A DNA stretch of 37,424 bases from the NCBI GenBank assembly GCA_002239005.1, contig MPNL01000031.1:1-37424 (forward strand), read 5' to 3'. Each line of letters opens with the position of its first letter. Position 1 is the stretch's first letter. Source of the stretch: Truepera sp. bin119 (lineage in GTDB: Bacteria; Deinococcota; Deinococci; Deinococcales; Trueperaceae). The position numbers were made by a program, and so were the translations under genes. The notes under the pieces are model-generated. The model was not told the origin of the DNA, made no database searches, and saw nothing but the letters and a program-made list of their open reading frames with translations. Of the stretch, positions 1 to 37,424 are shown in pieces.

Positions 1-47
1 CGTTGCGGGCGGTGGTGCCTGCCGTCGGCATCGTCCAACTAGGTTGT

Positions 48-76
48 AAGCGGGATGGTCTAGAAACATCCCGCTT
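48..76. terminator. Hairpin with 9-bp stem near the left edge
   Basis: Bases 48-56 (AAGCGGGAT) are the exact reverse complement of 68-76, with an 11-nt loop. A pyrimidine-rich stretch follows on the + strand (CTCGTTCTACTC), but there is no true T-run. It could end an off-window gene read on the + strand, or be an inverted repeat inside the decayed insertion sequence next to it. The function is not established. Confidence 0.3.
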
Positions 77-147
77 CTCGTTCTACTCAGTTGATAAAGG
101 TGTCAAGCTAAGTTAGTAATTCCCCTTCTTTAGATCCACTCCTGGAA

Positions 148-352
148 TCTGCGGTGGCAGGTCTGGTAGGTAGGATAGCGTTCGGGGAGGTCAGCTCACT
201 GGGCGCTAGTGCGCATCCAGCGAATCCGTCCTTGGATCCAGAGGATGCCATTAATCTCGGGGGTCTCGTCTGGGGCATCCTTTACTGTCAGATCGTCATC
301 TGTTGGGAATCAGTGGGGCGAGGATGTTCCATTGCTTGTCGCCGAGGTCCAT
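148..352 (-). mobile_element. Decayed 5' part of an IS5-type transposase gene
   Basis: Read leftwards from the ATG at 350-352, the sequence gives MDLGDKQWNILAPLIP, then SDSKGCPRRDPR, NGILWI, and DLPERYPTYQTCHRRFQEW. These are the N-terminal blocks of IS5-family DDE transposases, in the right order. The gene is dead: a TGA follows the LIPNR block near 296, there is a frame jump around the DPR/NGILWI boundary, and the Trp expected before ADLPERYP is TGA. One 18-bp unit (217-234) interrupts it. The rest of the element would continue off the left edge; bases 1-147 may be further decayed parts (a possible DTFIN block near 100), which I cannot support firmly. It is a different IS5 subgroup from the remnant at the right end. 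Family knowledge is from recall; no search was run. Confidence 0.75.
217..234 (-). repeat. 18-bp inserted unit, copy 1 (divergent)
   Basis: On the - strand this reads CAAGGACGGATTCGCTGG. It sits between the codons for NGILWI and MRTSAQ of the transposase remnant. Taking out exactly 18 nt joins NGILWI to MRTSAQ(W)ADLPERYP, which is the normal family spacing. It shares the AAGGACGGA.TC core with the other copies in this window. Confidence 0.6.
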
Positions 353-470
353 CCGCTTGTTCTACGCTGGAGGTTCACGTCCTCCCAGCCCTCACTGGTT
401 AGGTGTCCGACCACAACCGGAAGAAGGCCCCGGAGTAGGATCTCTGGGATCTGCTGCAGGTGGGTCGCCG

Positions 471-1004
471 CTATAGGGCGATCAGTGCCGCGACCAGTAC
501 GGTTAGCGCGACGAGGATCACTAGGCAACCGGGGCGACCCGTGCGCCGGTCGATCATTGGATGCGCCCTAGCCCCGCGGCGGCGCCACGCCTGCGGGCGG
601 TAGGCGAGCCGCCCTCCCCACATCCCGACCCCGGCTGCCCGCGCTTCGGCTTCGTCGGTCCGGTACCGCTCCCCGTACTCGGCGACGGCGAGGCCGCTCT
701 GGACCAGCCACTCCCCCACATCCTCGGCTCGACCGTCCGGGTGCTCGAGGGTGATAGAGCCGAGTATCCGGCCGTACTTGTCCTGCGCGTCCCCGACCAC
801 CCGGGCGACGAACCCCTCGGCGACCTTTGCCTCGAGGTGGTCGAGGAGCGCCCGGCTCGCAGCGAGCCCGGCATCGTAGCGGTGGCCTCGGCTATCGATC
901 GCGAGCTGCCCCAGTTCGGGTGCGTCGAGGCCGGCGAGCCGAACCGACCTGCAGTTGGGGAGCCGGATGGTATCGGCATCGAGGATGAGGGTGGGGCGCT
1001 CCAC
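471..1004 (-). CDS. Staphylococcal-nuclease-like (thermonuclease) protein with C-terminal membrane segment
   Basis: 177 aa from a GTG start. The protein has the SNase fold signature: an LDADTI block (residues 8-13, normally VxDGDT), VRLAGLDAPE (21-30) carrying the Arg and Glu that match catalytic Arg35/Glu43 of the S. aureus enzyme, and DKYGR (75-79) whose Arg matches Arg87. SNase enzymes cut DNA and RNA phosphodiester bonds with calcium. Asp takes the place of the usual middle metal-site residues in part (DAD), so activity is likely but unproven. There is no N-terminal signal peptide. Residues about 159-177 form one hydrophobic C-terminal segment, which suggests a tail-anchored protein. It starts 5 bp after the stop of the ankyrin gene on the same strand, so the two are probably co-transcribed. 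No clear Shine-Dalgarno sequence is visible. Confidence 0.8.
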   Translation of the reverse strand: MERPTLILDADTIRLPNCRSVRLAGLDAPELGQLAIDSRGHRYDAGLAASRALLDHLEAKVAEGFVARVVGDAQDKYGRILGSITLEHPDGRAEDVGEWLVQSGLAVAEYGERYRTDEAEARAAGVGMWGGRLAYRPQAWRRRGARAHPMIDRRTGRPGCLVILVALTVLVAALIAL

Positions 1005-1009
1005 GAGAG

Positions 1010-1393
1010 CTAGCCGAAGTGCCCCTCGTTGAGTCGCCAGTAGGTGTCAGGGCCCTTGGGCTCTTCTCGGTCCTTGGCATAGTCCCAAGGGATCTTGCCG
1101 GCGGCGTTTCGGGCGTTCGCGTCTGCGCTGGCGTCCAACAGGGTTGCGATGATGGCGGGGTTGGCGGTGATCGAGGCTGCTCGCTGTAGGGGGGTGGAGC
1201 TGAACGCATCCCGGGCGTTCGCGTCGGTCTCAGCTGCAAGGCGATCGACCACCATCTCTAGCGTAGCCGGTTCGAAGAACTCCCACATGTTCCACTTCGT
1301 ACACCCTGCGGCGGACACCTGCACCGCTATGTTGAAGGCATGTCCCCAGCCGGTAGGTGTCTCAGCTTTCCGCCCTAAATGCCCCCGGTGCAC
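1010..1393 (-). CDS. Ankyrin-repeat protein
   Basis: 127 aa if the GTG at 1393 is used; an internal ATG at 1288 would give a product starting MWEFFEPAT. Residues from about 54 show ankyrin repeats: TDANARDAFSSTPLQRAAS then ANPAIIATLLDASADANARN, with the TPL and DANAR consensus parts. The block CTKWNMWEFFEPAT is typical of the region just before the first repeat in small bacterial ankyrin proteins (recalled family pattern). Such proteins bind other proteins and have no activity of their own. There is space for only two to three repeats, so the gene may be truncated or part of the decayed region around it. The nuclease gene follows 5 bp after its stop, and a functional pair (nuclease plus binding partner) is possible but only an inference. 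Confidence 0.65.
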   Translation of the reverse strand: MHRGHLGRKAETPTGWGHAFNIAVQVSAAGCTKWNMWEFFEPATLEMVVDRLAAETDANARDAFSSTPLQRAASITANPAIIATLLDASADANARNAAGKIPWDYAKDREEPKGPDTYWRLNEGHFG

Positions 1394-1404
1394 GGCGAGT
1401 AGGA

Positions 1405-1422
1405 CCCGAGGAGTCCGTCCTT
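1405..1422 (-). repeat. 18-bp repeat unit, copy 2
   Basis: The - strand reads AAGGACGGACTCCTCGGG. It matches the right-end copies at 16 of 18 positions. Here it lies just upstream of the ankyrin gene rather than inside a recognisable transposase, so no uninterrupted host sequence can be reconstructed. Confidence 0.6.
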
Positions 1423-1531
1423 GGGCTCTCTACCGGGTGAAGCGCAGCCTCACTGCCGGCTAGCTCCCCGCGAGCGTAGTGACCCGGTATCAAGGGCGAC
1501 TCATGGCGCCTACCGGTCGACCGATCTTCCC

Positions 1532-1551
1532 AAGGCAGATTCCTTCGCTCG
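1532..1551 (+). repeat. Related short repeat, longer variant
   Basis: AAGGCAGATTCCTTCGCTCG resembles both the left transposase insert (AAGGACGGATTCGCTGG) and the insert at 37143-37173 (contains GGCGGATTCTCGCTTTCGCT). It may be another member of the same family; the match is partial. Confidence 0.35.
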
Positions 1552-1856
1552 TAAGTTGAGGAGACGGCAGGTGCCGCAGGCTGGTGGGTGCCCCTCCGTT
1601 GAGCCCGATTCCGACAGGTGGCTTTGCCCCCGGGGCCACCGGACATGTGCCTGGCAACGAGGGCGTTGTAGCGGTTCAGTGCGGAGAGTTCGTAACCCCC
1701 TGCGCCCCGACGTGCTACTCTTGGTCACATGGTTCTCCCGAGTAGCTAGGGTCTTGAGGAGTTCTCGACGCTGGGGAGAGGGGGGCGCGCTCCTATGTGA
1801 GCGCCCTAATATCGGGTGACGGCACAGGGCTTGGATCACGAAGGCGGCGTAATTAG

Positions 1857-2477
1857 GTGTTATTGGATCGCCAAGACAAAACGTCGCAGAGGCGGCTCTT
1901 CCCCTGGAGTAGCTCCCGCAGCTATCCCGGCATCTCCACCTATTGCGAGCGCGTTCGTACCCTGGTGACACTTGGGCGCTTCGAGCACATCGTTCGGGTT
2001 GCCGACCTGGCAGAGGGTATTGCCAGGGCCAACGCTTTCGACCGGGGCGAGATCCGTGCTACCGTCCTCGCCGCGCTGCTGCACGATGTCGCCCGCGACC
2101 TCCCGACCGAGGAGCTTTTCTCCCTCGCGCCGCCCGAATCCGAATTCGAACGGGCGAACCCGCTCTCCGTACACGGTCGGGCCGGCCGCCTCCTCGCCAA
2201 GAGGTGGGGCGTGAACGACAGCCGGGTGCTTGAGGCCATCAGCGGCCACGTCTTCGGCGTACCGTCCGGCAACCGAGTCGGCATGGCCGTCTATATCGCT
2301 GACATGTCTGAGCCGGGCAGGGGGGCGAACCGTGAGATCCGCGAATTTGCCATGAGCGACCTCTTCCGCGCCTACCGGTGGGCGGTCGATACCAAGGTCC
2401 GTCACCTTCGTGCAAAGGGCAAGGCCGTGCATCCGGAGACCCTCAAGGTGTATGAGGAGATTTGCAACCCTAGGTAG
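1857..2477 (+). CDS. yqeK: HD-domain phosphohydrolase, YqeK-like (symmetrical Ap4A hydrolase family)
   Basis: 206 aa from a GTG; TTG at 1863 is possible and the conserved part begins only near residue 30. The HD motifs are present: FEHIVRVADLAEGIA with the first His, LAALLHDVARDLP with the central HD pair, an SVHGRAGRLLA block, and VYIADMSEPGR with the late Asp. YqeK proteins split diadenosine tetraphosphate into two ADP. They usually sit beside nadD and rsfS; here rsfS is two genes downstream but nadD is absent. The last 26 bases overlap the start of the LCP gene, so the two are translationally linked. No clear -10 box is placed before it; the sequence upstream is IS debris, so the original promoter or an upstream partner may have been lost. 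Confidence 0.85.
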   Translation: MLLDRQDKTSQRRLFPWSSSRSYPGISTYCERVRTLVTLGRFEHIVRVADLAEGIARANAFDRGEIRATVLAALLHDVARDLPTEELFSLAPPESEFERANPLSVHGRAGRLLAKRWGVNDSRVLEAISGHVFGVPSGNRVGMAVYIADMSEPGRGANREIREFAMSDLFRAYRWAVDTKVRHLRAKGKAVHPETLKVYEEICNPR

Positions 2478-3765
2478 CCTTGCGACCGTCCGGAACGCCC
2501 GGCGGCTCCAACTGATCGGACTGACCGTCATCCTGATCGGTCTCGCTGGCTTCTGGCTCTCCCAGGATGTGGTGCGTGCCAAGCTCACCGAAGCCCAGCG
2601 GACGATAGTTGGAGTGGGAGAAGGCGACTTCGAGGCGAGCTTCATCCTCGCCGGGAGGGACATCCTCTACTCCGGGGACCGCTCCGAAGCGCGCTATAAC
2701 GAGGAGGGTGAGATCGTTGCCTGGGAGTTTCAGGGCAGCATCAATCCCAACGGCACCAACACCGACATCATCCTCTACGTCCAGGTCGTCAATAGCCAGA
2801 TCACCCTGGTGCTGATTCCAAGGGATATCTATCTCGACGCCTGGCAGACCCGTATCAACGCCATGTACCACTTCGAGGGCATCGAGGGTCTGAGGCGAAG
2901 CGCATCCGAGATTCTAGGAAGGCCGATCGACTACTACGCCGTAATCAACATCGAAATCTTCGAGAACCTCGTCGACGCCCTAGGCGGGGTGGTGGTCGAC
3001 ATCCCCTACCGAATGGACTACGTCGACAACGCCGCAGATCTCGACATCCACTTCGAACCCGGCATGACCTACCTCGACGGCGCCGACGCCTCGAAATTTA
3101 TCCGCTACCGGAATACGGCGCGGGCCGACCTCGGTCGGCTGGACAATGTCCAGCGCCTCGCCGTCGCCCTTATGGAGAGACTTAAGGAGCTCAACGTCCG
3201 GGCGGTGACGCGAGCCCCCGAGCTGATTAACATCTTCTTTGAGGATGTCGAAACCAATGTCAGTCCCGCCCTGGTGCGCCAACTCCTTCCGCGGGCCGGC
3301 AACTTCGAGCTCCGTACCGCCACCCTGCCCACCGTGGGGGTGGAGGGGGAGGGCTACCTGACCTACAAGCGGCACCACGTCGAGCGGTTCCTCGCCGAGA
3401 CGTTCAACGGCACCGAGCGGTCCTTCATCGCCGTGCCGGACGCCACCCTGCTGATCACCAATAGCAGTGGCGCCGAGGGTCTTGCCGAGTGGTACCGCGA
3501 TCAGCTCCTAGCCTTAGGTGTCCCCGAGAAGCAGATCTTACTCCGGAGCGGCCCATACGACCCGTCGCCGACCCGGTTGCTAGTGATCGGCAGCCACTGG
3601 CAGTCTGCCGACTTCTACGCCGAGCTCCTGCACACCCCCAAACATCTGGCTGACCAGCTTCCTGTCGTGGGGGAGCAGGCGGTCGACCTCGAGTTGATTC
3701 TGGGCCAGGACGCCTTTCGAAGGCAACCCGCCGGCTTGCCGCTCCGAATCCAGGTATTGCAGTAG
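2452..3765 (+). CDS. LCP-family (LytR-CpsA-Psr) cell-wall glycopolymer transferase
   Basis: 437 aa from the ATG at 2452, which follows AAGGTG closely; an upstream start at 2410 is possible but would lie deep inside yqeK. After a short basic tail there is one membrane segment (about residues 18-35, LQLIGLTVILIGLAGFWLS), then an extracytoplasmic LCP domain: NTDIILYVQV, LVLIPRDIYLD with the conserved Arg-Asp, GRPIDYYAVINIEIF, LVDALGGVVVDIP, and KFIRYRN.ARADLGRLDNVQRL. A C-terminal LytR_C-like domain begins near residue 325 (TNSSGAEGLAEWYRDQL). LCP enzymes attach polyprenyl-linked polymers to peptidoglycan at the outer face of the inner membrane. The gene is between yqeK and rsfS, an order I recall from Deinococcota. 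Confidence 0.88.
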   Translation: MRRFATLGSLATVRNARRLQLIGLTVILIGLAGFWLSQDVVRAKLTEAQRTIVGVGEGDFEASFILAGRDILYSGDRSEARYNEEGEIVAWEFQGSINPNGTNTDIILYVQVVNSQITLVLIPRDIYLDAWQTRINAMYHFEGIEGLRRSASEILGRPIDYYAVINIEIFENLVDALGGVVVDIPYRMDYVDNAADLDIHFEPGMTYLDGADASKFIRYRNTARADLGRLDNVQRLAVALMERLKELNVRAVTRAPELINIFFEDVETNVSPALVRQLLPRAGNFELRTATLPTVGVEGEGYLTYKRHHVERFLAETFNGTERSFIAVPDATLLITNSSGAEGLAEWYRDQLLALGVPEKQILLRSGPYDPSPTRLLVIGSHWQSADFYAELLHTPKHLADQLPVVGEQAVDLELILGQDAFRRQPAGLPLRIQVLQ

Positions 3766-3785
3766 ACTCCCCCGAAGGAGAGGAT

Positions 3786-4142
3786 TTGACCGAGACCGCA
3801 ACCGTTCCGAAAGAGGTATGGCTTGTCGTCGCTGCACTCGACGACAAGCGCGCCAGAGATATCGTTGTGCTGGACCTGACCAAGGTCTCCGACAGCCTCG
3901 ACTATTTCGTCCTAGCCACTGCTGAATCTACCCTCCAGCTCCGGGCGCTGCAGGAGAGTGTGAAGGAGCGGCTGAAGAGGAGTGGAGCGCAACCCCGCGG
4001 GATCGAGGGCCCCTCCGAGAGGTGGGTCCTCATCGACTACGGCAGCGTCGTGGTCCATCTGATGAGTCCTGAGGCCCGCGAATTCTACGATCTCGAGGGC
4101 CTCTGGATCGATGCGGAGCACCTCGAAGTCGTGCCCGGCTAA
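3786..4142 (+). CDS. rsfS: Ribosomal silencing factor RsfS
   Basis: 118 aa from a TTG start preceded by AAGGAGAGGA at 3775-3784. The whole Oligomerisation/Iojap domain is present: DDKRARDIVVLDL, SLDYFVLATAES, QLRALQESVKERLK, then WVLIDYGSVVVHLMSPEAREFYDLEGLW. RsfS binds uL14 on the 50S subunit and blocks joining with 30S when nutrients run low. The length is usual for the family. It starts 20 bp after the LCP stop and is the last gene of the operon. Confidence 0.95.
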   Translation: MTETATVPKEVWLVVAALDDKRARDIVVLDLTKVSDSLDYFVLATAESTLQLRALQESVKERLKRSGAQPRGIEGPSERWVLIDYGSVVVHLMSPEAREFYDLEGLWIDAEHLEVVPG

Positions 4143-4836
4143 CCTCGGAGCCTGCGCCCCAAGGGGATGTTTACGTTCCTCAGTTCTCCCCGACCACTCG
4201 CCTATCACCCGCGCCCATCGAGCCTCGGAGGTCGGATTGTGAAGTGGGACCGGTCTTGATCGAGGTCGTGAGTCCCCGATGCGGCCCGCTAGCCGACCGA
4301 TTCACCCCCCTTTACGGAATGAGGCCATCCTCTTGCCCCCTCGGTGGAGGCAGCGACTCAGGCAGGATCCCACCTCTCGGGGTCGGCCCCTTGGTCGACA
4401 GGCAGCCGGTAGGCAGTGACCCGGAGTTTCCCTGCCCTGCCGGCACAGCAGGTGACGAGCGGCGGTCCCAGGCGACCTGAGGAGGGTCCGCTTCGCTGCG
4501 GTGGCGTGCGGGGTAAGCTCGCTAGATGATCACGGCGGTTGGGTGAGATGACGGTGAGGTGCCGGTGATCGTGGACAGGGCCGTAGGGTCCGGCGGGATC
4601 GATGGGGTGGTGACGGCACCGTCGGCGCGGGTTTCGGCGACAATCGGGTTCGGCAGTTGCGAGGTCCCCCGGATCGTGCGACCGTTCCGGGCGGGTCCTA
4701 GATGGTCGAACGTCACGCCTGACCTGTGTCGGCGCCGGAGCGCCATACACCCTAGTCCGTTCTGACCGGATGATTGCCCTCCCTCGGGACGGTCTGCTCT
4801 CACCCTCCTCACCACGGTCGCGGCTTTGCTGGTGCA
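4143..4836. other. 694-bp stretch without a convincing gene
   Basis: Open frames exist on both strands (for example - strand 4358-4750 and 4522-4977), but their translations are rich in Arg, Pro and Ser, have no recognisable motif, and lack ribosome-binding sites. No T-run terminator, tRNA or repeat unit is evident. The base composition is like that of coding DNA, so this could be an old pseudogene. Confidence 0.4.
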
Positions 4837-5526
4837 GTGACTAAAGCCCCGACCTGGCTCGTAGGGAGGGCATTCCTGTTCGCGGCACTGCTCTCCGCCC
4901 TCGGTCTCCCCCACCTCTGGGGGGTCGCGCAGGAGGCTGGATGGGGTGCAGCCATCGTCGCAGGGCGGGTGGAGCATCTAGAGCGTTGGGACCGGCTCGA
5001 CCCTACCCTGACCGGGGTCGAGCGCTTCGCTCACTTCGTGCAGATGGTGGTTGACGACGCTCATGTGCGCGTCTCGGATCCCGCATCGCCCCTCTACGGG
5101 GTCGACGGCCGGCAACTCTTCCTCGACGACCTAGCAGACCTGATGGTGGACGACCGCTTCCTCTGGGGGAAGGGGTTGGTGATGGAGACCGAGCCAGCGC
5201 TCCTTGGCCGGGTGTTGGTGGAGACGGTGGCCGACCTCGAGAGTTTTCGCCCCGAGTTGCGGGTTGGGGATGGCCGCTTCCGCCACTTCGCCCTGAGCGC
5301 AGTAGCGGCGTACCGGCTGCCGGGATTCCTGGTGGCCTGGGCGGCCCGGGTCGTGGGCAACGACACCGATACCGGCGCCGGCCTGAGCGCCCATAGCGAG
5401 GCGGATCTGCTCACCAACGAGATCGGCAGGGAGTTCGCGGCGTTCGTCCGCTCGCGGAGCTTGGCGGAGTTGGCGGACGGGAGCTCGGTAGCGGCTTGGC
5501 TTCTGGTCTATTTCGCCCCGGTATAA
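4837..5526 (+). CDS. Secreted protein of unknown function
   Basis: 229 aa from the GTG at 4837; the frame is open back to 4774 (TTG), but the GTG places a signal peptide at the very N-terminus. Residues 1-30 form it: a basic start, a hydrophobic run (FLFAALLSALGLPHLWGV), then AQEA as a likely cleavage site. There is no lipobox Cys. The mature part is about 200 aa, mostly helical by eye, with DDLADLMVDDRF and RFRHFALSAVAAYRLPG. I do not recognise the family. The stop codon (5524-5526) lies inside the TATAAT box that drives trpF, so the two genes are packed tightly but trpF has its own promoter. Confidence 0.6.
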   Translation: MTKAPTWLVGRAFLFAALLSALGLPHLWGVAQEAGWGAAIVAGRVEHLERWDRLDPTLTGVERFAHFVQMVVDDAHVRVSDPASPLYGVDGRQLFLDDLADLMVDDRFLWGKGLVMETEPALLGRVLVETVADLESFRPELRVGDGRFRHFALSAVAAYRLPGFLVAWAARVVGNDTDTGAGLSAHSEADLLTNEIGREFAAFVRSRSLAELADGSSVAAWLLVYFAPV

Positions 5527-5527
5527 T
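5522..5527 (+). promoter_or_regulatory. -10 box TATAAT for a leaderless trpF mRNA
   Basis: A perfect TATAAT ends 6 nt before the trpF ATG, and no Shine-Dalgarno sequence lies between them. Transcription would begin at or next to the start codon. The box overlaps the stop codon of the upstream gene. Confidence 0.7.
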
Positions 5528-5533
5528 CGCGGC

Positions 5534-6196
5534 ATGCGGGTCAAGATCTGCGGCATCACCCGTCCTGAGGATGCCGAGCTGGCCGAGAGCGCTGGTGCCG
5601 ATGCCATCGGTCTGGTCTTCGCGCCAAATTCGAAGCGGCTTATCACGCTGGAGCGGGCGGCCGCCATCGCGGAGCGGGTGGGGCCCCTGATCACTCGGGT
5701 GGGGGTGTTCGTCGACGCGCCGCTTGAGCAGGTGCTGGCGGCGGTACACCACCTCCGGTTGGGGGCGGTGCAGCTCCACGGTAGCGAGGACTCGGTGTAC
5801 GCTGCGGCGGTCCGGAAGGAGACCCGGGTGATCCGGGCGGTGTCGTTCCGCCCCGGCCTTCCGCTGGAGGGGCTCGCGCATTTCCCCGCCGACGCGCTGC
5901 TCGTTGACGGCCTCCGTCCCGGGAGTGGGGAGACCTTCGACTGGTCGCAGGCGTCCTCTCTGACGGGGGGGGCACCGCACCTGATCCTCGCTGGGGGACT
6001 GGCTCCAGAGAATGTGGCGGCCGGGATTCGAGCGCTCCGCCCCTACGCTGTGGATGTGGCCTCCGGGGTGGAGGCGAGCCCGGGGATCAAGGATCCCGAA
6101 AAGGTAGCGGCGTTTGTGCGGAATGCCCGGGCTGCCCTGGACTCGGAGGCGAGTAGCCGACCTCGGCCCTTCCTGAGAGCGAGAACCGATGTCTAG
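5534..6196 (+). CDS. trpF: Phosphoribosylanthranilate isomerase
   Basis: 220 aa, a complete TIM barrel. MRVKICGITRPEDA contains the catalytic Cys (residue 6); other hallmarks are GADAIGLVFAPNSKR, VGVFVD, VQLHGSED, the LLVDGLRPGSGETFDW block with the catalytic Asp, LILAGGLAPENV, and VDVASGVEASPGIKD. It performs the Amadori rearrangement of phosphoribosylanthranilate to CdRP in tryptophan synthesis. No other trp gene is in the window, so it stands alone. The last 15 or so residues extend past the usual family end. The cluster of DnaA boxes begins 16 bp after its stop. Confidence 0.96.
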   Translation: MRVKICGITRPEDAELAESAGADAIGLVFAPNSKRLITLERAAAIAERVGPLITRVGVFVDAPLEQVLAAVHHLRLGAVQLHGSEDSVYAAAVRKETRVIRAVSFRPGLPLEGLAHFPADALLVDGLRPGSGETFDWSQASSLTGGAPHLILAGGLAPENVAAGIRALRPYAVDVASGVEASPGIKDPEKVAAFVRNARAALDSEASSRPRPFLRARTDV

Positions 6197-6212
6197 GACG
6201 ATATCGAAGGAG

Positions 6213-6388
6213 TTATCCACAGGCGGGAGGGATTATCCACAGGATTGTGGATAACGCCGCCTTATGGCTGAAATCCGTCGGCCCAGACGAAACAAATCGA
6301 GGGAATCCAGTCTAGGACGGTATATCTTGGGGTTTGGGGAGATCTGGCACCCTAGCCGATCCTGCGGGTATGAACGAGTTATCCACAG
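6213..6388. other. Cluster of four perfect DnaA boxes
   Basis: The exact 9-mer TTATCCACA occurs at 6213-6221 (+), 6233-6241 (+), 6246-6254 (-) and 6380-6388 (+), all between trpF and the cupin gene. This is the high-affinity DnaA recognition sequence of many bacteria. A 10-bp direct repeat (GTCTAGGACG) also occurs at 6191-6200 and 6310-6319. No dnaA, dnaN, gidA or parAB gene is near, and the stretch has no strong AT-rich unwinding tract. It may be a DnaA titration or regulatory site, or a replication origin with moved neighbours. Confidence 0.7.
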
Positions 6389-6471
6389 ATGCAGTTCGGT
6401 ATCCGCAGGGCCGAGAGATGCCGTAGAGTAAGGCAAAAATCGGCAGTAGCCGAGGTCGTGGAGGGAGGCCT

Positions 6472-6783
6472 GTGTTGAAAACCGTAATCATTAGTGATGC
6501 CCGTCGTTTCTCCCTCCAGGGAGTCCAGAGAGAGCCCCTGGTGGAGACCGACGACCTCAGCATTTCGCTGCTCTGTTTCGAGGCCGGCCAGCGTGACGAG
6601 GAGTCTCGGTTCGAGCAGGGTGTGATATACGAGGTTCGCGAGGGAGAGGTGTTGATCCGCCAGGGTGGGGACCGGGTGCGGCTGGGCGAGGGCAGACTGC
6701 TGATCGTTCCTGCGGGCCAGGTTCACACCCTCGAGAATGCCGGTGGCGGACTGCTGGTGGTTGTGGCGACGCAGTCTCGCTGA
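6472..6783 (+). CDS. Small cupin-domain protein
   Basis: 103 aa from a GTG (TTG at 6475 is also possible), with a strong GGAGGGAGG at 6460-6468. It is a single cupin barrel: VIYEVREGEVLIRQGGDRVRLGEGRLLIVPAGQVHTLEN holds the second cupin motif (PAG..H), while the first motif has lost most of its usual His pair (FEQGVIYEV). Only one clear metal-ligand His remains, so metal binding is uncertain. A possible -10 box (TAGAGT, 6424-6429) would give a leader of about 40 nt. The four DnaA boxes directly upstream make DnaA control of this gene possible. Its substrate is unknown. Confidence 0.8.
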   Translation: MLKTVIISDARRFSLQGVQREPLVETDDLSISLLCFEAGQRDEESRFEQGVIYEVREGEVLIRQGGDRVRLGEGRLLIVPAGQVHTLENAGGGLLVVVATQSR

Positions 6784-7113
6784 GGCCGCTGCGGAACCGA
6801 GGAGGTGTTGTCTGCGATTCGCCCGGACAGGCCCCGCCGGGGGAGATGCCAGAGGGGGATCATGATCGCCGGCCATCCCTCCTTGACCCCGGTCACTCTC
6901 GACGCCTGAGGATCTGAGGCGGTTGTGGGTCAAGTGACCTCAGGAGACGGGTGGCTGGCTCGCGCAGCTGGCCTGCAGCCAGATTCTGGATGCTTGAGGG
7001 GTTGGGTGAGGTGTTCCAGGCCGCTTAAGGGCTAGCGACGACCTAGCCAGCGCCGCCCGGTGCTACGGCTCTGCCCTTGTGGCCAGGGTCGCCGACAGGC
7101 GACACTGTTGGGC
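6784..7113. other. 330-bp stretch without a gene
   Basis: Between the cupin gene and surE I see no supported ORF. It contains short inverted pairs, such as CCTGAGG near 6906 with CCTCAGG near 6938 and the palindrome GATCATGATC near 6858, with no T-run that would make a terminator. No RNA gene was recognised. Confidence 0.4.
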
Positions 7114-7842
7114 GTGAACATCCTCATTAGCAACGACGACGGCATCTACAGCCCGGGCTTGCGGGCGCTGGCTGGGGTCGCTAGCGAGTTCGGCCAGGTG
7201 CGGCTTGTGGCTCCGGATGTCGAGCAGTCGGCCATGAGTCACGCCATCACCATCCTCCGGCCGCTCCACTACTCTCCGGTCCGGGTGGGCGGCTTCGAGG
7301 CTTACCGGGTCGATGGGACCCCTGCCGACTGCGTGGCCCTGGGGGCGCACCTCTGGGGCGGTATCGACCTAGTGCTCTCCGGGATCAACCTCGGCCTCAA
7401 TCTCGGCCACAGCATCTGGCACTCGGGGACCGTGGCCGCAGCGAAGCAGGCGGCCTTTCTCGATATCAAGGCGGTCGCTTTCAGCTCGCCATACGGTGGC
7501 GAGGTTCCGGATTATGGGGTGTACGCCCCCTACATCCGCCAGGTCATCCGGTTGATAGCCGAGGACCCCGACCTCCCGCTCCTCAATGTCAACTTCCCGG
7601 AAGCCCCGAACGGCCTCTACTGGACCCGACAGTCGGTCCGTCACTACGACGGCCAGGTGGTGTCCGGGACCGATCCCCTGGGGCGGAGCCACTACTGGTT
7701 GGCGGTCCGCCCCGTCGAGGAGGTCGAGGAGGGCACCGATCGCTGGGCGATTGAGCAGGGCGGAGTGTCGGTCACCCCGCTCCGGCTCGACCTCACCGAC
7801 GAGGTGGGGCTGCGGAGGGCGGGGATTGCGCTCGACAAGTAG
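7114..7842 (+). CDS. surE: 5'/3'-nucleotidase SurE
   Basis: 242 aa from the GTG at 7114, chosen because it makes the protein begin at NILISNDDG as in the family; the frame is open further upstream to 7060. The metal site NDDG (residues 6-9) is followed by [51 protein letters not shown] and LLNVNFPE. SurE is a cytoplasmic metal-dependent phosphatase that removes phosphate from nucleoside monophosphates and helps in stationary-phase survival. It has no visible good Shine-Dalgarno sequence. Confidence 0.95.
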
Positions 7843-8021
7843 GGGCCCGTGCCGGCCGTTGCCGGGGTGGGCGCAGCTACGATCTCACCTCGGCGGATTG
7901 GGCGTTGGGAGCGGCCGGCAGGCGGGGTTGCAGAGGGCTCCTCAGCGGTGAGCCTGCGGTCTAGATCTGAACCTCTGGGCCAGGTCGGCTCGGGCGATCC
8001 CCGGCACGCCCTGACCGTCGG

Positions 8022-8588
8022 TCAGTTGACCACCGGTTCGTTGCCGGGCTTCCACTTCACCGTGCAGCCTACGGCGTAGGTCTCGGGTTCGGCTATGTCC
8101 CCGCCGGTCACGAGGGCCTCGAGGGCGGCGCGCAGATCGGTGACGGTGACGCTCTCCGGCTCCTTGGCGTTGTCGTCGATCCTGCCGTGATAGCGAAGGG
8201 TGCGGGCCTCGTCGAAGACCAGGACCTCGGGTGTCCGGACCGCCCGGTAGACCTGGGCGATCTGCTGGCTCTCGTCGTGGAGGTAGGGGAACGGGAGCCC
8301 CCTCTCCTCGGCAAAGGTTTGCATCGAGCCGAAGTCGTCATCGGGGTAGCTCTCGGCGTCGTTCGAATTGACCATTGCGAACTGTACACCCCGGGGACCG
8401 AACTCGGTCGCTAGCGCTTTGAGCCGGTCGAGGTAGGCATGGACGAAGGGGCAGTGGTTGCAACTCTGCACGTAGACGAACACGGGGGCGTCGAAGTCGG
8501 CGAGGCTGTAGGTCCGACCGTCGGTGGCAGGGAGCGAGAAGTCGGGGGCCTGGGCACCGATGGCGAGTACTTCGGGAGAGGTATTCAT
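8022..8588 (-). CDS. Thioredoxin-fold peroxiredoxin-like protein
   Basis: 188 aa. The start ATG is preceded on its strand by TTAAGGAGATCGCTT, an ideal ribosome-binding site. N-terminal AhpC/TSA features: GAQAPDFSLPATDG, then CNHCPF (43-48) as a CxxC-type redox motif, VQFAMVNSNDAESYPDDDF, LPFPYLHDESQQIAQVYRA and TPEVLVFD with the cis-Pro. The CxxCPF pattern matches the thioredoxin-like family of stand-alone redoxins; reduction of peroxide or thiols is likely but the substrate is unknown. There is no signal peptide. A C-terminal tail (about 160-188) with one more Cys (CTVKW) is usual in this subgroup. It is divergent from the VWA gene. Confidence 0.88.
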   Translation of the reverse strand: MNTSPEVLAIGAQAPDFSLPATDGRTYSLADFDAPVFVYVQSCNHCPFVHAYLDRLKALATEFGPRGVQFAMVNSNDAESYPDDDFGSMQTFAEERGLPFPYLHDESQQIAQVYRAVRTPEVLVFDEARTLRYHGRIDDNAKEPESVTVTDLRAALEALVTGGDIAEPETYAVGCTVKWKPGNEPVVN

Positions 8589-8747
8589 AAGCGATCTCCT
8601 TAACCGTCTTTTGGCTAGGTTCAGCTTCCCTATCTATAGAGCTTCCGGGTCGGAATTAGTTCTGCCGGTAGCGGAGGGGACCTAAGGGTTAAGGGTACAC
8701 TGCCCGTAGATGCAGCGGTGTACACCTAGGCGACAGACCGCCCGACG

Positions 8748-10406
8748 ATGAATCTAACCTTCCTGGCCCCTACCTTCCTGTGGGCCCTCCTCGGGATCCC
8801 GCTCGTGATCCTGCTTCACTTCGTCCGGACCCGCAAGCGTAGGCAGGATGTCTCCGCCCTGTTCCTGTGGAGGCGGGCCTTCGAACTGGCCCGAGCGCGT
8901 CGTCGCTTCTCGCCGAGTTGGCTGCTTCTCGCCCAGCTGCTGTTCATCGCCCTGGCTGCTCTGGCACTGGCCCAGCCCCAGCTGAACTTCGAGGGGCCGC
9001 CCGACCGGGTTCTGGTCGTCGACGCTTCCGCGAGTATGGCGGCCCGGGACAGCGACGGCGTTAGGCTTGAGAAAGCGGTTCGTCGGGCGGGCGAGTTGAT
9101 CGCCCGCAACGGCCGGGTCGCGGTCGTCCGCGCGGGCCTCGATGCCACCGTTGTGCAGGCCCCCACCGGGGAGGCGGTCGAGGCGAGGCGCGCCCTCGAG
9201 GGGCTGGTAGCGGCTGACCGGGGGGCCGACCTGGTTCGAGCGTTGGCCCTAGCGAGGAGCATTGCGACGGGCGCTGAGATCCACCTGTTCAGCGACCGAC
9301 CTCCACCCGCTGGAGAGTCGGTCAGCTACCACCCTGTGGCCGGCGACGGGATGAATCTCGGCATCAGCACCTTCGATGTTGGCATCCAGCAGGCCTACGT
9401 TGCGGTGGTGTCGACTAGCCCGCGGCCCCAGGAGGTCGTGGTGGAGATCCTCCACGAGGATCGCCTGCTCTCGCAGGCGACCCTGCTGGTCCCCGCCGGG
9501 GGTCAGGCCAACGCCACCTTCCCGCTCGGCTTGGAGACCGGTATCTTTGAGGCGCGGCTTAAGCCCCCTGATTGGGACGCCCTCGGACTCGACGATGTCG
9601 CATTCGCCGGCAGCGAGGATCTGGTGGTAGTTCTCGACATCCGCTCGACGCCGCTCGTGAGGGCGCTCGACGCCATCCCCGGAGTGCGCTGGCGCGTCAC
9701 CTCGGTGGCCGACAGAGTGCCTGCCGACGTACGGATCCTTACCGGGGTCGATCCCTCGGAGTTGGATAGGGGGCGCTACCTGCTGTTCCCCGAGCCTAGT
9801 CCCGAGGCGCAGTACAAGACGGTCCAGGACTGGGATCAGAGCGATCCACTACTCCGCTTCGTAGATCTACGTGAGGCGGTCGTCGGTGTCGACCTCGCCT
9901 GGAATCCGGCGGGGGAGGGGTGGGAGATCCTCGCCCGGACCGGAGATCTCACACCGGTCCTCCTGAGGCTGGACAGCCCCGACCTGGAGATGATCTGGGC
10001 CGCGTTCCACCCCAGTCAGACCGATATCGTGTTCCGACCCGCCTTCCCTGCCCTGATGGCCAACATCCTGCGCGCCTTCCGCGGCGAGGACAGGTTGCCG
10101 CTCGGCAGCCCGTTGCCGGCCACCGCCGACGGCCGGTCGCCGGAGCGGGCGGAGGTGCCCGGGGTTTACCGGGTGGAGGGGCGGGGCTACACCTCGAGCC
10201 TGCTGAGCGCCCAGGAGTCTCGGCTTCCTCCCCCGGCCTCAGCGATCGCACCCGCTAGCGGAGCCGGTCAGGGGCGGGCGGTCGCGCGGTCACGCTCCGC
10301 CGCGCCGTGGCTGGTACTGGTGGCGCTGCTGGTGCTGGTGACAGAGTGGTTGCTATGGGCTCGGTCGCGCGGCGAGCCCTGGCTGGCCTTCGAGAGGGGT
10401 CGGTAG
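8748..10406 (+). CDS. BatA-type membrane protein with von Willebrand A domain
   Basis: 552 aa. Residues 1-80 match the BatA N-terminal domain: FLAPTFLWALLGIPLVILLHF is the first membrane segment, then a charged RTRKRRQD loop and a second segment about 59-77 (LLAQLLFIALAALALAQP). A VWA domain starts near 85 with VLVVDASASMA, which holds the DxSxS metal site (MIDAS); VRALALARS follows. A long periplasmic or outward part comes next, and one last membrane segment (about 518-538) ends in a basic tail. VWA/Bat proteins are linked to aerotolerance, MoxR-type chaperones and envelope assembly; no moxR gene is in view. A possible -10 box, TACACT, lies at 8696-8701. Its neighbour downstream is rodA on the same strand. 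Confidence 0.85.
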   Translation: MNLTFLAPTFLWALLGIPLVILLHFVRTRKRRQDVSALFLWRRAFELARARRRFSPSWLLLAQLLFIALAALALAQPQLNFEGPPDRVLVVDASASMAARDSDGVRLEKAVRRAGELIARNGRVAVVRAGLDATVVQAPTGEAVEARRALEGLVAADRGADLVRALALARSIATGAEIHLFSDRPPPAGESVSYHPVAGDGMNLGISTFDVGIQQAYVAVVSTSPRPQEVVVEILHEDRLLSQATLLVPAGGQANATFPLGLETGIFEARLKPPDWDALGLDDVAFAGSEDLVVVLDIRSTPLVRALDAIPGVRWRVTSVADRVPADVRILTGVDPSELDRGRYLLFPEPSPEAQYKTVQDWDQSDPLLRFVDLREAVVGVDLAWNPAGEGWEILARTGDLTPVLLRLDSPDLEMIWAAFHPSQTDIVFRPAFPALMANILRAFRGEDRLPLGSPLPATADGRSPERAEVPGVYRVEGRGYTSSLLSAQESRLPPPASAIAPASGAGQGRAVARSRSAAPWLVLVALLVLVTEWLLWARSRGEPWLAFERGR

Positions 10407-10500
10407 TGGGCCGGGTGGTCGAGGGGGGTCGCCCACTCCTCGCCGAGGCACCACCGCTCGCCCCCGGACTGTTAGCCTGGGGACCAGGGAGATTTCGAGA

Positions 10501-11562
10501 GTGATTCGTAGCGACCCGAGCCTTCCGATCGTCGTCGTCCTGCTGCTAGCCCTTGGGTTTGTGACGCTGAGCACGGCGGCCCCTACCGACGCCTTCATCC
10601 GCCAACTCGCCTTCCTCGGTGCGGGTCTGCTTTGCTGCGCCCTGGTGTTGTGGCTGGGTAGCCGCCGGCTACTCCGCTACACCTTTCACCTCTACGTCCT
10701 CACGGTCGGCCTCCTCCTGCTCACCCAGGTGATGGGGACCACCGTCAACGGTGCCAAGTCCTGGCTCTATCTCGGTCCGCTTCCCGGGTTTCAACCCTCG
10801 GAGTTGGCGAAGATCACCCTGATCTTGGCCCTGGCCGCGGCACTCCACGAACGCCCGATCCGCGGCCCGATCAGCTACCTCGTACCGACCATCCTGATCG
10901 CGATTCCGGTCGGACTGGTATTCCTCGAGTCGGACTTGGGTAGTGCGCTGGTGCTAGCCATGGCCGGTGTGGGCATCGTGGTCGTGCGCGGAATCCCCTG
11001 GCTCCACCTGGTGATCCTGGCGGCGCTATTCCTGGTGACGGTGCCGACGGTGGTTTGGCCTAATCTCGCACCGCACCAGAGGGAGAGGCTGGTCTCGTTC
11101 CTCGATCCCTCGGCCGATCCCCAGGGGAGCGGCTATCAGGTGATTCAGTCGACCATCGCGGTCGGATCCGGGGGGCTTGTGGGCAAGGGCTACGGTCAGG
11201 GTACCCAGTCACAGCTGGGGTTCATCCCCTTTCAGCACACCGACTTCATCTTCCCCGTCCTTGCCGAGGAGGGGGGCTTTGTCGCCGCCTCGGTCCTGCT
11301 GCTCCTCTACGGGCTGCTGTTCTGGCGCTTGGTCGCAGTGGCAGCCGAGTGTTCCCACGAGCGGGACCAGCTCACTATCGTAGGAGTGCTGTCCCTCATC
11401 GGTTTCCAGGTTCTGGTGAATATCGGCGTAACGCTCGGGCTGGCACCGGTCACCGGGATCACGCTGCCACTCGTCTCATATGGCGGCACGAGCCTGATCT
11501 CGACGCTGCTGGCGCTGACCCTGGTCTTTGTCATCCACCGCGACCGCTACGTCGGCTGGTGA
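10501..11562 (+). CDS. rodA: SEDS-family peptidoglycan glycosyltransferase RodA
   Basis: 353 aa from a GTG start, with about ten hydrophobic segments as in FtsW/RodA/SpoVE proteins. Signature parts: VNGAKSWLYLGPLPGFQPSELAK, LVFLESDLGSALVLAMAGVGIV, the YQVIQSTIAVGSGGLVGKGYGQGTQSQLGFIPFQHTDFIF region (in pieces), and NIGVTLGLAPVTGITLPLVSYGGTSLIST near the end. The enzyme polymerises lipid II strands for elongation; it works with a class B PBP, which is not in the window. The HTDFIF.V.AEE block is the usual RodA version. It follows the VWA gene by 94 bp on the same strand. Confidence 0.93.
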   Translation: MIRSDPSLPIVVVLLLALGFVTLSTAAPTDAFIRQLAFLGAGLLCCALVLWLGSRRLLRYTFHLYVLTVGLLLLTQVMGTTVNGAKSWLYLGPLPGFQPSELAKITLILALAAALHERPIRGPISYLVPTILIAIPVGLVFLESDLGSALVLAMAGVGIVVVRGIPWLHLVILAALFLVTVPTVVWPNLAPHQRERLVSFLDPSADPQGSGYQVIQSTIAVGSGGLVGKGYGQGTQSQLGFIPFQHTDFIFPVLAEEGGFVAASVLLLLYGLLFWRLVAVAAECSHERDQLTIVGVLSLIGFQVLVNIGVTLGLAPVTGITLPLVSYGGTSLISTLLALTLVFVIHRDRYVGW

Positions 11563-11581
11563 GTGGGGGGAGGGCCGCCCC

Positions 11582-12106
11582 ATGCGCCTGAGAGGGATCC
11601 TCCTCACCGTCGCCACCCTCGCCTCGCTGCTGCTGCTAGTAGTCAACTGGCGGACGGCGACCTTCAGCCTGCCTGTCAACTTCCTCCTCTTCGCTGTCGA
11701 ACTGCCCCTCGGTCTGGTGCTGCTCGGGGTGGCGCTGGTGCTTAGCCTGTTCTTCTTTCTGGCCTCGCTCGTGGATCACGCCAGGCAGCTCAGACAGATC
11801 AGCCAGCTCGAGCGCCAGAACGAGACCCTGCGGGGGAGGTTGGAGCGGCGCCGGCAGGAGGAGATCGAGGCGCTCGACCGGAGCCATCAGCTCCGCTGTG
11901 ATGCCCTCGAGGAGAGGTTTGAGAGGAGCGTCGGCGAGTTGGAAACCCGGCTGCGCGGGGATCTCGAGGCCTATCAGGGGCGTCTCGGCGAGCGGCTGGA
12001 CACCCTCCTCTCGCGGGTTACGCTCGTCCGTGACGAACTCGCCGCCGATATCGCCGAGGCCGAGGATATGTTCCGGCGGGAGCTTAAGGGGGAGGGGGCC
12101 GAATAG
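11582..12106 (+). CDS. Membrane-anchored coiled-coil protein (LapA-like)
   Basis: 174 aa from the ATG at 11582, preceded by a purine-rich GGGGGGAGGG; an earlier ATG at 11528 would overlap rodA. Two hydrophobic segments (about 5-20 and 35-60) are laid out like LapA/DUF1049 proteins, including NWRTATFSLPVNFLLFAVELPLGLVLL split across them. Residues about 65-165 are charged and helical with heptad-like leucines (QISQLERQNETLRGRLERR). The gene begins 19 bp after rodA, so it is likely in the same transcript. The role is unknown; lipopolysaccharide assembly control, as in E. coli LapA/LapB, is only a name-level analogy. Confidence 0.75.
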   Translation: MRLRGILLTVATLASLLLLVVNWRTATFSLPVNFLLFAVELPLGLVLLGVALVLSLFFFLASLVDHARQLRQISQLERQNETLRGRLERRRQEEIEALDRSHQLRCDALEERFERSVGELETRLRGDLEAYQGRLGERLDTLLSRVTLVRDELAADIAEAEDMFRRELKGEGAE

Positions 12107-12185
12107 CTTGAGTCCGGGGACCACCGCCCGACGGCCTCCCGCTACGGGTGTCGACTCGAGGTGAGGTCTGCTACCCTAAGGAGTT

Positions 12186-12521
12186 ATGGACGGAGTCGCT
12201 GACAAAGGACAGCTTAAGAGGGAGATTCTGGAGGCGCTCAAGATCGTGCGCGACCCGGAGATCCCGGTGAATGTGGTCGACCTCGGGCTCGTCTATCGGC
12301 TGGAGGTCAGCGACGAGGGTGAGGTCGAGATCGACATGACCCTGACCAGCCCGGGCTGCCCGGTGATGGATATGATTCAGGCCGATGCCGAGCTTGCCGC
12401 TATGCGGGTCGAAGGGGTCAAGAAGGCGGCCGTCACCTTTGTGTGGGATCCGGTCTGGACCATGGACAAGATGACCGAGGACGGCAAGAAGCAGATGCGG
12501 ATGTTCGGCTTCAATGTCTGA
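12186..12521 (+). CDS. MIP18/DUF59-family iron-sulfur assembly factor (SufT/PaaD-like)
   Basis: 111 aa with TAAGGAGTT just before the ATG. Whole-length match to the small MIP18 family: EALKIVRDPEIPVNVVDLGLVY, VEIDMTLTSPGCPV with the conserved reactive Cys (residue 58), and VTFVWDPVWTMDKM near the end. These proteins help transfer Fe-S clusters to client enzymes. A TACCCT sequence lies just upstream (about 12172-12177) and could be the -10 box of a very short leader. No suf genes are adjacent. Confidence 0.9.
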   Translation: MDGVADKGQLKREILEALKIVRDPEIPVNVVDLGLVYRLEVSDEGEVEIDMTLTSPGCPVMDMIQADAELAAMRVEGVKKAAVTFVWDPVWTMDKMTEDGKKQMRMFGFNV

Positions 12522-12678
12522 ATAGGCCCGGTGTGGCGCCGGTAGCCCGCAATTGAGAGCCGGGGGTGGGCACGTGACCCATGCGCGCTGTACCGCCTCC
12601 GCCCCGGTCCCCAGATCCTGATGATGTGTTGAGCGCCCGACGCACACCGACCGGCCCCGCCGCTTTGGCTCCCGGGCC

Positions 12679-13140
12679 CTACCCCTCTCGGTGGTACGGA
12701 TGTCCGGCCCGGATGGCCTCGGCCCTGTAGAGCTGTTCGAGCAGCACCAGGCGCGCCAGTTCGTGAGGGAGGGTCAGGGGGGAGAGGCTCCAGCGATCGT
12801 CGGCCCGCTTAAGCAGGTCAGCGGGGTGCCCCTCGGCCCCGCCGATCAGGAGACTGATCAGGTTGATCCCGCGCAGCTCCAGCCCCGCCAGATGCCTCGC
12901 TAGGTCGATCGAGCGCCAGCTCTGCCCCCGCTCGTCGAGCGCTACCAGGTGCCCCTCGGCCCGCTTAAGCAGCGCGGCACCCTCACGCCGGCGACCGACC
13001 CCCGGCTCGACGCTGCGGGCGGCACGGACTTCGATCAGCTCCACCCTGCGGACGGCTCTGAGACGTTCTAAGTAGTGGCTGCAACCCTCGGCGAAGAAGC
13101 CGCGCTTTAGCGGGCCGACGGCGACGACGCGGTAGCGCAC
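12679..13140 (-). CDS. rlmH: 23S rRNA (pseudouridine1915-N3)-methyltransferase RlmH
   Basis: 153 aa from a GTG start. SPOUT methyltransferase with the typical knot end: SLLIGGAEGHP (SAM loop) and LPHELARLVLLEQLYRAEAIRAG..YH, including the final PYH motif. It modifies helix 69 of 23S rRNA on the 70S ribosome. It lies 25 bp downstream of thyX on the same strand, so they may form one transcript. Confidence 0.93.
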   Translation of the reverse strand: MRYRVVAVGPLKRGFFAEGCSHYLERLRAVRRVELIEVRAARSVEPGVGRRREGAALLKRAEGHLVALDERGQSWRSIDLARHLAGLELRGINLISLLIGGAEGHPADLLKRADDRWSLSPLTLPHELARLVLLEQLYRAEAIRAGHPYHREG

Positions 13141-13165
13141 GGCTCTTCTAAGCGGTCGGTCCGGG

Positions 13166-14062
13166 TTAGGCCTTCGCGACCGGTTCCGGCTGCGCGGTCT
13201 CGGGGGAGACCGGCAGGCTGATGCCGAGCTTCTCTAAGAACTCGCGTCGCCGGGTCTTCCGCAGCCCGCTGGCCTCGAGAGTGGCCGCGAGGCGATCGGG
13301 ATCGAGCGCTGCGCGCAGGAGTTCGAGTTCACTCCCCGAGAAGGCCTGCCCGTGGAGGATATGCTCCTCGAAGGCTTCGAAGGCGAGGGGGGCCACCGCC
13401 CTGACGGCCTCCGCCATGACGTCGCCGTAGACCCGGATCTCGTACTGGGCATGCCAATCTAGCCGCAGCTTCAGGAAGTGGAACAGGTTGTTGAGATCGA
13501 TCTGCCAGTACATCTCGGTATAGAGCGCGAGTGGGAGGTTGATGCGGGCCAGTTCGCGGGCCAGACCGTCGTCTAGGAGATCCTGATAGCTCCCATATGC
13601 GCTCTGCTGATCTGCCTCGAGCAGTTCGATTACCCTCTGCTGCAGTTCGGCCGGGACCTCCGCAGCGCTGCCGCCCTGGCGATTTCGCTTTGACTGGCGG
13701 CGGATCTCGTGAGGTCTGGGCAGGTAGAACTCGTCGCGCATGATACTGTAGCGACCGCTGATCTCGTTGAGCCGGGCTGTGCGGTGGCGGATCCACTGGC
13801 GGGCCACGAAGATCGGCATCTTCAGGTGAAAGGTCAAGATCACCTGTTCGAAGGGGGAGGTGTGTCGGTTGCGCAGGAGGTAGTCGATGAGGGCCCGATC
13901 CTCGCGCACCGTCTTGGTCCCCTCTCCGTAGGAAACGCGGGCCGCCTGGACGATGCGGGCGTCGCCGCCGAGGTAGTCGACGAGGCGCACGAACCCGTGG
14001 TCGAGAACGGGGAACTCCCGATCCAAGAGTCGGTCTGCTGCGGGGACGCTGATGCGGGCCAT
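13166..14062 (-). CDS. thyX: Flavin-dependent thymidylate synthase ThyX
   Basis: 298 aa. The diagnostic RHRx7S motif is at residues 92-102 (RHRTARLNEIS). Supporting parts: ARVSYGEGT near the start, SPFEQVILTFHLKMPIFVARQWIRH before the motif (in pieces), and NLFHFLKLRLDWHAQYEIR. The enzyme makes dTMP from dUMP with FAD and methylene-tetrahydrofolate. The C-terminal 50 or so residues are an extension past the core. TAGAAT lies 6 nt before the ATG, so the mRNA is likely leaderless. Confidence 0.96.
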   Translation of the reverse strand: MARISVPAADRLLDREFPVLDHGFVRLVDYLGGDARIVQAARVSYGEGTKTVREDRALIDYLLRNRHTSPFEQVILTFHLKMPIFVARQWIRHRTARLNEISGRYSIMRDEFYLPRPHEIRRQSKRNRQGGSAAEVPAELQQRVIELLEADQQSAYGSYQDLLDDGLARELARINLPLALYTEMYWQIDLNNLFHFLKLRLDWHAQYEIRVYGDVMAEAVRAVAPLAFEAFEEHILHGQAFSGSELELLRAALDPDRLAATLEASGLRKTRRREFLEKLGISLPVSPETAQPEPVAKA

Positions 14063-14068
14063 AGGGCT

Positions 14069-14074
14069 ATTCTA
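14069..14074 (-). promoter_or_regulatory. -10 box TAGAAT for leaderless thyX
   Basis: Read on the - strand, TAGAAT ends 6 nt before the thyX ATG (14060-14062). There is no Shine-Dalgarno sequence between them. Confidence 0.65.
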
Positions 14075-14206
14075 TCTAGAGCCATCGGGAGGCGGGGCGT
14101 CGCTCCCGGCAGAGGTAGATGAGAATTGAATTAGTAGTCGAATTCACATAACGGCCTTTTTGGCGTCCAATGGCGGAAAAACCTGCTCTCATATCCCGTT
14201 CAGCAA

Positions 14207-14236
14207 TTGACATCGGGTAGCGGAGTGTGTGATACT
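14207..14236 (+). promoter_or_regulatory. Likely slpA promoter with long leader
   Basis: A perfect -35 TTGACA (14207-14212) and, 18 nt on, GATACT (14231-14236) preceded by TG one base away, an extended -10. It would give an untranslated leader of about 220 nt before the slpA GTG. A second weaker -10 (TAGAAT, 14431-14436) lies close to the gene. Confidence 0.6.
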
Positions 14237-14356
14237 TGAAACCGGACTTTAGTCTCTGGTTGGGGCCGCATTGTGAGGAGGTGACTGACCCTGAACCGGT
14301 CCCGGTGAGACCGAAGTCCCGGTGGCAAGGCCAGAATATCTTTAAAATTTAAGGGC

Positions 14357-14394
14357 TTTTTTAAGTGAGGAAACACGGAATACTCCTTAAAAAA
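14357..14394 (+). promoter_or_regulatory. Stem-loop in the slpA leader
   Basis: TTTTTTAAG (14357-14365) pairs exactly with CTTAAAAAA (14386-14394) across a 20-nt loop. In RNA this 9-bp AU-rich stem could affect mRNA stability or translation of the envelope-protein message. It lies inside an unusually AT-rich part of a GC-rich window. Confidence 0.4.
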
Positions 14395-14460
14395 CTTGTG
14401 TGGGATATGTGGGCCGAGCCGCCGAGTCACTAGAATTCTTAAAACAAGGGGTTAATTACA

Positions 14461-17400
14461 GTGAAAAAACTGCTCATTGCACTTCTAGCCGCTGTGCTGA
14501 CAAGTGGCGCCTTTGCTCAGGACACTGCTTTCCCTGACATCCCAGCGAACCACTGGGCTGCCGACGCTGTTGCCCGGATCACCGATCTCGGCATCATCAT
14601 CGGTTTCCCCGACGGCACCTTCCGCGGTAACGAAGCCTTCACTCGCTATCAGACCGCCCTGGTGATCAGTCGGACGCTCGACGTCATCACCACCAACATC
14701 GAGGCCATGGGTGTCATGTCCGCCGAGGACATTGCCGCTCTAAACGCCGCCTTGGAGCAATTGGCAAGTGACCAGGCTGCGCAGGGTGTGCGCCTCGCCG
14801 CGACGGAGAGTGACGTGGCCTCCCTCGGTGACGATGTGATTGCCGACGGTGCCCGCATCGACGATCTCGAAGCGGCCATCAACGGGGTCATGATGAACAT
14901 GGTCGACCCGATGGTCGTCCAGGAGATGCAAGACCAGATCGCTTCGCTCGGAGTCGCGGCCGCTAATGCTGCTTCCGCTTCCGCCGCCGCCGATTCTGGG
15001 TTGCAAAACCAGATCAATGCGCTCGAGGTTGCGATCGACGCTTCCAACGCCGCGGCTGCCCCCGCCCCCGCTTTTGGGTTGCAAAGCCAGACCAATGCGC
15101 CGGGTGTTGCGATCGCCCCTTCCACCGCCGCCGCTTCCGCCGCCGCTTCCGCCGCCGCCGCCGCCGCTTCCCAGTCTGCCGCTGCCGACGCCGAGTTGCG
15201 TCGGGCGGTTGCTGCGCTCAGCGCTGCTGCCGACGCCGCCGCTTCCCAGTCTGCCGCTGCCGACTCCGGATTGCAAGATCAGATCGATGCCCTCGGTGCT
15301 GCCGCTGCCGCTGCCGCCGCCGCTTCCGAAGCTGCGGACGCTGCGCTTAGCGACGCGATCGACGCTGCCGCTGCTGCTGCCGCTGCTGCCCTCGACGACG
15401 CCGCTGCCGCTTCCGCTGCTGGCGACGCTGCACTCAGCGACGCGATTGATGCGCTCAGCGGTGCTGCCGCTGCTGCTGCTGCCGCTTCCGAAGCTGCGGA
15501 CGCTGCACTCAGCGACGCGATCGACGCTGCTGCTGCCGCTGCCGCTGCTGCCCTCGACGACGCCGCTGCCGCTGCCGCTGCTGGCGACGCCGAGTTGCGC
15601 CGGGCGATTGCTGCGCTCAGTGCCGCTTCTGATGATGCCGACGCTGGGTTGCAAGATCAGATCGATGCCCTCGCTGCTGCCGCTGCCGCTGCTGCTGCCG
15701 CTTCCGAAGCTGCCGACGCTGCGCTTAGCGACGCGATCGACGCTGCCGCTGCTGCTGCCGCTGCTGCCCTCGACGACGCCGCTGCCGCTTCCGCTGCTGG
15801 CGACGCCGAGTTGCGCCGGGCGATTGCTGCGCTCAGTGCCGCTTCTGATGATGCCGACGCTGGGTTGCAAGATCAGATCGATGCCCTCGGTGCTGCCGCT
15901 ACCGCTGCTGCTGCCGCTTCCGATGCTGGCGACGCCGCGCTTAGCGATGCGATTGCTGCCCTCGCTGCTGCTGCCGATGATGCTGCTGCCGCTTCCGAAG
16001 CTGCCGACGCTGGGTTGCAAGGTCAGATAGACGTACTCCGTGTTTCGGTCGAAGCTGCCTCTGCTCGGGCCGACGCTGCCTCTGCTCGGGCCGACGCGGT
16101 CGCCGCCGATGCTGCTGCTGCCCGTGCTGCGCTGCAAGGTCAGATTGATGCCCTCGGTGCTGCTGCTACCGCTGCCGCTGCCGCTTCCGAAGCTGCCGAC
16201 GCTGCACTCGGTGACGCGATTGCTGCCGCTGCCGACGCTGCTGCCGCTGCCGACGCTACTGCTGCTGCCGCTTCCGCTGCTGGCGACGCTGCACTCGGTG
16301 ACGCGATTGCTGCCGCTGCCGACGCTGCTGCTGCTGCCGACGCTGCTGCCGCTGCCGCTTCCGAAGCTGCCGACTCCGGGTTGCAAGGTCAGATCGATGC
16401 CCTCGGTGCTGCTGCTACCGCTGCCGCTGCCGCTTCCGAAGCTGCCGACGCTGCACTCGGTGACGCGATTGCTGCCGCTGCTGCCGCTGCTACCGCTGCC
16501 GACGCTGCTGCCGCTGCCGCTTCCGAAGCTGCCGACGCTGCACTCGGTGACGCGATTGCTGCCGCTGCTGCCGCTGCTACCGCTGCCGACGCTGCTGCCG
16601 CTGCCGCTTCCGAAGCTGCCGACGCTGCACTCAGCGACGCGCTCGATGCCCTCAGTGCTGCTGCTGCTGCTGCTGCTGCCGAATCTGCCGCTGCCGACGC
16701 TGCACTTAGCGACGCGCTCGACGCTGCCGCTGCCGCTTCCGAAGCTGCCGACGCTGCACTCAGCGACGCGCTCGCTGCTGCCGCTGCCGCTTCCGCTACT
16801 GCTGACGCTGCGATTCGCGACGAGGTCGCCGCTGCCGCCGCCGAGTTGCAGGACCAGGTCCATGCGCTTAGCCACGATGTTGAAGATGCTGCTGCCGCTT
16901 CCGAAGCTGCCGACGCCGAGCTCAGCGACGCGCTCGCTGCTGCCGCTGCCGAATCTGCCGCTGCCGACGCTGGTCTCGGTGACTCGATTGCCGCCGCCGC
17001 CGCTGCTGCTGAAGTTGCTCGCGCTAAGCTCAGCGACGCGCTCGCTGCTGCCGCTGCCGAATCTGCCGCTGCTGCTGCCAACAACGCAGCTGGCGTTGCC
17101 GACAACGCGGGCGACATCGCCAACATTCGCGAATTCGTCATCCTGCTCCGCCGTAATCAGGTAGCTATCCGCGACCGCGTAGCCGCCCTCGAGGGTGCCC
17201 ACGCCGAGGCCATCGAAGGGCTTGATAATCGGGTTGGTGCGCTCGAGGCCAACCTGTTCGACCTCTCGGGCAGTATTAAAGTCAGCTACAAGATGGTTCA
17301 CGTCGGCGGGCCCAATAGCCACTTCGACCTCGACCGCGCCTTCGGTAACGGCTTCGGTGCCCCCGGCCTCTCGACCATCTCGACCGGAGCGTTCGACGAT

Positions 17401-19221
17401 GACGATCCGAAGGACGGCAAGATCGATCGCCAGCCGCACCAGGATGCCGACATCCGGGATAATGAAGAGAAGGGTGTCGACGTCACCTTGACAGTCAACC
17501 TCGGCTTCGGTGACTCCCTGGAAGGCTACGCCAAGCTCAGCCTTGCGAAGATCCCGGTCCTCGAGAAGGTTGCTAAGGGTAAAGAGGGTGAAGGCGCCGT
17601 TGCCGGTGACTACAACATCAACACCGGCGAATACTACGCGATCAAGGTCGACAAGCTCTACACCGCTGCCAAGGTTGGTGGCATGACCGACCTAGAGGTC
17701 ACCTTCGGTGAGAAAGCTGGCCTCAGCCACGGCGCCTATGGCAGTTCGTTCACCGACAGCGACGGCATCAACTTCCGCCTTGTCCCCGGCATGGTGGCTC
17801 TCAACCCCGAGATCAGCGGCTTCTTTGTTCCTAAAGCCTTGGACAAAGACAAAAACATTGAGGCTGCAGCCGCCCAGGGCCTCGAGCTCCGCCTTAGCCC
17901 GATGCAGGGTGTAAGTGTCGGCGCGCACCTCAGCCGCTGGGCGTCCGAAGATACCGACGGCAGTGGAGGAGTTGACACGCAAGATACGGTCAACGCGCTC
18001 GTCATAGGTTTCGACGCCGCGTTGAGCCTGCAGCTCTTCGATGTCACGGCCGAGTGGGAGAGAGCTACCCGCTCCGACGATGCCAGCATGGCCGACGACG
18101 CCTTCTACGTCACGCTCAAAGTCGACGACATGATGGGCGGCATGATGATGCCCATCCCGCTGCTCGACAGTCTGAGCGCCTCGTACTTCGATGTCGCGGA
18201 TGACTGGGCGGCCCTGGCGAGGGCGAACTCCAAGAGCTTCCCGTTCAAGGAAGATCAGGCGGGCTTGGTAGCCAACGTGGGTCTTGATCTGGTCCTTGTC
18301 GACCTCGACGCCTACGTCACCAGCTACAGGCTCCACTCGACCCAAGACTCTGCCCTCGCCTTGGGTGCCGATGCCACGGCCGCACTCTTCTCTGGCCTTA
18401 GCCTCGAGGGCTTCTTCCACACCGTTTCGGTGACCCCGGCGGGTGGGACAGCTGTTACGGTTGACGATGTCAAGACCCACATGAACGCGAATGAGGTGGC
18501 GGTCGCCAGCGACTCGCTCGAGCGCGACAAGAACTACAACACCGGCTTCGGCATCACCCTGAAGCACGACGGTATGTCCGCCGATGCGCTGGTGAGTGGT
18601 CTCGACCTCAACCTCGGCTACAAGCAGACGGAGGCCGACTTCAGCAAGCGGACCATCAGTGCCGGTGCTAAGGCTACGCTGCCTATCGACATCATCACCG
18701 TCGCCCCGTACGGATCGATCGAGTGGGTCACGGACACTGACGCCAACCCCGACAACACGACCACCATCAAGGTCGGTGCCGGCGTGACCACCCAACCGAT
18801 CGACACCTTCCTGGCGCCTAGCCTCGAAGGCAATGTCAACTACCGGAACACGGCCCACGCTAACGCTACCGCCGCCACCTACTCCGCTAACGAACTCCAG
18901 TTCGCCGTAGGCCTGTCGCTGAACGAGTTCCTGTTCGACGAGAGCGTCCTCAAGGCCCGTTACGGGTTCCACCGGGGCACCAACGTCCAGCCCAACATGC
19001 GGACCGAGGCCGACGACGATCCGGCCAATGCGACCTACGCCGTCGGTAAAGATAAGGACATGGGCGGTCAGAGCAACGCCACCAACGGTTTCGAGATCAT
19101 TTGGGACTACCACGGTCTCGAGCTCGTCTACGGCTCGTTCACCACCGACCCGAACACCGCTGTCACCGGCGACCACTCCATCGCCAATTACGTCACCATC
19201 TCCTACTCCGTCAACTTCTAA
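14461..19221 (+). CDS. slpA: Giant SlpA-like envelope protein: SLH domain, Ala-rich coiled coil, outer-membrane barrel region
   Basis: 1586 aa from a GTG start with AAGGGG at 14446-14451. Signal peptide at residues 1-19 (MKKLLIALLAAVLTSGAFA). An SLH domain follows at about 21-80 (FPDIPANHWAADAVARI, IIGFPDGTFRGNEAFTRYQ), the part that binds pyruvylated cell-wall polymer. Residues about 90-930 are helical and extremely rich in Ala, with regularly placed Asp, Leu/Ile and Ser (ADAALSDAIDAAA units), forming a predicted long coiled coil. The region from about 935 to the end alternates in beta-strand fashion and ends SYSVNF with a terminal Phe, as outer-membrane barrels do. This plan matches Deinococcus/Thermus SlpA, but the coil is much longer than I would expect. 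It would tie the outer membrane to the peptidoglycan. A long leader precedes it and a strong terminator follows, which suggests high expression. Confidence 0.9.
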   Translation: MKKLLIALLAAVLTSGAFAQDTAFPDIPANHWAADAVARITDLGIIIGFPDGTFRGNEAFTRYQTALVISRTLDVITTNIEAMGVMSAEDIAALNAALEQLASDQAAQGVRLAATESDVASLGDDVIADGARIDDLEAAINGVMMNMVDPMVVQEMQDQIASLGVAAANAASASAAADSGLQNQINALEVAIDASNAAAAPAPAFGLQSQTNAPGVAIAPSTAAASAAASAAAAAASQSAAADAELRRAVAALSAAADAAASQSAAADSGLQDQIDALGAAAAAAAAASEAADAALSDAIDAAAAAAAAALDDAAAASAAGDAALSDAIDALSGAAAAAAAASEAADAALSDAIDAAAAAAAAALDDAAAAAAAGDAELRRAIAALSAASDDADAGLQDQIDALAAAAAAAAAASEAADAALSDAIDAAAAAAAAALDDAAAASAAGDAELRRAIAALSAASDDADAGLQDQIDALGAAATAAAAASDAGDAALSDAIAALAAAADDAAAASEAADAGLQGQIDVLRVSVEAASARADAASARADAVAADAAAARAALQGQIDALGAAATAAAAASEAADAALGDAIAAAADAAAAADATAAAASAAGDAALGDAIAAAADAAAAADAAAAAASEAADSGLQGQIDALGAAATAAAAASEAADAALGDAIAAAAAAATAADAAAAAASEAADAALGDAIAAAAAAATAADAAAAAASEAADAALSDALDALSAAAAAAAAESAAADAALSDALDAAAAASEAADAALSDALAAAAAASATADAAIRDEVAAAAAELQDQVHALSHDVEDAAAASEAADAELSDALAAAAAESAAADAGLGDSIAAAAAAAEVARAKLSDALAAAAAESAAAAANNAAGVADNAGDIANIREFVILLRRNQVAIRDRVAALEGAHAEAIEGLDNRVGALEANLFDLSGSIKVSYKMVHVGGPNSHFDLDRAFGNGFGAPGLSTISTGAFDDDDPKDGKIDRQPHQDADIRDNEEKGVDVTLTVNLGFGDSLEGYAKLSLAKIPVLEKVAKGKEGEGAVAGDYNINTGEYYAIKVDKLYTAAKVGGMTDLEVTFGEKAGLSHGAYGSSFTDSDGINFRLVPGMVALNPEISGFFVPKALDKDKNIEAAAAQGLELRLSPMQGVSVGAHLSRWASEDTDGSGGVDTQDTVNALVIGFDAALSLQLFDVTAEWERATRSDDASMADDAFYVTLKVDDMMGGMMMPIPLLDSLSASYFDVADDWAALARANSKSFPFKEDQAGLVANVGLDLVLVDLDAYVTSYRLHSTQDSALALGADATAALFSGLSLEGFFHTVSVTPAGGTAVTVDDVKTHMNANEVAVASDSLERDKNYNTGFGITLKHDGMSADALVSGLDLNLGYKQTEADFSKRTISAGAKATLPIDIITVAPYGSIEWVTDTDANPDNTTTIKVGAGVTTQPIDTFLAPSLEGNVNYRNTAHANATAATYSANELQFAVGLSLNEFLFDESVLKARYGFHRGTNVQPNMRTEADDDPANATYAVGKDKDMGGQSNATNGFEIIWDYHGLELVYGSFTTDPNTAVTGDHSIANYVTISYSVNF
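15322..15924 (+). repeat. Tandem 216-bp repeats inside slpA
   Basis: The landmark GCTTCCGA recurs at 15322, 15484, 15700 and 15916, giving spacings of 162, 216 and 216 bp. The block starting CGAGTTGCGC recurs at 15591 and 15807, again 216 bp apart. All spacings are multiples of 3, so units of 54 or 72 residues can be gained or lost in frame. The copies are nearly identical at the DNA level. Confidence 0.75.
16432..16614 (+). repeat. Tandem 87-bp repeats inside slpA
   Basis: GCTTCCGAA recurs at 16432, 16519 and 16606, exactly 87 bp (29 residues) apart, and the two full units between are identical or nearly so. They encode an Ala-rich block with SEAADAALGDAI at its head. Confidence 0.8.
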
Positions 19222-19237
19222 AGCCCTTCGCCTCTCA

Positions 19238-19267
19238 AAGAGGGCCCCGCCTGCGCGGGGCCCTCTT
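19238..19267 (+). terminator. Strong terminator after slpA
   Basis: A perfect 13-bp stem, AAGAGGGCCCCGC with its reverse complement, encloses a CTGC loop and is followed by CTTCGTTCT. It starts 16 bp after the slpA stop. Because it is symmetric and starts with AA on the other strand, it may also serve the convergent lipid-kinase gene. Confidence 0.85.
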
Positions 19268-19280
19268 CTTCGTTCTAGCG

Positions 19281-20150
19281 TTAAGCGAAGACCCTGAGCG
19301 ACCGGGGCCGGATCTCGAGGTCGAACTCGCTGGTCGCCGCCATCAACTCGCCCTCGAGGTGGGCAGGTCTGGGGATCCCCCAGCGAAGCTTCACCCGGCG
19401 GCCCCGGAACGGGAAGACCTGAGGGTGACCCAAGTGTCTCCCCTTCATCACCTGCGGCAGGATCGCCAGAGCGCCTAAGCGCCCGATCGATCCCGCGATG
19501 ATCACATCGAAGAGACCGTCCTCTACCGAGGCCTCGGGGGCGAAGTAGAAGCTCCCGCCGACCCGGGGACCGTTGTGGGTGGAGACCAGCAGCGAGGGAC
19601 CGCTGAAGACCCGGCGCCCGTCGATGTCGACGGTGAGCGGCAGGCAGCGGTGGCGGGCCAGGGTGGCCAGTAGTGCCCAAAGGTAGGCGGCTCTCCCCTT
19701 AATGAGTTGGGGAACGTGCTGCATCTGGAGGGTGATGTCGGCGTCGAAGCCGACCCCGACCGCGTTGATGAAGGGGACGCCGTTGACCAGGCCGCTGTCC
19801 ACCATCCGGACCCGGCCCCGGCGGACGGTGGCGACGGCGGCCGCTAGGTCGTAGCGACCGATCCCGAGGGCGAAGGCGAAATCGTCGCCGGAGCCGGCGG
19901 GCAGCAGGCCGAGGGTCCGCTCGCTGCCGAGGCAGGCCAGGGCCGCCTCGTGCACCGTGCCGTCGCCCCCCAGCACCAGCACCCGGGCGTCGCCCGGGAG
20001 TGCCTCGACCAGCCGGGTGGCGTGACCGGGGGACTCGGTGCAGAGGAGGGTGTGATCGAGCCCCGCGTCACCTAGCAGGTGCCGCGCCGCCCCCAGTGCG
20101 CTGCGCGCCCGCCCCCGACCGGCTGCGGGATTAAATAGCAGATAGACCAA
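19281..20150 (-). CDS. Diacylglycerol/lipid kinase, YegS/DagK family
   Basis: 289 aa from a TTG start. The catalytic domain begins FNPAAGRGRA, then GGDGTVHEAA (61-70) and GLLPAGSGDDFAFALG, the nucleotide-binding and catalytic motifs of the family, followed by INAVGVGFDADI. A beta-sandwich domain fills the C-terminal half (SLLVSTHNGPRVGG.FYFAPEASVEDGLFDVI). It would phosphorylate a lipid such as diacylglycerol at the cytoplasmic face. The usual PAGTGND is PAGSGDD here, a common variant. TAAAAT lies 6 nt before the TTG, supporting this start and a leaderless mRNA. Confidence 0.9.
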   Translation of the reverse strand: MVYLLFNPAAGRGRARSALGAARHLLGDAGLDHTLLCTESPGHATRLVEALPGDARVLVLGGDGTVHEAALACLGSERTLGLLPAGSGDDFAFALGIGRYDLAAAVATVRRGRVRMVDSGLVNGVPFINAVGVGFDADITLQMQHVPQLIKGRAAYLWALLATLARHRCLPLTVDIDGRRVFSGPSLLVSTHNGPRVGGSFYFAPEASVEDGLFDVIIAGSIGRLGALAILPQVMKGRHLGHPQVFPFRGRRVKLRWGIPRPAHLEGELMAATSEFDLEIRPRSLRVFA

Positions 20151-20156
20151 GGTTAC

Positions 20157-20162
20157 ATTTTA
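20157..20162 (-). promoter_or_regulatory. -10 box TAAAAT for the lipid-kinase gene
   Basis: On the - strand TAAAAT ends 6 nt before the TTG start (20148-20150), which suggests a leaderless mRNA with a TTG first codon. A divergent -10 (20188-20193) lies 25 bp away. Confidence 0.6.
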
Positions 20163-20187
20163 CTCTGTTTCCACCCGGCGTCCACGC

Positions 20188-20193
20188 TAGAAT
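20188..20193 (+). promoter_or_regulatory. -10 box TAGAAT for the beta-helix gene
   Basis: TAGAAT ends 6 nt before the ATG at 20200, with no Shine-Dalgarno sequence between. Confidence 0.65.
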
Positions 20194-20199
20194 CGGGCC

Positions 20200-20865
20200 A
20201 TGCTGTCGACCTCGGAGCTGTTCTGCTCTGATGACCTCCCCCCTGAGTTGCGCCCCCTCCTCGCAGCCCATCACCCTTGGGAGATCCTCACAGCCCTCGA
20301 CAGCTTCGTCGCCGAGCAGGGGGATGATCGCCTCGGGGTGATCCATCCGACCGCCGTGGTGGAGGGGCCGGTCTTCCTCGCCGAGGGTGCGGTAATCGGC
20401 CCTCACGCTTTGGTTAGCGGCCCGAGCTGGATCGGCCCCGGTGCCGAGGTTGGCCACGGCGCCTGCCTGCGCGGCGGGGTGGTGCTGGCGGCCGGGGCGT
20501 TCGTTGGCCACGCCAGCGAGGTCAAGCGCTCGCTGCTCCTGCCCGGGGCTAGGGCCCCGCACTTCAACTACGTCGGCGACAGCGTCCTGGGCCGGGGGGT
20601 GAACCTGGGTGCAGGTGTCAAGCTGGCCAACTTCAACACCTTTGCCAACCCGGTCAGGCTCGGCGCGACCGCCCTCAGGAAGTTCGGGGCTGCGCTCGGT
20701 GATGAGGTGTCGACCGGCTGCAACGCGGTGCTGGCACCGGGCACGATCGTGGGGCCGCGGACCGTGATCTACCCGGGGGCGGTGGTCAGGGGCCAGATCG
20801 GGCCCGACCGGGTGGTGAAGTGCAAGCCCGATCTCGAGCTGGTGCCGCGGCGCCCCCCCACCTAG
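20200..20865 (+). CDS. Left-handed beta-helix (hexapeptide) protein, GlmU C-terminal-like
   Basis: 221 aa. After a helical head (residues 1-45), the rest shows hexapeptide-repeat turns: VIHPTAVVEGPVFLAEGAVIGPHALVSG, GPGAEVGHGACLRGGVVL, and later GDEVSTGCNAVLAPGTIVGPRTVIYPGAVV. KRSLLLPGARAPHFNYVGDSVLG resembles the acetyl-CoA site of GlmU acetyltransferase domains (H.NYVGD). No pyrophosphorylase domain is present. It is probably a sugar-nucleotide acyl- or acetyltransferase; the substrate is unknown. Its stop directly precedes the rhomboid ATG with no gap, so they are co-transcribed. Confidence 0.85.
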   Translation: MLSTSELFCSDDLPPELRPLLAAHHPWEILTALDSFVAEQGDDRLGVIHPTAVVEGPVFLAEGAVIGPHALVSGPSWIGPGAEVGHGACLRGGVVLAAGAFVGHASEVKRSLLLPGARAPHFNYVGDSVLGRGVNLGAGVKLANFNTFANPVRLGATALRKFGAALGDEVSTGCNAVLAPGTIVGPRTVIYPGAVVRGQIGPDRVVKCKPDLELVPRRPPT

Positions 20866-21579
20866 ATGTTCCCTTTGCGCGACGCCAACCCGCGCCACGG
20901 CCCGGCGGTGGTCGTCTGGGTCCTGGTTGCGCTCAACGTCGGAGTCTTCCTCTTCCAGACTCAGCTGGAGGGCCGCGATACCTTTCTGTTCATCCTGGAG
21001 TACGCCTTCATCCCCAGGCAGTTCTTTGGGGAGCCCGTGCGTGAGTTCGCCACCCTGATCACCAGCACCTTCCTGCACGGCAACTTCGGTCATCTGCTGG
21101 GGAACATGTTCTTTCTCTACGTCTTCGGCGACAATATCGAGGACCGGCTGGGGCACTTCCCCTTCCTCGCCTTCTACCTCCTCGGTGGCGCGGTGGCGAC
21201 CCTGGCCCACGGGCTCTTCGCCGCCGACTCTCCGCAGCCGTTGGTGGGGGCTTCCGGTGCGATCAGCGCCGTCATGGGCGCCTATATCCTGCTCTTCCCA
21301 ACCCAGCGGGTGCTGACCTTCATCCCCCCGCTGCTCCTCCCCTGGCTCCTGATGGCCCTGTTCGTCCGCGTCCCCCGCTTCTTCCTGATCTGGTTGCCCG
21401 CCTGGATCTACATAGGCTACTGGGCGCTGATTCAACTCACCAACGCGACCGGTCCTCCGTCGCGGGGGACCGACAACGTCGCCTGGTGGGCCCACGTAGG
21501 GGGATTTGCGGTCGGCCTAGTGGTGGTGAGCCTCTTCCTGAGGAGCCGGAAGCGGCTGGACCCGGACCAGTTCGCCTAG
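20866..21579 (+). CDS. Rhomboid intramembrane serine protease
   Basis: 237 aa with six to seven membrane segments. The active site is clear: GASGAISA with Ser130 near segment 4, and WAHVGGFAVG with His209 in segment 6. TFLHGNFGHLLGNMFFLYVFG, with HxxxHxxxN, is the usual loop/segment-2 signature. Rhomboids cut membrane proteins inside the bilayer. The ATG abuts the previous stop. The gene converges with hpf with no bases between the two stop codons (TAG|CTA). Confidence 0.93.
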   Translation: MFPLRDANPRHGPAVVVWVLVALNVGVFLFQTQLEGRDTFLFILEYAFIPRQFFGEPVREFATLITSTFLHGNFGHLLGNMFFLYVFGDNIEDRLGHFPFLAFYLLGGAVATLAHGLFAADSPQPLVGASGAISAVMGAYILLFPTQRVLTFIPPLLLPWLLMALFVRVPRFFLIWLPAWIYIGYWALIQLTNATGPPSRGTDNVAWWAHVGGFAVGLVVVSLFLRSRKRLDPDQFA

Positions 21580-22110
21580 CTAGGCCGGCTCGATCAGTCC
21601 GTAGTCCCCGTCATGCCGGAGGTAGATGACGCTGACCGCGCCTGTCTCGGCATTGCGGAACATGAAGAAATCGTGCCCGAGAGCCTCCATCTGGATCGCC
21701 GCATCTTCGGGGGTCATCGGCCTCAGCACATGCCGTTTGGTCCGGACGATGGTCGGCTCCTGCTGCTCGTCGGGCTCCTCCTCGACCGGCGGGGGTGCCC
21801 CCTCATGCCTCCTGGCGATGAACCGGCCCTTGAAGCGTTTCAGTTGCCGCTCGAGCTTATCGACGACCAGGTCGACGGCGGCGTAGGTGTCCTGACCCCA
21901 CTCTTCGGCTCTGATCACACCGTGGGGCACGTTGATCTGCACCTCTACCTTGGCCGGATTTACGCTCCGGTGCTCGGCATAGGACATCACCACCTTGGCA
22001 TCGACGATCCTGTCCGAGAAGCGGTCGAGCTTGCCGATCTTCCCCTCGGCGTAGCTCCTCATGGCTTCGGTGATGTCGACATTGCGGCCGATGAACTGAT
22101 AGATATTCAT
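21580..22110 (-). CDS. hpf: Ribosome hibernation promoting factor, long form
   Basis: 176 aa. The N-terminal S30AE domain (residues 1-100: NIYQFIGRNVDITEAMRSYAEGKI, AKVEVQINVPHGVIRAEE, DTYAAVDLVVDKLERQLKRFK) binds the 30S decoding site. An acidic linker follows, then the C-terminal dimerisation domain (PMTPEDAAIQMEALGHDFFMFRNAETGAVSVIYLR in pieces), which makes 100S ribosome dimers. The start has a strong AGGAGAGGAG. It stands alone, convergent with rhomboid. Confidence 0.95.
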   Translation of the reverse strand: MNIYQFIGRNVDITEAMRSYAEGKIGKLDRFSDRIVDAKVVMSYAEHRSVNPAKVEVQINVPHGVIRAEEWGQDTYAAVDLVVDKLERQLKRFKGRFIARRHEGAPPPVEEEPDEQQEPTIVRTKRHVLRPMTPEDAAIQMEALGHDFFMFRNAETGAVSVIYLRHDGDYGLIEPA

Positions 22111-22281
22111 GATGCTCCTCTCCTACCGCTATGCCTGGGAGTGCTGCGCAGGCTTAGCCCCTACCGGGGGCTGGCGGGGCGCCCGCTCCTCCTTAGCTTA
22201 GCCCGATCTCGCCTGGCTAGGAGGCTGCTGCAGGACATGTACATGTAAGCTGACTTAAGGGGAGGTGGCTGTCGCTATTGC

Positions 22282-22287
22282 TACACT
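22282..22287 (+). promoter_or_regulatory. -10 box TACACT for the HxlR gene
   Basis: TACACT ends 7 nt before the ATG at 22295. This spacing, and the absence of a ribosome-binding site, decide for the ATG rather than the upstream GTG at 22265. Confidence 0.55.
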
Positions 22288-22294
22288 ACCGGCG

Positions 22295-22615
22295 ATGAAG
22301 GTCGAACCCCGCCGGCACCTCTGTCCGGCCTACCAAGCGATTCAGATCCTTCAGGAGAAGTGGGTACTCCACATCATCACTACCCTGCTCGGGGGCTCGC
22401 GCGGCTTTAACGAGTTGGGGCGCGATATCGGCGGCTGCAGCCCCACCACCCTCGCTCAGCGCCTGTCGCAACTCGAGTCGCTCGGCCTCGTCAGCAAGAC
22501 CCTGCAGCCCAGCCTACCCCTGCGGAGCAGCTACCAGCTGACCCCCTCGGGGCGGGCACTCCAGAGCGTGGTCGACGCGATCGACTCCTGGGCCGCCGAC
22601 TATCTGTACAGCTAA
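22295..22615 (+). CDS. HxlR-family winged-helix transcriptional regulator
   Basis: 106 aa. CPAYQAIQILQEKWVLHII is the family opening, including the conserved Cys that senses redox state in some members; GGSRGFNELGRDIGGCSPTTLAQRLSQLESLGLV is the helix-turn-helix (in pieces), and SYQLTPSGRAL the wing. HxlR proteins bind as dimers and often sense oxidants or aldehydes. The flanking genes (hpf and minE) are both on the other strand, so no target is indicated by position. Confidence 0.9.
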   Translation: MKVEPRRHLCPAYQAIQILQEKWVLHIITTLLGGSRGFNELGRDIGGCSPTTLAQRLSQLESLGLVSKTLQPSLPLRSSYQLTPSGRALQSVVDAIDSWAADYLYS

Positions 22616-22641
22616 ATTGCCAGGGACTTGCGCTAATCGCC

Positions 22642-22896
22642 TCAGTGCTCGGAGGCCGCCGCCGCTCGCTGCAGGGGGACGTTGGCAACGAACACCATCC
22701 GGTCCTCCTTCTGCTCGAACTCGACCGTGTAGTCATCCTTCTCCGCCGGGAAGTAGCGGCCGATCACCTCGAGGAGTTCCTCCCTGAGCTCCTCCATCCG
22801 GCCGGGGGCGAGTTGGGCGCGGTCGTAGGAGAGGACCAGCTTCAGGCGGTCACGGGCCCGCTCCCTGCTCTTCACCCGTTTGAAGAGTCCGAACAT
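22642..22896 (-). CDS. minE: Cell-division topological factor MinE
   Basis: 84 aa. MFGLFKRVKSRERARDRLKL is the N-terminal membrane-binding and MinD-contact part; AQLAPGRMEELREELLEVIGRYF and the YTVEFEQKEDRMVFVANVPL block form the dimer domain. MinE drives MinD off the membrane by stimulating its ATPase. Its ATG overlaps the minD stop by one base (TGATG), so translation is coupled. Confidence 0.92.
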   Translation of the reverse strand: MFGLFKRVKSRERARDRLKLVLSYDRAQLAPGRMEELREELLEVIGRYFPAEKDDYTVEFEQKEDRMVFVANVPLQRAAAASEH

Positions 22897-23705
22897 CAGC
22901 CTCCTCCGAACAGGCGCCGCAATCCGGCGAATGGGCCCCGCTCCTGCTCGAGCAAGGGGTAGGGGATCTCCTCACCATGGATCCGGCGGGCGATGTCGCG
23001 GAAGGCGTGACCAGCGCCGGTTCGCACCCCTCCATCGAGGCTCGCTGGGCTGCCGAGGTTGGTCGACACCAAGACTTTCTCATCCTCAGGCACTACCCCG
23101 ATCAGTTTGACGCCCAGGATGTCGAGCATGTCGTCGACCTCGAGCATGTCGCCGCGCTTGATCATCTCCGGCCTGAGGCGGTTCACCACCAGCCGGACCT
23201 CGTTGATACCGTTGGACTCGAGCAGGCCGATGATCCGGTCGGCGTCGCGGACGCTGGAGACCTCGGGGTTGACCACCACCAGGGCACCGTTGGCGGCGCT
23301 GGCGGCGGTGCGGAACCCCTTCTCGATCCCGGCAGGGCTGTCGATCAGCACCCGATCGAAATCCTCCTCCTCGAGCAGGGTTCTCACCGTCGTCTGCATC
23401 CGCTCCTCTGAGAGGGAGGACTTGTCCTTGGTCTGCGAAGCTGCGATCAGATAGAGGTTCTCGACCCGCTTGTCGCGGATGAGAGCCTGCTTAAGCCGGC
23501 ACCGCCCCTCGAACACGTCGATCAGGTCGTAGACCACCCGACCTTCGAGTCCCATGACGACATCGAGATTGCGGAGCCCGACGTCGGTGTCGACCACGGC
23601 AACCCTGTCGCCGAGCTTGGCGAGCGCGACTCCGACATTGGCGGTGGAGGTGGTCTTGCCGACCCCCCCCTTACCGGACGTGACAACGATAGCGTTGGCG
23701 TTCAC
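22896..23705 (-). CDS. minD: Septum-site ATPase MinD
   Basis: 269 aa from a GTG start with GAGGAG upstream. The deviant Walker A motif GKGGVGKTT is at residues 10-18, DTDVGLRNLDVVMGLE follows, and IDSPAGIEKGF is the Walker B part. The C-terminal end GLRRLFGGG is the amphipathic membrane-targeting helix. It is a membrane ATPase that places the division site. A TATAGT box lies at 23745-23750 on its strand, about 40 nt before the start. No minC is next to it. Confidence 0.95.
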   Translation of the reverse strand: MNANAIVVTSGKGGVGKTTSTANVGVALAKLGDRVAVVDTDVGLRNLDVVMGLEGRVVYDLIDVFEGRCRLKQALIRDKRVENLYLIAASQTKDKSSLSEERMQTTVRTLLEEEDFDRVLIDSPAGIEKGFRTAASAANGALVVVNPEVSSVRDADRIIGLLESNGINEVRLVVNRLRPEMIKRGDMLEVDDMLDILGVKLIGVVPEDEKVLVSTNLGSPASLDGGVRTGAGHAFRDIARRIHGEEIPYPLLEQERGPFAGLRRLFGGG

Positions 23706-23826
23706 TAGTCACTCCTCTAATAGCCCACATCCTAGCCAGCCTAAACTATACCACCCTCTCCGCACGGTCGGGGGCGGCCGAGGCTTGGTGGGGCGACACC
23801 GTGAAGAATATCACTATGGGCGGAGT

Positions 23827-26058
23827 TCAGTGGGGCTGCAACCTGGCGTAGCGGACCAGCAGATGCTTGAGTCCGACCCGCTCGAACTGTACCGACACCT
23901 CGGCCTGAGCCCCCTGTCCCTTGATCCCCACGACGGTCCCGAGGCCGAACTTCGGGTGCTTCACCTTCTCCCCGCCCCGGTAGGTCACCCCCGCCCTGCC
24001 GGCCTGGCCGCTCGGCACCGAAGGGGGGGTCCAGACCGGGTGGGAGTACCTCCCCCGGTCTGCCGGGGCGAGCAACTCCCGACCCAGCACGTCGACCGTC
24101 ACTAGGCTCCCCCGGGGCAGATCCTCCAGGAAGCGGCTGGGCTTGGCGTACTCGGTGCGGCCGAAACTCATGCGGGATTCGCAGTGAACCAGGAAGAGCT
24201 CCTCTTGAGCCCGAGTCACCCCTACGTAGAGGAGCCTCCGCTCCTCCTCGATCTCCTGGAGGCTGCCGGTCGAACTGCGGTGGGGGAGCAGGTTCTCCTC
24301 TAGGCCGACCAGCAGGATCACCGGGAACTCAAGACCTTTGGCGTTATGGAGTGTCATCAGGGTGATCGCCTCGTCGGGTAGCTCCCGGTTGGCGGCCTTC
24401 ACCGCCCGGTCATCGACACTCGTGAGGAGCGCCGCCTCATCGAGAAAGTCGTGGATTCCGCCCCCTGAGTTCTGCTCCCACTCGGCCACCCCGTTCAGCA
24501 ACTCCTCGAGGTTCTCAAGCCGCCCCTGCGCCTCGTAGGAGGCCTCGCTCTTAAGCGCCTCCAGGTAGCCCGACTGGTCCATGGCGGCCTTGAGGAACTG
24601 GCCGGCTGGCAGGGTTTGGGCCTCTTCGGCGAGGTCGTCCATCAACTTAAGGAACTCAGCGATGCGCTTTGCCGCAGGGGTTCCCCGCAGCAACTCGTCC
24701 GCCTGCCGCAGCATGTCCAGGAAGCGGACCCCCCGCTCTGCCGCCGGGGCGGCCAGCCTCTCCTCGCTGATCTTGCCGATGCCACGCTTGGGTCGATTCA
24801 GAATGCGGCGCCAGGCCATGTCGTCCGCCGGATTGAGCGCCGCCCGCGCGTAGGAGAGGATATCTTTGACCTCGCGACGCTCGTAAAAGCCGACCCCACC
24901 CACGATCCGCACCGGAATCGCGGCGCGCCTGAGCGACTCTTCGAGCACTCGGGACTGCGCGTTGGTGCGGTAGAGGACCGCGAAATCCTCGAAGCCGTAG
25001 CCCTGCTCCACCATCAACCGCTCGACCTGCCGGGCGACGAAGTCGGCCTCGCCCCGGTGGTCTATGGCCTGGTAGATTCGGACCCGCTCGCCCGCCCCCT
25101 TGACCGGTCGCAACTCCTTCTCAAGCCGGCCCTCGTTGGGCTGGATGATGGCGTTGGCGACCTCGAGCACCCTCCCCACACTGCGGTAGTTGAGGTCGAG
25201 GCGGTATACCATCGCATCCTCGTAGTCCCGTCTGAAATCGAGGATATTGCGCACATCGGCACCCCGAAAGGCGTAGATCGCCTGATCGGGATCCCCTACC
25301 ACCATGAGATTGCGGTAGCTCTCGGCCAGCTGGCGGGTGAGTCGGTATTGGGCATGGTTGGTGTCCTGGTACTCGTCGATATGGATGAACACCGCCCGCT
25401 TCTGCACCCGGTCGAGCACGTCCGGATGGTCGTCGAACAGCTCGACGGTGCGGCCGAGGATATCGTTGAAGTCAACCGCGTTGCTGCGCTTCAGCCGCTG
25501 CTGGTAGCGCGCGTAGATCTCGGTCAGCAGTTGGATCGGTACCCCCGCGATCATGCGACCGAGGTGCCGCTCGCCTTCGACCTCGAGCAGGTCGGGGCTC
25601 CACAGGTTCGATTTGGCGCGATCGATCAGCGCCCGTAGCACCCGGGGATTCGCCCCCTGGAGACCGGGTACCCTTTCGAGGAGTTCCTTGAGCAGGTCGA
25701 GCTGATCGCTTTGGTCGTAGATGGCGAAGCCCGAGCGGAGCCCGATCCGATCTCCGTAGGAGCGCAGCACCCGGAGGCAGGCGGAGTGGAAGGTGCTGAC
25801 CCAGAGTTCACGAGCGGCGTCGCCGGTAAGACTCTCGACCCGCTCCTTGAGTTCGCCAGCGGCCTTGTTGGTGAAGGTCACGGCCAGGATCTGTTGGGGG
25901 TAGACCCCGTGCTGATAGATCAGGTAGGCGATCCGCTGCACCACGGTACGGGTCTTCCCGGAGCCCGCTCCCGCCAGGACGAGGGCGGGACCATCGTAGT
26001 GGGTGACGGCCTGACGCTGGGCGTCGTTGAGCGAGGCGAGGACGGAGCGATCGGACAC
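23827..26058 (-). CDS. uvrD: UvrD/PcrA-type superfamily 1 DNA helicase
   Basis: 743 aa from a GTG. All SF1A motifs are readable in order: Q-motif LNDAQRQAV, Walker A GAGSGKTRTV, Ia TFTNKAAGEL, II DEYQDTN, III GDPDQAIYAFRGAD, IV LDLNYRS, V TLHNAKGLEFP, VI EERRLLYVGVTRAQEEL. The last 60 residues (GGEKVKHPKFGLGTVV, VSVQFERVGLKHLLV) form the Tudor-like domain that PcrA/UvrD uses to bind RNA polymerase. It unwinds DNA 3'-5' in nucleotide-excision and mismatch repair. Length is typical. The name could equally be pcrA. Confidence 0.94.
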   Translation of the reverse strand: MSDRSVLASLNDAQRQAVTHYDGPALVLAGAGSGKTRTVVQRIAYLIYQHGVYPQQILAVTFTNKAAGELKERVESLTGDAARELWVSTFHSACLRVLRSYGDRIGLRSGFAIYDQSDQLDLLKELLERVPGLQGANPRVLRALIDRAKSNLWSPDLLEVEGERHLGRMIAGVPIQLLTEIYARYQQRLKRSNAVDFNDILGRTVELFDDHPDVLDRVQKRAVFIHIDEYQDTNHAQYRLTRQLAESYRNLMVVGDPDQAIYAFRGADVRNILDFRRDYEDAMVYRLDLNYRSVGRVLEVANAIIQPNEGRLEKELRPVKGAGERVRIYQAIDHRGEADFVARQVERLMVEQGYGFEDFAVLYRTNAQSRVLEESLRRAAIPVRIVGGVGFYERREVKDILSYARAALNPADDMAWRRILNRPKRGIGKISEERLAAPAAERGVRFLDMLRQADELLRGTPAAKRIAEFLKLMDDLAEEAQTLPAGQFLKAAMDQSGYLEALKSEASYEAQGRLENLEELLNGVAEWEQNSGGGIHDFLDEAALLTSVDDRAVKAANRELPDEAITLMTLHNAKGLEFPVILLVGLEENLLPHRSSTGSLQEIEEERRLLYVGVTRAQEELFLVHCESRMSFGRTEYAKPSRFLEDLPRGSLVTVDVLGRELLAPADRGRYSHPVWTPPSVPSGQAGRAGVTYRGGEKVKHPKFGLGTVVGIKGQGAQAEVSVQFERVGLKHLLVRYARLQPH

Positions 26059-26067
26059 GGCCCGGCC

Positions 26068-26073
26068 ATTCTA
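26068..26073 (-). promoter_or_regulatory. -10 box TAGAAT for the helicase gene
   Basis: On the - strand TAGAAT ends 9 nt before the GTG start. The leader would be only a few bases long. Confidence 0.5.
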
Positions 26074-26179
26074 ACGCGTCCCCGGACCGGCCCCTGCCTG
26101 ACGCCCGTAGCTGCCAGAGGCTGCGACCGGGGGAGCCAGGGGGCGATCTAGTGGCTAGCGTGAACTCCGTCCGGCGGGA

Positions 26180-26185
26180 TAGATT
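26180..26185 (+). promoter_or_regulatory. -10 box TAGATT for the P450 gene
   Basis: TAGATT ends 5 nt before the GTG at 26191. It faces away from the helicase promoter; the two divergent -10 boxes are about 107 bp apart. Confidence 0.5.
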
Positions 26186-26190
26186 GAGGT

Positions 26191-27402
26191 GTGGCCGCAC
26201 CCTTCGAACCGACCGCTGCCGACTTCTTGCAAGATCCCTATCCCACCTACGCCCGGCTGCGGCTGGAGAGCCCCATATTTCATTATGGCCCTTGGGACAA
26301 GTGGGTGTTCACCCGCTACCAGGACATCGATGCGCTGCTGCGAGACCGGCGCCTCGGGCGGGTGATCCACCACCTCCAGGAGCCCCACGAGCGCCCTCCG
26401 GCCGATCCCGGACTTGCCCCCTTCAACGCTATTCAGCAGGGTTCGCTCCTCGAGCTGGAGCCGCCGGATCACCCCCGGATCCGGGGCGTGGTCCACGAGG
26501 CGTTCACCCCTAGACATGTGCGGGCCCTCAGCGGGAAGGTCGAGGCGCTCTGCCGGGAGTTGGTCGATCGCTTGGAGGATCTTCCGGGTCGCGAGGCAGA
26601 TCTGCTTACCACCTTCGCGGTGCCGCTCCCGGTGACCGTCATCGCCGATCTGCTCGGCGTGCCCGAGGGGGAGAGGGGAGCGCTGCTCCCCTGGTCCAAG
26701 GCGATTATCGGTATGTTCGAGCCGGACCGGACCTCCGAGATGGAGAGGGGGGCCGTAAAGGCCGCTGGCGATTTCGCCGCCTACATTCGCACCCTGATTG
26801 CGCGGAAGCGCTTACAGCCTGCAGACGACCTCATCTCCCGGATGGTGGCCGCTCACGATGCCGACCCAGGTCGGATCAGCGAGGGGGAGATCGTTGCCAA
26901 CAGCATCCTGTTCCTCAACGCGGGACACGAGGCGGTTGTGAACGTCATCGGCAACGGCATGAAGGCGCTGCTGAGTCGCCCCGAGCAGCTCGCCCGGCTG
27001 CGCGAGGACCCGGAACTGATCCCCGGGGCGGTAGAGGAGATGATGCGCTTCGATACCCCGCTGCAATTCTTCGAGCGGTTCGTCCTCGAAGACTTCGAGT
27101 TCGGCGGCCGCACCTTTGACAAAGGCGAGAAGTTCTGCCTCTACTACGCCTCCGCCAACCGCGACCCGGAGGTGTTCGAGGATCCCGACCGGTTCGATGT
27201 CGACCGCACGCCCAACCCCCATATCGCCTTCGGTCTCGGCCTGCACTTCTGCATCGGCGCGCCGCTGGCACGGGTGGAGCTCGCCGCCGCAGTCCGCGAA
27301 CTCCTGACCCGCCTGCCCCGGCTCGAGTTGGCCCAGGACCGATTCAGCTACCACCCCAAGAATGTGTTCCGCTACCTGACGGAGCTGAGGATCGCCTACT
27401 AG
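26191..27402 (+). CDS. Cytochrome P450
   Basis: 403 aa from a GTG, a soluble bacterial P450. The heme loop FGLGLHFCIGAPLARVE holds the thiolate Cys; the ExxR motif is in VEEMMRFDTP; PNPHIAF precedes the loop. The I-helix reads LNAGHEAVVNVIGNG: the Glu of the acid-alcohol pair is there, but the usual Thr after it is Ala. That Thr normally helps split dioxygen, so the enzyme may use a substrate hydroxyl (as P450eryF is known to do) or a peroxide route. No ferredoxin or reductase gene is nearby. The substrate is unknown. Confidence 0.93.
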   Translation: MAAPFEPTAADFLQDPYPTYARLRLESPIFHYGPWDKWVFTRYQDIDALLRDRRLGRVIHHLQEPHERPPADPGLAPFNAIQQGSLLELEPPDHPRIRGVVHEAFTPRHVRALSGKVEALCRELVDRLEDLPGREADLLTTFAVPLPVTVIADLLGVPEGERGALLPWSKAIIGMFEPDRTSEMERGAVKAAGDFAAYIRTLIARKRLQPADDLISRMVAAHDADPGRISEGEIVANSILFLNAGHEAVVNVIGNGMKALLSRPEQLARLREDPELIPGAVEEMMRFDTPLQFFERFVLEDFEFGGRTFDKGEKFCLYYASANRDPEVFEDPDRFDVDRTPNPHIAFGLGLHFCIGAPLARVELAAAVRELLTRLPRLELAQDRFSYHPKNVFRYLTELRIAY

Positions 27403-27432
27403 CGGAGTCGCCGGGGCTACCCGGCGATGCAG

Positions 27433-27438
27433 TAGACT
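27433..27438 (+). promoter_or_regulatory. -10 box TAGACT for the 27446 gene
   Basis: TAGACT ends 7 nt before the ATG at 27446, so this gene has its own leaderless promoter despite lying only 43 bp after the P450 gene. Confidence 0.55.
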
Positions 27439-27445
27439 TGGGCTC

Positions 27446-27838
27446 ATGACCGAGAGGGATACGGCCTTCTACCGGGTGTGGGCTGAGGTTCTTGAGTGGA
27501 TGCGGGCCTACGCCGCCCTGCGGAGTGGGGTGCTGTTCGAGAAGGAGGCCGACTTTCCCGATTACATCTACCGGATGGAGCGGCCTTACGATCTCCCGAC
27601 CACAGTGATGAGCGCCAGCCTGTCGGATCTCGAGGGCAGACCGGTGCTCATGCTAAGCGCCAGTCCACGGCATGCGGTATTCAAGGAGGTGGTCCTCCAC
27701 CCCTTCGAATCACACAGCTACCGAAAGCTGGAACTGGCTGCTGAGGGGAAGGCTCTGGCCGAGGGCAAGCGGGTGTTTACCAGGGAGATGCTCTTCCGCC
27801 TCGCCGACGACCTCTTTGGGGTTCCGGTGGAGGTTTAA
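27446..27838 (+). CDS. Conserved small protein of unknown function
   Basis: 130 aa, soluble, no signal peptide. I do not recognise it. Readable features are an N-terminal helix (FYRVWAEVLEWMRAYAAL), a mixed middle with MSASLSDLEGRPVLMLSASPR, and a charged helical end (KALAEGKRVFTREMLFRLADDLFG). Composition and codon use are like those of its neighbours, so it is probably a real gene. Confidence 0.65.
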   Translation: MTERDTAFYRVWAEVLEWMRAYAALRSGVLFEKEADFPDYIYRMERPYDLPTTVMSASLSDLEGRPVLMLSASPRHAVFKEVVLHPFESHSYRKLELAAEGKALAEGKRVFTREMLFRLADDLFGVPVEV

Positions 27839-28089
27839 GGACCGGCTCGCTGCGGGTTTGCTCGGCCCCGGTGCAGAGGTGGCCTGCGAGTTGCACCATC
27901 TGCCGAACGCTGACCGCTTGATGGTCCAGGGTGGGGGACCATGCCGCCCTCGGCAACCAAGAGAGCGAGCAGGGAGGCGACCTGTATAGTGGCCGGTTCA
28001 GTTGGCAAGGTCGGCGCAGACGCCAGCGGGCCGACGGTCGGAGTCGGGGCGTTGGCGAACTCCCTTGGTAAGGAGGGCCCTGTCGGACT

Positions 28090-28389
28090 TCAGAGCGAGA
28101 GGCGAGATCGGCAGTGGGCGCAGTACTGCTGTGCAGGTACTCTGTGGCCGCAGTCGGGACAGGTCTGTGATCCGAGGACCACTACATGTGCACCTAGCTC
28201 GCGGAGTTCGCCCGCAATAAGGGTGGCATCCTCCTCGGTAACGTCCTTGATGGTGACCTCGACGTTGCCCGAGGTGGCGGTGACTATGAAGGTGCCGGAG
28301 TGGTAGGGGAAGGGGCCTCGACCCTCGTTTCCCTCCTGGATCGCCTGCCGGACCTCGCGGAAGAACACTTTGAGAGCCTTCTCGCTCAC
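28090..28389 (-). CDS. Small zinc-ribbon protein
   Basis: 99 aa from a GTG. The first 70 residues are a small alpha-beta domain (EVRQAIQEGNEGRGPFPYHSG, then VEVTIKDVTEEDATLIAGELRELGAHVVVL in pieces). The end is a four-Cys zinc ribbon, CPDCGHRVPAQQYCAHC. No family name comes to mind. TAGCAT sits 6 nt before the start, and the divergent cysteine-synthase gene is 39 bp away. The 251 bp between 27838 and this gene show nothing recognisable. Confidence 0.7.
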   Translation of the reverse strand: MSEKALKVFFREVRQAIQEGNEGRGPFPYHSGTFIVTATSGNVEVTIKDVTEEDATLIAGELRELGAHVVVLGSQTCPDCGHRVPAQQYCAHCRSRLSL

Positions 28390-28395
28390 CCCTCT

Positions 28396-28401
28396 ATGCT
28401 A
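28396..28401 (-). promoter_or_regulatory. -10 box TAGCAT for the zinc-ribbon gene
   Basis: On the - strand TAGCAT ends 6 nt before the GTG start (28387-28389). The divergent -10 box is only 15 bp away. Confidence 0.6.
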
Positions 28402-28416
28402 GTCGATGGCAGCCGG

Positions 28417-28422
28417 TAGACT
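28417..28422 (+). promoter_or_regulatory. -10 box TAGACT for the cysteine-synthase gene
   Basis: TAGACT ends 6 nt before the ATG at 28429. Its -35 region would fall inside the transcribed part of the divergent zinc-ribbon gene. Confidence 0.65.
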
Positions 28423-28428
28423 GGCGAT

Positions 28429-29370
28429 ATGAGTGGTGAGGGGATCGGCTTGGAGTTGCAGAGGATGGACGCACTGATCGGCAATACCCCCGTGATCAAG
28501 CTGCACCGGGTGGCTGGCGAGGGGATGGCCGAGGTATGGATCAAGCTCGAGGGACAGAACCCGGCGGGGTCGATCAAGGATCGGACCGCCCTGGGGTTGA
28601 TTCTGGACGCAGAGGAGCGCGGTCTGCTCACGCCCGGTTCGGGCCAACGGATTGTGGAGCCAACCAGCGGTAACACCGGCATCGGGCTGGCCTTCCTGGC
28701 CGCCGTCCGAGGCTACCGCTGCACCATCGTCCTCCCCGACTCGATGAGTGAGGAGCGCAAGCGTACCCTGCTCGCCTACGGTGCAGAGTTGGAGTTCACG
28801 CCGGGACCCCTCCGGATGCAGGGCGCCATCCCCCGGGCGCAGGAGATCGCTGAGGAGACGGGCGCCTGGATGCCGAATCAGTTCGAGAACCCGGCCAACC
28901 CCCGATACCACCACCGCGTGACTGGACCCGAACTGTGGCGTCAGCTGCAGGGGCGGATCGACGCCTTCGTCTGGGCTAGCGGGACCGGGGGATCGATCAG
29001 CGGAATCGGACGCTACCTTAAGGAGCAGAATCCTGAGGTCCAGGTGATCGCCGTAGAGCCTGCGAGGAGCGCCGTGATCAGCGGTGAGGAACGGGGCCAG
29101 CACCAGTTCCAGGGCATGGGGCCGGGGTTTCTGCCCGGCAACCTCGATCTCGACCTGCTCGATGGCGTCCGCAAGGTATGGGAGGAGGACGCCTTCCCTC
29201 TGGCCCGCCGACTCGCCCGCGAGGAGGGCATCTTCGTCGGCATGTCCTCGGGGGGGAGTGTCTGGGCCGCGCTCGAGGTGGCGCGCGAACTCGGTCCCGG
29301 AAAGGTGGTGGTTGCGCTCACGGCGGATAGCGCCGACCGCTACATCAGCACCGAGCTGTTCAGGGACTAG
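28429..29370 (+). CDS. cysK: Cysteine synthase (O-acetylserine sulfhydrylase)
   Basis: 313 aa, complete fold-type II PLP enzyme. LIGNTPVIKL opens it; NPAGSIKDRTA carries the PLP Lys; EPTSGNTGIGLAF binds substrate; ASGTGGSISGIGRYLKE binds the PLP phosphate; GIFVGMSSGGSVWAA closes the active site. It makes cysteine from O-acetylserine and sulfide. CysM-type or cystathionine-synthase-type activity cannot be excluded by reading alone. Confidence 0.93.
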   Translation: MSGEGIGLELQRMDALIGNTPVIKLHRVAGEGMAEVWIKLEGQNPAGSIKDRTALGLILDAEERGLLTPGSGQRIVEPTSGNTGIGLAFLAAVRGYRCTIVLPDSMSEERKRTLLAYGAELEFTPGPLRMQGAIPRAQEIAEETGAWMPNQFENPANPRYHHRVTGPELWRQLQGRIDAFVWASGTGGSISGIGRYLKEQNPEVQVIAVEPARSAVISGEERGQHQFQGMGPGFLPGNLDLDLLDGVRKVWEEDAFPLARRLAREEGIFVGMSSGGSVWAALEVARELGPGKVVVALTADSADRYISTELFRD

Positions 29371-29722
29371 TGGGTGACAGCTAGGGCCGGTCGCTGTCTT
29401 GTGGATTCTGGCCGAAGGCTTCGCAGGCTTCTGCCCGTTCGCCCCTCGCCACCAACTGGATGCACTATATAACCAGAGGACTGGGGGGCGCCCCGTCATA
29501 CTGCGAGCCCACTCGGTTGTACCTAGGTCGCCACGCGGTTCCGTGACTAGCGGTGGTAACGAACCACCCTCTTGGGAGCGTCGGGTTTCGCTAGGGCGGA
29601 CGGGTCTAGCGTCGATAGTCGCGCTCGCGAAGCTGCCTAGGTGGCCTCCTGAGGGCATCCCGCTTCGAGAGGAGTAGCGTCAAGATCTGTGTGTCAATTT
29701 CTGTCCCGGTAGGGGCCCGTCG
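29371..29722. other. 352-bp stretch without a gene
   Basis: No supported ORF. One short hairpin, GGTGGT / ACCACC around a 5-nt loop near 29553-29570, has no T-run after it. This is a convergent gap between the cysteine-synthase and exonuclease genes; I see no strong terminator. Confidence 0.4.
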
Positions 29723-30484
29723 CTACTCGAACAGAGGTGGGCTCGAGGCCACCATCTCGGCTCCCTCAACTCGGTCGAGTCGGAAGGTGAGCACCTTGCG
29801 TTGCAGGTGGCAGAAGGCGCGGATGTGGGTGCCGTTGAACCGATGGACGTCCACCAGGCGCTCCTTGGTGCCGTAGGTCATCCTGACGCTCGACTTGCGC
29901 CGAGCCGCTTCGCGAAAGATGCCCTCGAAGGGGCTCTCGGCGAAGCTGACCGCAATGACCCCCCTGCGGTCCCCGCGCCGGTAGAGGAGGTGTCCCCGCT
30001 TCTTGGCATACTCGTAGAGGTCCCGGGTGAGCCGCACATCCTCGAGGCAGTAGCGCTCGAGCCTCTCCCAGTCGCCCTGGCGGTAGTATTCGAGGGCGTC
30101 CAATCCGGAGCCGAGCTTACCGACTCCGAGAGTCTCCCGAGCGATGGAGTCGAGGCTGACCCTGTGCCCGAGCGACCTCTGGGCCTCGACCATCAGGTCT
30201 CGGGTGGGGAGTTCGAGCACCCAGTCGCCCAGCACGGCGGCGAGCACGGGCCAGTCGAAACCGATCAGGTTGAACCCCACTACCCGTTCGGCGGCTCTCA
30301 GAGCTGCCGAGAGACGCTCAAACGACTCCGAGGTCGGACTCTCCGGGTCCCGATAGGCTTCGAAGCGGTCACCCTGGTAGTGATAGACCCCGACTACGCT
30401 CACACCTAGGGCGGCCCGGTTGTGGCTGCCCCCCACCTCGTCGAAGGAGTGTTTCGTCTCGAGGTCGACGACCAACTCGTTCAT
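29723..30484 (-). CDS. DEDDy 3'-5' exonuclease fused to a WYL-like domain
   Basis: 253 aa. The N-terminal RNase H-fold exonuclease has VVDLET (Asp7, Glu9), VGFNLIGFDWP (Asp77) and YCLEDV (Tyr145, Asp149), the ExoI, II and III motifs of the DEDDy class. From about 188 the sequence changes: IFREAARRKSSVRMTYG, then VDVHRFNGTHIRAFCHLQRKVLTFRLDRV. This matches the layout of a WYL domain, where the usual YL.AYCHLR...RTFRLDRI ends the fold; the W-Y-L triad itself is replaced here. WYL domains bind nucleic acid or nucleotide ligands in regulators and helicases. The ATG overlaps the phosphatase stop by 4 bases (ATGA), so the genes are translated together. Confidence 0.78.
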   Translation of the reverse strand: MNELVVDLETKHSFDEVGGSHNRAALGVSVVGVYHYQGDRFEAYRDPESPTSESFERLSAALRAAERVVGFNLIGFDWPVLAAVLGDWVLELPTRDLMVEAQRSLGHRVSLDSIARETLGVGKLGSGLDALEYYRQGDWERLERYCLEDVRLTRDLYEYAKKRGHLLYRRGDRRGVIAVSFAESPFEGIFREAARRKSSVRMTYGTKERLVDVHRFNGTHIRAFCHLQRKVLTFRLDRVEGAEMVASSPPLFE

Positions 30485-31266
30485 GCCGCCTGCTCCAGAC
30501 CGATGATGGGGAGCAGCTTGCTGTGCAGGTGACCGTTGCTGGCCACCAGGACACGGTCGCCGAGCCGGTAGGGTTCGCCGCCGCCGTCGGTTACGGTTCC
30601 CCCCGCCTCCTGGATCAGCAGGATGCCGGCAGCTACGTCCCAGGGGTTGAGTTTGAGTTCCCAGAAGGCGTCGAGCCGCCCACAGGCTACGTAGCTCAGG
30701 TCGAGCGCAGCCGCCCCCGGCCTGCGCACGCTGCGCACCTTGGGCAGCACCCGTTCGAAGACCCTTATATTCTCGGAGGCGGACTCGGGGTTGTAGGCGA
30801 ATCCGGTTGCAAGCATCGCCCTGTTTAGCGCGGTCTCGCAGGTCACCCGTATCGGCCTGCCGTTGAGGTGGACCCCGTGGCCGCGCTCGGCGGTGAATAG
30901 CTCGTCACGGCTGGCGTCCATCACGACCCCGACCTCGAGCCGCCCCTCGATCTCGAGACCGATCGAGACGCAGAAGAAGGGGAAGCCGTGGGCGTAATTC
31001 AGGGTGCCGTCGAGCGGGTCCACGATCCAGCGGTGGCTGGCAGCGTGATCCTGCCCCCCCTCCTCGCCGAGAACGGTGTGGTCGGGGTAGGCACTTAGCA
31101 GGATCTTCCTGATCCGCTCCTCACAGATCCGGTCGACCTTGGTGACGAGGTCGGCGTCGGTCGACTTTGTCTCGATTTCGAGGTCGCCGCCTAAGTGGAA
31201 CTTCTGGATGCGGGCCGCTTCCCGGGCGGCCCGGATGGCGGTGTGGAGAAAGGGGGGCGAGGTCAT
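30481..31266 (-). CDS. suhB: Inositol-monophosphatase-family phosphatase (SuhB-like)
   Basis: 261 aa from the ATG at 31266; the frame is open upstream to 31521, but a TATCAT box 6 nt before this ATG and the usual family N-terminus decide it. Metal-site motifs are complete: GEEGG (Glu), WIVDPLDGTLNY (Asp-Asp), and LNPWDVAAGILLIQEAGG. It removes phosphate from inositol-1-phosphate or related sugar phosphates with magnesium; SuhB members also bind RNA polymerase in E. coli. It is overlapped by the exonuclease gene at its end. Confidence 0.9.
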   Translation of the reverse strand: MTSPPFLHTAIRAAREAARIQKFHLGGDLEIETKSTDADLVTKVDRICEERIRKILLSAYPDHTVLGEEGGQDHAASHRWIVDPLDGTLNYAHGFPFFCVSIGLEIEGRLEVGVVMDASRDELFTAERGHGVHLNGRPIRVTCETALNRAMLATGFAYNPESASENIRVFERVLPKVRSVRRPGAAALDLSYVACGRLDAFWELKLNPWDVAAGILLIQEAGGTVTDGGGEPYRLGDRVLVASNGHLHSKLLPIIGLEQAA

Positions 31267-31272
31267 GAGGCC

Positions 31273-31278
31273 ATGATA
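31273..31278 (-). promoter_or_regulatory. -10 box TATCAT for suhB-exonuclease
   Basis: On the - strand TATCAT ends 6 nt before the suhB ATG. It would drive both overlapping genes. Confidence 0.6.
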
Positions 31279-31450
31279 CCGGCCCGGATGGTCTTTGGCT
31301 CTCAGCCAAGGGTGGTGTGACGGCGTGGCTGTCAGGGTAGGCACCAGGGGACCTTGCAACCTCTGGTAGTGGTGAGGCGGATCAGCCGAGTTCCGCCAGG
31401 CGAAGGTCGCTCGCTCCGGGCTCTTCGTAAGCGGCAACTCTCTAGCTCGG

Positions 31451-31456
31451 TATGAT
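31451..31456 (+). promoter_or_regulatory. -10 box TATGAT for the cyclase-like gene
   Basis: TATGAT ends 6 nt before the TTG at 31463, supporting that TTG as the start over the ATG at 31472. Confidence 0.55.
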
Positions 31457-31462
31457 AGATCA

Positions 31463-32368
31463 TTGAGGCTTATGGAGGATCTGGTGACCCAGAGACGGCT
31501 TGAGCGGGCGCGGGACTTCATCTGGCGGAACGCGCGGCTGATCGACAGGCACCTCTTTGCCTATCTGTTCGATGACGGTCCGCGGGGACCGATCTTGGCG
31601 GCTCTCCGGGCCTACCGGAATCCGGACGGCGGCTTCGGCAACGCCCTCGAGCCCGACAAGCGCTGCCCCGACAGCCAGCCGGTCGACGGTGAGGTCGCCC
31701 TCTGGCTCCTCGACCTGATCGACGGCTTCGCTGATCCGATGATCCCCGAGCTATGCGACTGGTTGGGCCGGACCTCGACCGACTCCGGGGGCCTGCCCTT
31801 CGCCCTCGAGAGTGTGAATGACTACCCGCACGCCCCGTGGTGGGAGGTGCCTGCCGGTCCCCCCGCCTCGCTCAACCCGACCGCAGCCATCATCGGCCTG
31901 CTCACCAAGCATCGGGTCGACCACCCCTGGGTGGAACGGGGGACCGAGTTCTGCTGGCGTGCCCTCGAGGCGGGCCAGCCGACGGGGTTCCACAACCTGA
32001 TGCCTGTTATCACCTTCCTCGAGTATGCCCATGACCGGGCACGGGCCGAGCGCGGGCTGGAACAGATCCGGGCCCACCTGCTCTCCTCCGACGAGATAGA
32101 GCGTGACCTCCAGGCGAAGGGCTATGTCCACCCCCCGCTCGACTGGGCCCCCGCTCCGCGCGGCTTCAGCTATCGCCTATTCCGCAGAGATGAACTCGCT
32201 GCAGGCCTCGAGGCGCTGGCTGAGGCCCAGTGCGACGACGGCGGCTGGCCGATCAAGTGGCCTACCGTTAGCACGGCTGTCGAGCTCGAGTGGCGGGGGA
32301 GGGTGACCATCAACGCCCTGCTCACGCTCCGCGCCTATGCGGAGGTGGGGCTGCCCGGGCCCGGCTGA
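31463..32368 (+). CDS. Terpene-cyclase-like alpha/alpha-barrel protein
   Basis: 301 aa from TTG 31463 (or 298 aa from ATG 31472, which has GAGG upstream). Two blocks recall the QW repeats of squalene-hopene cyclases and prenyltransferases: AYRNPDGGFGNALEPD and AEAQCDDGGWPIKW. The protein is helical and soluble by eye. The DxDD catalytic motif of true cyclases is not present, so it may be a binding or unrelated member of the fold. The function is unknown. It runs towards the kinase homologue, with 8 bp between their ends. Confidence 0.7.
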   Translation: MRLMEDLVTQRRLERARDFIWRNARLIDRHLFAYLFDDGPRGPILAALRAYRNPDGGFGNALEPDKRCPDSQPVDGEVALWLLDLIDGFADPMIPELCDWLGRTSTDSGGLPFALESVNDYPHAPWWEVPAGPPASLNPTAAIIGLLTKHRVDHPWVERGTEFCWRALEAGQPTGFHNLMPVITFLEYAHDRARAERGLEQIRAHLLSSDEIERDLQAKGYVHPPLDWAPAPRGFSYRLFRRDELAAGLEALAEAQCDDGGWPIKWPTVSTAVELEWRGRVTINALLTLRAYAEVGLPGPG

Positions 32369-32376
32369 AGGCAGGG

Positions 32377-33165
32377 TCAGAGCCTCGACAGTTCTGCTGC
32401 CGCCAGCCTGGCGACGGCTAGGGCCGGGGTGGGCTCGTCGCCGGCCTCGAGTGCCCAGACTGCAGAGAGCCCAGCGTAGGCCAGAATCCATTTGAGCAGC
32501 CGCGGACGCTCCAGCCCCGCCGCTTCAGCGACGACCTGTGACTGCCGCACAAGCCGCCCAGGTGCCGTGGCCGTCGCCCGATCGGGGTTTAGGAAGGTGT
32601 TGGCGAAATCGAAGCCGCGCTCGCCGACGAGGCCCTTCGGGTCGATGGCGAGCCAGCCGTGAGAGCCGAAGGGCAGGATGTTGCCGTGGTGGATATCGCC
32701 GTGCAGGGTAGTTAGCTCGCGTGGAGCGGCCAGCAACTCCTGAGCCGTCGCGGCGGCTCGTTTCAGGATGCCCTCGGTGGCTCCTTCGAGTGCCCGGAAC
32801 CATCGGGGCAGTGGTACCCGCTCAGGCGGGGGGTCGCGGCGCGGCGCGTGAAGCCGGGCAGCGACGCGGCAGATGATCCGACTTGCCTCGTCATCATGAC
32901 CCCCCTTCGCCAGCTCGACCAGCTGGCCCCGGTCGTCGCTGCGCTCTAGGAGTAGCACGTCCCCCTCGTGGGCCAGCACGCGTGCCGCTCCATCTCCACA
33001 CCACCAGACCATGAGCAGTCCGCCCCGACTCTCTTCAGCTATCTTGGCGATCTTGAGCATGGCAGGGGTGTCGCCCCGGCGTACGGGGAGCAACCGGCTG
33101 CTGTTGGTGATGATGGGGTCGCCGTCCGGTTCGAGCTGCCAGCGCTCGAGGTGCTCGTCGAACAC
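32377..33165 (-). CDS. Aminoglycoside/hydroxyurea phosphotransferase-family kinase
   Basis: 262 aa from a GTG. The protein-kinase-like fold is readable: AMLKIAKIAEE with the ATP-binding Lys, LTTLHGDIHHGNIL as the catalytic loop (HGD..H.N), and WLAIDPKGLVGERGFD with the metal-binding Asp in IDPKG(L/I)xGE, the mark of the APH(6)/hydroxyurea kinase family. True members inactivate streptomycin. Many chromosomal homologues have no known drug activity, so resistance is not claimed. TAGCCT lies 4 nt before the GTG. Confidence 0.85.
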   Translation of the reverse strand: MFDEHLERWQLEPDGDPIITNSSRLLPVRRGDTPAMLKIAKIAEESRGGLLMVWWCGDGAARVLAHEGDVLLLERSDDRGQLVELAKGGHDDEASRIICRVAARLHAPRRDPPPERVPLPRWFRALEGATEGILKRAAATAQELLAAPRELTTLHGDIHHGNILPFGSHGWLAIDPKGLVGERGFDFANTFLNPDRATATAPGRLVRQSQVVAEAAGLERPRLLKWILAYAGLSAVWALEAGDEPTPALAVARLAAAELSRL

Positions 33166-33203
33166 GATAAGGCTAGCCTTTCATGGCGAGATAGTCCGGC
33201 TGG

Positions 33204-33976
33204 CTATTCGGCGAACCGGGCGCTGAGCCCCCCGTCGATCACAATCTCCGTGCCCGTTAGGTAGCTGGCCTCGTCACTGGCGACGAAGGCGACCAGGTTG
33301 GCGACCTCCGCAGGTGCGGCGATCCTGCCGAGGGGCTGGTTGTCGAGGACCCGTGCCCGGAACGCCTCGGGGTCCTCCTGGCGGTTCAGGAAGTCCTCGA
33401 CCAGCGGCGTCCCCACCCAGCCGGGGCTGACCGCGACCACCCTGACCCCCCGCCTGCCCCAGTCGAGCGCCAGGCTCCGGGTCATGCCCACCAATCCCGA
33501 CTTCGCCACTGCGTAAGGGAACACCCCATAGGTGGTCATGGTCGCGTGGACGCTCGCGATATTGACGATGACTCCCTTGCCCAGCTCAAGCTGGGGGAGG
33601 GCGTACTTGCAGCAGAGCCAGGCCCCCTTGAGATCGACGCCCAGGGCGCATCCCACTCGCTTGAGGTCATCTTAGTAGCGTCATAGAAGAAGGTGGTTCC
33701 GGCGTTGTTCACGAGGATATCGAGCTGTCCGAAACGGTTTAGGGTCGCCTCGACTGCGGCCCGCACCGAGTCTTCGTCGGTGATGTCGGTGCGGACGGCC
33801 ATCGCACTCAGCCCGGAAGCGGCGATCTGGCTGGCGGCCCGAGCGCCAGCGCCCTCGAGCAGATCGGCGACTACTACCGATGCACCCTCCCGGGCCATCT
33901 TTTCGGCGATCGCTCGGCCGATACCCTGCGCCGCCCCGGTGACGAACGCGACCTTGCCTTCCAGCCGCAGGCTCAC
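33204..33976 (-). pseudogene. Short-chain dehydrogenase/reductase gene with a frameshift
   Basis: The first part (33976 down to about 33645) has VAFVTGAAQGIGRAIAEKMA (NAD(P)-binding glycine motif), DILVNNAGTTFFYDATK and SSEWDA. The second part, in another frame, continues LGVDLKGAWLCCKYAL, SVHATMTTYGVFPYAVAKSGLVGMTRSLA with the catalytic YxxxK, and ends EIVIDGGLSARFAE. One missing base near 33643-33650, inside the expected EWD..L.VDLKG block, explains the jump. With it restored, the enzyme would be a complete SDR of about 257 aa. It may be a real inactivation or a sequencing error. GGGAGGTC before the GTG is a good ribosome-binding site. Confidence 0.85.
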
Positions 33977-34379
33977 TTAAGACCTCCCGTCGATCCCCTC
34001 TTCAGGGCCAGGGGGCGTGATCATGGGGGAGCTGCCGAAGAGCTGGTAACCCCGTATAGCCCGGGTCATCGGCTGCCATCATAGCCAGTTGGGACTGTTG
34101 TTGTGCCGGGGTGCAGATCTCGGACTTTGGCAGGCGCCTTAGCTCCCTAAGGGGGCCCGGCAGTTTCAGGGATGCTTTGGCAGAGTCGAACTCGACCTCT
34201 CGCGACAGCAGCCGACCGGTCCAGAGGCCGCTGCAGAGTCTGTTCGGGAGTCGTACTGTAGATTGTGCGCCAGGAGTGGATGGGTGGGACCCCCCACCTC
34301 TTCGAGGCGAGTCCCGGACGGTCGTACCCTATCAGTATGGAGTAGCCGGTCGGATCGGACAGGCGCGAGGAGGTTGCCT
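33977..34379. other. 403-bp divergent region
   Basis: It lies between the SDR and dioxygenase genes. TACCCT at about 34327-34332 lies 6 nt before an ATG that is followed at once by GAG TAG, so a leaderless two-codon ORF may precede the dioxygenase gene; this could be chance. A small hairpin (CTTAG / CTAAG) lies near 34138-34151. No other gene is supported. Confidence 0.35.
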
Positions 34380-35177
34380 ATGTTGACGCCCGAACAGGTG
34401 CAGCAGTTCCGCGAGCGGGGCTACGTAGCCGTGGAGCGATTCTTCGATGGGACCGAGTTGAGCGCCATGCTCTCCGAGCTCGAACGCTTCCGGCGCGAGG
34501 GCTTGGGCCGCAACGTCGCGACCGATGGCGATGGGAGAACCCACTCTGCCACCGCAGTCAACTACCAGATCATCCCCTTAAATGACAAGAGCGACCTGTT
34601 CCGGGCGCTCCCGTTCCACGCCGACGTGCTCACGGCTGTGGGACAGCTCATCGGTGAGCCATTCATGCGTCAGCTCGATCAGATTTTCCTCAAACCGGGT
34701 CGGAGTGGGGCCGGCACCGACTGGCACCAGGACAACGCCTACTTCGAGATCAGCGACCCCACCATGGGGACCGCCATGTGGATCGCTCTCCACGACGCCA
34801 CCCTTGAGAATGGCACCCTTCACGTGGTGCCGAATAGTCACCGGGAGGTGTTCGAGCATGAGCGGGACCCAGGGAGTGATCACCATATTCGTATGAGAGT
34901 CGATGAGGAGCGGGCGGTCCCGGTAATCCTGCCGGCCGGGGGGGCGGTCTTTTTCAACTACGGGATCGCCCACGCAACCAAGCGGAATGACACCGACCGG
35001 GAGCGGGCGGGTCTGGCATACCACTTCCTGCGGACCGACTACCTGATCCCGGGTTGGGAGAGTAGCTGGGAGTTAGTCCACCTGACGGGCCCGGAGGCGA
35101 GCGGGGGGGAGCGCGAGTACGGTACGCGGGTGGCAGGGTCTTGGGCGGACGAGGTGAGGAGGCTCACGGAGAGATAG
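34380..35177 (+). CDS. Phytanoyl-CoA dioxygenase (PhyH)-family Fe(II)/2-oxoglutarate oxygenase
   Basis: 265 aa from the ATG at 34380, preceded by GAGGAGG; the frame is open to 34263. FRERGYVAVERFFDGTEL is the family start. The metal triad is TDWHQDNAYF (His, Asp) and YGIAHATKRN (His); the oxoglutarate-binding Arg fits in DRERAGLAYHFLRTD. GTLHVVPNSHRE lies between. It hydroxylates a small molecule using oxygen and 2-oxoglutarate; the substrate is unknown. It converges with the isomerase gene with 2 bp between stops. Confidence 0.9.
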   Translation: MLTPEQVQQFRERGYVAVERFFDGTELSAMLSELERFRREGLGRNVATDGDGRTHSATAVNYQIIPLNDKSDLFRALPFHADVLTAVGQLIGEPFMRQLDQIFLKPGRSGAGTDWHQDNAYFEISDPTMGTAMWIALHDATLENGTLHVVPNSHREVFEHERDPGSDHHIRMRVDEERAVPVILPAGGAVFFNYGIAHATKRNDTDRERAGLAYHFLRTDYLIPGWESSWELVHLTGPEASGGEREYGTRVAGSWADEVRRLTER

Positions 35178-35179
35178 GC

Positions 35180-36010
35180 TCAGATCCTGGCCCAGACCTC
35201 CTGCAGACTCTTTGCCGTAGCGGCACAGGCCTGATCGGCGGTCAACTGCTGGAGTTTGGGGCTGAAGGGTTCGACGCCGACGGGTCCGTCGTAGCCGATC
35301 TCCGACAGGGCCCCCAGGAAGGTGGCGATGTCGATCACGCCGGTCGCGCCCGGCAGGGTGCGGACCTGATCGAGTTGCTCGTCTCTGGGAACATCGGGTG
35401 CGTCGTTTAGGTGCACCTCGACGACTCGCTCCGGGTCGAGGCCGCGCAGATCCTCCACGGTCTCGTGCGCGGTGTGCCAGTGGAAGCTGTCGAGGAGGAA
35501 GCCGGTGTTGGGTCCGACCGCCGCGCAGAGCTCCTCCATCTCGGCCATCGTGTGTGCAAACGGGTAGCGCTGGCTCGACCACAGGGTCTTGGGCCCTACG
35601 TACTCGAGACCCAGCCGGATCCCGTAATCTGCGAGCACCTCCGCAGCGGGCCTAAGTCGGTTCGCGTGGAGGTCGAAGTTCTGGCGGTAGGTGAGGACAT
35701 CGGAGCAGGGTACGATCCAGGTGGAAGTCCTTAGCACGCCCAGCTTAGCGGCCGTCATAGCTAGCTCCGGCAGCGCTGCCATTCCGCTGGCGTAGTGAGC
35801 CTCGTCGCTGCGGAAGTCGACAGGGAAGCCCCAGGCGGCGAGCCGGACGCCGCGCTCGGTGGCGAGGTCGGCCACCTCAGCGACACCGAGGTCGGTGGCC
35901 TCGCGGATGTCGATAGTGCAGCCCTCAAAGCCGTGCTTCGCGGCGAGGTCTAAGGCTTCTGGAAGTTTCACCCGGAGTCCGATGGCGTCGGGGAGGAGGG
36001 TTGGGTACAT
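35180..36010 (-). CDS. Sugar-phosphate isomerase/epimerase-like TIM-barrel protein
   Basis: 276 aa with AAAGGA before the ATG. It is a xylose-isomerase-like barrel (AP endonuclease family 2). The expected metal ligands are in GLEYVG (Glu), LLDSFHW (Asp and His), EVHLNDAP (His) and GPVGVEPF (Glu). The nearest functions known to me are IolE/IolI, ketose epimerases and related enzymes. With the SDR and PhyH genes next to it, a sugar or cyclitol breakdown role is plausible, but this is inference. Confidence 0.88.
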   Translation of the reverse strand: MYPTLLPDAIGLRVKLPEALDLAAKHGFEGCTIDIREATDLGVAEVADLATERGVRLAAWGFPVDFRSDEAHYASGMAALPELAMTAAKLGVLRTSTWIVPCSDVLTYRQNFDLHANRLRPAAEVLADYGIRLGLEYVGPKTLWSSQRYPFAHTMAEMEELCAAVGPNTGFLLDSFHWHTAHETVEDLRGLDPERVVEVHLNDAPDVPRDEQLDQVRTLPGATGVIDIATFLGALSEIGYDGPVGVEPFSPKLQQLTADQACAATAKSLQEVWARI

Positions 36011-36359
36011 GGGGGGTCCTTTCGCTGGGCTGGTTATGCGGGCCCGGTATGGGCTGGTAGCGGCGGATGGGAGGGCGTCTATCGTGCTCCTGAAGGCTAC
36101 CTCTTCTCGAAGTGGACTCTGGCGATATCAACCGCCCCGTCAGCGTTAAGGACTTGTGGCCCCGCTCGGGCTGGGTAGCGGGTCTGCACCTGCGAGACTT
36201 CGCCGGGGAGCCTCGCACCGCTACTGAGGGTTGGGTGCGCCTCTTCGAACTCTCGCTGCCACTGAGCCGAGGCGCTCTGGGTGGAGAGGTTAGTGCGGTG
36301 GCTTTGGCGGCGCGCCCGCTGACAGCTTAGCGAGAGGCTGTCGAGGTCGGGCTGCACCT
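36011..36359. other. 349-bp stretch without a supported gene
   Basis: An open frame on the - strand (36097-36357) has no recognisable motif and no ribosome-binding site. It could be a remnant. No terminator or repeat is evident. Confidence 0.35.
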
Positions 36360-36836
36360 TCAGCGGGGCTCTCCTCGCCTGATCCAGGGGGTCGGGAGAG
36401 CTAGGTCGTTTCGGATGCGGTCGCTGAACTGACCGGTATGGTGCTGCAGGTGCCGGATGTTATAGAACTGGAGCTCGAGCTTGCTAAACGGCAGCCAGGC
36501 AAAGCCGGAGTCTCCCTGAGCAAGGTCGAGCGCGTCGACCGCCGCCGGTACTCCGCTATGGACACAGGTGGCGTAGTCGAGAACGTCGGGCTTGCTGAGC
36601 ACTGCTAGATCCTTGCACGAGAGATCGCCATAGTTGTCTTTATGCAGAGGCGATGGCGTGAAGGCGGACTCGGACGCCTGCAGGTAGAGGTCGGTGTAGA
36701 AGAGGGCGTGGTAGGCCACGTGCCAGAAGGCATTCTGGTAGCGCGGGTCGGTCCAGAGCTGGTCACTGCACTGCTCGATGGTCGACTTGAGCATGTCGAG
36801 CGCGGCCTGGTACTGGCTGGTAACGGCCTCTTTCAA
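36360..36836 (-). CDS. DinB-like (YfiT-type) four-helix protein
   Basis: 158 aa from the TTG at 36836, chosen because GGAGGT lies 6 nt before it and the family part starts there; a longer frame to 36974 lacks a ribosome-binding site. NAFWHVAYHALFYTDLYL and LQFYNIRHLQHHTGQFSDRIR hold the spaced His residues that bind a metal in DinB-type proteins. Many act as thiol S-transferases with bacillithiol or mycothiol; others have no known role. It lies at the edge of the region that ends in IS debris. Confidence 0.75.
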   Translation of the reverse strand: MKEAVTSQYQAALDMLKSTIEQCSDQLWTDPRYQNAFWHVAYHALFYTDLYLQASESAFTPSPLHKDNYGDLSCKDLAVLSKPDVLDYATCVHSGVPAAVDALDLAQGDSGFAWLPFSKLELQFYNIRHLQHHTGQFSDRIRNDLALPTPWIRRGEPR

Positions 36837-37142
36837 GGGCGACCTCCGGGGGCATGAATTCGGCTGGTAATCGGCCTCATCATATCCGGCCTGAGCGAGC
36901 TCCTTAGGTCCTGTGTGGAGCTTGGCACTTCGCAGAGGGGCGCTGTCGCTCGGTGCTAGCGGTCCCTGGAACACGCCAAGGGGCTAGAGCTCCTCCTCGG
37001 CCTCTAGGTAGCTAAGAGTTTGAACGGAAAGTCATTGTTCCCAGGAGCAACCGAACTTTCCAACCAGTTGACATCTTGCTACCCGCCGCATCAGAAACCG
37101 GCAGATGGCCAGCTTCACCCAAGCTACCGAACTGGCAACAGT

Positions 37143-37173
37143 TCGAAGGGCGGATTCTCGCTTTCGCTCGGAT
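37143..37173 (-). repeat. Longer inserted unit (28-31 bp)
   Basis: It lies between the DFE and TVASSVAW codons. It contains GGCGGATTCTCGCTTTCGCT on the + strand. The exact ends are uncertain because TCGA occurs at both sides; removing about 28-31 nt joins DFE to (I)TVASSVAWVKLA as in the family. It partly resembles 1532-1551 and 217-234. Confidence 0.5.
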
Positions 37174-37183
37174 CTCGAAGTCC

Positions 37184-37201
37184 AAAAACAGACTCTTCGG
37201 G
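37184..37201 (+). repeat. 18-bp inserted unit, copy 3
   Basis: AAAAACAGACTCTTCGGG. Removing it changes RRLA-NPKSLFL-DFE to RRLAKDFE, the family consensus. Confidence 0.75.
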
Positions 37202-37243
37202 TTGGCTAGACGCCGACAGCGACCCAGCCAGGCAAAGGTCCTT

Positions 37244-37261
37244 AAAGACGGACTCTTCGGG
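37244..37261 (+). repeat. 18-bp inserted unit, copy 4
   Basis: AAAGACGGACTCTTCGGG. Removing it changes RRWVV-DPKSPSL-RTFAWL to RRWVVERTFAWL and restores the catalytic Glu. Confidence 0.8.
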
Positions 37262-37298
37262 TCAACCACCCAGCGACGAGATAGAACGGTAAAGCCCT

Positions 37299-37316
37299 AA
37301 AGACGGACTCTTCGGG
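37299..37316 (+). repeat. 18-bp inserted unit, copy 5
   Basis: AAAGACGGACTCTTCGGG, identical to copy 4. Removing it deletes an in-frame TAG and gives KPKGEKGFTVLSRRW. Confidence 0.8.
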
Positions 37317-37424
37317 TCTCTCCCTTGGGTTTGACCACGATCTCGAGTAGATCGGAGAGTCCCAACTTCTTTGACCTCCCCGCTAGTTTCGGACCCGCAT
37401 AGCCACCATCGGCAAACAGCTTCT

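Follow-up and report, generated by a model that had tools for sequence, protein, structure and literature searches.

A DEDDy exonuclease-WYL fusion gene in Trueperaceae and its mostly WYL-less relatives in Patescibacteria

The window analysed here is the whole stretch of 37,424 nucleotides from Truepera sp. bin119. On its minus strand, positions 29723-30484 form one ORF of 253 aa with an ATG start, which encodes a DEDDy 3'-5' exonuclease followed by a WYL domain; the ORF, the Pfam matches and the alignment of orthologs agree on this, and the architecture is real. The exonuclease domain comprises residues 1-163 (29996-30484, minus strand), as delimited by Pfam, PHROG profiles, fold and alignment. 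It is followed by a beta-hairpin linker of residues 164-179 (29948-29995, minus strand), which was recognised in the model and in the tails of homologs and has a counterpart in the exonuclease-only relatives. The WYL domain, residues 184-245 (29750-29935, minus strand), consists of a helix and a five-stranded SH3/Sm-like barrel according to Pfam, fold matches and alignments, and the protein ends in the tail ASSPPLFE (residues 246-253; 29726-29749, minus strand), a candidate clamp-binding motif that has no Gln. Directly upstream on the same strand lies a gene of 261 aa (30481-31266) for an inositol monophosphatase (IMPase) of the SuhB type, whose stop codon shares the four bases ATGA (30481-30484, minus strand) with the start codon of the fusion gene. 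Elsewhere in the window (14461-19221) there is a 1586-aa S-layer-homology protein in which a long series of Ala/Ser/Asp-rich near-repeats, AAASEAADAALSDA for example, separates the N-terminal domain from the C-terminal part.

The alignment used throughout contains nine Trueperaceae sequences, eight of them having 62-74% identity to the window protein, and the same nine sequences were used to build the full-length AlphaFold2 model (mean pLDDT 87). A search of the PDB with the single window sequence gave chance matches only.

Regarding the exonuclease domain, Pfam RNase_H_2 (PF13482) matched residues 28-159 with 36.7 bits (cut-off 22). The preliminary description, made from the sequence alone, had placed all the DEDDy catalytic residues in the N-terminal half, and this was borne out: the D-x-E, N..D and Y..D motifs of DEDDy exonucleases are all present in an RNase H-like fold, and D7, E9, N72, D77, Y145 and D149 are invariant across the nine orthologs. 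The DEDDy site is thus complete and seems to be maintained by selection. PHROG profiles of DNA polymerases and polymerase exonuclease subunits matched the first half of the protein (1.8e-14 and 2.4e-13), and this part of the model resembles the exonuclease regions of family-B DNA polymerases, among them KOD (8s84; Z 14.7, rmsd 3.0, 158 aligned). Both the fold and the phage profiles thus make DNA the likelier substrate. No helix-turn-helix (HTH) was found in the window protein by the Pfam scan, the N-terminal half being the exonuclease. Another RNase_H_2 domain of the same genome, within an open frame of 609 aa (G000:C85:30029-30565; L056), scores 95.6 bits, much more than that of the window protein.

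The C-terminal half matched Pfam WYL (PF13280) at residues 191-244 with 23.8 bits (cut-off 21.8). When the last 74 residues were folded alone (pLDDT 89), the top Foldseek matches were PafBC (2.5e-4), CapW and BrxR, with DriD below them, and BrxR was also among the matches of the whole model. VIA-align of the isolated part gave Z 10.5 for BrxR (rmsd 2.9, 72 aligned), Z 10.1 for PafBC (rmsd 1.6, 68 aligned) and Z 9.0 for DriD, the Sm and Hfq barrels being mostly lower. These matches to solved WYL structures support the assignment independently of Pfam. The WYL fold had been proposed earlier for residues 185-253, with the remark that a different C-terminal fold would speak against it; the fold search gave WYL, and what has to be corrected is the extent, because the domain runs from about 184 to about 245 and the last eight or so residues are a separate tail.

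Within the WYL domain R209, C225 and R235 are invariant in all nine Trueperaceae sequences, and position 238 is Arg or Lys. By spacing, and not by a residue-level structure alignment, R235 and R238 correspond to R211 and R214 of PafB, and residue 220 corresponds to Y196 of PafB. Mutation of PafB at R211/R214, R181 or Y196 abolishes its binding of single-stranded DNA (PMC11804915). Residue 220 is Tyr in 7/9 orthologs, while the window protein and one other (L005) have His. The eponymous W-Y-L positions read T-H-I in the window protein, with the Y kept in seven of nine. PafBC, DriD and CapW each have ssDNA-bound structures or ssDNA-dependent activity. We also considered another WYL protein of the same genome as a regulatory partner and rejected it, since the window protein is the only PF13280 match there. 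Two further WYL proteins were seen in the course of the searches. The Stenotrophomonas phage StenM_174 encodes a stand-alone WYL protein of 69 aa (L189:1465-1674), above the Pfam cut-off, whose gene immediately follows that of a primase and lies three genes ahead of one for a DNA helicase. A Patescibacteria genome (G236) has a 251-aa frame (L093:4609-5361) with N-terminal CxxC zinc-ribbon-like motifs and, at the C-terminus, an unambiguous WYL domain (50 bits).

The product of the upstream gene scored 222 bits against Pfam Inositol_P and its closest PDB structures were those of SuhB (8.2e-60). Against the SuhB equivalog model it reached 199 bits, under the cut-off of 332, so we do not claim equivalence to SuhB itself; the score against CysQ was 73.5 bits (cut-off 228.8), and the HisN equivalog cut-off was not reached either. 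A CysQ/pAp enzyme was rejected on these scores. In 9/9 Trueperaceae carriers the fusion gene is immediately preceded, on the same strand, by the IMPase gene; the spacing ranges between -4 and about 56 bases, and the genes downstream vary. The four-base overlap reported in the preliminary description is present, and together with the conserved gene order it makes co-expression of the two genes likely. Most Trueperaceae keep the phosphatase without the exonuclease, and among the most frequent neighbour clusters of the Patescibacteria relatives, at the sampled loci, no IMPase was recognised; the recurrent neighbours there were a membrane protein, judged Lgt-like from its sequence, and other unrelated genes. 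In this sampling the pairing is therefore confined to Trueperaceae; it fits co-transcription but gives no evidence for one pathway.

The full exonuclease-WYL protein was found in 9 of the 39 sampled Trueperaceae genomes, all nine orthologs keeping the WYL domain, and in none of the other sampled Deinococcota (111 genomes in all). In a tenth Trueperaceae genome (G014) only a WYL remnant stands at the same place after the IMPase gene, apparently what was left after the loss of the exonuclease half; it is a WYL-like frame of 74 aa (L010:1495-1719) which ends in PSSDPLFG and has lost one of the two arginines. At the other Trueperaceae IMPase loci that we recovered there was no trace of the fusion. 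The constant location, combined with the scattered occurrence, points to descent in which the gene was lost repeatedly, and the absence of the full-length gene from 30 of 39 genomes indicates that it is dispensable.

Outside the Deinococcota, a scan of named genomes gave relatives in Kerfeldbacteria (40% identity) and Roizmanbacteria (34%), and a search with a family model found exonuclease relatives in 107/380 sampled Patescibacteria genomes. We recovered 93 distinct Patescibacteria copies, of which 89 were exonuclease-only and 4 had a C-terminal WYL-type region located between the exonuclease and the tail; the usual form stands alone and has about 195 residues. Close relatives without WYL had been named beforehand as a possible objection; there are none among the nine Trueperaceae orthologs, whereas most of the distant Patescibacteria homologs have no WYL domain. 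One of the four fusions (L061) passes the Pfam WYL cut-off with 25.3 bits, whereas another (L018, the Kerfeldbacteria one) has no Pfam WYL score and was assigned by position and pattern only, and the paired arginines are missing from some of them. At this locus (L018:4532-5293) a PDDEXK_1 (RecB/Cas4-like) nuclease gene stands upstream of the fusion gene, on the same strand.

In a tree of the exonuclease domains the nine Trueperaceae proteins form a firm group, away from the four Patescibacteria fusions. The tree needs two architecture changes, with modest support between groups and several long branches; it favours two changes over a single fusion event, although one origin with losses is possible from these sequences. 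A viral origin or spread was rejected: the patterns used found no relative in viral contigs, and the outside matches were one weak phage WYL and one weak plasmid exonuclease. We also rejected the idea that the Patescibacteria enzymes stand in for DnaQ-type proofreading, as they showed no association with RNase_T (52/107 vs 148/273, Fisher p 0.36).

The C-terminal tail deserves separate attention. In the window protein the last eight or so residues show little order both in the full-length model and in the part folded alone, and yet are conserved, S247, L251 and F252 being invariant in the nine orthologs. The consensus for binding to the sliding clamp is Q-aliphatic-x-[LM]-[FL], together with a six-residue form; the Gln strengthens binding without being required, and the Leu-Phe pair is able to bind by itself (PMC11139829). 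The Trueperaceae tails read S-[SN]-x-[PH]-L-F, so that the window tail, SSPPLFE, keeps the Leu-Phe of a Gln-x-x-[LM]-[FL] motif and has no Gln. Among the exonuclease-only Patescibacteria homologs, 49/89 end in Q..[LMI][FLI], compared with 0/512 other ORFs of the same loci, this strict pattern being the published consensus loosened at position 2 and with Ile allowed. With Asn-initial and six-residue variants, written after seeing the tails, the figures were 77/89 and 1/512. The 89 homologs are related and do not count as independent events; however, the residues preceding the motif vary far more than the motif. A clamp-type motif also occurs in three of the four fused Patescibacteria homologs. 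The DnaE proteins of six Patescibacteria genomes carry motifs of the same kind (QTSLF, QNSLF, QHSLF, QESLF, QVNLF and QNNLF), in agreement with the published consensus, and those of Trueperaceae carry QFGLF, QFSLF, QMSLF and QLSLF. By their sequences, the Patescibacteria exonuclease-only proteins (L063-L169) are a candidate undescribed clamp-associated family, whereas clamp binding by the Gln-less window protein would probably be weaker or may have been lost.

Taking these results together, we propose that the window protein acts in replication or repair as a 3'-5' exonuclease on single-stranded DNA, the WYL domain being its ssDNA-binding module, a reading to which we give an even chance. The intact DEDDy domain, with its proofreading-domain fold, would trim DNA in the 3'-5' direction. 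The WYL barrel, through the PafB-like paired arginines, would grip ssDNA, and the bound strand might either have its 3' end fed into the active site or switch the activity on as ssDNA accumulates. The tail may hold the enzyme on the beta sliding clamp, more plausibly in the wider family than in the window protein. A broader scheme, which we put forward tentatively and with considerable doubt, is that widespread, undescribed stand-alone DEDDy exonucleases dock on the beta sliding clamp by their tails, and that an ssDNA-sensing WYL domain inserted before the tail makes a clamp-tethered exonuclease controlled by exposed ssDNA.

Three other explanations were weighed. Gating of the exonuclease by a ligand, as the preliminary description suggested, is possible, and WYL domains are treated as ligand sensors of transcription factors, predicted to sense nucleotides, in the 2014 survey (PMC4012209); the basic groove residues and the Cys kept in the WYL domain would also suit a sensor. 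The particular version in which the domain responds to a small nucleotide or to an oligonucleotide and acts as an allosteric switch of the nuclease, possibly in stress or phage defence, seems unlikely to us, given that the known ligand of the closest WYL structures is ssDNA, that the commonest form of the family works without a WYL domain, and that inspection of the surrounding ORF list by eye revealed no recognisable defence genes. An enzyme which trims RNA bound by the Sm/Hfq-like barrel and is coupled to SuhB, which in E. coli serves as a Nus factor, we consider rather improbable. The barrel does resemble Hfq and Sm folds and the SuhB-type neighbour is conserved in Trueperaceae, but the WYL matches mostly outrank Hfq, the nearest folds and profiles of the exonuclease are proofreading domains of DNA polymerases, the relatives bear clamp-like tails, and the precedents for WYL function, PafBC and TePif1, both work via ssDNA. 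This reading can also point to the WYL-fused exonuclease being named an exoRNase in the 2014 survey (PMC4012209).

The joint function in pAp-type turnover suggested at the outset fares worst. Here the exonuclease would yield nucleotides and the phosphatase would strip their 3'- or 5'-phosphates, and the four-base overlap and the linkage unbroken in nine carriers would be in keeping with such a salvage pair. We regard it as very improbable, because the phosphatase resembles SuhB/IMPase much more than CysQ, is retained without the exonuclease in most Trueperaceae, and has no counterpart among the recurrent Patescibacteria neighbours.

Proofreading and repair exonucleases usually sit inside or beside polymerases. 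A small independent exonuclease in roughly one in four of the sampled Patescibacteria genomes, bearing a clamp-like tail of its own, would add a new factor to DNA maintenance in these very small genomes. The form with WYL would reveal directly whether such a barrel can control a nuclease, and not a promoter or a helicase.

Regarding known systems, MrfB/YprB of Bacillus subtilis is an RNase_H_2-type DEDD exonuclease in DNA repair, with the helicase MrfA as partner and another accessory domain. The Patescibacteria exonuclease-only PF13482 proteins, among them the Roizmanbacteria one with 34% identity, resemble the window protein in the exonuclease domain, the DEDDy motifs and the hairpin, but they differ from it in having a Q..LF-type tail and neither a WYL domain nor a phosphatase partner. 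Full-text searches of open-access papers, judged by title and abstract, gave no description of this exonuclease family and nothing on a Patescibacteria exonuclease and the sliding clamp. However, the pairing of WYL with a 3'-5' exonuclease, taken as uncharacterised in the preliminary description, is not wholly new: the survey of Makarova et al. (2014) lists WYL combined with a '3'->5' exoRNase', fusions that may or may not belong to the family of the window protein (PMC4012209). PafBC, DriD, BrxR and CapW have the WYL barrel fold in common with the window protein, and PafB also the paired arginines, whereas the window protein has no DNA-binding HTH or WCX domain and its WYL domain is fused to a nuclease. 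The Pif1 helicases TePif1 and DdPif1, an experimentally studied enzyme fusion, join a DNA-processing enzyme to a C-terminal WYL barrel as the window protein does, the enzyme being a helicase and not an exonuclease (PMC9964779).
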